A stretch of 41,293 nt of DNA from a virus: positions 1 to 41,293 of IMG/VR virus record IMGVR_UViG_3300041955_000408. One strand, 5' to 3'. The notes beneath the pieces are model-generated. The model searched no databases. It worked only from the letters and a program-made list of their open reading frames with translations, and was not told where the DNA came from. A program made the position numbers and the translations under genes. Below are positions 1 to 41,293 of this stretch, in pieces (the first letter of the stretch is position 1; every line of letters begins with the position of its first letter).

Positions 1-1
1 G

Positions 2-211
2 GGAAAGTTCCACGAGGCTCTGGACCACCCGATCCCGTTGCAGCGCCTCGGCAAGGAGCCGGGCGACGATGGCAGTCTGGTGGACTGCTACATTCCACGC
101 CCCGGCCGCAACAATGCCGCGCGTGTGTTTCACTTCGGGCAGACCGATCAGACGGACCGGCAGAAGCAGGTGATGATCGACGCCCGCTACGTTGTTTACC
201 TCGACAGTTAG
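2..211 (+). CDS. Phage neck/tail protein, C-terminal part (cut by window start)
   Basis: An open frame enters from the left edge and ends at a TAG at 209-211, giving 69 residues ending RYVVYLDS. No start codon is visible, so this is the C-terminal part of a longer protein. It lies 20 bases before the tail-tube gene. In siphophage gene order that position is usually held by a neck, tail-terminator or head-tail joining protein, but I recognise no family motif here and the role is inferred from position only. The coding character is supported by a composition like its neighbours and by the tight spacing to the next gene. Confidence 0.7.
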   Translation, partial: GKFHEALDHPIPLQRLGKEPGDDGSLVDCYIPRPGRNNAARVFHFGQTDQTDRQKQVMIDARYVVYLDS

Positions 212-231
212 GCTGACAGGAGAGACCAGCA

Positions 232-1308
232 ATGGCTCGCATCGAACTCAAGTATTGCACCATCCGTATGCAGGATGGTTTGAAGGGGACCGCGCTCGGT
301 CCCTCGACTGCGCCGGTTGCCGGCGCGACCAGCCTCACCATCACTTCGGTGTCGCTGAACAACCTTTCCGGGAACGTGGTCCCGATCGGCGCTCGCTTCC
401 AGATCGCCGGGGAAACCAATCCCATAGTCCACACGGTTACGAGTCGTACCGAGGGCTCGGGCACCGGCGGTGCCAGCGAGGTGCAGACGGTGACTGTGAC
501 CAATGCCACCGGCGGCACGTTCAAGCTGCTGTGGAATGGTCAGGAGAGTACCGAGATCGGCTACGACGCCGATGCGGCGACAGTGGCGGCGGCCTTGGCT
601 CCTTTGGTGGGCGCGGTCTCCAACATCAGCGTCACCGGCTCGCTCGGCTCCTGGACGGTCACGTTCGCGGGCACGTTGGCCAATGCCCCGCAGCCGCTCT
701 TGCAGACGGATGTCTCGGAACTGATTGGCACCAATGCCTACGTTGCCATTGCGGAGACGACGTTGGGAGTCGTGCCGACCGGGACTTCTGGCACCACGGC
801 CATTACTTTCTCGCCGGCTCTGACCGCGGGGACTTATGTGACCACCGCCGCGATCACCTTCCAGCCGCAGCAGGTCTACATCAAGATCGGCGACGGCAAC
901 CTGACCTATACGGAGCACCGCGACTACCAATACCTCTTGGACCGTGGCCTGCTCGATACGGTCCGCGAGCCGAAGGACGTGCCGATGGACGTGAAGCTCG
1001 ACGCCGTATACGAGCATATTACCAGTGGCACCAGCGATAACGTCTGCCCGATGGATGCGCTGAAGGGGCATAACAGTGCGGTGGAATGGGTCAGTTCGGC
1101 CCCCGACGCTTGCGAGCCGTATTGCGTGGACGTGCTGGTGGACTACAACCCGCCCTGCGCCCCGGTCAACCGGGAGACGACCGTGTTCCCCATGTTCCGG
1201 GCCGAGACCCGGGAGATCAACTACAGCGCCGCGACGATCGTCTTCACGGGCAAGTGCATGGCCAAGGAACCGACCGTCTATCGTGGCAGCGAGTGCGCCC
1301 TTATCTGA
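232..1308 (+). CDS. Putative major tail tube protein with inserted beta-rich domain
   Basis: Encodes 358 residues from an ATG preceded by GGAGAG. The N-terminal part (MARIELKYCTIRMQDG) and the C-terminal part, rich in short beta strands, resemble phage tail tube subunits, and the gene stands before the tail chaperone and tape measure, the classical tail tube position. Residues about 88-178 form a separate module of the type GTFxLxWNGQ-IxYxA-AATVxAAL-xVxVTG-WTVTFxGxLA, a beta-rich repeat often seen in large Planctomycetota surface proteins; in a tail tube it would be a surface decoration. A C-terminal stretch has four cysteines (DACEPYCVDV, PPCAP). Tail tube function is inferred from position and fold style; the inserted module is seen directly. 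Confidence 0.65.
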   Translation: MARIELKYCTIRMQDGLKGTALGPSTAPVAGATSLTITSVSLNNLSGNVVPIGARFQIAGETNPIVHTVTSRTEGSGTGGASEVQTVTVTNATGGTFKLLWNGQESTEIGYDADAATVAAALAPLVGAVSNISVTGSLGSWTVTFAGTLANAPQPLLQTDVSELIGTNAYVAIAETTLGVVPTGTSGTTAITFSPALTAGTYVTTAAITFQPQQVYIKIGDGNLTYTEHRDYQYLLDRGLLDTVREPKDVPMDVKLDAVYEHITSGTSDNVCPMDALKGHNSAVEWVSSAPDACEPYCVDVLVDYNPPCAPVNRETTVFPMFRAETREINYSAATIVFTGKCMAKEPTVYRGSECALI

Positions 1309-1365
1309 CGACTCCCCGGCCCGCTACCTGGTATGGCCGGTTTTGCTAGCCACACGACTAGCCGG

Positions 1366-1393
1366 CAGCGCCGGTGCCGAAGCGCCGGCGCTG
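1366..1393 (+). terminator. Candidate hairpin terminator/attenuator after tail tube gene
   Basis: A perfect 9-bp stem (CAGCGCCGG at 1366-1374 with CCGGCGCTG at 1385-1393) is followed by a pyrimidine-rich stretch (ATCTTGTCTTTCG). It lies in the 136-base gap between the tail tube gene and the chaperone gene. A smaller hairpin, GCTAG/CTAGC, lies just upstream. Partial termination here would make tail tube more abundant than the chaperone, as tail assembly requires. There is no long T-tract, so the strength is uncertain. Confidence 0.45.
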
Positions 1394-1444
1394 CTGATCT
1401 TGTCTTTCGCGTCCTTTGACTTTGCTCTTGAGGGAGATCAAACC

Positions 1445-1972
1445 ATGAAGATTGGCGGCGTCGATCCGACTACCCTGCCTACTGAAGTGTTCCTGGTGCT
1501 GCCCCGCGGCGACGATCAGCAGATCGTGCTCCGCGCCTGCCCCGTGGCGAGCATGGACGAGTTCGAGGCCCTGTGCCCGCGGCCGGCCCCTCCGGGGAAG
1601 ATGACCCGCGACGGCTGGGTGCCCATGCCCGAAGACCCAACCTACCAGCAGGTAATGACCGAATGGTCGGCCAAACGGCTCGGTTACATGGTCGCCAAGA
1701 CGCTGGAACCGAGTCAGATCGAGTGGGACACTCTCAACCTGTCCGACCCGAGCACCTGGCGGAACTGGACCACGGACCTCCGCGGCGGCGGCCTGAACGA
1801 TGTCGAGTGCCAGCGGGTGCTGACGCTGGTCATGGAGGCCAACGCCCTGGACGACGCCAAGCTGAAGAAGGCCCGCGAGGTTTTTCTTGCTGGGGAGGCA
1901 GCGAAAGTCGCATCCTCTGGCCTCCCCACCGGACCACAGAGTACGCCGTCTGGTGCGCCTGCGAACGCTTAG
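1445..1972 (+). CDS. Tail assembly chaperone, short form (gpG-like)
   Basis: Encodes 175 residues from ATG 1445, preceded by GAGGGAG. It lies between tail tube and tape measure genes, where lambda G or its analogue sits. The protein has no transmembrane or enzymatic motif; it is mixed alpha/beta with a charged C-terminal helix (ALDDAKLKKAREVFLAG) and a Pro/Ser-rich tail ending at TAG 1970-1972. The real product mix probably includes a longer fusion made by -1 frameshifting near 1885 (described separately). The function, chaperoning tape measure during tail assembly, is inferred from position and this frameshift architecture; no sequence motif proves it. Confidence 0.75.
   Translation: MKIGGVDPTTLPTEVFLVLPRGDDQQIVLRACPVASMDEFEALCPRPAPPGKMTRDGWVPMPEDPTYQQVMTEWSAKRLGYMVAKTLEPSQIEWDTLNLSDPSTWRNWTTDLRGGGLNDVECQRVLTLVMEANALDDAKLKKAREVFLAGEAAKVASSGLPTGPQSTPSGAPANA
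1877..1888 (+). promoter_or_regulatory. Probable -1 ribosomal frameshift site
   Basis: Zero-frame codons are GAG GTT TTT CTT. The five-T run at 1881-1885 lets a peptidyl-tRNA-Phe on TTT (1883-1885) slip back one base onto TTT (1882-1884) without mismatch, so decoding resumes at TCT 1885-1887. It is not a textbook X-XXY-YYZ heptamer because the adjacent codon re-pairs imperfectly. The slip position is inferred from where the two frames overlap. Confidence 0.55.
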
Positions 1973-2124
1973 GCATTCTGCCGCCCGGCGTCAAGCCCGC
2001 TTGGGACGATTGCTCGGTTCCTGTGCAAGCTCTGATCGTGGCCTTCGATCAGACCCGCGCTTACGACGAGGCTGAGCGGGATGCTCGTCTAATGGGGGCA
2101 AGGATGCCCTTTGCGGGCGATTGA
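1885..2124 (+). CDS. Tail assembly chaperone, -1 frameshift extension (gpGT-like)
   Basis: The -1 frame relative to the gene starting at 1445 is open past that gene's stop and ends with TGA at 2122-2124. The part beyond the likely slip reads like a real protein (WPPHRTTEYAVWCACERLGI, then a helical AFDQTRAYDEAERDARL), yet I find no ATG, GTG or TTG start in this frame between the slip region and that segment. Joining at the TTTTT run (1881-1885) gives ...REVF then SCWGG..., a fusion of about 226 residues. This is the G/GT arrangement conserved in many long-tailed phages: the T-part recruits tail tube subunits to the tape measure. Confidence 0.75.
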   Translation, partial: SCWGGSESRILWPPHRTTEYAVWCACERLGILPPGVKPAWDDCSVPVQALIVAFDQTRAYDEAERDARLMGARMPFAGD

Positions 2125-2140
2125 ATGGAGGGCTTCGACC

Positions 2141-2644
2141 ATGAAGTTTACGGGCACGCTCCGGGCAGCACGGATCGACATGCAGAAGTACCGCGCGGCG
2201 CTGGACGCTTGCCTGCGAGAGGCGATTTCCCAGGGCCTCATGGAGTGGCTGGAAGCCACGGTGATCGCGGAAGTGCCTGTTTGGAGCGGCGCGTCCCGGG
2301 CGACCTTCTTGGCCCTGGCCCGCAACATCGAATACAACATCCCGATCTTCCCCGTGGTTCCCAGCCGTGTGGGCCAAGGGGTGTCGCAAAGCAGCGGTAC
2401 GCTGGAGGCGAATGCCGGGACGGGCCGTTACATCTTCAGTTACCAGACAACGCTGCCGTGGCTGATCGTCAACGAGTATTTCGACGCCACGCAATGGGGC
2501 TTCCACTTGAAGAAGCCCGGTCCCTACCACTTCCAGTCCAAGGGGGAGGCGGCCTTCCGCAAGTTTGCGGAAAGGGTCCGTTTGCCCGACCCCTTCACTT
2601 GTTTGAAAACCATCAAGATCAAGGTGTCGGCCAATGTCGGATGA
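2141..2644 (+). CDS. Uncharacterised tail protein upstream of tape measure
   Basis: Encodes 167 residues. The ATG at 2141 is preferred over an upstream TTG in the same frame because TGGAGGG lies 8-9 bases before it. The protein begins with a helical N-terminus (YRAALDACLREAISQGLMEWLEAT), then a segment of aromatic and beta character (NIEYNIPIFP, RYIFSYQTTLPWLIVNEYF) and a lysine-rich end. The C-terminus overlaps the tape measure start by 11 bases, suggesting translational coupling. Size and position are compatible with a tail completion or HK97 gp10-like minor tail protein, but no diagnostic motif is visible. Confidence 0.6.
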   Translation: MKFTGTLRAARIDMQKYRAALDACLREAISQGLMEWLEATVIAEVPVWSGASRATFLALARNIEYNIPIFPVVPSRVGQGVSQSSGTLEANAGTGRYIFSYQTTLPWLIVNEYFDATQWGFHLKKPGPYHFQSKGEAAFRKFAERVRLPDPFTCLKTIKIKVSANVG

Positions 2645-5600
2645 AATCCTGCAACAACTTGGCTTCGACGCCTCGGCGGCTCTTAGTGCCCTGGAGAAGA
2701 TTGACGCCGGCCTCGGCAGTTTCGAGGCCAAGTTGAACTCCGTCGCCGAAACCATGTCGTCCTGGAACTCCCGGGCCGGTGCGACGGTGCAAATCCTCAA
2801 GGACATCGCCTCCAACGCCAACACGGCGGCTGCGGCGATGTCCAAGCTGCAAAGCGCGTTCAGCAACCAGAAGGGCCCCCGCAGTCCTAAGACGCCCGGC
2901 AGTGGCGGCGGTGTTGACGATAAGCCGGTCAAGCCCAACGTGGACCCCAGCAAGATCAAGGAGGCTGAGGACGCGGCGTCCAAGTTCGTGCTGACTTGGG
3001 AGACCTTGAGTCGCGTAGTTGCCACGCAGTTCATCGTTCGGGCCATGAGCGCGATTCGTGACGCCACGAAGGAGGCGCTGGAGTCCAATGTCGCCTACGT
3101 GAAGAGCCTAGCGGAGGTCCGCGCGATCTCGCCCGAGAAAGACATTGGCGCGCTGAGCGAACGGATGAAGGAGCTTTCCCGCCAATTCAATGTGCCCCTG
3201 CAACAGGTCGTCGAGGCGCAATACCAGATAATTTCCAACCAGTTTACCACGACCGCGCAGCAGACGGACGTGATGACGGCCGCCTTGAAGGCGTCGAAGG
3301 TCGCAATGGTGGACGCCGGGCAGGCGGCGGAGATCGTTGCCGGTGCCTTGAATGCTTTCGGCTATGATTCCAGCCACGCCGACGAGGTTGCGGCGAAGCT
3401 CTTCAAGACGGTTGGCCTGGGGCACCTTCGCTTTGCCGACTTGGCCAATATCATCAGCCGGGTGGGCCCGGTGGCCCGCGAGTTGGGCGTCAGCTTCGAC
3501 GAGTTGCTGGCCGCGGTGGCGAGCCTCTCGATCACGGGCACCAAGCCCGCGGAAGTGGCCACGGGGCTGCGGTCGGCGATGGCGGCGTTGTTCAAGCCTT
3601 CCCGCGATTTGCGGGAGGAGTTGAATGGCCTGAGCGCCGAGCAGATGGTGGCCGTGTACAAGCTGACCGGCTCTTGGGCGAAACTCCGCGGAGACACCAA
3701 CGGCACCATCAACGACCTGGCGAAATTGGTTCCCAACCTTCGCGCCATTCCGACCGTTTTGCGGGAGACGGGGACTGGGGTTGACGCCTTTGCGAAATCC
3801 TTGCAGGAGATTCATGGGGCTCCGACGGAGTTCGGCCCCGAAGTGATGCTGGCCCGCAGCACGGACGTGGAGAAGTACACCAGCGAGATGAACAAGCTCA
3901 AGGTCTTCATGGCGACGGACCTTGGGGACACGATGGTCAAGCTCACGAATGCGTTCATCCAGACTGCGGGTGGCATGGACAGCATGATTGCCGCCTTCAA
4001 GGCGATGGAGCCGGCGATTGCTGTTTGCGTCACGGCCTTTGCCGCCTTCATCGGCATCGTGATGATGGGCAAGGCCAATGTCCTACTGATGAAGAATGGC
4101 CTTGATCTGGCCACGCTGTCAGCGAGGAACTTCTTGGGGGTTCTCGGACTGTTTGCGGCGGCCTCGATCGTCGGTGAAACGATCGGCAGTGCTCTTGACG
4201 CGCAGATCAAGGCCGGCATCGAACGTGTCGAGGCCGCGGAGAAGCAGGCCGAGGACCGCCGTAAGGCCCTGGACACCCAGCGGGCGGACGCCTTGAAACA
4301 GGCGAACGAGGATCGCGTCCGCGGCGCGTTGGAGGGCATCAACAGCCTCACAGAGGCGTACCACAGGCAGATGGAAGCCGCTCGGGACGACAACCGTGAG
4401 TGGCAGCAGGATACGCGGGCCACGATGGAGTCTCTGATCGGCGCTCGCCAGAAGATGGTTACGGAGTTCAAGTCGCTGGCGCAGAAGAGCGACGAGGAGA
4501 TCGTGGCCTCGCAGAAGCGGGTCCGCGACGACCAGGCGAAGTTGTCGGATCGACGCTTCAAGTTCGGTGAGGAAGATAAGGGCCCCCAGCAGCAGTTCCG
4601 CGATTACATGGCTCGTGCCGGGGACTTGGGCAGGGTTAGCTGGCACGAGCCTTTTACGTCCTATGCCGGCGGCCAACGCTGGAACATCCGCGAGAACGGG
4701 CCGCCTCGGCAGCCCGAGGACATCCAGCAGGACATGCAGCGGCTCAAGCGGGCCGAGCAATTCGCCGAGGAAGCCAAGGCGATCGCGGCACGGCAGCACG
4801 ACACGGCCGGCGTCCGTGACGCTGAGGCCGAGGTCGAGCGGATCATGGCCGGCGAGATCACGCTGGAAAGACAGTTGCAGTCCGCCGAGAAGCAGCGCAG
4901 CGAGGCCGCCGCCAAGGCCGCCGCCAAGGAGGAAGAGAACGTCGAACGGATGCGGTCGTTGATGAAGAACATCACGAAGGAGACAACCTTCGTCAACGAC
5001 AAGGGCGAACCGCTAAGCGCGGAGAAGCGCGCCGCGCAGATGCAGAAGGCCATGACGGACATGACCGAGTTGCAAAAGCGGGCCTTTGAGGGTGGCGGGA
5101 AGCCCGATGTCTCCGCCTGGCTCAATTTCGAGGAGTTCAAGCGGAAGCTGCAAACGTCCTGGCAGGAAGCGGTTCCGACGCACGTCCAGATCGAGGGGCT
5201 GCACGTTCCGGCGGAGAAGCTCGTCGCGCTGAACAAGCAGATCAGCCAGGGCGTCGGCATCCTGGATGTCGCCGTCCGGCTTGCGCCGGACCCCTCCAAG
5301 CTCAAGGGACTTTCGCCGGAGGCGGCCCTGCAAGCGGTCGGCCAGCAGATCAAGGCGACAGTGACGAATGTTGACAGCCTGAATCGCCAGTTGCAGGCGA
5401 CGGCCGAGCTTCAGAAGAAGGCCGCTGCCAGCGCGCGTGAGCTTGCCGGGGCTTTCGAGTACGAGGACTCCATGCTGGGCCACCTGCACAAGGCTTTGCA
5501 GGGCGTCAGCGCCGCGGATGCTCCAATATCCGCGAACATTGCCATCCGGGAAGCCAACGCCCTCCGCGCACGTATCGAGGGGGCTGCGCAGGCTCCCCAG

Positions 5601-6323
5601 TTTGGCATGAAGCAGTTTCTTGGCCTGGCTTCCGATGTCATGTCCGCCAACGAGAAGTTGAGCCCCGAGGCGGCTCGCGCTACGGCAGTGCAGTATGACT
5701 CGATGGCTAAGGCGCTCCTCAAGCTCATGGAGATTGCGAAACTCCACGATCAGATGGAGGCGGCGGGCCGTGATGCCGCTCGGTTGCGGTCAGAGTTTCA
5801 GTCGGGCGAGAATGCGATCGAGGGCATTCGTCAACGCGCGGAGCAGTCCCAGGCGGTCATCGACGGAATGAGTGCCAAGTTTACGGAGACGACAACCAAC
5901 ATCAATGCCAGTACGATGGCTGCGGACGGGTTGCTGAAGAAACTGCAACAGGTGACTGACGCCGCAGGTCAAGCGGCTGCGGCTAGCGCAGCATCAGGTG
6001 TGGGAAACACGCCTGTGGCCCAGGCCCACGGCGGCATGATGTATTTTGCCGGGGGTGGAAGCCCGCAGGGCACGGACACCATCCCGGCGATGCTCAGTCC
6101 GGGTGAAATGGTCATGTCGGCTTCGACGACTCGCCGCTTTGCCAGCCAGCTTACGGCGATGAACGCCGGGTCCAAGCCGTCCTACCATAGTGTGGGCGGC
6201 CACGTCACCAACATCGGTGACATCAACGTGAAGGTTGAGGGCGGGGGCACCGGCCGGCAGACGGCCCGTTCCATCGCCAACGAACTGCGGCGTGAGTTGC
6301 GCCGGGGCACTTCCGTTCTCTAA
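2634..6323 (+). CDS. Tape measure protein (TP901 family)
   Basis: Encodes 1229 residues, the longest gene in the window. Residues about 145-335 match the TP901-type phage tail tape measure domain (VxSLAEVRAIS, LxELSRQFNVPLQQVVEAQYQI, GQAAEIVAGALNAFGYD, LANIISRVGPVARELGVSFDELLAAVASLS). Two hydrophobic segments near residues 460-482 and 499-520 could enter the host membrane during ejection. Long helical, Ala/Glu/Lys/Arg-rich coiled-coil regions run from about 520 to 1100. The C-terminal GGMMYFAGGG...IPAMLSPGEMVMS motif is typical of tape measures. The protein fixes tail length and helps DNA delivery. It starts inside the preceding gene's end and is followed by a strong terminator. Confidence 0.93.
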   Translation: MSDEILQQLGFDASAALSALEKIDAGLGSFEAKLNSVAETMSSWNSRAGATVQILKDIASNANTAAAAMSKLQSAFSNQKGPRSPKTPGSGGGVDDKPVKPNVDPSKIKEAEDAASKFVLTWETLSRVVATQFIVRAMSAIRDATKEALESNVAYVKSLAEVRAISPEKDIGALSERMKELSRQFNVPLQQVVEAQYQIISNQFTTTAQQTDVMTAALKASKVAMVDAGQAAEIVAGALNAFGYDSSHADEVAAKLFKTVGLGHLRFADLANIISRVGPVARELGVSFDELLAAVASLSITGTKPAEVATGLRSAMAALFKPSRDLREELNGLSAEQMVAVYKLTGSWAKLRGDTNGTINDLAKLVPNLRAIPTVLRETGTGVDAFAKSLQEIHGAPTEFGPEVMLARSTDVEKYTSEMNKLKVFMATDLGDTMVKLTNAFIQTAGGMDSMIAAFKAMEPAIAVCVTAFAAFIGIVMMGKANVLLMKNGLDLATLSARNFLGVLGLFAAASIVGETIGSALDAQIKAGIERVEAAEKQAEDRRKALDTQRADALKQANEDRVRGALEGINSLTEAYHRQMEAARDDNREWQQDTRATMESLIGARQKMVTEFKSLAQKSDEEIVASQKRVRDDQAKLSDRRFKFGEEDKGPQQQFRDYMARAGDLGRVSWHEPFTSYAGGQRWNIRENGPPRQPEDIQQDMQRLKRAEQFAEEAKAIAARQHDTAGVRDAEAEVERIMAGEITLERQLQSAEKQRSEAAAKAAAKEEENVERMRSLMKNITKETTFVNDKGEPLSAEKRAAQMQKAMTDMTELQKRAFEGGGKPDVSAWLNFEEFKRKLQTSWQEAVPTHVQIEGLHVPAEKLVALNKQISQGVGILDVAVRLAPDPSKLKGLSPEAALQAVGQQIKATVTNVDSLNRQLQATAELQKKAAASARELAGAFEYEDSMLGHLHKALQGVSAADAPISANIAIREANALRARIEGAAQAPQFGMKQFLGLASDVMSANEKLSPEAARATAVQYDSMAKALLKLMEIAKLHDQMEAAGRDAARLRSEFQSGENAIEGIRQRAEQSQAVIDGMSAKFTETTTNINASTMAADGLLKKLQQVTDAAGQAAAASAASGVGNTPVAQAHGGMMYFAGGGSPQGTDTIPAMLSPGEMVMSASTTRRFASQLTAMNAGSKPSYHSVGGHVTNIGDINVKVEGGGTGRQTARSIANELRRELRRGTSVL

Positions 6324-6350
6324 TCCTGGCCAATCGGTTGGGCAAATCCC

Positions 6351-6380
6351 GGGCCGCTTGAAAGCGGCCCGCTTCTTTTC
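6351..6380 (+). terminator. Rho-independent terminator after tape measure gene
   Basis: A perfect stem GGGCCGCT (6351-6358) with AGCGGCCC (6363-6370), tetraloop TGAA, is followed by GCTTCTTTTCTT. It lies 27 bases after the tape measure stop. This is a classic intrinsic terminator shape on the plus strand. Confidence 0.8.
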
Positions 6381-6395
6381 TTGAGAGGTACACCA

Positions 6396-6971
6396 ATGGA
6401 CACCATGAAAGTTCAGCAGTCGGCGTCTTGCTCCGTGGTCCGCGGGCGTGGCACCGAAGACAATCTCCATCCGCACGGCCACTACGTCGTTGAGCACGTC
6501 CGCGACGGCAAGGTGATCGGCCGCTACGAGTTTCCCAATAACGTGACCAACGAGGCCAAGAACGCCCTCTTGAACACAATGTTCAACAGCGCCACGCCGA
6601 TTACGGCCTGGTATCTCGGCCTGATCGACGGGGCGGGCACGCCGACCCTGGCGGCCGGCGACACCTATGCCCAGATCGGTGGCACCAACGGCTGGAACGA
6701 GAATGTCAACTACTCGGCGACGACTCGCCAAGCCTGGGGCAACGGCTCGTCCACGGCGCAGTCCGTCACCAACGCCACGGCGGTGGTCTTCAATATCACT
6801 GCCTCGGGCAGCGTCTTCGGCCTGATCCTGGTCGGCGGCGGCACGGCCCCCAGCACCAAGAACGACCACAGTGGCGGCGGCGTGTTGTGGGCCGACGCCC
6901 AGTTTTCTTCGGGGACGGTCACGGTGGCCAACGGCGACCAGTTGAAGGTCACGTACACCGTCAGTTGCTAG
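6396..6971 (+). CDS. Phage virion surface/tail fibre-like protein
   Basis: Encodes 191 residues. ATG 6396 follows GAGAGGT by a short spacer. An N-terminal segment (HYVVEHVRDGKVIGRYEFPNNVTNEAKNALLNTMF) leads into a Gly/Ser/Thr/Asn-rich beta domain (WYLGLIDGAG, YSATTRQAW, FNITASGSVFGLILVGGG, SGTVTVANGDQLKVTYTVS). This arrangement is common in small phage fibre or decoration proteins with a jelly-roll-like receptor-binding end. The gene has its own terminators on both sides, so it may be an independently tuned, abundant structural protein. The specific role (fibre, head decoration or adhesin) cannot be settled from sequence alone. Confidence 0.65.
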   Translation: MDTMKVQQSASCSVVRGRGTEDNLHPHGHYVVEHVRDGKVIGRYEFPNNVTNEAKNALLNTMFNSATPITAWYLGLIDGAGTPTLAAGDTYAQIGGTNGWNENVNYSATTRQAWGNGSSTAQSVTNATAVVFNITASGSVFGLILVGGGTAPSTKNDHSGGGVLWADAQFSSGTVTVANGDQLKVTYTVSC

Positions 6972-6983
6972 GCTCTCCCTCGT

Positions 6984-7024
6984 GGACCGCGCCGGGGACT
7001 TCGGCCCCGGTGCGGTCCATTTTA
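6984..7024 (+). terminator. Rho-independent terminator
   Basis: A long stem begins at 6984: GGACCGC pairs with GCGGTCC (7012-7018), then a G-T wobble, then CCGGGG with CCCCGG, giving 14 pairs around loop ACTTCGG. It is followed by ATTTTAAG. It closes the small surface protein gene. Confidence 0.8.
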
Positions 7025-7069
7025 AGCCTTGTCGCACGGGTCGCGTAGCTTTGTTCTAAGGAGGCGCAC

Positions 7070-8104
7070 ATGGCTTTGCTCTTGATGGAAGGGTTCGAGT
7101 CGTTCGGGCCAGTTGGTGCCAACCCGCCGCAGCCGGCTGGGATCATGGGCCGCAAGTACAACATGGTGAGCGGCGAAAACGACTTGACGATCACTGCGGG
7201 CCGGAATGGTCTGGCCATGCAAATGGCCAGCGGTGCTGATTCAGTCGGCAACATTGGCTGCACCACGAATCCCACCTTGATCCTCGGGGTGGCGGTCTAT
7301 TTCAATGCCCTACCCGGTGCGAACTACTATTTTCTCGGCTTCAGCGACGGCTATACCTTGGCCACCAACCTTTGTATTCAGAGCGACGGCCACTTGCAAG
7401 TGAACTTCTGGGAAAATGCCGGCCCGGTGACGAGCTTCGTGTTCACGCCGCAAACCTGGTATTACTTGGAACTCAAGGTCTATTGCCACCCGACCGCCGG
7501 CACGATCGACGTGCATGTCAACGGCAACAGTGTCTATTCGGCCACTGGCCAGGACACCAAGGTGGACATCCACAATTACAACGACACCTTCCGCCTGCGT
7601 GGTGTTCAAGGCAATGGAGTGACCTGGGTTGGCCCAGTTTACGACGATTTCTACCTTTGCGATGGCAGCGGCACGACGAACAACGACTTCCTTGGCGATT
7701 GCACGGTCCTGTGCATCCGTCCGGCGAGCGACGGCACGACCAACGTCTGGACGCCGAGTTCCGGGTCCGATCACCACGCGATGGTTGATGAAGCGACTTC
7801 GGACGACGACGCAACCTATCTGGAGGCGTCGGCGACCGGCCAGTTGCAGCTTTTCAATTACAACGGCCTCACGGGCAGCCCGACCATTTACGGCGTGCAG
7901 ATCAACACGGAAGCGCGGACGGATAGTACCTCTCAGGCTGTCTCGCCGGTCATGCGGGCCTCCGATGGGACCGTGAGCACCGGGGGTGCAGTGACTTTGG
8001 GATCGTCCTACGCCACGGCGATGCAGATCGAGCCCCTGGACGCCAAGGGGAATCCCTGGACGGCTGCAAACCTGAATACCACGCAGTTCGGCTTCACGAC
8101 GTAA
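7070..8104 (+). CDS. Lectin-like (concanavalin A-fold) phage structural protein
   Basis: Encodes 344 residues from an ATG with a near-ideal ribosome site (AAGGAGG). The N-terminus (LLLMEGFESFG) and the pattern of beta strands such as VAVYFNALPG, YYFLGFSDGY, WYYLELKVYC, GTIDVHVNGNSVYSATGQ and VGPVYDDFYLCDGSG match the concanavalin A-like lectin/glucanase fold used by many phage surface proteins to bind glycans. The C-terminal third carries a Thr/Ser-rich beta region. It lies in the tail operon between the fibre-like gene and the repeat protein, which suggests an adhesin on tail or capsid. No catalytic residues of a glycosidase are evident. Confidence 0.7.
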   Translation: MALLLMEGFESFGPVGANPPQPAGIMGRKYNMVSGENDLTITAGRNGLAMQMASGADSVGNIGCTTNPTLILGVAVYFNALPGANYYFLGFSDGYTLATNLCIQSDGHLQVNFWENAGPVTSFVFTPQTWYYLELKVYCHPTAGTIDVHVNGNSVYSATGQDTKVDIHNYNDTFRLRGVQGNGVTWVGPVYDDFYLCDGSGTTNNDFLGDCTVLCIRPASDGTTNVWTPSSGSDHHAMVDEATSDDDATYLEASATGQLQLFNYNGLTGSPTIYGVQINTEARTDSTSQAVSPVMRASDGTVSTGGAVTLGSSYATAMQIEPLDAKGNPWTAANLNTTQFGFTT

Positions 8105-8116
8105 GGGGAGTGCATT

Positions 8117-9697
8117 ATGAGTCGTGCCACTCAGCAATACGTCGATTGCCTCGTCAAGACTGTGGTGGGTCCGCCGCCGATTCAGTCCGTAGGGGCTTCG
8201 GACACGCTGACCCTGGCGCAGGTGGCCCAGACGGTCGCGGTCGGCGTCCGGGTGGCGAGCGCTGCGGACAGCCTCACGATTGCACAGACGGCCACGGCGG
8301 AATTGATCTCCCGCCAGGCCCACGACATCCTGAGCCTCACGCAAGCGGCCCAGGTCAGCCATGTGGCCCGCACCTGGTCCGTGGACACCTTACACCTTCA
8401 AGATACTGCGGTCGCCCAGCGGTCACGGCCGATCACCACCGCCGCGCTCAATGTCTTGAACTTTCAGGATGTGGCGACGGTCCTGGTGTGCAAGGCTGGC
8501 TTTGACCAGTTGACTCTGACGGATGCGGCCAGTTACGAGAAGACCACGGGCGTGCGCAGCACCCTGGTGCTTCAAGACACGGCCAGCCGCAACGTGGTGC
8601 TGAGCCTGCGGCATACGGACACCCTGGCGATTGTGGACACGGCGCTTGCCACCACGCGCCCAGCAGTGACCGTGTTCAACGTCGCGGCCCAGGATCAGTT
8701 GACGATCCAAGAGTATGGATCGCTGGTCCAGACCGTGGGGACGGTTTCCGATTACGTCTGGCTGCAAGACCAGGCGAGTTTCGTCGGGCCGCGGTATGTG
8801 TCCGCCAGCGACGCGCTGGTGAAGACGCAGTTTGTCCCCGACCCCGTGCAGGGCGTGGACACGGTTTTGATCGGGCTCCAGGACTTTGCCACCGCAAACC
8901 TGGTCTCGGCCGAGCCGCGTGTGGCGCACGATGCCCTGTCCTTCGGCTTCCAGGCCATCGGCGTGGTGATCCGCGCGGACGCGATTCCGGCCGTGGCCCA
9001 GGACAGCCTGACATTCACTTCGGTGGCCAGCCGGAATCAGGTGCCGGGCTTCGGGGACCAACTCGCGCTGGCAGACGCCGCGACGGCGAGCGTTAGCAAG
9101 CCCGTGGCGGACACGCTGACTCTGGGCGACCTGGCCACTGTCTCCGCGGTCCACAACCTGTCGGCTTCCGACACGATCGTGCTGGAGCAGTCGCTTGCGT
9201 TCGTGGACGCGAGCAAGCTGTTGGAGTGGCTCTACCACCCCTTCGTCGGCACGGGTGCCTCGGGGCCGACGACGCCGCCCCCGGCGACGTTGACCTATAC
9301 TCCGGTGACGGGGGTGGCACCAGGAACGCTGGTCTATCCGGTCATGCCGCCTTATAGCGATTGGCTCACGCTGCGGTCGCCCGACCTGGGCAACAAGGAC
9401 CGCTTGCAGTTCAACCGGGTCAGCCGGGAATCCCGCGGCGGCACGCTGATCGTGTTCGCCGATCCCATGTGGCCCAAGGTCCAGACGCAGGTCTTGACTT
9501 TCAGCGGCCTCAAGGAACAGGAGGCCCGCTCGCTCTTGGATTTCATGGCCGCCCACCTGGGGATGGAGGTCGGCTACGTGGATTGGGAGTCCCGCCTTTG
9601 GACGGGAATCATCACCAACCCCACGGAAGCGATGGTCCAGGACGGGATCAGCATGTTCACGGTGAGCTTTGAGTTCGAGGGCGAGTTGGTCACGTAG
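8117..9697 (+). CDS. Repeat-rich tail protein with distal-tail-like C-terminus
   Basis: Encodes 526 residues; AAGGGGAG precedes the ATG. From about residue 27 to 350 it is built of some 17 degenerate repeats of about 20 residues, each centred on a D-x-L-x-L-x-D/Q-x-A motif (SDTLTLAQVAQ, ADSLTIAQTAT, VDTLHLQDTAV, ADTLTLGDLAT, SDTIVLEQSLA). Such regularity suggests a beta-solenoid or fibre shaft. After a Pro/Thr linker, residues about 410-526 form a compact domain (LRSPDLGNKDRLQFNRVSRE, SLLDFMAAHLGMEVGYVD) like phage distal tail/hub-adaptor proteins. The next two genes are also tail-tip type. The protein may link tail tip and a fibre. Confidence 0.65.
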   Translation: MSRATQQYVDCLVKTVVGPPPIQSVGASDTLTLAQVAQTVAVGVRVASAADSLTIAQTATAELISRQAHDILSLTQAAQVSHVARTWSVDTLHLQDTAVAQRSRPITTAALNVLNFQDVATVLVCKAGFDQLTLTDAASYEKTTGVRSTLVLQDTASRNVVLSLRHTDTLAIVDTALATTRPAVTVFNVAAQDQLTIQEYGSLVQTVGTVSDYVWLQDQASFVGPRYVSASDALVKTQFVPDPVQGVDTVLIGLQDFATANLVSAEPRVAHDALSFGFQAIGVVIRADAIPAVAQDSLTFTSVASRNQVPGFGDQLALADAATASVSKPVADTLTLGDLATVSAVHNLSASDTIVLEQSLAFVDASKLLEWLYHPFVGTGASGPTTPPPATLTYTPVTGVAPGTLVYPVMPPYSDWLTLRSPDLGNKDRLQFNRVSRESRGGTLIVFADPMWPKVQTQVLTFSGLKEQEARSLLDFMAAHLGMEVGYVDWESRLWTGIITNPTEAMVQDGISMFTVSFEFEGELVT

Positions 9698-9705
9698 GTA
9701 CAGCC

Positions 9706-10110
9706 ATGTTCATGTTCACCGCACCTTACCCGTCGCTCCAGACGACGACGCTGTTGCCCAGCCCGCAATTCAGCGATTCGGAGGCCGTGCTGGATACAGT
9801 GTCGCGGAAGCTGGCGATGGACGGCACCCGCTACACCTACGTCAAGCGCCGCGGGGGCCGGCGGAAGTTCAAGTGGACCTTCTGGCTCTCGCGGAACAAG
9901 GGTTTGGAGTTGCGGGCGTTCATCTTCGCCTATTTCGCCTCCCAGGTGCGGGCGACGGACCATAACGGCCGGGTGTGGGTGGGAAACTTCACCAGCAACC
10001 CCTTCGAGTTCGACACGCCGGACGTAGCCCGCCCGGCGATCACCCCCATGCCCCGCGGCGAATTACAGGCCATCGACATCGAGTTTGAGGGAGTACCGCC
10101 CAATGCGTAG
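9706..10110 (+). CDS. Putative distal tail/tail-tip protein
   Basis: Encodes 134 residues starting 8 bases after the preceding stop. Composition is beta-rich: SRKLAMDGTRYTYVKRRGGRRKF is followed by FKWTFWLSRNKGLELRAFIFAYFASQVRATD and a C-terminal DIEFEG strand. The pattern of a KWTFWLSR-type strand and a helix that reads like a tail-fold beta-sandwich resembles the C-terminal domain of the gene before it (SRESRGGTLIVF, LLDFMAAHLG), so both may adopt the same distal-tail fold. Its end overlaps the next start by 8 bases. Assignment to the tail tip rests on position and this similarity. Confidence 0.6.
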   Translation: MFMFTAPYPSLQTTTLLPSPQFSDSEAVLDTVSRKLAMDGTRYTYVKRRGGRRKFKWTFWLSRNKGLELRAFIFAYFASQVRATDHNGRVWVGNFTSNPFEFDTPDVARPAITPMPRGELQAIDIEFEGVPPNA

Positions 10111-13093
10111 CATTTCCACGAACGGGCTTGCCATGTTGGCCCAGCGGCTCGGCAACGAACCGATTATGATCGTCGAGGTGGACTGGCGGGACGGGGTACA
10201 GCCCAAGCAGTACGCCGACCGCGAGGTTACGCTTGCGGATGGCACGGTGATTCCGGGGGCCATTGTCCAGATCGGCGATTTGGATGACGCCATTGATGTT
10301 ACCACCTGGAACAACTCTTCCAAGCAGATTGAGGTTACGCTGGATGACACGGACGGCAGCATCAAGAAGCTGTTCGACAACTACGACATTACCAAACGCA
10401 CGGTTCGTGTCTACCAGTGGTTCACGGGTCTTGATTGGAGCGATAGGTTCGTCGCTTTCGTAGGGCTGATTAACAGTCCTGTGAGTTGGAGTGAGCGGGA
10501 TCGGACCTTCAAGATCACCATTCTCTCGCAGATTGAGGACTTGGAGTGTGGTTTCTCGGCTGAGGAAGGGAACTTTTCTTTCATTCCCGCTGACCTGGTA
10601 GGCAAGGCGTGGCCGCAGATTTTCGGCCTGGTCTATGACTATCCGGCGCTGTTCCTCGGGGCGGCAGTCGAAGGCACCCTGCTGCAACCGATCGGCTTCG
10701 TGTCCGAGTATAACGCGAACATTGCGCTTTACGGTAACGGCAGCAACGTGGACGGTAAGAAGCTGTCACAGCTTGCCACGGAGACGCAACACGCGGCTTT
10801 TCTGGTCAGTGTAGCTGAGTGTTGGGCCTTCTTTGATTCACAGAAGTCTGCGGACTACCAGGCTCAGGCCCAGAAGATTTATGACGCAATCAGCCAACAG
10901 ACCGCTGCGATTGCGCACGCCGAGGCGTGCGCGCAGCAGACGCGCACGCAGCAGTACCAACGCGCGCACCAATTGTTGCTTGGCAATACGTCAAGTCCTG
11001 TACAGGTTCTTGGTGGCGAAGATTTTCCGCAGAACGTGACTATCACCTTGAACGTCAAAGGGGCGACGGTCACGGGCTACTTTAAGGGGGAGTATTTCTA
11101 CATTGAGAGTGCAGACAATCCCCAGGCGGACATCGAGCTTGCCAACAAGTGGTACAACGAGTGGCTTGACTACTACTTGAAGAAGGAGTTGACGGCGTGT
11201 ACGCCAATGGTAGTGCCGCAGCATACGCACTATGAGGCAGTGGTCCCGTGTGATGCGACGTGTTGCAATGATCCGTTTGCGGTCAAGTGCATTACGTCTG
11301 TGGACTACAGTACGGTGAGTTCTGCGCCGGAACAGAAGCCGACGCCGCCCTACGTCCTCAAGCAGTTTTGGGCCGATCCGGGCACCCCGGTCAAGTTGTA
11401 CACCGAGGTGGCCTACATCGCGTCCATTACGGCCGGCACGGTGTTGGCGGTCAAAGCCTACCGCACCTATGACGGCGCGCGGCAACTGGTGACGCTCACG
11501 CCGGATATGTACAAGGTCTCGACGGTCAACTACGGCAGCGTGACTGCCGTGCAGATCAACTTGCCACAGCTTTTGAGCACGGTGGCCTATCCCGATAAGA
11601 ATGGCGACCTGATCCAGGGCTGGTCGGACGACTTATACATCACCTTCCAGTCCACGGTCGGGCCGAATATCGTGGACATCCTGACCTACATCATCGACAA
11701 CTACACGACCTTGACCTGTGACGCCACCAGCTTTGCCTACGTGAAGACAAAGCTGGTTCCCTTCCCGGCCAACTTTCCGCTCTTGACGCGGAAGAACGTG
11801 GTCGAAGTGCTCAAGGAGATTTGCTTTCAGTCGCGGTGCGCGTTCTGGCTGGAAGACAACGTGGTCTACTTGAAGTACCTTCCCGAAGCGCCGACGCCCG
11901 TGGACACGATTACGGTCAGCGACATCGACTCGGAGCAGGGCATGGAGGTCGAGTTCACCCGCATGGAAGATGTGGTGACGAAGATGAACATCAAGTGGTA
12001 TATGTCCTACGTGCCGGGAGCCGAGCAGCTTGCGGGGGCCCAGGAGGCACTGCCGCAGTACATGATCCTGCGGCACAATGTCGCCCACTACGGGCTGCTG
12101 GAGAAGGAGTACGAATGGTACATCTTCAACCAGCCGGACATCATCCTCAAGATGGCGACGTTCTGGCTGAATCGGTTGTCGAACACCTGGAAGCGGGTGA
12201 AGTTTCGCACCTACCTCAATCACCTGAACTTGGAGGCATTGGATGCTGTGAACTTCAATGCTCCGGGCTACGTCGCCTCGGGGCCTGTGACGGTGATCGT
12301 GGAGCGGGCCGGGTACGATTCTGCCAACAATTGCATCAATTTTGAGTGTGCGACCCCGGTGAAAGCCGGCACGTTGACGACGGACCCGTTCTACTGGCCG
12401 GCGGCCCTGCCCTCGTCTGTGACCTGGCCGCCAGCGTCCGACATTACTACCAATAATGCCGGCGGAGGTGGTCCGGGCATCAATGCCACGGGATTGCTTC
12501 CCGTGGGCCTCACGGAGCAGTGGGCGCAGCAGTTGGCCGAAAAGAATGCTGGCGGCAGCAGCACGATCTTCGTGGGCGGTCCCAACGTCATTTTCATGGG
12601 GCGTAGCGACTGGGGCGACTCGACGCCGACTGACGTGGGCTTTGTCGCACAGTCGGTGGTGCAGCCGGCTTCGTTCCTTGCAGCCCAAGAGGCGGCCAGT
12701 CCCATGCCCGGTCCCTATTTGAGCCAGGCGGCATTTGGACAATACCAGTTGCCGGATTCTGATCCGATGGTGGTTCCGGCCGATCCTGTGCCCGAGATCA
12801 CGATCGACTTGTATAAGACGAAGATTACGGACTCCCGGCAAATGAACCCGGACGCTTACGACTATTTGGGCTCCGTGTTTTCTTTGCGGCCTTACAACAG
12901 CTCGGGCGGGGGCAGCGACCTGGGTGGTGGCAGTGGGGCGATGACGCTGGGGATCGACGGCACGAAGGCGGTGGTTCGATCCACGGATCAACCGGATGGA
13001 GCGTTGTTTGACTTCAAATACGATGCCACCGGCAAGAAGATGGGCGCAGGGACGGCGTTTCTGCAAGGAAGTAGTGGCAGTAGTTCACCCTAG
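10103..13093 (+). CDS. Large tail hub/baseplate-like protein
   Basis: Encodes 996 residues. ATG 10103 is chosen over an in-frame TTG at 10085 because TGAGGGAG lies at good spacing before the ATG. The N-terminal ~180 residues (PIMIVEVDWRDGVQPKQYADREV, TFKITILSQIEDLE) resemble phage tail-hub domain I. A helical Gln/Ala-rich stretch (residues about 250-300) is followed by beta domains, and residues about 570-680 (NVVEVLKEICFQSRCAFWLEDNVVYLKYLP) read like the hub domain that forms the tail-tip ring. A Gly-rich region follows and the end is Gly/Ser-rich. It would cap the tail and link to receptor-binding proteins. No muramidase or peptidase motif is evident. Confidence 0.7.
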   Translation: MRSISTNGLAMLAQRLGNEPIMIVEVDWRDGVQPKQYADREVTLADGTVIPGAIVQIGDLDDAIDVTTWNNSSKQIEVTLDDTDGSIKKLFDNYDITKRTVRVYQWFTGLDWSDRFVAFVGLINSPVSWSERDRTFKITILSQIEDLECGFSAEEGNFSFIPADLVGKAWPQIFGLVYDYPALFLGAAVEGTLLQPIGFVSEYNANIALYGNGSNVDGKKLSQLATETQHAAFLVSVAECWAFFDSQKSADYQAQAQKIYDAISQQTAAIAHAEACAQQTRTQQYQRAHQLLLGNTSSPVQVLGGEDFPQNVTITLNVKGATVTGYFKGEYFYIESADNPQADIELANKWYNEWLDYYLKKELTACTPMVVPQHTHYEAVVPCDATCCNDPFAVKCITSVDYSTVSSAPEQKPTPPYVLKQFWADPGTPVKLYTEVAYIASITAGTVLAVKAYRTYDGARQLVTLTPDMYKVSTVNYGSVTAVQINLPQLLSTVAYPDKNGDLIQGWSDDLYITFQSTVGPNIVDILTYIIDNYTTLTCDATSFAYVKTKLVPFPANFPLLTRKNVVEVLKEICFQSRCAFWLEDNVVYLKYLPEAPTPVDTITVSDIDSEQGMEVEFTRMEDVVTKMNIKWYMSYVPGAEQLAGAQEALPQYMILRHNVAHYGLLEKEYEWYIFNQPDIILKMATFWLNRLSNTWKRVKFRTYLNHLNLEALDAVNFNAPGYVASGPVTVIVERAGYDSANNCINFECATPVKAGTLTTDPFYWPAALPSSVTWPPASDITTNNAGGGGPGINATGLLPVGLTEQWAQQLAEKNAGGSSTIFVGGPNVIFMGRSDWGDSTPTDVGFVAQSVVQPASFLAAQEAASPMPGPYLSQAAFGQYQLPDSDPMVVPADPVPEITIDLYKTKITDSRQMNPDAYDYLGSVFSLRPYNSSGGGSDLGGGSGAMTLGIDGTKAVVRSTDQPDGALFDFKYDATGKKMGAGTAFLQGSSGSSSP

Positions 13094-13113
13094 ATAAGAG
13101 AGGAGGCCAACTG

Positions 13114-13305
13114 ATGGCCAGCAAGTGGATTCAGGGTGCCATCAAGCATCCTGGGGCCTTGACCGCGAAGGCCAAGGCCGCGGGCGAAAGCCTCTCGCAG
13201 TTCATGCGGGAGAAGCATAAGGACCCGACGACCAACCGGCAGGTTGCCCTGGCGGAGCGCCTGAAAGAAATGGCGCGGCACCGCAAGCACAAGGGTAACA
13301 AGTAG
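13114..13305 (+). CDS. Small basic phage protein of unknown function
   Basis: Encodes 63 residues with a strong ribosome site (GAGAGGAGG). The sequence MASKWIQGAIKHPGALTAKAKAAG...SQFMREKH and a Lys/Arg/His-rich end belongs to a type of very small conserved protein (WIQGAIKHPGAL signature) that recurs in many tailed phages; its function is not known to me. It may bind nucleic acid or virion DNA, judging only from high positive charge. Confidence 0.75.
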   Translation: MASKWIQGAIKHPGALTAKAKAAGESLSQFMREKHKDPTTNRQVALAERLKEMARHRKHKGNK

Positions 13306-13391
13306 CGCGCTCTCGGCGTGCGTTCGAGTGTGTTTCGAGTTTTCTAGTTCGTGTGGTGTTTGTTTTCTTCAAGTACGAAAGGTACAGTGCG

Positions 13392-13583
13392 ATGCAACAG
13401 ATCAGTCCCCCGGCAGGCAATGGCAAGATCGACACCATCCTGGTCCAGGCCGAAGGCAGCACCGGCGTTCACTCCGACCGCAAGGGCGACTTCAACGAGT
13501 CGATGGCGGAGTCGGGCGAGGTCAAGGCCCCCGAGGTCAACAAGGCCGCCGTCTATGACGGCAGCGCGTGGAGGAACATCTGA
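13392..13583 (+). CDS. Small hypothetical phage protein
   Basis: Encodes 63 residues. ATG 13392 is preferred over an in-frame upstream GTG because GAAAGG lies before it and the upstream extension would be an unlikely Phe-rich stretch. The protein is acidic and Ser/Gly/Ala-rich (GNGKIDTILVQAEGSTG, NKAAVYDGSAWRNI). No family recognised. It heads a run of three small genes before a terminator, probably co-expressed with the tail module. Confidence 0.55.
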   Translation: MQQISPPAGNGKIDTILVQAEGSTGVHSDRKGDFNESMAESGEVKAPEVNKAAVYDGSAWRNI

Positions 13584-13586
13584 GCC

Positions 13587-13814
13587 ATGCAAGGGTACGG
13601 CGATCCCAAACCGACCCACTCCGACATGGCCGTGATTCCTGCGCAAGGCCGCGATCCCGCGGCCGTTGCGCAGGATGTCGCCGACGCCCGTGCTGTCCAG
13701 CACGCTCGCGTGGCACAACCGGACTATCCCGGCCCACAGTGGGTCTACGACAACGACGGTGACAGCGACCACGTTTGCGGCCCCAATTGTGGCTGCGGTG
13801 GTCAAGGGGGTTAA
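13587..13814 (+). CDS. Small hypothetical protein, paralogue of next gene
   Basis: Encodes 75 residues, 3 bases after the preceding stop. Its first ~50 residues (KPTHSDMAVIPAQGRDPAAVAQDVADAR) align with the following gene (KPTHPDMVLVRSQGDPATVPDDLAKAR), which shows a tandem duplication. It adds a C-terminal Asp/Gly-rich tail with three cysteines (DHVCGPNCGCGGQGG) absent from the paralogue, possibly a metal or disulfide site. No known family. Confidence 0.6.
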   Translation: MQGYGDPKPTHSDMAVIPAQGRDPAAVAQDVADARAVQHARVAQPDYPGPQWVYDNDGDSDHVCGPNCGCGGQGG

Positions 13815-13817
13815 ACG

Positions 13818-13997
13818 ATGCTCGGTATCAACATCCCCAAACCAACCCATCCCGACATGGTGCTCGTCCGTTCGCAGGGCGACCCGGCGACCGTCCCCGA
13901 CGATCTCGCAAAGGCCCGCCAGGCGGCGGAGGCCATTCGGGCAGAGCGCGTGGCAGCCCTGGGACCCGATCCCGACTGCCCGGTTCCGATTCCGTAG
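13818..13997 (+). CDS. Small hypothetical protein, paralogue of preceding gene
   Basis: Encodes 59 residues: MLGINIPKPTHPDMVLV... to ...GPDPDCPVPIP. It starts 3 bases after the previous stop and shares the KPTHxDM-xxQGxDPA-VxxDxAxAR core with it. It is followed at once by a strong terminator, so it closes the late operon before the SPFH gene. Function unknown. Confidence 0.6.
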   Translation: MLGINIPKPTHPDMVLVRSQGDPATVPDDLAKARQAAEAIRAERVAALGPDPDCPVPIP

Positions 13998-14023
13998 TTT
14001 CGGAGCAGTTTCAGAAGTGAGAA

Positions 14024-14064
14024 AGGCCACCCCACACAACCGTGTGGAGTGGCCTCTTCTTTTC
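14024..14064 (+). terminator. Rho-independent terminator closing the tail operon
   Basis: AGGCCACCCCACAC (14024-14037) pairs with GTGTGGAGTGGCCT (14042-14055) over 14 positions with one mismatch, loop AACC, followed by CTTCTTTTC. It separates the run of small genes from the SPFH gene. Confidence 0.85.
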
Positions 14065-14080
14065 ATACCCGGAGGTTACG

Positions 14081-14656
14081 ATGGACGCCGCCTTTGCTTG
14101 GCTGAATACCCTGATCCAGACGTTCTATCGGTTCATCCCCCACGTCTTGATCGTGCGGGCCACTCATGGCGGCGTGAAGTGGGTCTGGGGCAACAGGATC
14201 AAGCCCCTGCCTCCGGGGCTCCATGTCTACTGGCCGCTGACCACCGAGGTGGAAGTGATCGTGACGGCGAGGCAAACGCTCGCTATTCCCGATCAAGTGC
14301 TCACCACGAAGGACGGTAAGAAGGTGGTGGTCAAGACGCTGGTGGTCTACAAGATCAGGGATGTGGTCCATGCCATCGGCCGGGTCAATTGGGACGTGGA
14401 TACCACGGTCAACGATCTGACGCAATCGGCCGTGGTGCGTGTGGTCGCCACGCACACCTATGACGAGATTATGAAGGGCATTGCCGACGAGAGCATGACC
14501 ACGACGCTGACGAGGGAGGTCCGCAAGGAGCTACGGCAGTTTGGCGTTCACGTCGTTCGTAGCAAGCTGGTGGACTTTGCCGAGTGCCGGGTCTTTAAGC
14601 TGATGACCAGCCAAGCGGACAAGGCCGGGATGAGTCACTCCCAGTTTTATGTCTAG
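14081..14656 (+). CDS. SPFH/band-7 (stomatin/prohibitin-like) protein
   Basis: Encodes 191 residues from ATG 14081, preceded by GGAGGT. After a hydrophobic N-terminal helix (WLNTLIQTFYRFIPHVLIVRA) come SPFH-domain features: GGVKWVWGNRIKPLPPGLHVYWPL, then VTARQTLAIPDQVLTTKDGKKVVVKTLVVYKIRD, and a helical part where multimer contacts are made (VRKELRQFGVHVVRSKLVDFAE). The family forms membrane-associated ring or cage assemblies; phage examples exist but their job is unclear. It stands alone between a terminator and a convergent gene whose 3' end overlaps its last 126 bases. It could be a membrane-organising or anti-defence protein; that is inference. Confidence 0.75.
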   Translation: MDAAFAWLNTLIQTFYRFIPHVLIVRATHGGVKWVWGNRIKPLPPGLHVYWPLTTEVEVIVTARQTLAIPDQVLTTKDGKKVVVKTLVVYKIRDVVHAIGRVNWDVDTTVNDLTQSAVVRVVATHTYDEIMKGIADESMTTTLTREVRKELRQFGVHVVRSKLVDFAECRVFKLMTSQADKAGMSHSQFYV

Positions 14657-15130
14657 CTTTACGTCTAGCGGCTGGATGGGGCGGCGGACAGGGCACTGCT
14701 GACAGTGGGCCACGGTCAAGGTCTCGTGGCCCTTCCTGCCCGAGCGTGGGTCCATGCAGATGCCCTCAACCTTCAGGAGTCCATTGTCGTTGTTCATTTG
14801 GACCCGGAGCATCCGGTGTGAGCAGGACGGCCAGATGGGCTTGAGCACGTAGGGGTCGTGTCTATCGGCTTCGTAGCCTTCCGGCACCGGCGGCACCTGC
14901 CCGCCTCGGTATTCAAGGCAGCCGTCCGCTCGTGTCGTAGGGCGGCCGTATTGCAGTAGCACTGTCTCGTCACGGGGCGGGATGGCCTGGGCCAATGCCA
15001 CGTACTGCGCGTGCGGCGGCCCGCCGGTGTAGACCACCAGGACGACCTTGCTGTGTTGGGGTTTAGTTTTGTGGGGACAGTCGTCGCAAGGTTGCGTTGA
15101 AGGCTGCGTTGGTACTTGTTTTTCGTTCAT
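14531..15130 (-). CDS. Cysteine-rich phage protein, paralogue of adjacent gene
   Basis: Encodes 199 residues on the minus strand. It has an N-terminal CDDCPHK motif and a C-terminal module IWPSCSHRM...GxCMDP...TVAHCQQCPVRR that matches the neighbouring 188-residue protein (LWPLCSFRL...MRCNHP...THTDCEKCPHR), so the two are paralogues with a conserved multi-cysteine, probably zinc-binding, domain. The last ~42 residues (after RRPIQ) run antisense across the SPFH gene and lack conserved features, so the functional protein may effectively end near 14660. The middle segment is of unknown type (VVLVVYTGGPPHAQYVALAQAIPP). Confidence 0.6.
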   Translation of the reverse strand: MNEKQVPTQPSTQPCDDCPHKTKPQHSKVVLVVYTGGPPHAQYVALAQAIPPRDETVLLQYGRPTTRADGCLEYRGGQVPPVPEGYEADRHDPYVLKPIWPSCSHRMLRVQMNNDNGLLKVEGICMDPRSGRKGHETLTVAHCQQCPVRRPIQPLDVKLDIKLGVTHPGLVRLAGHQLKDPALGKVHQLATNDVNAKLP

Positions 15131-15139
15131 GGTCTTGGC

Positions 15140-15706
15140 TTAGCTCCGGTGCGGGCACTTCTCGCAGTCTGTGTGGGCGATCTGTTGGCCGAAAGTGGAA
15201 GCCTTGGGGTGGTTGCAGCGCATGGTAATCCCGAGGCACCCGCAGGCGGCTTTGATAAAGCCGTGCGCAAGCCGGAAACTACATAATGGCCACAAGGGCA
15301 AGAAGCGCCAAGGATTGTTTGAATCGCGGATGTAGCCGCTGGGTTCCTGCGGCGGCTCCCAATCGCCTTCCCGCTTGGGATAACGTATTGTGCCATCAGG
15401 CCCGAATACTGGCCTCTGGAAGGTTCGCTCTTCTCCGTCCGGGGGCGGCAGCGTCCGCTCAATGGCCGTCAGGTCAGGACGCAGCGTGGCGTTCGGGCCA
15501 GTCGGACCCATCGGGCCAGCAGGCGTGGCGAGGTTCACCGCACTAGAGCTTACGTGCTTCAGTGCTTGATCGTCGGGGTGCTGATAGGCACAACTGGCAC
15601 ACTTCTCCGGTGTCACCGGCTGCCCGCGCCACGGACAATTCAGGTTGTGGCATTCGGGGTCTTGGCCTGGCTGATACCAGCTTCGGTAGCGACAGAAGTT
15701 CGACAT
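15140..15706 (-). CDS. Cysteine-rich phage protein with short collagen-like segment
   Basis: Encodes 188 residues. N-terminal cysteines (NFCRYR, ECHNLNCPW, KCASCAYQ) are followed by collagen-like triplets GPMGPTGPN and a C-terminal multi-Cys module (PLCSFR, ACGCLG, MRCNHP, DCEKCPHR) shared with the downstream 199-residue gene. ATG 15706 lies just after the preceding gene's TAA, with 3 bases between. Multiple CxxC pairs suggest bound zinc; collagen triplets often occur in phage fibres. Function not recognised. Confidence 0.6.
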   Translation of the reverse strand: MSNFCRYRSWYQPGQDPECHNLNCPWRGQPVTPEKCASCAYQHPDDQALKHVSSSAVNLATPAGPMGPTGPNATLRPDLTAIERTLPPPDGEERTFQRPVFGPDGTIRYPKREGDWEPPQEPSGYIRDSNNPWRFLPLWPLCSFRLAHGFIKAACGCLGITMRCNHPKASTFGQQIAHTDCEKCPHRS

Positions 15707-15709
15707 GAT

Positions 15710-16420
15710 TTAGCACTGTCCAGAATAGTACGTGGAGAATGACACGGTGCAGCGTTGCGTGCTCCAATAGGCGGTTTCCGACGCTTCCCAGGCTGACGTT
15801 GCGCTTTGGGCGTCACTAAGACTGTTCGCTGCGAAAGACTGCATGGCAATGACTGGAAACCCGCTCTGGGGCGTGATGGTGATGTTGGTGTAGACACAGT
15901 ATACTGCCGGTGGTCCGGTGGGTCCGGTAGGGCCGCTGCCGCCACCGTTGCACGGGGCCTGGTTGCATGAGCAGAAGGTGGTTGTTGAGGACGCAAAGCG
16001 GTTGCCGTACTTTGCCACCATGCCTGCCGTGTAGTTGTCGATCAGGGTGGTCAGCGCAGCTTTTGACGCTGCTTGAAGCGGCACGTTCGGTGTCTGCGCA
16101 GGGGGATTCACCAGGCTGCTGTAGACCGACGCGCAGTAACCGCTCTTGCACTTGCAGTTGGGCAGCGCGGCGTTGATCTCGTCGATGTACTTCTGGAGCC
16201 AGGTCGCGGGGTTGGGTGGCGACGTGAACGCGCCGCTACAGCTTTGGCTGATGGCGTTCTGGACGGCCGTGAGGTCCTTGGTGGTCCAGATGTAGGGGTC
16301 GGCCACATGCTGAAAGACGGGCACGCCGGGGCAGCCGTTGAGCGCGGTGTTGACCGCATCCAGCAGGCAGTTCCAGTCGGTCAGCTTGAACGGGCCGGTG
16401 ATTGGTGGGCAGTTGCTCAT
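15710..16420 (-). CDS. Cys-rich phage protein with collagen-like triplets
   Basis: Encodes 236 residues starting at ATG 16420 with only a weak ribosome site. A helical N-terminal half (LLDAVNTALNGCPG, DLTAVQNAISQSCSG, WLQKYIDEINAALPNCKCKSGYC) is followed by a collagen-like GPTGPTGPP and a C-terminal beta part ending STYYSGQC. Nine or more cysteines are spread through it. It is first in a three-gene minus-strand operon with the two Cys-rich paralogues; the collagen triplets link it to the second gene. A virion fibre or adhesin role is possible but unproven. Confidence 0.6.
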   Translation of the reverse strand: MSNCPPITGPFKLTDWNCLLDAVNTALNGCPGVPVFQHVADPYIWTTKDLTAVQNAISQSCSGAFTSPPNPATWLQKYIDEINAALPNCKCKSGYCASVYSSLVNPPAQTPNVPLQAASKAALTTLIDNYTAGMVAKYGNRFASSTTTFCSCNQAPCNGGGSGPTGPTGPPAVYCVYTNITITPQSGFPVIAMQSFAANSLSDAQSATSAWEASETAYWSTQRCTVSFSTYYSGQC

Positions 16421-16468
16421 AGGTCACTCGTTGCGATGATGGTGTCCCAAGCGTCGAGGGCGAAGCCC

Positions 16469-16765
16469 ATGAAACTACTTGAGCTTGAACCGCGGTGGTT
16501 CTACCTTGAGGAGGGCGGCCCGCACGTTGGGCTTACTTTCCTCTGCCCGCGCTGCCGCACCCAGCGGCTGGGCGTTGTGTTCCACCATCGCAGCCACGAG
16601 GCGATCGACGATGTTTACATTCGTGCCCACGCGCACGGCCGCGAGGATTTCGTCTGGACGATTTGCTCGGCGGAAAGCTTTGATGCTCTCACCTTGACGC
16701 CTTCGATCGACGCCAGCCGGCGCGGTCATTGGCACGGGTTTATCACGAACGGCGAGGCTCGCTAG
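16469..16765 (+). CDS. DUF6527-like small protein
   Basis: Encodes 98 residues (MKLLELEPRWFYLEEGG...HGFITNGEAR). It has CPRC (residues about 27-30), a central FVWTICSAESFDALTLTPSIDA segment and a terminal GHWHGFITNGE, features of the DUF6527 family of short phage proteins with unknown function. ATG 16469 follows GAGGG. The gene is the only plus-strand gene inside a minus-strand block and converges on the exonuclease gene with a 4-base overlap. Confidence 0.7.
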   Translation: MKLLELEPRWFYLEEGGPHVGLTFLCPRCRTQRLGVVFHHRSHEAIDDVYIRAHAHGREDFVWTICSAESFDALTLTPSIDASRRGHWHGFITNGEAR

Positions 16766-17373
16766 TACATTTGCAGCAGGGCCCGGTAGACTTCTGCCTC
16801 GGCCAGGGCGTCGGCCAGGGCATCGTGGGCGTTGGCGTTGACGACGCCGAACTTGTTGCACAGGGAGCCGAGCCCGACCCGGTTGAAGGGGATTTCCTCG
16901 CCGCGGAAGGCCGCCCGGTCGTTGATGGCCAGGGCTAGCAGCATCCCGTCGCGGGCCAGACTGAACCAGAGGTCCTCGAAAAGGTTGATGCCCATCCAGG
17001 CTTTGAGGAAGGACGCCTCGAAGGCCCAGTTGTGGGCCAGTGGCACCAGGCTCTTCTTGAAGGGCAGGTCCAGCCGCTCGAACCACTCTACGAACAGGTC
17101 GCGCACCTTGTCCTGGGTGGGGGCGTGCAGCAGCAGTTCCTCCATCGGGATGGAGTGCTTGCACATGGCCTGCTTCTCAGCCCGTTCGGGGAAGTCCGGC
17201 CTGACCTCGGTGTAGAAGGGCTGGAGGTTGGCTGCCGGCTTGAGATCGGGCCCCAAGGGTACGCAGGCGACTTGGATGATTTCGTGGAAGCCCGGTTGAC
17301 GGCCGGTGGTCTCCAAGTCCACGGAGACCATGAGATTGCCGTTCAGGTGCAGCAGGCCGGGGTAGGTTTGCAT
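16762..17373 (-). CDS. DnaQ-like DEDDh 3'-5' exonuclease
   Basis: Encodes 203 residues. The exonuclease motifs are visible: Exo I SVDLETTG (Asp19, Glu21), Exo II AHNWAFEASFL with an acidic residue in the helix, and Exo III NAHDALADALAEAEVYRAL with His followed by Asp, the DEDDh arrangement. Members trim 3' ends of DNA or RNA, for example as proofreading subunits or RNases. The length is that of a single-domain DnaQ protein. It lies downstream of the dNMP kinase in the minus-strand replication cluster, separated by a hairpin, and so could act in replication or RNA turnover. Confidence 0.85.
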   Translation of the reverse strand: MQTYPGLLHLNGNLMVSVDLETTGRQPGFHEIIQVACVPLGPDLKPAANLQPFYTEVRPDFPERAEKQAMCKHSIPMEELLLHAPTQDKVRDLFVEWFERLDLPFKKSLVPLAHNWAFEASFLKAWMGINLFEDLWFSLARDGMLLALAINDRAAFRGEEIPFNRVGLGSLCNKFGVVNANAHDALADALAEAEVYRALLQMY

Positions 17374-17394
17374 GGGTTCGCTCGGTTGGTTTGC

Positions 17395-17424
17395 CTCCGG
17401 CCCTGCGGTGTCGCAGGGCCGGAG
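17395..17424 (-). terminator. Stable hairpin between kinase and exonuclease genes
   Basis: CTCCGGCCCTGC (17395-17406) pairs perfectly over 12 bases with GCAGGGCCGGAG (17413-17424), loop GGTGTC. No T-tract follows on either strand, so it may be an RNA-processing or stability hairpin rather than a full terminator. Confidence 0.45.
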
Positions 17425-17462
17425 TGCGGGCTATAACAATCATGGAATGGAATCGGTGAATG

Positions 17463-18128
17463 TCACGCGGCCGGGGGTCCCCAGGGCTCGATTTTCTCCA
17501 CGGTCAGCGCTCGGGCGCGTTCGGCGGGGGTTTGGATCGGCTGGTCGCCCTCTCCGGCTGCCCAGGCCGCGAAGGGCCGGGCCGCGAGGTTAAGGGACTC
17601 CATTGTGCCACCGTCGCCCAGGACGTAATCCCAGCCGTCGTAGCCTAATAGGGCACGGTCGGCCACGGTCTTCCGTGGTCCGTAGCCGGGCCGCACGATC
17701 TTGATCGTCACGCCGCCGGCTGCCTTGATTGCATCGGCCTCGTTGGGGAACCGCACGTCGGGGACAATCAGCACGTCGGTGCTGAGATTGCTCTTGAGCA
17801 GGTAGTCCAGCCAGGTCCGATCGTAGACGTTGTTGCGGACGGCCTTGGTGCCGAAGGCCACCCAGACCTCCACGGGAGTCATGCTCAGGGCCGGCAGCAC
17901 GATGTCGCGGTCCTTTTCCCCTTCACGGGTCTCGTAGTGCTCCGGCGGCTGTATCCCGGCCCAGGCGTACAACTCGTGGGTGACTTGCTTGAGCTTCCAG
18001 GCCAGCGACCGCTTGAGCACGCGGACCTGCGGGGCGTGTTTGCCGAGCAAGGCGATCAGGTAGTTGGCGAAGGTGTCCTTGCCGGTGCGGCTGTAGTGGC
18101 CGAGGCCGATGACGAGCGTGTTGCTCAC
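17463..18128 (-). CDS. Deoxynucleoside monophosphate kinase-like P-loop protein
   Basis: Encodes 221 residues from a GTG start at 18128 that overlaps the upstream stop (GTGA). A P-loop-type segment GLGHYSRTGKDTFA (residues 8-21) is followed by helix-strand elements, DVLIVPDVRFPNEADAI (a Walker B-like strand and DVRFPNE loop) and an R-rich region, typical of phage dNMP kinases. Such enzymes phosphorylate dNMPs to feed the dNTP pool. It belongs to the replication cluster and is translationally coupled to the 54-residue protein before it. Confidence 0.8.
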   Translation of the reverse strand: MSNTLVIGLGHYSRTGKDTFANYLIALLGKHAPQVRVLKRSLAWKLKQVTHELYAWAGIQPPEHYETREGEKDRDIVLPALSMTPVEVWVAFGTKAVRNNVYDRTWLDYLLKSNLSTDVLIVPDVRFPNEADAIKAAGGVTIKIVRPGYGPRKTVADRALLGYDGWDYVLGDGGTMESLNLAARPFAAWAAGEGDQPIQTPAERARALTVEKIEPWGPPAA

Positions 18129-18289
18129 GAGTGCTGTCTCCGAGGGACAAAGATGATGGAGTCGCCGTCATAGCGGTCGGCGAACTCTTGGGGGTCTTCG
18201 GGCTCGTCGTCTGTCTCAATGTCCGCGACGTGTTCTGCGCGGAGGATGGAGCCCGTGACACGTTCGGTGTGGGCGTAAACCTGGATCAC
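18125..18289 (-). CDS. Small acidic protein coupled to primase and kinase genes
   Basis: Encodes 54 residues (MIQVYAHTERVTGSILRAEH..., ending FVPRRQHS). Its GTG start (18287-18289) overlaps the primase TGA stop, and its own TGA (18125-18127) overlaps the kinase GTG start, both as GTGA, a typical translational-coupling pattern. It is rich in Asp/Glu in the middle (DIETDDEPEDPQEF). No family recognised. The double coupling and lack of gap support a real gene. Confidence 0.7.
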   Translation of the reverse strand: MIQVYAHTERVTGSILRAEHVADIETDDEPEDPQEFADRYDGDSIIFVPRRQHS

Positions 18290-20958
18290 TGGTCAATCTC
18301 CGAAGGGGACTTGAAGGCGATGTTGAGGACCCATTTCTGGCCGTGGGTTTTGAAGATTGGGTGGCGGTTGGGCAGCATCCGGGCGACTTTGTTCCGTGAC
18401 CACTTGTGCTTCTCGTCGCCGTCCACCGTCTTCTCGAAGGCGTCGTAAAACTCGCCGAAGCGAAGCCGCGAGCCCTCTTTGGCCGTGCAGTAGTCGTCAA
18501 GGAACTGTTGCAAAGGGTTCTTGTTGAGTTCCTCGGTACGGGCCTTGCTCTCGGTCCTCACCACCGGCAGCCGCATACGCCCGATTACGGGCGGCAGTTG
18601 CAGGTTCATCAGCGTGTACATGAAGTGCGGAGCCTCCTCTTTCAGCTTCGCCAGCATGATTTGCTTGGGGACTTCTTGCTCCTTGAGCAGGTCGCAGACC
18701 TCGATCACTGTGATCCGTGTGTCGCCCACAAAGACCGGGCAGTGGCTCTGGGCGTTGGCGGTCTGAATCCAGTGCGTGGTGTTGGGGACCTCAAAGGTGT
18801 CCGTCCGCATCTGGCGAATGGAGAGTGTCTTTGCCGTAACCCACTCCTTGATGCGGGCGAGCGCCTCGGGGGCTTGGGAAAGGTCCTTTTCCTCCACGGC
18901 GCAAATGACGGCACCGTTTAGTTCCTTGTTGAACTCGTTGTGGGCGCTGAGTGCCTTGGCCGCTTTGACCACGCCCTTCGTAACCAGCACGCTCAGTGCC
19001 TCGTGGAGGATGGACTTGCCGCAGTCCTGGTTGCCGTACAGGAAGAGGTACGGCGTGGGCTCGAAGGGGTCGCGGAAAGCACACGCGACCCAGGCCCGCA
19101 AGTAATCGGCCCCGGTCCTGATGTTGGCTTTCTCCGTCCAGGGGAGATTGCGAAGTGCCGGGGTCAACTCGACGCCGATGTGCTCGAAAATCTTGTCCCA
19201 ATGAGGGTGGTATGGGACCTCATTGGGTTCCAGGTCCGCCGGCTGGTATTTGAATTGCGGCGCGCCGCGGTTCCACTGCCGGTCGCCGGGGTATTCTTCA
19301 CGGAATGGGAGGCTAACGAGTTGCCAGCTACAGCCGATCGCGCCGCCCATGATACATTCCGCCTTGTCCTTTGTGTTGCCGAGTTTTTGCAGGTGCATCT
19401 TGATGTTGGCCGCCGGGTTGCTCACCCATTTGCGGCTGGTGTCGTAGAGTACCCAGCCGACGAATTCTTGGGCCGGGCTCTTTAGCGCGCGGAGTTGGTC
19501 GTCGTACTCCGTGGCTTTGATTTCCTCGTCCTCGGGTCGCTCACGGATGACAGTCTCAAAAACTCGTACCCACTTGGTCTTCTTGGCAAGCCATCCTTTG
19601 GGCTCTGGCTTGTCGGCGTCCTCTTTGGCGCGTTCGATCTCCACCACCAGGCGACCGTCCTTGTGGGGCTTGAGCGTGGTCTTGCGGCCCTCGAACAAAG
19701 GGTCGATGGGCGTTTCGGGTTGCCCCAAGACCTTGGCCGCCTTCATGGCATCGTCGGGGCTTGGGAACACGTAGCCCGTCTTGTCCGGGTCTTCAATACC
19801 GCCGTGTACCTTGGCGGCAAGGGCGATGTCGGGACGGCGATTGAAATAGCAGGTGGTCCAGCCAGCACCGTCCTGGCTCCAAGTCTCGGCTTCCGAGACA
19901 CCGGGCGAGAAGCGATAGGCGCGCCAGGCTCCGTCCAGCAGCGGGAAGAGGAAACAATTGGGATTGCCGGGGTTCCGGCCCTGGGAAGTGGTCTCGAAGA
20001 CGCCGACCAGCTTCAGGTCTGCCGATTCCGGGCCGTCCATCAAGCCTTTGAGGGCGCAGGTGTGGGTCTGCAACAGGTGGTGGTCGGTGATCCAGAGGGT
20101 CGTGTAGTTGGACCGTTGAAGGGCCTCGATAATGGCTTTGTGCTTGTTGTCTAGGGGCGTGAATTTCTGTGCTGAAGCCAGGGCCTCGAAGGCGTCCAGC
20201 TTGTCGTCGGAGACCTCGTTGACACGCACCTTGGTACGCTTGCGCGTCACGACCGCGATGTGGTCACGCCAGTTGCCAGGCAAGTCCACGGCGGTGAGGG
20301 TCTTAGTGGCTGCCTTGATGACGCTGAGGCCACCGTTTTCGGCTGTCAACTTGCGGTGCCAGACCCACATCACGCCGCCGCAGGCGTCGATCTGCGAGGC
20401 AAAGTCGAAGCCACACTCCGAAGACATCATGCCCAGGACGCACCGGGCCAGGGCGGCGTGGACCGTGTGATTTTCACAGGGGATGCCGTCCAGATAGACA
20501 TAGAGGTGTAGGCCGCCGCCGCCTGTGCTCTTGCGGACCTCGACGTAAGGAAGCTGCATGGCGGCCCGCTTGACCTTCTCCAGGTCGTTGTCCGAGACGC
20601 CGATCCCTTTGGCGTGCCCAACCAGGCTGTCAAAGTCGTAGGCGAGCCAGCGGGAACAACGATTCTGCCAATCCCAGCCCGTCATGCCGATTCCTTCGGC
20701 GTGTACGTCAAAGGGGTAGCGAAGCTCGTACTCTTCCCAGGACGGCTCGGAATTGGCGTCCTTGGGGACTCGGATCGAATGCCAGGTCTCCGTTCCGTTG
20801 CTGAAGGTTGAACGCTTCCCCGGTACGGGCTCCCCGTCGCCGACTGCCACGTTGACCTGGGTTTCCATCGCCATCGACCAACGCGCAATCAGATCGGCGT
20901 TGGCAGGCGTTTGGCGGGCGTTGAGAAACTTGCCCAGGGCTTCGCTGACTGTTGGCAT
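18286..20958 (-). CDS. Primase-helicase (AEP primase + SF3-type helicase)
   Basis: Encodes 890 residues. ATG 20958 is chosen over a GTG 12 bases upstream because TGGAG precedes it at good spacing. The N-terminal part has archaeo-eukaryotic primase features: WLAYDFDSL (Asp108 and Asp110) and STGGGGLHLYVYL (residues about 144-156, with the conserved His). Around residue 640 begins the helicase: Walker A LYGNQDCGKS, Walker B-like GAVICAVEEKDLS, then an HWIQTANAQ sensor-type region, as in D5/SF3 helicases. It would unwind DNA and make primers at the origin. It heads the minus-strand operon next to the divergent inverted-repeat region. Confidence 0.88.
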   Translation of the reverse strand: MPTVSEALGKFLNARQTPANADLIARWSMAMETQVNVAVGDGEPVPGKRSTFSNGTETWHSIRVPKDANSEPSWEEYELRYPFDVHAEGIGMTGWDWQNRCSRWLAYDFDSLVGHAKGIGVSDNDLEKVKRAAMQLPYVEVRKSTGGGGLHLYVYLDGIPCENHTVHAALARCVLGMMSSECGFDFASQIDACGGVMWVWHRKLTAENGGLSVIKAATKTLTAVDLPGNWRDHIAVVTRKRTKVRVNEVSDDKLDAFEALASAQKFTPLDNKHKAIIEALQRSNYTTLWITDHHLLQTHTCALKGLMDGPESADLKLVGVFETTSQGRNPGNPNCFLFPLLDGAWRAYRFSPGVSEAETWSQDGAGWTTCYFNRRPDIALAAKVHGGIEDPDKTGYVFPSPDDAMKAAKVLGQPETPIDPLFEGRKTTLKPHKDGRLVVEIERAKEDADKPEPKGWLAKKTKWVRVFETVIRERPEDEEIKATEYDDQLRALKSPAQEFVGWVLYDTSRKWVSNPAANIKMHLQKLGNTKDKAECIMGGAIGCSWQLVSLPFREEYPGDRQWNRGAPQFKYQPADLEPNEVPYHPHWDKIFEHIGVELTPALRNLPWTEKANIRTGADYLRAWVACAFRDPFEPTPYLFLYGNQDCGKSILHEALSVLVTKGVVKAAKALSAHNEFNKELNGAVICAVEEKDLSQAPEALARIKEWVTAKTLSIRQMRTDTFEVPNTTHWIQTANAQSHCPVFVGDTRITVIEVCDLLKEQEVPKQIMLAKLKEEAPHFMYTLMNLQLPPVIGRMRLPVVRTESKARTEELNKNPLQQFLDDYCTAKEGSRLRFGEFYDAFEKTVDGDEKHKWSRNKVARMLPNRHPIFKTHGQKWVLNIAFKSPSEIDQ

Positions 20959-21059
20959 CACGATCTCCACTGTTGTCGTCTGTCGTTGTTGTCGATCAGC
21001 CGACTCAAAAGCTCTTTAGTGTGTTTACACGCTAGGTGCTTCAGGCACGCTTGTTTGGC

Positions 21060-21140
21060 CACCTTAACCAGATGGCAAAATTGCAGAAATTTTCCAAGAA
21101 ACCTGGAAAAAAACCGGGGTTTTGCCATCTGGTTAAGGTG
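21060..21140. promoter_or_regulatory. Divergent control region with perfect 21-bp inverted repeat
   Basis: Between the primase operon (minus) and the ParB-like gene (plus) lie two perfectly complementary 21-base arms: 21060-21080 (core ACCTTAACCAGATGGC) and 21120-21140 (core GCCATCTGGTTAAGGT), separated by 39 bases. Inside the spacer is a second palindrome, TTTTCCA (21090-21096) and TGGAAAA (21104-21110), in an A/T-rich stretch. A near-palindrome TAGTGTG-TTTA-CACGCTA (one mismatch) lies at 21017-21034. The right arm ends at the ParB-like start codon. An operator pair for autoregulation, or a replication origin/cruciform, both fit. Confidence 0.7.
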
Positions 21141-22030
21141 TGAACGATCAACTGCAATGGATTCCTATCGACCAGCTTGTTGACCCGCCCGTGGTACTTC
21201 GCCTGGTGCATCGCGGGTCCGTGGCCTACCTGGAACTGCGGGACTCCATCGCCGATCGCGGCATCCTGAATCCGATCCTGGTCCGTCCGTCCGGCCGCTT
21301 CCCCGGTAAGTACGACGTGGCGGATGGCCTCTATCGGACAACTGCCTGTCGGGATACGGGCCGGTCGCCGATGCCGTGTTTGGTGAAGAATCTGACGGAC
21401 GACGATTTGCTGTCCATCCAGATACAGGCCAACGCCCTCCGGCCAGAGACCACCCCCACGGATTTTGCCCGTCAGATCAAGAGGATCATGGAGTCTCGGC
21501 CCGGTGTGACGCTGGCGGAGATCAGCGCCGGCATCCTGCACAAGAGTCCGAAGTGGGTGGGCGAGACGTTGGGGCTGCTGAATCTGCGGAAGGATTTCCA
21601 GCCGGCCGTGGACCGGGGCGAAATGCCGCTCATGGCGGCCTACGAGTTGGCCCGGGTCCCGTACAAGTTCCAGCCGCAGTTCTATGACCTAGCGCGGACG
21701 ATGCCCGTGTCCGAGTTTCGGGCGGCGGTGCAAGCGTTTCTGAAACAGTTCCAGGAGGGAGTCCGGCAGGGGAAGCTCGACGCCTTCTTCACGACTGAGT
21801 TCAAGCCCGTGGCGCACGGCCGCCCCTGGAAAGAAGTCATTGCCGAGTACGAGAAACCAACCTGCGCTGCCCTGGTCCTGGCAACCGAGCAGTGCAAGAC
21901 CGTGACCCAAGCCTGGCGTGCGGCACTCGCGTGGGTGCTGCACCTGGACCGGGAGAGCATCGAAGTCCAGCGTCAGGCCGTGATGAATCGTGCCCGAAAA
22001 CATAAGGAGTCGCCCGACGAGCAAGCTTAG
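21140..22030 (+). CDS. ParB/Spo0J-like DNA-binding protein 1
   Basis: Encodes 296 residues from a GTG start that overlaps the right arm of the inverted repeat, with no good ribosome site upstream. The N-terminal MNDQLQWIPIDQLVDPPVVLRLV and ELRDSIADRGILNPILVRP...YDVADGLYRTTACRDTG (DGLYR at residues 62-66, in place of the canonical GHRR) match the ParB N-terminal domain, followed by a helical HTH-like region (ISAGILHKSPKWVGETLGLL). Phage ParB-like proteins act as replication or transcription regulators or nucleases. The changed arginine patch means CTPase activity cannot be assumed. It may bind the adjacent inverted repeat; that is inference. Confidence 0.75.
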   Translation: MNDQLQWIPIDQLVDPPVVLRLVHRGSVAYLELRDSIADRGILNPILVRPSGRFPGKYDVADGLYRTTACRDTGRSPMPCLVKNLTDDDLLSIQIQANALRPETTPTDFARQIKRIMESRPGVTLAEISAGILHKSPKWVGETLGLLNLRKDFQPAVDRGEMPLMAAYELARVPYKFQPQFYDLARTMPVSEFRAAVQAFLKQFQEGVRQGKLDAFFTTEFKPVAHGRPWKEVIAEYEKPTCAALVLATEQCKTVTQAWRAALAWVLHLDRESIEVQRQAVMNRARKHKESPDEQA

Positions 22031-22082
22031 TCCCACATACCTTGTGTCTGATTCCATTCATCTATTTCGAGGACATCGCAAA

Positions 22083-22853
22083 ATGTCGCACAACACGACT
22101 CCCATTTCTGGCACCACTGGCACCAACCTGGTTCTCGCGGGTCTGGAGCAGCTTCCTTCGACGCAGATCGGCAGCGACGACCAGTTCACCGATCTCGCCA
22201 AGAGCGGCGATTTCCTCCAGCGCTTGCAGCTTTACACGAAGGGCAAGGCGGTTAACCGCAAGCTCGTCGGCCCCGGCAACTACGGCATCGCGGTCAATGC
22301 CGAGCAGGTCAAGGACCTGGGCGACAAGATCGACATCGTTGTGCTGGCCCGGCGGCCGAAGGCCATCGACATGACGGACGACGAGGCGATCATCGTCAGC
22401 TATAGCCCGGACAGCACCGAGTTCAAGCGGATCGCCGAGCAGTCGGTGGAGAAGGAGTCGCACTGCATGTACGGCCCGTCGTTCCTGGTCTTCGAGCGCA
22501 AGACGGCAAGCTTCCTGGAGTTCTTCTGCGGCAACAAGTCCAGCCGCAGCGAGGCCAAGAACATTTACCCCTTCCTGCCGTTGACGCAGGCGGACATCGA
22601 CGCCAAGGCGGCCCGGGGCGACGACGTGTCGAATCTGGAGGCGCACGGCCCGCTGCCCTTGACGCTCAAGAGCCGGCTCGTGGAGAAGGGCACCTACTCG
22701 TGGCACGTTCCCGTTGCCGTGAAGTGCCCGGAGGAGTTCACGAACCTGCCTCGGGTGGAGCGGATTGTCAAGGAGATTACGGCGTTTCTCACCGTGAAGG
22801 ACAACGGCGTGGAGCGTGCGGCCGTCCCCGCCAACGACGATCGCGCCCGCTAG
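22083..22853 (+). CDS. Conserved-type phage protein of unknown function
   Basis: Encodes 256 residues starting 52 bases after the ParB-like gene, with CGAGG upstream. It is a mixed alpha/beta protein (LVGPGNYGIAVNAEQVKDLGDKIDIVVLARRPKA, EAIIVSYSPDSTEF, HCMYGPSFLVFERKTASFLEFFCGNK, YSWHVPVAVKCPEEF) with several strands and an Arg/Asp-rich tail. I do not recognise the family with confidence. Its position with replication genes suggests a DNA-metabolism role, for example single-strand DNA binding, but no such motif is evident. Confidence 0.65.
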   Translation: MSHNTTPISGTTGTNLVLAGLEQLPSTQIGSDDQFTDLAKSGDFLQRLQLYTKGKAVNRKLVGPGNYGIAVNAEQVKDLGDKIDIVVLARRPKAIDMTDDEAIIVSYSPDSTEFKRIAEQSVEKESHCMYGPSFLVFERKTASFLEFFCGNKSSRSEAKNIYPFLPLTQADIDAKAARGDDVSNLEAHGPLPLTLKSRLVEKGTYSWHVPVAVKCPEEFTNLPRVERIVKEITAFLTVKDNGVERAAVPANDDRAR

Positions 22854-22968
22854 TCGTCATTTGCTCCGTGCTGGATTTGCCAAGTGCCCCGGCACGGTTC
22901 CTATCACACCCGCCGCACCACTCCCGGACGCCCGGTGACGTGCATCATGGGCGGGTATCTACCAGCTT

Positions 22969-23000
22969 GCTTCGCGGCAGGGGCGTTCCTGCCGCGAAGC
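22969..23000 (+). terminator. Perfect 13-bp hairpin without T-tract
   Basis: GCTTCGCGGCAGG (22969-22981) pairs with CCTGCCGCGAAGC (22988-23000), loop GGCGTT. It sits in the 160-base gap after the gene ending at 22853 and just before the next gene. No run of T follows, so it may be a weak terminator or a protein-binding/processing hairpin. Confidence 0.5.
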
Positions 23001-23013
23001 GGGCATTACCCCT

Positions 23014-23547
23014 GTGAATGCCATGCAAACCAAAGCCCTGTTCGTTCTGACACCTGTATTTAATCGCCGGGATTTTCCCGCCGCCTGCCGACAAGTGCTG
23101 GGCTATTCGCCGCTGGCGGGAGTCGGCGCAGCGGAGCGGGAGATGTCGGATGCTGAGACCTTTCTGAGTTGTCTTGCAGCGTTCCATGACGAGAAGGCAC
23201 CTGCCGGCTTCGCCCTGCATCTGCTGCCGCATGTCTCGTACAGCATTTTGGTAGTCGCTGACGACCAGGATATGCGCGACATCCTCGAATACTGTTCCGG
23301 CATGTCGTTTGTCACATCGAATACGCTTGCTCGCGGGGCTACAGCAGCCGTGATAAGCGGGACCTTGGCGCAGTGGCGCAATGCTGTTGCGTCCGGCTCT
23401 GGTCGCAATGTCGAAGGTTCCGTTCGCTTGGGTTTCAACAACATTCGACGCCTGTTTTCGGCGGCCTGCCTCGATCTATGGGACGACTACTGCGTTAGTG
23501 AGGCCGACGACCACACGTTGCTCCTTGAGTACAAGCCACAACGATGA
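23014..23547 (+). CDS. Hypothetical protein before DNA methyltransferase
   Basis: Encodes 177 residues from a GTG at 23014, with an ATG at 23023 as alternative; neither has a clear ribosome site. It is mostly helical and hydrophobic in parts (LTPVFNRRDFPAACRQVLGYSP, FALHLLPHVSYSILVVADDQDMRDILEYC, NNIRRLFSAACLDLWDDYCVSEADDHTLLLEY). Its TGA overlaps the methyltransferase ATG (ATGA), so it is probably co-translated with it. No family recognised. The neighbour suggests a function in modification or its regulation. Confidence 0.6.
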   Translation: MNAMQTKALFVLTPVFNRRDFPAACRQVLGYSPLAGVGAAEREMSDAETFLSCLAAFHDEKAPAGFALHLLPHVSYSILVVADDQDMRDILEYCSGMSFVTSNTLARGATAAVISGTLAQWRNAVASGSGRNVEGSVRLGFNNIRRLFSAACLDLWDDYCVSEADDHTLLLEYKPQR

Positions 23548-24746
23548 ATACGCCCTACTACAAGAAAGATAACATCACCCTTTATTGCGGTGACAACCGT
23601 GAAGTGCTGCCGACGCTGGACGCCTGCCAGTGTGATTCTGTCTGCACCGATCCTCCCTACGGCCTGGATTTCATGGGGCACGATTGGGATCACGGTGTAC
23701 CCGGCGTCCAGTTTTGGGCGGCCATTCAGCGGGTTTGCAAGCCCGGCGCGTTGATGATGGCCTTCGGTGGCACGCGAACTTTCCACCGACTGATCGTGGC
23801 GATTGAAGACGCTGGCTGGGAGATTCGGGACTGTTTGATGTGGCTGCAAGGCCAAGGGTTCCCCAAGGCCCCGGACGTTGGCCTGTTGATCGACAAGGCC
23901 AAAGGGGCAAAGCGTGAGGTCGTCGGCACCAAGGTCGGTCAGCCTGGCTACTCTCTGGCCGACAACGGCCGCACTAACGAGGTCTACGGTAACTTGCATA
24001 ACCCGGCGGCCGAGTGCGCGGTCACTGCCCCGGCCACGGACCTGGCGAAGCAATGGACGGGTTGGGCCAACTCGCTCAAGCCGGCTTGGGAGCCCATTAC
24101 CCTGGCGATGAAACCGCTGGACGGGACGCTGGCCCACAACGCCGAGACTTGGGGTGTCGCCGGCATCAACATCAAGGACAGCAGGGTCGGCACGGAAAGC
24201 ACGATCCGTACCCGCAACCCGCGGTCGGAATCAGATGGTGGCTGGGTGAGCGTGAATCGCTCGCCGGTCGGAGGCTCGGAGTGTGGTCGCTGGCCGGCGA
24301 ATTTGCTGTTGGACGAAGGGGCGGCGGCGATGCTTGACCAGCAGACTGGCACCCTCAAGAGCGGCATGATGCGGGCCGGGCAGCAGCGTAATCGCAGCAA
24401 GGGCCGCGGGGGCTACCACGGTGACTTTCCCGACAACGCTACGGCCAGCGGCACCTATGGTGATTCCGGGGGTGCGAGTCGTTTCTTCTATGTCGCCAAG
24501 GCGAAGTCGAAGGAGCGCAACCCCGTTAACGGGCTCAAGAACGACCACCCCACGGTCAAGCCTGTCACCTTGATGGAATATCTGCTGACCATGCTCTCCA
24601 CACCGACCGGCGGCGTGGTTCTTGACCCCTTTGCCGGCAGCGGTTCGACGCTGCTGGCCGCCAAGCGGCTTGGCCGCCCGTGTATCGGCGTCGAATTGAC
24701 CGAGCACAACTGCGAAATCGCGGTGGCACGGCTGGAATCCCTCTAA
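23544..24746 (+). CDS. DNA methyltransferase, beta class (N6A or N4C)
   Basis: Encodes 400 residues. The order of motifs is catalytic motif IV TDPPYG (residues 35-40) first, a long middle part with the target recognition region (about 170-330, containing Gly/Ser/Thr-rich stretches), then SAM-binding motif I LDPFAGSGSTLLAA (about 360-373). IV before I defines the beta class of amino-methyltransferases. DPPY allows either N6-adenine or N4-cytosine methylation. No restriction endonuclease is adjacent, so it is a solitary methyltransferase that may protect phage DNA from host restriction. The gene's stop codon lies within the dispersed repeat element at 24741. Confidence 0.9.
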   Translation: MNTPYYKKDNITLYCGDNREVLPTLDACQCDSVCTDPPYGLDFMGHDWDHGVPGVQFWAAIQRVCKPGALMMAFGGTRTFHRLIVAIEDAGWEIRDCLMWLQGQGFPKAPDVGLLIDKAKGAKREVVGTKVGQPGYSLADNGRTNEVYGNLHNPAAECAVTAPATDLAKQWTGWANSLKPAWEPITLAMKPLDGTLAHNAETWGVAGINIKDSRVGTESTIRTRNPRSESDGGWVSVNRSPVGGSECGRWPANLLLDEGAAAMLDQQTGTLKSGMMRAGQQRNRSKGRGGYHGDFPDNATASGTYGDSGGASRFFYVAKAKSKERNPVNGLKNDHPTVKPVTLMEYLLTMLSTPTGGVVLDPFAGSGSTLLAAKRLGRPCIGVELTEHNCEIAVARLESL

Positions 24747-24784
24747 GTTTTCCGCCCGGTGTTGATGTGTCAGATGTCGGGACT
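24741..24784 (+). repeat. Dispersed element, copy 1
   Basis: Reads CTCTAAGTTTT-CCGCCCG-GTGTTGATGTGTCAGATGTC-GGGAC. It shares with two other copies (33734, 39366) the CTCTAAGT start, GCC, and GTTGATGTGTCAGATG. All three are on the plus strand and each lies a few to about 22 bases before a start codon. Candidate early promoter or 5' control element. Confidence 0.7.
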
Positions 24785-24806
24785 GCTCATTCACTGGACA
24801 AAAGGC

Positions 24807-25001
24807 ATGACTGAGAACGAAGTGCGTGTAAACGAACGTTAGCGACTAGCGGCTGCCCTACGACAGCAGGCCACGGCCGCCTTTAGTGAGGCCGGCCGCT
24901 TGTCAGAAGTTCCGATACATGCGCCCGTCGCCAAGTCGTCGATTGTGGAAGCCGTCACCTTGCGCCATGTCGCTCGCTTGATTGAAGAGGGAACCCTTTG
25001 A
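24807..25001 (+). pseudogene. Small ORF interrupted by in-frame amber codon
   Basis: From ATG 24807 (AAAAGG upstream) one frame runs MTENEVRVNER, TAG (24840-24842), then RLAAALRQQATAAFSEAGR... to HVARLIEEGTL and TGA overlapping the helicase ATG (TTTGATG). Apart from the single TAG it reads as a 64-residue protein with a coupling overlap typical of real genes here. There is no in-frame start after the TAG. It is either a point-mutated gene, a sequencing error or a read-through product. TAG is a common genuine stop in this window, so general recoding is unlikely. Confidence 0.5.
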
Positions 25002-26974
25002 TGTCCGTTGTCCAGACGAAGCTCCGCACGAAAACTTCCAAAGGCACCCCGATTCTGACCTCCGCGACCCTGGAGTACAAGGACGGGCGCATCTGGTTCC
25101 TCAAGTCGCCCTACAGCTTGAAGGATGAGATCAAGGCCATGCGCGGCTCACGCTGGCACGGGTTCGAGGAAGAGAACCCCAGGAAGATTTGGTCGATCGA
25201 GGACTGCCAGCGGAACCGTTTCCAGCTTTCCTTCCTTACAGGAGAGAAGGCTTACGCCTGGTTCGACCGGCCGCTGATTCCGCACGAGTACACACGTCCG
25301 CTCAAGGACTACCAGAAGGGCTTGTCCGATTCCGGCCTGACGTACCACTACCATATCTTCGCCGCGGAAATGGGCACCGGCAAGACGCTGGCGGCCCAAG
25401 AGGTTATCGAGCGGTCGGGCGTGGACTGGTGGTTTTGGGTCGGCCCGAAGACTAGCCTGCCGAACATCCAGCGGGAGTTCCGCAAGTGGCAGTTCCCCTT
25501 CCCGCAGTTTCGGGTCGAGTTCCTTACATACGAGGGACTGAAGACCTGGTTGGACCAGTGGAAGCCTGGCCAGCCGCTTCCCGCCGGCCTCATTTGTGAC
25601 GAATCGAGCCGCTGTAAGAACGCCAATTCCCAGCGCTCGGGAGCCTGCCAGCGTCTCGCCGACTTGATCCGCGAGCAGTACGGCCTGGAACATGGCTTCG
25701 TCATCGAAATGTCCGGCACTCCGTCGCCGAAGTCGCCGGTCGATTGGTGGAGCCAGTGCGAGATCGCTTGGCCCGGCTTCCTCCGCGAGGGGAGCATGAA
25801 GGCGATGGAAGAACGCATGGCCTTCATGGTCCTGCAACAGTTTGACTCAGGCAGCTTCAAGAAGCGAATCGGCTGGAAGGACGACGAGCAGAAGTGCGAA
25901 GTCTGCGGCCTGTTCGAGGAAGCCGGCCCGCACAAGCTGGACGGGGACACGAATCCCGACGAGTACCACGAGTTCAAGGCCAGCAAGAACGAGGTCGCCT
26001 ACCTCAACAAGCGTCTCAAGGGCCTGGTGACGATCCTGCACAAGAAGGACTGCCTGGACCTGCCGGACAAGCGCCGCCGCAAGATCATTTGCAGACCTAG
26101 CAAGAGCCTGCTGCGGACTGCCCAGGCCATCGCTGAGGCCGCTCCCAACGCCGTCACCGGCATGACGCTGCTCCGCGAGCTAAGCGACGGCTTCCAGTAC
26201 CAGGAAGTGCCGGACGGCATGACCCGCTGCCGCCATTGCGTGGACGGCGTGGTCGGCGAATGGACCGATCCCGAAGACGCGGGCATGACCTATTACGACA
26301 TCGGCATGTTGCCGCCGGAAGTGGTCGCCCGGCTGGTGCGGAACGACAAGCCGTGCCCCGTCTGCGGCGGCTCGAAGGAGATCCCCAAGCTGATCCGCGT
26401 GGCCAAGGAGATTCCCTGTCCCAAGGAGACCGCCCTGCGGATGCTCTTGGACGAGAACGAGGAGACCGGCCGCCTGGTCGTCTTCGCCGGCTTCACGGGC
26501 TCGGTGGACCGCGTGGTTCGGGTCTGCCTCAAGGAGAAGTGGAACGTCGTGCGGTGCGACCAGGGCGTCTTCCAGGTGCTTACGCACGATGGTGAAGAGG
26601 TCACGGAGGAGCCTCTGGACTATTGGGCCAACCCCGAGCATTCGCGGGTCGTGTTTGCTGCAAACCCGGAGTCAGGCGGCATGAGCCTGACGCTCGTGGA
26701 GGCCCGCACGGCGGTCTACTGGTCCAACTCCTGGAAGCCGGAGTACCGCGTTCAGAGCGAAGACCGCATTCACCGCATTGGCATGGACTTGAACCTGGGT
26801 TGTCTGATTGTTGACCTGATTCATCTTCCTAGCGACGAGCGCGTTCTGGACGTGATTCGTGACAACCGGCGGCTGGAACTGATGACGATGGGCGAGCTAA
26901 TGGACGGTGTTGAGTGGGAGACGACTTGGGAAGGCGCGGATGGAACGCTTCAGGTTGTGGAGGCCGTGTCGTGA
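25001..26974 (+). CDS. SNF2-type DNA helicase/translocase with zinc-binding inserts
   Basis: Encodes 657 residues. The SF2 motifs are present: Walker A AAEMGTGKT near residue 123, motif II CDESSRCKN near 200, motif III-like EMSGTPSPKSP, and C-terminal motifs V/VI ESGGMSLTLVEART and QSEDRIHRIGM near 590. N-terminal RPLKDYQKGL is a Q-motif-like stretch. A middle insertion carries several CxxC pairs (KCEVCGLF, RCRHCVDG, PCPVCGGS) that resemble DnaJ-type zinc ribbons. SNF2-type phage helicases translocate on DNA during replication or recombination. The ATG overlaps the amber-interrupted ORF stop; an in-frame TTG precedes it. Confidence 0.88.
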   Translation: MSVVQTKLRTKTSKGTPILTSATLEYKDGRIWFLKSPYSLKDEIKAMRGSRWHGFEEENPRKIWSIEDCQRNRFQLSFLTGEKAYAWFDRPLIPHEYTRPLKDYQKGLSDSGLTYHYHIFAAEMGTGKTLAAQEVIERSGVDWWFWVGPKTSLPNIQREFRKWQFPFPQFRVEFLTYEGLKTWLDQWKPGQPLPAGLICDESSRCKNANSQRSGACQRLADLIREQYGLEHGFVIEMSGTPSPKSPVDWWSQCEIAWPGFLREGSMKAMEERMAFMVLQQFDSGSFKKRIGWKDDEQKCEVCGLFEEAGPHKLDGDTNPDEYHEFKASKNEVAYLNKRLKGLVTILHKKDCLDLPDKRRRKIICRPSKSLLRTAQAIAEAAPNAVTGMTLLRELSDGFQYQEVPDGMTRCRHCVDGVVGEWTDPEDAGMTYYDIGMLPPEVVARLVRNDKPCPVCGGSKEIPKLIRVAKEIPCPKETALRMLLDENEETGRLVVFAGFTGSVDRVVRVCLKEKWNVVRCDQGVFQVLTHDGEEVTEEPLDYWANPEHSRVVFAANPESGGMSLTLVEARTAVYWSNSWKPEYRVQSEDRIHRIGMDLNLGCLIVDLIHLPSDERVLDVIRDNRRLELMTMGELMDGVEWETTWEGADGTLQVVEAVS

Positions 26975-27306
26975 TTCATTTGGAGTGCGTCGTGTTCATG
27001 TACGGAGGCCGCTGGTTGAAGCGACATGGCCATCTTCGAGATCAGGTTTGGTCCGCACTTGCTAAGCTGTGCCGCCGTCGTACCGGCCTTTGCATCTGTG
27101 ACGTGGTGTTGGAACCGCTGGATGCGGGCGACGATGACGGGCCGCCGGTTGCCGTCCATGTGTTTGCCACAGAGTCCTTTGGCGACGATCCCGAATTGAT
27201 CGGCGACTTCGTGTACGAGGCATTGCTGGAGGACTTGGCCCCGGAGTATGCGACTCAATTGGAACTCGGTCGCAGCGAAGAGATTGACTGCGAAGTGCTT
27301 GTCTGA
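26971..27306 (+). CDS. Hypothetical protein coupled to SNF2-type helicase
   Basis: Encodes 111 residues from GTG 26971, whose GTGA overlaps the helicase stop; GGAGG lies upstream. It begins MIHLECVVFMYGGRWLKRHGHLRDQVWSALAKLC, helical and basic, and ends acidic (DFVYEALLEDLAPEYATQLELGRSEEIDCEVLV). I do not recognise a family. Coupling to the helicase suggests a role with it. Confidence 0.65.
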   Translation: MIHLECVVFMYGGRWLKRHGHLRDQVWSALAKLCRRRTGLCICDVVLEPLDAGDDDGPPVAVHVFATESFGDDPELIGDFVYEALLEDLAPEYATQLELGRSEEIDCEVLV

Positions 27307-27349
27307 TGAACCTTCGTGTATTTTCCTTCTCACCCTTGGAGTGTCAGCG

Positions 27350-28291
27350 ATGAAGTACGTGCTGTTGGTTTTGACCGTGATCGCCCTGGCCGCAGTGCCG
27401 GCGGTCGCCAGTGTCCCCGATGATTTGCAGAAGGTGTCTGTCACCATCAAGGCCGGCGATGCCCAGGGCTCCGGCACCCTCGTCACGCGGAAGGTCGGCG
27501 ACGAGACCGTGAGCTTCGTTTGGACTGCCGCGCACGTCGTTGAGGGCCTGCGGACTACGCGGACCGTTGTGACGGCCGGGGGCAATTCGCGGACCTTGAT
27601 CGAGTACAAAGATGCCGAGATCGTCCAGGAGCGGCAGCAGAACGGCCGCCGGGTGGGCGAGGTCAAGTACGACTGCAAGATCGTCAAGGTCAGCGATGCC
27701 GATTACGGTGAAGACCTGGCGCTGCTCATGGTTCGCTGCAAGGGTGCCTACCCGCCGAGCATTTCGGCGAAGTTCGTCAAGGACCCCAACTATATCCCGC
27801 CCATTGGCATCGAATTGAGCCATTGCGGTAGTTTGCTCGGCCAATTCGGGGCCAACAGCTACACGACCGGCGTGCTGAGTCAGACGGGCCGGACCTTGGC
27901 CATGAAAGGTGCCAATACCAAGGTCTTCGACCAGGTGACGGCCGTTGCCTTCCCCGGCTCGTCCGGCGGTGGCATGTTCCTCAAGGAGAATGGCGAATAC
28001 ATCGGCATGTTGACGCAGGGCGTGATGAAGCTCCAAGGCTTCAATTTCATCGTCCCGCTGCGCCGCATCAATGCCTGGGCCAAGGAAGCCAAAGTCGAGT
28101 GGGCCATCGACACGACTGCAAAGGTGCCGACCCTCAAGGAGATCGAAGCGATCCCCGTGGAGGACAGCGGCCAGGCGTCGGGCGGCCACAGCCCCTTCGG
28201 TCCTGCGGGCGATTCTGCGGGCGACCCCTGCCTCGACCTCGGTCGGGCTCTGGACCTGGTGACGAAGTTCATGCACAGCTACGCCGGTTAG
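27350..28291 (+). CDS. Secreted trypsin-like serine protease (HtrA/DegP-like fold)
   Basis: Encodes 313 residues. A signal peptide is clear: a Lys, a hydrophobic core LLVLTVIALAAV and AVA-S cleavage near residue 20. The chymotrypsin-fold triad is visible: His62 in WTAAHVV, Asp122 in YGEDLALL, Ser205 in PGSSGGG. Spacing is right for a trypsin/HtrA-like domain; there is no PDZ domain at the C-terminus, which is a Ser/Gly-rich tail. It would act outside the cytoplasm. Phage-encoded secreted proteases of this type are uncommon, so it may be a host-modifying cargo gene. Located in the middle of replication genes, with a terminator following. Confidence 0.85.
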   Translation: MKYVLLVLTVIALAAVPAVASVPDDLQKVSVTIKAGDAQGSGTLVTRKVGDETVSFVWTAAHVVEGLRTTRTVVTAGGNSRTLIEYKDAEIVQERQQNGRRVGEVKYDCKIVKVSDADYGEDLALLMVRCKGAYPPSISAKFVKDPNYIPPIGIELSHCGSLLGQFGANSYTTGVLSQTGRTLAMKGANTKVFDQVTAVAFPGSSGGGMFLKENGEYIGMLTQGVMKLQGFNFIVPLRRINAWAKEAKVEWAIDTTAKVPTLKEIEAIPVEDSGQASGGHSPFGPAGDSAGDPCLDLGRALDLVTKFMHSYAG

Positions 28292-28331
28292 GTTGTCGGC
28301 GACCTGCTGTTGGAATCGTCAGGAAATGCAA

Positions 28332-28372
28332 GCCGAGTGGCGTCGGGGTAGCGCCACTCGGCCCTTTCACCC
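28332..28372 (+). terminator. Rho-independent terminator after protease gene
   Basis: GCCGAGTGGCG (28332-28342) pairs perfectly with CGCCACTCGGC (28352-28362), loop TCGGGGTAG, followed by CCTTTCACCCTT. It lies 40 bases after the protease stop. Confidence 0.75.
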
Positions 28373-28390
28373 TTGCCTGTTGGAGCGGCC

Positions 28391-29722
28391 ATGCGTTCGT
28401 CCAAGAAGCGTTTGTCCAAACGAACCGTCGAGAAGATCAAGGTGGACATTGCGGCGGGCACAACTCAGCCTGTCATTGCCAAGAAACGCAAAGTCAGTCG
28501 TTCGGTCGTAAGCGATATTGCCACCGGCCGCGTGCATAAGGACGTGCCTTGGCCCAACGGCGACGCGCCCACCCCAAAGCAAGCGGGCGGCCAGCATAAG
28601 CCCATCCCGGACTACGATCCGACCAACACACGGGTCATGGAACTGGAGGCGGAGGTCGTGCATCTGACCGAGGAGCGCAACCGCGAGCGGGCCAAGGTCA
28701 AAGCGGGTGCGAAGATCGCCGGCCTGTTCAAGGCGGTCGTCGCGGAAATGGAACAACGGGTTGAGCCGCTGATCGCCCTGCCGCCGGCGCTGGATTTCCG
28801 CCGCAAGACGCAGATTAGTGAGCATTGCGTGATGCACATCAGCGACGGCCACCATGACCAGGTGGTCCGGCCCGAGGAAGTCGGCGGCCTGGAGGAGTAC
28901 AACTTCCCCATTTCCTGCGCCCGTGCGGAGCGCTACGTCGATAGCGTGATCGAATGGACCCAGGATACGCTGTCACCGAAGTTCAGCTTCCCCGTGCTCT
29001 GGGTGCTGGCCTACGGGGACTATACCAGCGGCGAGATTCACCGGGCGTGTGAGCGGTCTTACTACCGCAACCAGTTTAAGAACTGCCTGGCCATTGGCCA
29101 GCTTCACGCCTTGATGTACCGCGATTTGGCGGCCCATTTCGAGCAGGTCCACGTCTTGTATCTGGCCGGCAACCACGGCCGGCGGACGCCGAAGAAGGAC
29201 TACCTGGGCGCGAACGACAACTGGGATTACCTTGTCGCCGAGATCGCCCGGCTGCACTGCCGCACGATGGAGAATGTCAGCTTCCAGATTCCCGATGCCT
29301 GGTCCACGAACGTCAACATTAACGGCGTGGGCTTCAACGTCTCCCACGGTGACGACGTTCGCAGCCAGTTGTCGATTCCCTGGTATGGCATGGTGCGCCG
29401 GCAAAAGGGCTTGATCGCCCTGGGGGCCGCCGCCGGCGCACAGCGCTGCCGGTACTTTGTCGTCGGCCATCACCATGCCGCCAGCACGCTGTCCGACGTG
29501 GACGGCGAACTGCTGGTTAACGGCTCGTGGGTGGGCACCGATGCTTTCGCCTACAACTCCTTGTCTGGCTACCGGGAGCCCGCTCAGTGGATTCACGGAG
29601 TCAATCCGAAACATGGAATCACCTGGCGGATGAACGTGAAGCTGCGGCACGAGAATGAAAAACACGGTCCGCGGCGCTACCTGATCGACGGTGGCCGCGA
29701 TGTCGGGCCGCTCCGTAGTTGA
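28391..29722 (+). CDS. Metallophosphoesterase with N-terminal HTH-like region
   Basis: Encodes 443 residues. An N-terminal ~60 residues (KRTVEKIKVDIAAGTTQPVIAKKRKVSRSVVSDIATGR) form an HTH-like domain, followed by a coiled helix (LEAEVVHLTEERNRERAKVK). Metallophosphoesterase motifs then appear: MHISDGHHD (about 148), YGDYTSGE (about 208), GNHGRR (about 258), SHGDD (about 318) and VGHHHAA (about 358), the metal-binding residues for two metals. Related phage proteins cleave nucleic acid or nucleotides. The HTH suggests it acts on DNA; the substrate is not known. Confidence 0.8.
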   Translation: MRSSKKRLSKRTVEKIKVDIAAGTTQPVIAKKRKVSRSVVSDIATGRVHKDVPWPNGDAPTPKQAGGQHKPIPDYDPTNTRVMELEAEVVHLTEERNRERAKVKAGAKIAGLFKAVVAEMEQRVEPLIALPPALDFRRKTQISEHCVMHISDGHHDQVVRPEEVGGLEEYNFPISCARAERYVDSVIEWTQDTLSPKFSFPVLWVLAYGDYTSGEIHRACERSYYRNQFKNCLAIGQLHALMYRDLAAHFEQVHVLYLAGNHGRRTPKKDYLGANDNWDYLVAEIARLHCRTMENVSFQIPDAWSTNVNINGVGFNVSHGDDVRSQLSIPWYGMVRRQKGLIALGAAAGAQRCRYFVVGHHHAASTLSDVDGELLVNGSWVGTDAFAYNSLSGYREPAQWIHGVNPKHGITWRMNVKLRHENEKHGPRRYLIDGGRDVGPLRS

Positions 29723-29750
29723 CTCGTAGCTGATCTGGGAATCCAACACC

Positions 29751-29936
29751 ATGCCTGTTCACCACACAACCAAGCGCGGAAAACCCGCGTTTCAGTGGGG
29801 CAATCACGGGGCGAAGTATACCTACGTCCCGGGAAACAAGTCGAGTATGGAAACGGCCAAGAAGCGGGCGATCGCCCAAGGGTTGGCGGTCGCCCGGCGG
29901 ACTGGCACCAAACCGGAACTTCAGGCGGCCGGCTGA
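29751..29936 (+). CDS. Small basic hypothetical protein
   Basis: Encodes 61 residues (MPVHHTTKRGKPAFQWGNHGAKYTYVPGNKSSMETAKKR...). The GYQWG-like and AxxQGxAV-type pattern is seen in short basic phage proteins. ATG 29751 is preceded by only a weak ribosome site. Lysine-rich with no recognised motif; function unknown. Confidence 0.6.
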   Translation: MPVHHTTKRGKPAFQWGNHGAKYTYVPGNKSSMETAKKRAIAQGLAVARRTGTKPELQAAG

Positions 29937-29962
29937 GTGCCGACCGTTGTGGGAGGTGTGCA

Positions 29963-30193
29963 ATGGCGAAGCAAATTGACCGGCATACCATCGAGCACTG
30001 GCGCGATGGCGAGTGTGTTGGCAGGATCGAAGTGACGGAACAAATGGTTAAGTGGTCCCCGGATGCCTGCCGTGTGGTGCTGCCGCCGAGCGGCGTTACC
30101 TTGACCACGGGCGACGAGTTGCACTTCGACATCGACGGATTGATCGAGCGGCTTACGGACGTGCGGGCACATTTGAAGGCAAATGGACGCTGA
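29963..30193 (+). CDS. Small hypothetical protein
   Basis: Encodes 76 residues from ATG 29963, with GGGAGG upstream. The sequence IDRHTIEHWRDGECVGRIEVTEQMVKWSPDACRVVLPPSG...GDELHFDIDGLIERLTDVRAHL suggests a small beta fold with a C-terminal helix. It starts a run of six short genes (29963-31233) with stop-start overlaps. No family recognised. Confidence 0.65.
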   Translation: MAKQIDRHTIEHWRDGECVGRIEVTEQMVKWSPDACRVVLPPSGVTLTTGDELHFDIDGLIERLTDVRAHLKANGR

Positions 30194-30196
30194 GCA

Positions 30197-30415
30197 ATGC
30201 GAGCAGTTTTCTTCGGCGGACCCCTTGATGCCCAGGAGCGGGTAGCTGACCGCGCAGGAGGCTTTCGTCTCGTGCGGATGCAGACCGGCGAGATCATCAA
30301 GTACGACCTGCTCTGGCAATATGGGGACACGCTGATCTATGCCCACGGCCTGACAATGTGCCAGGTTATGGATTTGCTTGTGAACTACTACTGTGTCGGA
30401 GACGACGATGCGTGA
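30197..30415 (+). CDS. Small hypothetical protein
   Basis: Encodes 72 residues starting 3 bases after the previous stop. It contains MRAVFFGGPLDAQERVAD, a central hydrophobic segment (YDLLWQYGDTLIYAHGL) and an acidic end. It overlaps the next gene by 8 bases. Unknown function. Confidence 0.6.
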   Translation: MRAVFFGGPLDAQERVADRAGGFRLVRMQTGEIIKYDLLWQYGDTLIYAHGLTMCQVMDLLVNYYCVGDDDA

Positions 30416-30746
30416 ACAGACCGAGTATTACGACTTCCTGCGTCTGATTGCCCGTCAAGACTCGTGGAGCGAGCACGTCAACTTCCTGTTGCTGCACAAG
30501 GTCAGCGACAAGCCGCGGGCAATTTGCGAGCCGTTGCAGTTCCACGAGGTTCCTGACGGCACGCCGATTGAGCCGACCTTCCGGCTCTACGGCCCCGAGG
30601 CCCAGGAACTCATGGATGCACTTTGGAACTGCGGGTTGCGGCCGACACAGGGCAAGCAGAGCGAGGGCCAGTTAGAGGCTGTTGAGCGGCACCTGGCTGA
30701 TATGCGGACTATCGCCTTCGGCAAGTTGGAGATCGCACGGCCATGA
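30408..30746 (+). CDS. Small hypothetical protein
   Basis: Encodes 112 residues. ATG 30408 has GGAGA upstream. The protein has EQTEYYDFLRLIARQDSWSEHV, a beta-rich centre (LLLHKVSDKPRAICEPLQFHEVPDG) and a helical C-terminus (EAVERHLADMRTIAFGKL). Not recognised. It overlaps the next gene at ATGA. Confidence 0.65.
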   Translation: MREQTEYYDFLRLIARQDSWSEHVNFLLLHKVSDKPRAICEPLQFHEVPDGTPIEPTFRLYGPEAQELMDALWNCGLRPTQGKQSEGQLEAVERHLADMRTIAFGKLEIARP

Positions 30747-30979
30747 GACCTGTCGCATTCTCCGGCTACAACGTCGTGTTCGCTGAGGATCATCCGCAAT
30801 ATACGCCTCTGCCTGCCTTCCGTGGACCTGACGGTGAAGTGATTTCTGCCTGGCGGTTGACATGGTGGGAACGGTTGAAGTTGCTGGTTACTGGCCGCTT
30901 GTGGCTCCGGCAACTTACATTCCGCACGCCGTTGCAACCGCAGTTGCCGACTGTCGAGTATCCCTTTGTGAAGACCTGA
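30743..30979 (+). CDS. Small hypothetical phage protein
   Basis: Encodes 78 residues (MRPVAFSGYNVVFAEDHPQYTPLPAF...). The EDxPQYxPLPAxR and LTWWERLKLLxTGRLWLRQLTF...PQLPTV pattern recurs in many phages as a short conserved protein without known function. It starts at ATGA overlap with the gene before. The WERLKLLVTGRLWLRQL stretch is amphipathic and may contact membrane or RNA. Confidence 0.75.
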   Translation: MRPVAFSGYNVVFAEDHPQYTPLPAFRGPDGEVISAWRLTWWERLKLLVTGRLWLRQLTFRTPLQPQLPTVEYPFVKT

Positions 30980-30981
30980 CC

Positions 30982-31233
30982 ATGAGAATCCTTAACTGTC
31001 TCAAGCAGCTTTTCCCGCTCACCTATCGGACCCGCTACTGGGATTCCGAGCATCGGCACCATCTTCGTGTATGGCGGCAGTGGTTCGGCCGGTGTTTCCA
31101 GGTGGATGACGTGGTGATCGGGTGTGACGCCGAAATGGAGCGGCGGTCCCTCGAAGCCTATGACCGCGGTGAATACAAGACGATCGCCGAGATCAAGGAA
31201 GAATTGCGAGCCAAGAGTACGATGCCGGGGTAG
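30982..31233 (+). CDS. Small hypothetical protein
   Basis: Encodes 83 residues. Its start is 2 bases after the previous stop. It is basic and aromatic at the N-terminus (MRILNCLKQLFPLTYRTRYWDSEHRHHLRVWRQW) with an acidic helical end (AEIKEELRAKS). No known family. It is last of the short-gene run before the tRNA. Confidence 0.65.
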   Translation: MRILNCLKQLFPLTYRTRYWDSEHRHHLRVWRQWFGRCFQVDDVVIGCDAEMERRSLEAYDRGEYKTIAEIKEELRAKSTMPG

Positions 31234-31366
31234 CGCCCTGGATTGGACGAGACGGTAACGGTCGGTGGGCCAATAGCTGATCCGCCATGTGCGGAAACAG
31301 TACCCGCGCCGCGACTTGCATAGGTTGCGGTTCGAGACGTTGCCGGGATGCTTGCGTCCTGGCTCT

Positions 31367-31439
31367 TGCGCGATAGCTCAATTGGTAGAGCAGGTGACTG
31401 TTAATTACCCGGTTCCAGGTTCGAGTCCTGGTCGCGCAG
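31367..31439 (+). tRNA. tRNA-Asn(GUU)
   Basis: A full cloverleaf folds: acceptor TGCGCGA with TCGCGCA (7 pairs), D-arm GCTC/GAGC with loop AATTGGTA, anticodon stem GGTGA/TTACC (one G-T) with loop CTGTTAA, variable CGGTT, and T-arm CCAGG-TTCGAGT-CCTGG. The anticodon GTT (31400-31402) reads Asn codons. The 3' end is G73 then CCT, so the CCA end is not encoded and would be added by the host. The structure is canonical and probably functional; many large phages carry tRNAs to support codon use. Confidence 0.95.
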
Positions 31440-31459
31440 CCTTAACCCCCGAGAAGCCT

Positions 31460-31627
31460 ATGACCATTATCGCAACTATACAACTCGACGAAATGCCCAA
31501 CGACGCTGACTTGGCCGAGATTGAGCGGGTGATTCGGACCCAGTTGTGCGAATGGCTCGACTTTGATCGGTGTCCCGAGAACCTGCATGTAACCTTGGAG
31601 AGGAGACGCCCGTGCCCACTTTCGTAG
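31460..31627 (+). CDS. Small hypothetical protein overlapping the phosphoesterase gene
   Basis: Encodes 55 residues (MTIIATIQLDEMPNDADLAEIERV...HVTLERRRPCPLS), starting 20 bases after the tRNA. It overlaps the phosphoesterase gene start by 16 bases in another frame. Alpha-beta-like; IERVIRTQLCEWL is an amphipathic helix. No family recognised. Confidence 0.6.
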   Translation: MTIIATIQLDEMPNDADLAEIERVIRTQLCEWLDFDRCPENLHVTLERRRPCPLS

Positions 31628-32409
31628 TTAGTGACCTGCACCTTGCGGACAAAGGCCCGCGTGACAACTTCGCTTACCAGGGCCGCGAGGAACGGTTCTA
31701 CAACTTCCTCAAGTTCGTGGAGGTGTCGGCCAGCACGTTGCTGATCCTCGGCGACTTGTTTGATTGGTGGCTGGTTCCGATGGGCGTGGCTGTCGCCGCC
31801 TACCTGCCGTTGATCGACCGGCTCGCGGCAATGGGCGCGACCTGGCTGGTCGGCAATCACGACGCCGCCTTGGTCCCGCTGATGGGTTCCGCGCTGATGC
31901 CGGCCCATCCGCTGTTCCAGAGGTGCTGCCGCCCGTTCGAGCAGGTAATTGGCGGCCGGAAGTTCACCTTCCTCCACGGCCATGAGGCCGATCCCTACTG
32001 CTGTGACGTGAACCCCGGCATCGGTGAGATCACCGCCATCATCAGCGGTCTGTTGGACGACCGCAACAAGTCACCCGTTACCCGCCAGGGACATGCTGTA
32101 GCGGACGAGTTCGTCGGCACGTTGGAAAACGCCCTCACCCTCTGGCGGACGCTGACTTTCCAGCACGGCCGTCAGCAGGAGATGGTGGACGGCGTGGAAA
32201 AGTACCGGCAGGACAAGCAAGCCGACGTGGTGGTCTACGGCCACACCCATGAGCCCGGCTTCATTGGCAACTACCACTTCAATACCGGCTCGTGGGCGCG
32301 GCAACACGATACCTACGTCGTCATCAGCGACGGCGGCCAGGCGTCGGTCTGGGAGTGGCTCGGCGACAAGGCGATCCCTTATATGACGACCTTGAGTCCT
32401 TGCCGATGA
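31612..32409 (+). CDS. LpxH-like metallophosphoesterase
   Basis: Encodes 265 residues from GTG 31612, preceded by GGAGAGGAG. Its motifs are VSDLHLAD (Asp8/His10), LGDLFDWW (near 46), GNHDAA (near 81), LHGHEAD (near 122) and YGHTHEP (near 210). LGDLFDWW resembles the LGDIFEAW of LpxH, the UDP-2,3-diacylglucosamine pyrophosphatase of lipid A synthesis; however, general metallophosphoesterases share these motifs, so substrate is not proved. The end overlaps the next gene (ATGA). This is a second phosphoesterase besides the one at 28391 and is not closely similar to it. Confidence 0.8.
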   Translation: MPTFVVSDLHLADKGPRDNFAYQGREERFYNFLKFVEVSASTLLILGDLFDWWLVPMGVAVAAYLPLIDRLAAMGATWLVGNHDAALVPLMGSALMPAHPLFQRCCRPFEQVIGGRKFTFLHGHEADPYCCDVNPGIGEITAIISGLLDDRNKSPVTRQGHAVADEFVGTLENALTLWRTLTFQHGRQQEMVDGVEKYRQDKQADVVVYGHTHEPGFIGNYHFNTGSWARQHDTYVVISDGGQASVWEWLGDKAIPYMTTLSPCR

Positions 32410-32891
32410 CGCACCTGCGGTCTGACAACTCGAAGGACTTCAAGGATCGGGATGTGGTCTTTACGCCCGATCATGTCGCGGCAGCAATCGTTCGTCGCTA
32501 TCGGCCAACAGGAAAAGTGCTGGACCCCTGCGCTGGCGACCGTGCATTTAGCCGTCATGTGCCGGAGTGTCTGTGGTGCGAGATCAGAGAGGGCCGGGAC
32601 TTCTTCGATTGGAAGCAGCCCGTGGACTGGATTATCGGCAACCCACCTTACTCGATCCTCAATGCTTGGCTTGAGCACAGCTTTGCGTTGGCGGCCAACG
32701 TGGTCTACCTCCTGCCGATCGCCAAGGTCTTCGGCAGCCGGAAACGGCTGTTGATGGTTAAGCGCTATGGCGGGATTGTTGAGGTTTACGCACCGTGGAC
32801 GGGTCGCGCTGTGGGCTTCGGATTTGGATGGGCCTGTGGAGCCGTGCATTTCCGAAGAGGACATGGCGAACAGATGGCCCTGGTTGTCTAG
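32406..32891 (+). CDS. Small DNA adenine methyltransferase-like protein
   Basis: Encodes 161 residues. A SAM-binding motif I LDPCAGDRAFSRH (near 40) is followed by catalytic NPPY (residues 79-82, IIGNPPYS), the gamma-type order of I before IV. The protein is short for a full methyltransferase and ends without an obvious recognition domain; it may need a partner or be a minimal phage Dam-like protein. ATGA overlap joins it to the phosphoesterase gene. Cellular role: DNA modification. Confidence 0.75.
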   Translation: MTHLRSDNSKDFKDRDVVFTPDHVAAAIVRRYRPTGKVLDPCAGDRAFSRHVPECLWCEIREGRDFFDWKQPVDWIIGNPPYSILNAWLEHSFALAANVVYLLPIAKVFGSRKRLLMVKRYGGIVEVYAPWTGRAVGFGFGWACGAVHFRRGHGEQMALVV

Positions 32892-32907
32892 CCAAGCAGC
32901 TTAATGA

Positions 32908-33783
32908 ATGCTGGACCGTCTCCAACAATATGACGCCTACGCCCTGCCGCTGGATCGCATCTACTACGATGCCGATTTCAACTGCCGAGGCGAGTTCACG
33001 CTTGAGTCCGTGATGGACTTGGCGGAGAACATCCGGCTGCGCGGCAAAGGCGTTGAGCTAAAGGGGCTGGACTTCCCGGTGGTCGTCCAGCCAATAGCGG
33101 ACATGGCAGACAAGCAGCCGGCGGGTTTTGATTATCGGCTGCTGGCGGGTCATCGCCGCTTTCAGGCGATCAAGACCTTCCTCAAGTGGCCTTCCATTCC
33201 GGCCATGATCCGCGAGGGGCTGAGCGACCGGGAGGCCCGGATGCTCAATTTCGTCGAGAACCTGGAACGCAAGGACCTGAACATCCTGGAGGAGGCACGA
33301 GCACTCGGCCGGCTGTACCCGGACGGCGTACCTCTGCGGGTGGCCGCCAAGGAGATCAAGCGGCCGACCCGGTGGATTCACGCCCGGCTGCGGCTGCTGA
33401 CACTCCCGGAGGAGGTCCAGCGCCTCGCCGCCACGGGGCTGCTGGCCGCCACGAACATGGAGACCTTGGCCGACTTGAAGAGCCCCGAGGCTCAGATTGA
33501 GGCGGCCCGGAAGATTGTCGAGCTTCGGCGGGAGCGTGGCAAGAGCGCCTCCATGAAGCGTTTGAATCCGAAGTACCGCCGGAAGTTCCGGCCACGTCCG
33601 ACGAAGCCTGAAATCAATAAGATGGTCGCCAAGATGCTCGGCCGGGGCATTGAGGGCCTTGGGCCGCGGATGGGTGCCTGGTGTGCGGGATACATCAGTG
33701 ATGCCGAAATCGTGGAAGACATCAGGAACGCCGCTCTAAGTAATTCTGCCGTTGTTGATGTGTCAGATGGAGGGACAACATGA
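32908..33783 (+). CDS. ParB-like DNA-binding protein 2
   Basis: Encodes 291 residues. A ParB/Srx-type N-terminal domain includes the CTP-binding type LLAGHRRFQAIK (GHRR at 81-84) and NFVENLERKDLNILEEARAL (114-133), followed by an HTH-like segment (VAAKEIKRPTRWIHARLRLL), the canonical ParB pattern. It differs from the other ParB-like protein (296 residues), which lacks GHRR. Its last 15 codons lie inside dispersed element copy 2 (AALSNSAVVDVSDGGTT), so the element may have replaced the original C-terminus. The start has weak RBS support. Confidence 0.8.
   Translation: MLDRLQQYDAYALPLDRIYYDADFNCRGEFTLESVMDLAENIRLRGKGVELKGLDFPVVVQPIADMADKQPAGFDYRLLAGHRRFQAIKTFLKWPSIPAMIREGLSDREARMLNFVENLERKDLNILEEARALGRLYPDGVPLRVAAKEIKRPTRWIHARLRLLTLPEEVQRLAATGLLAATNMETLADLKSPEAQIEAARKIVELRRERGKSASMKRLNPKYRRKFRPRPTKPEINKMVAKMLGRGIEGLGPRMGAWCAGYISDAEIVEDIRNAALSNSAVVDVSDGGTT
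33734..33775 (+). repeat. Dispersed element, copy 2
   Basis: CTCTAAGTAATTCTGCC-GTTGTTGATGTGTCAGATGG-AGGGAC overlaps the end of the ParB-like gene and lies 4 bases before the next ATG at 33780. In this copy, GGAGGG at the element end provides the ribosome site of the following gene. Compare 24741 and 39366. Confidence 0.7.
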
Positions 33784-34121
33784 CGACTAATACGGAAAAC
33801 CTGCGGGCCGAGCCCGGCATTGACGTGCGGCGGCTCAAGGCCGGCACCCAGGTCATTGTCGAGACACAAAGCCATGTCTACGAAATGAAGGCCGTGCTGC
33901 CGCAGTCAGGTCTCTTTGAGATCAGTTCGACGGACCCACCCCTGCACGCGCCCATTGTGGGCAAGTTCACGGCCGGCCGCTGCTCGCCGGCCACCGACGT
34001 GGAGGGGTGGGTCGGCAAGGGGCTGCAAATGGTGATCCTCTTCCGCAACGGCTACTACGTATCGGAGCCCGTGGTGAGTGCCGAGGTCAAAGGCAATAAC
34101 TGGCAGTACACAGTCTTCTAA
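33780..34121 (+). CDS. Hypothetical beta-rich protein
   Basis: Encodes 113 residues with a strong ribosome site (GGAGGG), and starts at an ATGA overlap with the preceding gene. The beta-rich pattern (VIVETQSHVYEMKAVLPQSGLFEISSTDPP, GLQMVILFRNGYYVSEPVVSAEVKG) suggests a small barrel or OB-like fold, conceivably nucleic-acid binding; no motif proves it. Immediately followed by the structured RNA region. Confidence 0.65.
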   Translation: MTTNTENLRAEPGIDVRRLKAGTQVIVETQSHVYEMKAVLPQSGLFEISSTDPPLHAPIVGKFTAGRCSPATDVEGWVGKGLQMVILFRNGYYVSEPVVSAEVKGNNWQYTVF

Positions 34122-34122
34122 C

Positions 34123-34259
34123 GGTTCGGGACTCCCGGCGTGCCTCGGTAGCTGAACCTCTAACCGCATGGCTGGCGACGAGGATGGGTAAAGCCTGACC
34201 CATAACGGTATTCCTGCTTGGCTGGTAGGAAGTCATGCGATGTTCGGGAGTCCCGGACC
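34123..34259 (+). ncRNA. Candidate structured RNA with multi-helix junction
   Basis: A closing stem pairs 34123-34137 (GGTTCGGGACTCCCG) with 34245-34259 (CGGGAGTCCCGGACC) over 15 positions, one of them a wobble. Between them are CCTCG/CGAGG (143-147 with 179-183 of 34000s), ATGGGT/ACCCAT (34184-34189 with 34198-34203, loop AAAGCCTG) and TTCCT-extended hairpin (34211-34218 with 34224-34231). No long ORF crosses the interval, which fills the gap between two genes. It is not a tRNA or a known riboswitch that I recognise; the arms are also near-identical direct repeats because their core is palindromic, so a small mobile element is an alternative. Confidence 0.6.
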
Positions 34260-34280
34260 TAGAAACCTTTGGAGTGTTCC

Positions 34281-34637
34281 ATGTTCGCTCAACTATGCTG
34301 CTATTTTATCATGTGCCTATTCGCGTCCCTGCTGGGGACCTTCATGGGCTTGTATCGCCGCGCAGTTGTGCGGGCCCGGAAGTCCGAGGACGAGATCACG
34401 CAGGTCCTCATTTCGGCTGACAACCAGGCGATGCGCCTGATGACTGAGATCGCCGATGCGGGGGTGAAGTATGCACGGCTGGACAACATTTGCCAGGCGT
34501 GGAAGTCGTATGCGATCGGCTACGAAGTCTACTGCGAGTCAACTTACGAGGGAGACGAGATCGGCATCGTTAACGCCGGCTCCGAGATCGCCAAGGCCCG
34601 TGCCAGGCTCCATTCCCTGGGTCAATACGACGCATGA
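34281..34637 (+). CDS. Small membrane protein with coiled region
   Basis: Encodes 118 residues. The N-terminal MFAQLCCYFIMCLFASLLGTFMGLYRR is one hydrophobic membrane span with positive charges following, then a helical cytosolic part (DEITQVLISADNQAMRLMTEIADAGVKYARLDNICQAWKSYA). ATG 34281 has TTGGAG upstream and lies just after the structured RNA. Its end overlaps the polymerase start (ATGA). It could recruit polymerase to the membrane or be a holin-like product; neither is shown. Confidence 0.65.
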   Translation: MFAQLCCYFIMCLFASLLGTFMGLYRRAVVRARKSEDEITQVLISADNQAMRLMTEIADAGVKYARLDNICQAWKSYAIGYEVYCESTYEGDEIGIVNAGSEIAKARARLHSLGQYDA

Positions 34638-36775
34638 GCAAGCTGTATCTCGATACCGAGACGTGCGGCCTGCACAGCATGATGGTGCTGTTGCAGTACG
34701 CTGAGGATGAAGGCCCGATCAACCTCCACGAGGTCTGGCGGCGGCCAATCCACGAGACGCTGACCCTGATCGAATGGGTCTGCCAGCACACGGTCGTAGG
34801 CTTCAACCTGGCCTTCGACTGGTTCCACATTGCTAAGGTTTACACTGTTTTCCGCCTGGCGAATCCTGACTGGATTCCCGCGGAGCACATCAACGAGATC
34901 GCTCTGCTGGAGCCCAAGGGGCAGAGCGGGCCCTGCGTCAAGCCGGCCTGTGCTCTGGACCTGATGCTCCATTCTCGCAAGGGGCCGTATCAATCTCTCA
35001 TGGCCCGTGAAGACATTCGCATCAAGCGAGTGCCTTCCTCTCTGGCCTACGCCCTCGCTAAAGAGCTTGAGGGCCTTGTCCAATTGGACAACATCTACTT
35101 CGCCCGGTCTGCTGATCCCAATGCGCCCAAGTGGCAGGTCTTTGACCGCCGGGACCGTTTTGGTGACGTTGACACCGACTTCAAGGATGTCGTGCTCAAG
35201 TTCAACCCGGCCGGCGGTCTCAAGTTCCTCGCTGAACACGCGATGGGCTTCAAGCCTAAGTTCCACTTCAAGGACGTAGAGCCGCCCACATCCTGGCGGC
35301 CCTATGAGCTGGGCTATGCGCCGACGGCGTTGGCGGTGTCCAGCCCCGAGCGGAATTGGGAAGTCTGGGGCCGCAAGAAGGGCCGCCCCACGATCAACGT
35401 GGCCGTGGAAGAGGTCGTGACGGACCCTGGCATCCTGCTGGATACCGAACATGACGACGAGGATCGCACCACCAAGCCCGCGTCTGGGGAAGACAAGCTT
35501 TTGGGCTACGCCTGGCCGGCGGTGATCGGCAAGCATGTCGAGCACTGGGCGACCCGGACGGACGCCCGCGAGTACGCCAACGATGATATTGTTTACACGC
35601 GCGCTTTGGACAAGCATTTTGGCTACCCCACACCGGGGGACAACGATTCGACGCTGGCTTGCATGGTCCCCGTGGTCCGCTGGCGCGGATTCGAGATCAA
35701 CAAGGCGGGCATGAAGGAATTGTTGGCCAAGGCCAAGGCCGTGGTCGCCGAAAGCCCGGTGAACATCAACAAGCCCGCCGAAGTCCGCGCCTACATCACG
35801 GCGGCGATGGACACCACAGAGGCAATCGTCTTAGCTGACTCCACCAAGAAGTCCAACCTGGAAGCGATTAGCAACTGGGAAATCGAGACTCGTGAACCCT
35901 GCGGCCGGTGCGAGGGGGCCGTACAGTCGCTTGAGACACTCGGACTGGCACCGGGAGCCAGCGTTGACGACATCGGTGCGGCCTATCGTCGCTTGGCGAT
36001 GGAGTACCACCCTGACCACGGTGGCAATGCCGAGGATTTCAAGCGACTTCACAACGCCTACGAAGTGTTGGAACGTGGCCGAAGTTGTGCCCGCTGCGGG
36101 GGCACCGGCTTCCTGGAGCCCGGCAAGCATCCGGCTGCGAGGCGATCCAAGGAAGTGCTGGCGGTCAAATTCGCGGCCAAAGCGATCGAGCTATATGAGA
36201 AGCTGCTGCTGGCTGGGAAGTTTCACGCCTCCTTTGTAGTGATCGGCACCCTCTCGTCCCGCATGGCTGGCGCGGACGGTCTCAATCCGCAAGGCATCAA
36301 GCACGGTAAGGACGTGCGCTGCATGTTCCCCCTGTACTGGGACGGCATGATCCTCTGCGGCGGCGACTTTGATTCATTCGAGGTCACAATCGCAGATGCC
36401 GTCTACAACGATTCGGCCTTGCGCAAGGACTTGACCACCAAGGGGCCATGTCCAAAGTGCGCCGGGACGGGCATTGAAAAGAAGAAGGGGATACCGTGCG
36501 CCGAGTGCGAGACGACCGGCATGACGCCACAGAAGCTCCACGCCCTGTTCGGCATGGCCTTGATGCTGGCCCCTTTGAACGTCCACGACGAACTCATGGT
36601 CGTGGCCAACCCGTCGATTGTCCACGACATCACGGCGAACGTCCGCGAGGTCGTGGAGTCCTTCCGCGACAAGGTGCCGCTGGTGGGCATGACTTGGTTC
36701 GAGGGGATGGAGAACTGGGCGGAGAAAAAGGGCGGTGCGGCCCCGGTCAAGATTCGCGCCAAGGAAATGATGTGA
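34634..36775 (+). CDS. Family A DNA polymerase with J-domain/zinc insertions; fingers apparently missing
   Basis: Encodes 713 residues. The N-terminal 3'-5' exonuclease motifs are YLDTET (Asp7/Glu9), VVGFNLAFDWFHI and EYANDDIVYTRAL (Tyr314/Asp318). Then a J-domain (about 429-482, HPD at 459-461) sits between CGRC (423-426) and CARCGGTG (485-491). Polymerase palm resumes: SSRMAGADGLNPQGI, motif A GDFDSFE (578-583), a second zinc-ribbon-like insert (Cys606, 609, 622, 625), KLHALFGMALM and motif C HDE (651-653). The fingers with motif B (O-helix Lys/Tyr) are absent; only about 70 residues separate motifs A and C, where about 175 are usual. Activity is therefore doubtful. It overlaps neighbours on both sides. 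Confidence 0.85.
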   Translation: MSKLYLDTETCGLHSMMVLLQYAEDEGPINLHEVWRRPIHETLTLIEWVCQHTVVGFNLAFDWFHIAKVYTVFRLANPDWIPAEHINEIALLEPKGQSGPCVKPACALDLMLHSRKGPYQSLMAREDIRIKRVPSSLAYALAKELEGLVQLDNIYFARSADPNAPKWQVFDRRDRFGDVDTDFKDVVLKFNPAGGLKFLAEHAMGFKPKFHFKDVEPPTSWRPYELGYAPTALAVSSPERNWEVWGRKKGRPTINVAVEEVVTDPGILLDTEHDDEDRTTKPASGEDKLLGYAWPAVIGKHVEHWATRTDAREYANDDIVYTRALDKHFGYPTPGDNDSTLACMVPVVRWRGFEINKAGMKELLAKAKAVVAESPVNINKPAEVRAYITAAMDTTEAIVLADSTKKSNLEAISNWEIETREPCGRCEGAVQSLETLGLAPGASVDDIGAAYRRLAMEYHPDHGGNAEDFKRLHNAYEVLERGRSCARCGGTGFLEPGKHPAARRSKEVLAVKFAAKAIELYEKLLLAGKFHASFVVIGTLSSRMAGADGLNPQGIKHGKDVRCMFPLYWDGMILCGGDFDSFEVTIADAVYNDSALRKDLTTKGPCPKCAGTGIEKKKGIPCAECETTGMTPQKLHALFGMALMLAPLNVHDELMVVANPSIVHDITANVREVVESFRDKVPLVGMTWFEGMENWAEKKGGAAPVKIRAKEMM

Positions 36776-37365
36776 GATACCGCACCGTCTATGCCGATCC
36801 GCCGTGGCCCTACGACAACGTAGATGGGCCGCGTGCAGCACCGGACCACCGCCCCAACAGTTGGGACGGCGTGACGGGCAGCGTCAGTTCGGCGAACCGC
36901 TACGGTGCCATGTCCATCGACGAGTTGAAGGCCCTGCCGGTTGGGTCGCTCGTCGGGTGGCCAGCCCACCTGTATCTGTGGACGACCAACTCCTTCATGG
37001 TGGAGGCCCACGCGATTGCACGGGCCTGGGGCTTTGAGCCCAAGACGATCTTGACCTGGGTCAAAGTCAAGCCGGATGGCAGCCCGTCGATGAAGGCTGG
37101 CTACTACTATCGCGGTGCGACCGAGCACCTCCTGTTTGCCGTGCGCGGCAGCCTGCGCCTGGCGGGTCCCTGCCGGCCGACCGCCTACCTCTTGCCGCGG
37201 GCGGCGCATAGCGTCAAGCCCGACTGCTTCTATGACCTGATCGAGGAGCAGAGTCCCGGCCCCTACCTGGAACTGTTCGCCCGCCGACCGCGGGCGGCTT
37301 GGGACCAGTGGGGCAATCAGATCAATTCCACCGTCACCTTTGAGGGCGACCGATGCGCTACATAG
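36772..37365 (+). CDS. MT-A70-like DNA N6-adenine methyltransferase
   Basis: Encodes 197 residues from GTG 36772, which overlaps the polymerase TGA (GTGA), with AAGGA upstream. The catalytic DPPW is at residues 9-12 (YADPPWPYDNVDG), followed by LYLWTTNSFMVEAHAIARAWGFEP, typical MT-A70 elements, and VKPDCFYDLIEEQSPGPYLELFARR at the C-terminus. Phage MT-A70 proteins methylate DNA adenine and may counter restriction. The third methyltransferase in the window. Confidence 0.88.
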   Translation: MRYRTVYADPPWPYDNVDGPRAAPDHRPNSWDGVTGSVSSANRYGAMSIDELKALPVGSLVGWPAHLYLWTTNSFMVEAHAIARAWGFEPKTILTWVKVKPDGSPSMKAGYYYRGATEHLLFAVRGSLRLAGPCRPTAYLLPRAAHSVKPDCFYDLIEEQSPGPYLELFARRPRAAWDQWGNQINSTVTFEGDRCAT

Positions 37366-37658
37366 ACCACTATGAGATTGAGTTCCGCACGCCGGGAGCC
37401 AAGTGGGAGCACGCCGGCAATGTCTATCCGCACTATGAGTGGACGATCGAGCGTCCGTGGTGGCTTCTGGGTCTGGTCCGTCGGCCGCGGATAACGAATT
37501 ACGCCCTGGCCGCCTTGACCGCCAGGATGCACGCCAACAATGCCGCCATCATGTACGTCACGACGGGTCCGACCACGTACTTCCGCATCTGGCAGTGGAC
37601 CCGCCGCGGGTATCGGCTGCGCAAGCGTTTGCTGGATGCCTACGAGGGTAAGGTATGA
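37353..37658 (+). CDS. Hypothetical protein
   Basis: Encodes 101 residues starting 12 bases before the end of the methyltransferase gene. It is Trp/Tyr/Arg-rich (MRYIDHYEIEFRTPGAKWEHAG, HYEWTIERPWWLLGLVRRPRI, YFRIWQWTRRGYRLRKRLLDAYEG). No family recognised. It overlaps the nuclease gene by ATGA. Confidence 0.65.
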   Translation: MRYIDHYEIEFRTPGAKWEHAGNVYPHYEWTIERPWWLLGLVRRPRITNYALAALTARMHANNAAIMYVTTGPTTYFRIWQWTRRGYRLRKRLLDAYEGKV

Positions 37659-38068
37659 CCACCCAGATCAAGAAGCCGATCCACGGCCCGGAGTGGCATA
37701 TCCAGAAGGATGTCATACGGTATCTGGCTTCCCGCGAGTGGCATGTCGAGCGGATGATCGGTAACGCTTTTCAAATGGGCATCCCCGATCTCTATGCTGC
37801 ACATAAGAAGTGGGGCACCCGCTGGATCGACGTGAAGCAACCGAAGAAATACGGCTTCACCCGCGACCAGAAACGCAAGTGGCCAATTTGGGAGTCCTTC
37901 GGCATCGGCATCTGGATTCTCACGGCTGCGAACCAGGAAGAGTACGACAAACTCTTCAAAGCGCCAAACTGGCGCTCCTACTGGAAGAAGTCCTGGGGTC
38001 AAGTCCCGACTCAAGCGGACATCGACCGGATGCTTGACGAGCTAGTGCGCGAAGGCGAATCCGCCTGA
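37655..38068 (+). CDS. VRR-NUC-like nuclease
   Basis: Encodes 137 residues. A PD-(D/E)XK-like core is visible: MGIPDLY (Asp45) followed by RWIDVKQP (Asp59, Lys61), with N-terminal helix EWHIQKDVIRYL. This fits the small VRR-NUC/Holliday-type phage nucleases acting in recombination or replication. No partner subunit is needed for this family. It is coupled to the upstream gene by ATGA. Confidence 0.75.
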   Translation: MTTQIKKPIHGPEWHIQKDVIRYLASREWHVERMIGNAFQMGIPDLYAAHKKWGTRWIDVKQPKKYGFTRDQKRKWPIWESFGIGIWILTAANQEEYDKLFKAPNWRSYWKKSWGQVPTQADIDRMLDELVREGESA

Positions 38069-38113
38069 TCTACCGCGCCTCCGTCCCGTTCATTTCTCAA
38101 CTGCGGAGATACT

Positions 38114-38608
38114 ATGCGCCTGCAACTCAAACATACGCGCTGGCAGTGCCTCGTCGCATCGTTTGCGATGGCCCTGGACTTGCCACTGGACGACGTGATC
38201 CTGGAGCTTGGTCACGATGGCGGCGAGGTTCTCTATCCAGCGTTGCCCGAGCCCTTGTGTCGCCGCGGGGTTCATCCACAAGAGTTGATCGACGTGTGCC
38301 GCGCACACGGCTGCACCGTCACCTATCTGGAACTGTTCCCCTGCCTGAAGTCTAAGCCCGATCAAGCGGGTGTTCTCGCGTTCACAACCAAACAGGCGTG
38401 GTTGCGCTTCACAGAGGCGATCAAGACCACGCGAGGCGTAATCGGCGGCGTGACGCCTAGCGGCAAGGGTCATGCCGTGGCCTACGAGTATGGCCACATC
38501 TATGACCCGGACGGCTGGATGTATGACTACTCTCCGGTCGCGTGCGAGCAGTCTGGATTCTTCACGCAGCACCTCTGGTACTTGGACAAGATCGGGGGTG
38601 CCGCATGA
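38114..38608 (+). CDS. C39-like papain-fold cysteine peptidase
   Basis: Encodes 164 residues. The N-terminal WQCLVASFAMALDLPLDDVI places Cys12 after Gln11, as in C39-like proteases. A GHAVAYEYGHIYDPDG segment supplies His120 and Asp131. The fold is that of peptidase C39-like proteins that cut at double glycine or other peptides; phage members of unknown substrate are common. Its end overlaps the sigma-like gene. Confidence 0.7.
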   Translation: MRLQLKHTRWQCLVASFAMALDLPLDDVILELGHDGGEVLYPALPEPLCRRGVHPQELIDVCRAHGCTVTYLELFPCLKSKPDQAGVLAFTTKQAWLRFTEAIKTTRGVIGGVTPSGKGHAVAYEYGHIYDPDGWMYDYSPVACEQSGFFTQHLWYLDKIGGAA

Positions 38609-39276
38609 GCGACAACATCGCGCGCAACAACGAATTGTACCCCGCGGTCTTGGCCGGCGACCGTGCTGCCTGTGAGGCCATGATCCTCAATAACCTTGGC
38701 CTTGTGGTTGTCAAAGCAGACGCTCTGATTTGCCTGATACCGAAGGTTGCATACCTACGTGATGATCTGGTCAGTGCCGGAAACATCGGACTGGTTCAAG
38801 GCGTCAACAAGATCGAGGAGCATCACGTTTGCATGGAGGCAGTCAACAGTTGGCTGGGACAGAGCATCACGAATGAAATGCTCCAGTTGTTGCCTGTCGA
38901 ACAACCGATCCAGGTGCCACGACGCTCGGACGACCTTGCACGCGAAAACGGCTGCCCTATCGAGATGCCGTCAGTGTTCAATGCCTTCCCTGAAAACCTG
39001 GAGACCTGCTCGGAAGACGGCGCGGTCGATTTACGTGACACCATTGAAGCCTGCTGCGAGTCTGAGGCCGAGCGTGAGTGCCTGCGGCTTCGGGAGGAAG
39101 GATACACGTTTACCGAGGTCAGCGACATGCTCAGCATTCCGCTTGTGGGTGTCAAGCGCATGTTCGATCGTCTGAAGGCGCGAGTCCTGGGCCATTGGAC
39201 CAATCCTCGGGATGTCGCACCTTGGCGTGCATTCCACCAGGCCAGGGCACACAGCAAGGCATTGAAACAACGATGA
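38605..39276 (+). CDS. Sigma-70-like transcription factor
   Basis: Encodes 223 residues from ATG 38605, overlapping the peptidase stop. Residues about 30-95 (LVVVKADALICLIPKVAYLRDDLVSAGNIGLVQGVNKIEE...NSWLGQSITNEM) resemble sigma region 2, and the C-terminal AERECLRLREEGYTFTEVSDMLSIPLVGVKRMFDRLKARVLG is region 4 with an HTH, after RDTIEACC. Phage sigma factors redirect host RNA polymerase. It could drive late or tail genes and may recognise the dispersed element found in three places; that is speculation. Confidence 0.75.
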   Translation: MSDNIARNNELYPAVLAGDRAACEAMILNNLGLVVVKADALICLIPKVAYLRDDLVSAGNIGLVQGVNKIEEHHVCMEAVNSWLGQSITNEMLQLLPVEQPIQVPRRSDDLARENGCPIEMPSVFNAFPENLETCSEDGAVDLRDTIEACCESEAERECLRLREEGYTFTEVSDMLSIPLVGVKRMFDRLKARVLGHWTNPRDVAPWRAFHQARAHSKALKQR

Positions 39277-39359
39277 TTCGCCGCATCTTTCTCGACCTGG
39301 ATGACATCTGCAACACGCTGGTAATGCACCTTTTGCGGTGCGTTACCGGGCTCTTTTGA
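39273..39359 (+). pseudogene. Truncated HAD-like hydrolase gene start
   Basis: The frame ATG 39273 to TGA encodes 28 residues: MIRRIFLDLDDICNTLVMHLLR... The FLDLDD start is the HAD-family catalytic DxD motif, and NTLVMHLLRCVTG looks like the beginning of a phage HAD-like hydrolase, but the frame ends abruptly. It is translationally coupled to the sigma-like gene (ATGA) and is followed by a terminator-like hairpin and by dispersed element copy 3. It may be a gene truncated by deletion. Confidence 0.5.
39321..39359 (+). terminator. Rho-independent terminator
   Basis: GTAATGCACC (39321-39330) pairs with GGTGCGTTAC (39337-39346) over ten positions with one wobble, loop TTTTGC, followed by CGGGCTCTTTTGATTTTG. 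It lies inside the truncated HAD frame and would end the operon containing the sigma-like gene. Confidence 0.7.
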
Positions 39360-39365
39360 TTTTGA

Positions 39366-39409
39366 CTCTAAGTTTTTTGCCTGTTGTTGATGTGTCAGAT
39401 GTCGGGGCA
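39366..39409 (+). repeat. Dispersed element, copy 3
   Basis: CTCTAAGTTTTTTGCC-TGTTGTTGATGTGTCAGATGTC-GGGGC. It directly follows the terminator and truncated HAD gene. Inside it begins an additional inverted repeat TCAGATGTC (39395-39403)/GACATCTGA (39418-39426), nine perfect pairs. The next gene's ATG is at 39430. Confidence 0.7.
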
Positions 39410-39429
39410 CTACATCGGACATCTGAACC

Positions 39430-39609
39430 ATGCTCACTGTCGAGTTCGTCCCTGCAAGTTGGCTGGAGCAGTCCGCCTGGGCTGCCTCCCTTGGCGAGCG
39501 TCTGGTGGCCTGTAGCCGGCCGGCCCAGATCGAGCGGCGCTGGCAGACCCGGCGAATGTCAAACGCGGAACGGCTGCTTCAATCCCCGCTTCCCGCAAAG
39601 GCCGCCTAA
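39430..39609 (+). CDS. Small hypothetical protein before DNA ligase
   Basis: Encodes 59 residues (MLTVEFVPASWLEQSAWAASLGERL...LQSPLPAKAA). The stop TAA at 39607-39609 is immediately adjacent to the ligase ATG. The ribosome site is weak. It is amphipathic and Arg-rich in the second half (AQIERRWQTRRMSNAERLL). It lies 20 bases after dispersed element copy 3, the same arrangement as the amber-interrupted ORF at 24807 and the gene at 33780. Unknown function. Confidence 0.6.
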   Translation: MLTVEFVPASWLEQSAWAASLGERLVACSRPAQIERRWQTRRMSNAERLLQSPLPAKAA

Positions 39610-40752
39610 ATGGCAAAACGCGAGTTTCTCCAACTAGCCGATCATTACGACCCCTCCAAGTCGAACGTCGCGGGGTGGTACATCAGCGAGAAGCTGGACG
39701 GCACCCGCTGTTTTTGGGACGGCGGCCTCAGCCGCGGGCTCCCTACGGAATCTGTTCCCTGGGCCAGCGTCACGGACCCGAAGACGGGCGAGCGGAAGGC
39801 CAAGATCAAGCCGATTGCCACGGGCCTCTGGTCCCGTTACGGCAACCCGATCATGGCCCCGGACTGGTGGCTCAATCGGCTGCCGGCGTGCCCGTTGGAC
39901 GGCGAATTGTGGGCGGGTCGCGGCAAGTTCCAACTCTGCCGGTCGATCTGTGGCGGCGACACCCCCGACGAGCGATTCGACAAGATCGTTTTCGCGGTCT
40001 ACTCGACGCCGCCGCTGGGTGCAATCTTCGGCACCGGGCATATCAAGAACTCCAACATGGTCTGCCAGGTCGATTACCTGACGACGGAGGCGTGGATCAG
40101 GAAGCGGCTCAACGAGCGTGGTGAGCGCTTCGAGGGCGTCCCAGTCCCGAAGCGTTGCCTGGGCGATCATTACGAGTTTCTTACTGCCGATGAGCCCTTC
40201 GGCACTGAAGTGGCCATGCTCGGCAAGGCCCTGGAGAACACGGACGCCTCGATCTGCTACCTCCATCCGCAAACCAAGCTGATCGACATACCCGGCCATG
40301 CCAGCGACCAGGTGGAAGCCTACCTGCAACGGGTGCTGGACCAGGGTGGTGAGGGCGTGGTGGTGCGTAACCCCAACGCCATCTGGATGCCCAAGCGGCA
40401 CCGCAGCGTTCTCAAATACAAGCCATTCTCGGACGCCGAGGGCCGGGTCGTCGGGTTCACCAGCGGCCGGGAGACAACCAAGGGCAGCCGGCTCCTGGGC
40501 AAAATCGGTGCCCTGATCGTGGACTACCAAGGTAAACGGCTGGAATTGTCCGGCCTGACCGACGCCGAGCGCGAGTTCCTGAATCCCGACATGGCCCGCG
40601 GGGCGTCGGAGAAGCCGGGCCAGGACATGCCGGTGTTCTACCAGGGCAAGTCCTTCAAGGTCGGGCAGGCCGTCACGTTCAAGTACCGGGAGTTGTCCGA
40701 CGACGGCATCCCGAAAGAGGCCCGCTATTGGCGGCGCAGGGACGTGGAGTAA
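39610..40752 (+). CDS. ATP-dependent DNA ligase
   Basis: Encodes 380 residues. Nucleotidyltransferase motif I SEKLDGTR (Lys28) near the N-terminus, motif III PLDGELW (near 97), motif IV GGEGVVVRNP (near 246) and motif V VLKYKPF (near 268) are all present, followed by an OB-fold-like domain (GRVVGFTSGRE, VGQAVTFKYREL). This is a short phage-type ATP ligase sealing nicks in replication or repair. It directly follows the 59-residue gene, and its TAA overlaps the ATG of a following frame. Confidence 0.92.
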   Translation: MAKREFLQLADHYDPSKSNVAGWYISEKLDGTRCFWDGGLSRGLPTESVPWASVTDPKTGERKAKIKPIATGLWSRYGNPIMAPDWWLNRLPACPLDGELWAGRGKFQLCRSICGGDTPDERFDKIVFAVYSTPPLGAIFGTGHIKNSNMVCQVDYLTTEAWIRKRLNERGERFEGVPVPKRCLGDHYEFLTADEPFGTEVAMLGKALENTDASICYLHPQTKLIDIPGHASDQVEAYLQRVLDQGGEGVVVRNPNAIWMPKRHRSVLKYKPFSDAEGRVVGFTSGRETTKGSRLLGKIGALIVDYQGKRLELSGLTDAEREFLNPDMARGASEKPGQDMPVFYQGKSFKVGQAVTFKYRELSDDGIPKEARYWRRRDVE

Positions 40753-40824
40753 TGCCCGTCGCCCTTGAGTCTGCTTGCTTTCAAGCTGCCGGAGACAACC
40801 CTTGGTCTCTTAATCCCCGTCTGA

Positions 40825-41293
40825 AGAACAAGGCTGTTGAGGCACCAGTGGACACCAAACGCGCAGAACTCATGGCCACCGCCCGGACGCAAGACACCGA
40901 CACCCGCTGCCATAACGTGCGGCGGGGCGTCGGCAAGCGCCAAAGAGGGCGGCCCGCAGGACGACAGCATCCGCGTGACCTTCAACGACGGCGGTACGGC
41001 CCACATCAGCAGCTTCGTCAAGGTGCAACTGCCCACCACGGAAAAGGAACGCCTGCTCCTGCACCAGGACTTCAATGCCAATCCGGCCAACATCCTCGAC
41101 GCCGTGCGCAGCCACTTGACCAACTGCATCAAGAGTACCGGCCCGATGATGTCCGCCTCCGAAAATCAGGCGAGTCGCAAGGCCGAGTTCAACCAGGTCG
41201 TCGAAGAGCAGCTTACCCAGGGCCTCTTCGAGATGCGCCGCACCGAGGTCGAGTTGAAAGACGTTGCCGAGGCCGCCCCGCAAGTCGGCCCGG
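40825..41293 (+). pseudogene. SPFH/prohibitin-like gene part, 5' end lost or frameshifted; runs off window
   Basis: From about 40960 to the window end this frame reads DSIRVTFNDGGTAHISSFVKVQLP, then LHQDFNANPANILDAVRSHLTN, MSASENQASRKAEFNQVVEEQL and GLFEMRRTEVELKDV, an SPFH-domain pattern. Upstream, the frame opens after TGA at 40822 and has no ATG, while another frame has an ATG at 40752 overlapping the ligase stop and stays open but does not look like SPFH. A frameshift or a deletion between about 40800 and 40960 is therefore likely. Window end cuts the gene. Confidence 0.55.

Follow-up and report, generated by a model that had tools for sequence, protein, structure and literature searches.

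A predicted J-domain within a putative zinc knuckle in the thumb of family A phage DNA polymerases

Gene content of the locus

The window, that is, the whole stretch of viral DNA analysed here (41,293 nucleotides, the IMG/VR record IMGVR_UViG_3300041955_000408), carries a gene for a family A phage DNA polymerase which comprises a 3'-5' exonuclease domain, a thumb with an inserted J-domain and part of the palm (Table 1). The exonuclease domain is intact, and motifs A (GDFDSFE) and C (NVHDE) of the polymerase domain are both present. The inserted region reads ...EPCGRCEG-[AVQSLETLGLAPGASVDDIGAAYRRLAMEYHPDHGGNAEDFKRLHNAYEVLERGRS]-CARCGGTG..., with the J-domain enclosed by two CxxC pairs, the second of which is part of a DnaJ-type CxxCxGxG motif. 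The other genes of the replication region encode a ParB-like protein (32908-33783), a DNA methyltransferase (36772-37365; phrog_359) that looks MT-A70-like, a protein with a weak endonuclease match (37655-38068), a weakly matching sigma-factor-like protein (38542-39276) and an ATP-dependent DNA ligase (39610-40752).

Table 1. Features of the polymerase gene in the window (coordinates of the window).
Feature	Position	Strand	Evidence and remarks
Family A phage DNA polymerase gene	34634..36775	+	713 aa (P0001); phrog_17 match, 5.7e-11
CGRC, first cysteine pair of the putative zinc knuckle	35900..35911	+	Sequence; kept in alignments A1-A4
J-domain, helices I-III, without helix IV	35933..36076	+	PF00226, 1.3e-11; search of the record itself; AlphaFold helices
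HPD tripeptide, residues 459-461	36008..36016	+	Sequence; HPD in 5/5 polymerase J-domains
CARCGGTG, second cysteine pair	36086..36109	+	Sequence; kept in alignments A1-A4
CPKCAGTG...CAEC, second DnaJ-like zinc pair, after motif A	36449..36508	+	PF00684, 9.8e-5, under the curated cut-off
Junction of the in-frame loss of ~206 aa (fingers, motif B)	36560..36562	+	Comparison with full-length relatives

Identification and position of the J-domain

DnaJ proteins activate the host chaperone DnaK through their J-domain. The corresponding Pfam family, PF00226, matches residues 434-481 of the window polymerase (E 1.3e-11) with 44.9 bits, the curated cut-off being 27.8 bits, and the J-bearing relatives described below score 32.6-48.6 bits, all above that cut-off. 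A six-frame search of the window record recovered the domain at E 2.0e-14 and no second J-domain. The nearest structures by sequence in a PDB search are solved DnaJ-type J-domains (E 3e-9), with SV40 large T at E 1.3e-4. The AlphaFold model of the polymerase of L019, an intact relative (pLDDT 87.2, pTM 0.83), has the overall fold of Pol I (Foldseek; Z up to 21.6), including a recognisable exonuclease and palm, and contains J-domain helices at residues 429-439, 447-461 and 469-484, as well as short strands beside the cysteine pairs. The same hairpin is present in the model of the window protein (helices 430-435, 444-458 and 466-483), and in both models helices II and III form an antiparallel hairpin with the HPD tripeptide (residues 462-464 in L019) between them. 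Both its sequence and its predicted fold identify the insert as a true J-domain. A chance or low-complexity match as the source of the signal was ruled out by the Pfam score, the recurrence of the domain and the selection acting on it, and a fusion by frameshift or misassembly was likewise discarded, given that four other distinct polymerases have the J-domain in frame at the same point.

In the profile alignment produced by hhalign, residue 515 of the L019 polymerase falls on residue 626 of E. coli Pol I; this places the insert in the thumb, directly ahead of the long helix I. It comes after a short helix, STKKSNLEAI, which we read as the equivalent of STSEEVLEELA of Pol I. The preliminary description of this DNA had noted a J-domain with its helices and HPD, placed it between two CxxC pairs as if inserted into a zinc ribbon and assigned the whole block to the region between exonuclease and palm. 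All of this agrees with the present results, including the coordinates, with the thumb as the more exact location. Furthermore, two of the checks which it proposed, structure prediction and a search for other polymerases with the insert, gave, respectively, the predicted hairpin of helix II, HPD and helix III in the window protein and L019, and four further distinct polymerases with the same insert, HPD and helices II and III being kept in all five. Neither of the outcomes which it had named as refuting, a fold lacking the hairpin or homologues with HPD and helices not conserved, was encountered.

Recurrence of the insert and the zinc knuckle

Scanning IMG/VR with the alignment of the polymerase family yielded 80 loci. 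Five distinct polymerases, namely, those of the window, L002 (identical to L010), L019, L021 and L023, carry the J-domain at exactly the same site, and in each of them both CxxC pairs are intact. Approximately 65 other polymerases have no J-domain, and at the site of the insert nearly all of these display two CxxC separated by a short loop, the second often being CxxCxGxG; a few have a longer loop or no knuckle. Relatives that are 74-87% identical to the window polymerase read EPCGRCEGxPGCARCGGTG, with nothing between the cysteine pairs; for instance, L003 (87% identity) reads EPCGRCEGKPGCARCGGTG at the insert site. Because the J-less relatives show the bare knuckle at this very site, the J-domain is indeed nested within a pre-existing zinc knuckle, the cysteines of which are putative zinc ligands. 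Given that the knuckle without a J-domain is far commoner than the knuckle with one, it probably has a role that is independent of the J-domain.

J-less relatives were found in metagenome-assembled contigs of Planctomycetota (including Pirellulales), an Anaerolinea and a Pontiellaceae. No J-bearing polymerase was among the strong matches in 392 Planctomycetota genomes, the only such match being an already known polymerase (L178) without a J-domain; the other matches in these genomes are weak and partial and lie in frames of ~900 aa, as expected of cellular Pol I. A search with a degenerate DNA pattern for HPDHGGNAE(D/E)FK recovered L021 and L023, all other matches being small phage proteins of no relation. 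Within 6 kb, no gene was found to co-occur with the J-domain.

The polymerases of L021 and L023 carry two extra CxxC pairs ahead of the J-domain, which brings the total to four, as in the cysteine-rich region of DnaJ. Together with the weak match of the palm zinc pair to PF00684, this resemblance would fit the J-domain and the CxxCxGxG knuckles forming an embedded class A DnaJ with client binding of its own. We consider this very unlikely: the J-domain of the window runs directly into CARCGGTG and thumb helix I, with neither the G/F region nor the C-terminal beta-sandwich domains of DnaJ, and the knuckle stands alone in most members of the family, as it does in the polymerases of HMO-2011-type phages.

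The zinc pair after motif A is another variable module, ranging from none to several CxxC across the relatives; it is absent in L007 and in the clade of L021 and L023, and there are four CxxC at that place in L048 and L061. An insert of ~46 aa in the fingers (GTVVRREK...VAHIATISLENGVEVRKEIVVPEEY) occurs sporadically, in L033, L043, L047 and L055, on branches different from those of the J carriers. Free-standing J proteins were also encountered. An open reading frame of 151 aa in L131 encodes a J-domain at its C-terminus, preceded by three CxxC motifs, i.e. a free-standing zinc-plus-J phage protein, which is possibly the kind of protein that could donate such a module. In Alteromonas phage vB_AcoS-R7M (L215), a stand-alone dnaJ gene (2513-3172) lies within a recombination and replication operon which encodes a RecA-like ATPase, SSB, a RecB-like exonuclease, DnaJ and a helicase.

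The fingerless copy in the window

In every full-length relative, the fingers and motif B lie in a stretch of about 200-250 residues between HALFGMAL and MLAPLNVHDE; the window protein lacks this stretch entirely. The deletion junction is in frame and has an overlap of 3-5 bases. No fingers sequence was found elsewhere in the window, PF00476 has no match in it, no second family A polymerase is present in the 41-kb record, and the junction was not found in other IMG/VR records. As fingers and motif B are missing, the window copy as written cannot polymerise. The designation of the gene product as a polymerase in the preliminary description is, accordingly, appropriate for the four homologues (L002/L010, L019, L021 and L023), which have both the J-domain and the fingers, but not for the copy on which it was based. 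The dN/dS of the window gene (0.11-0.15) equals that of its intact relatives, suggesting that the deletion is recent, that the contig is chimeric, or that a non-polymerising role has been kept, the exonuclease domain being intact. The chances that the copy in the window is dead or misassembled, such that the finding in this record does not concern a working polymerase, seem to us evenly poised: the loss of ~206 aa at a junction with a 3-5 bp overlap, the missing PF00476 match and the uniqueness of the junction all point to such a copy, whereas the preserved frame and the dN/dS typical of intact genes speak for a maintained one. The finding of the J-domain is untouched by either outcome, as it stands in the four intact homologues.

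Evolution of the J-domain module

On the polymerase tree, the distribution of the J-domain requires five changes, at least four of which are forced by supported branches, and taking the J-domain as the ancestral state would cost 17 losses; a single vertical origin was rejected (p-AU 1.8e-7). With about five gains or 17 losses, the J-domain is therefore an optional and probably laterally moved module. In the best tree of the five polymerase J sequences and 63 other phage J-domains, the former group together, albeit with weak support (38/96), and they are 49-66% identical to one another, whatever the kinship of the polymerases that carry them. Within the clade that contains L002 and L019, the J-domains of these two are more diverged than any other stretch of 46 codons tested. 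The simplest account of these patterns would be a J module of one origin that has been exchanged between polymerase alleles by recombination.

The sporadic occurrence of the J-domain, its divergence between L002 and L019 and the presence of other sporadic modules in the same gene (the zinc pairs after motif A and the 46-aa fingers insert) could also be explained if the thumb loop were a hot spot tolerant of insertions, where recombination shuffles small modules, zinc knuckles and J-domains among them, and if the J-domain folded without any selected chaperone role in replication. However, a passenger of this kind would be expected to lose HPD, whereas HPD and the DnaK-facing residues are kept in all five J-domains at 49-66% identity. 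Moreover, pN in the J codons is 0.20-0.28 and pS 0.49-0.83, pN being well below pS in every pair, at roughly a third, which signifies purifying selection and argues for function. We thus regard a passenger module as unlikely.

A possible function in DnaK recruitment

All five polymerase J-domains retain HPD, Tyr25, an arginine at position 26, Phe47 and Lys48 (E. coli DnaJ numbering), and none retains Arg22. Tyr25, the basic residue at position 26, HPD, Phe47 and Lys48 belong to what we take to be the DnaK-binding face of E. coli DnaJ; the role of the HPD aspartate in DnaJ has been described (PMC7289447). The Rki protein of phage RB43 is a functional partner of host DnaK, so that a phage J-domain can work with this chaperone (PMC3486835). 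From the kept residues of the DnaK face and the precedent of Rki, we infer recruitment of DnaK in cis. Binding of DnaK by the polymerase J-domain is predicted and appears likely; the reading that we favour, in which the domain brings host DnaK to the polymerase in cis as an aid to folding or to remodelling of the replisome, is to our mind about equally probable and improbable, and a role in replication would be part of it.

The mechanism that we envisage starts from a real J-domain inserted in the loop that links the two CxxC pairs of a thumb zinc knuckle of the DnaJ type, which would close the base of the insert and thereby make the J-domain a compact outgrowth on the thumb. Helix II and HPD would bind ATP-loaded host DnaK and stimulate the DnaK ATPase in the vicinity of the polymerase; DnaK would then clamp onto the polymerase itself or onto a partner (helicase, primase or a host protein) and, once clamped, might help folding, replisome assembly or remodelling. 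The J-domain is an optional accessory, with most relatives replicating without it and the module probably moving between alleles. That it is not essential follows from its absence in most close relatives and from the lack of another J protein in the records of these relatives. Of the 40 records searched, which may be fragments, 35 have no PF00226 match, which speaks against supply in trans. The suggestion of the preliminary description that the insert replaces a separate chaperone finds no counterpart here, as nothing is visibly replaced: most close relatives have neither the J-domain nor another J protein in the records searched. Its further idea, that DnaK is recruited so as to load the replisome, is plausible. 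Several observations weigh against DnaK recruitment, namely, that no gene within 6 kb travels with the J-domain, that helix IV is absent and Arg22 not kept, that the knuckle is far commoner without the J-domain and that the window copy is fingerless.

Recruitment of DnaK could also serve an end other than replication, the J-domain competing with host DnaJ for DnaK or blunting a DnaJ-dependent defence, with the polymerase as its mere carrier. Phage sensing by bNACHT25 requires DnaJ (PMC12169576), Rki interacts with DnaK and stabilises sigma32 (PMC3486835), and a sporadic accessory distribution fits an arms-race gene; yet a low-copy replication enzyme would make a poor titrating agent, and there would be no need for so exact a location in the thumb knuckle. 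Host takeover or counter-defence therefore seems quite improbable. In its most far-reaching form, recruitment in cis would make DnaK an ATP-driven cofactor of a phage replicative polymerase, loaded by the thumb J-domain onto the polymerase or a DNA-bound partner so as to remodel or recycle the replisome, i.e. a chaperone counterpart of the thioredoxin of T7, encoded by a J-module that passes between polymerase alleles. We put this forward as a tentative and rather doubtful extension.

Zinc knuckles in phage polymerase thumbs are already known; the open-licence literature yielded no account of a DNA polymerase with a J-domain. Phage replisomes, as with lambda P, and viral initiators such as SV40 T antigen are acted upon by chaperones, but a DNA polymerase that carries an Hsp70-activating domain of its own was not encountered in this literature. 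If such an enzyme works, the single polypeptide makes it testable whether DnaK acts on the polymerase itself, and J-less sister polymerases that are more than 80% identical are ready-made controls. The findings may also offer a clue to the DnaJ-type zinc motif, so far unexplained, of the abundant marine phages of the HMO-2011 type, and suggest that polymerase thumbs are exchange sites for accessory modules.

Comparison with known systems

The closest parallel to the knuckle is found in HMO-2011-type marine phages, where a 'partial DnaJ central domain' containing two CxxCxGxG motifs separates exonuclease from polymerase in every case (PMC9038755, PMC6918029). The polymerase of Puniceispirillum phage HMO-2011 (gp12) is, like that of the window, a family A enzyme with a DnaJ-type zinc motif in the thumb, between the exonuclease and polymerase domains, where in the window CGRC...CARCGGTG forms the DnaJ-type pair and PF00684 scores under its cut-off. 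However, the HMO-2011 sequence has the knuckle without a J-domain or HPD, its similarity to the window family is remote (hhalign 96.6%), and by sequence its knuckle precedes STSKTNLELLES (the equivalent of H2), in the previous thumb loop, that of the window following STKKSNLEAI. Although hhalign paired their cysteines, the two knuckles were not treated as orthologous inserts, because they lie on opposite sides of the STSKTNLELLES/STKKSNLEAI helix. A tblastn search with P0001 in phage records gave no match. Among the nearest characterised phage polymerases by tblastn are those of Schitoviridae (N4-like phages), e.g. Erwinia phage Pastis, which have neither CxxC knuckles nor a J-domain.

Phage-encoded J-domains with HPD are known from Rki (057w) of RB43, which binds host DnaK (PMC3486835), and other stand-alone phage J proteins, but these are free-standing, whereas the J-domain of the window, with ~30% identity to the RB43 protein, is nested in a DNA polymerase. 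SV40 large T likewise has a J-domain built into a viral replication protein; however, it is a helicase and initiator of an animal virus, its J-domain is N-terminal, and homology is limited to that domain. Replication of phage lambda needs DnaK, DnaJ and GrpE, and release of a partner could proceed as with lambda P (PMC3640518). The T7 polymerase recruits host thioredoxin as a processivity factor (PMC5984650). Its thioredoxin-binding domain, in gp5, likewise brings in a host protein and is inserted in the thumb of a phage enzyme of family A, but the alignment of helix I assigns the two inserts to different loops, and they differ in fold and partner. The J insert, before helix I at Pol I residue 626, is thus not at what we take to be the position of the T7 loop; furthermore, the T7 insert is needed by its phage, whereas the J insert is optional in the window family.
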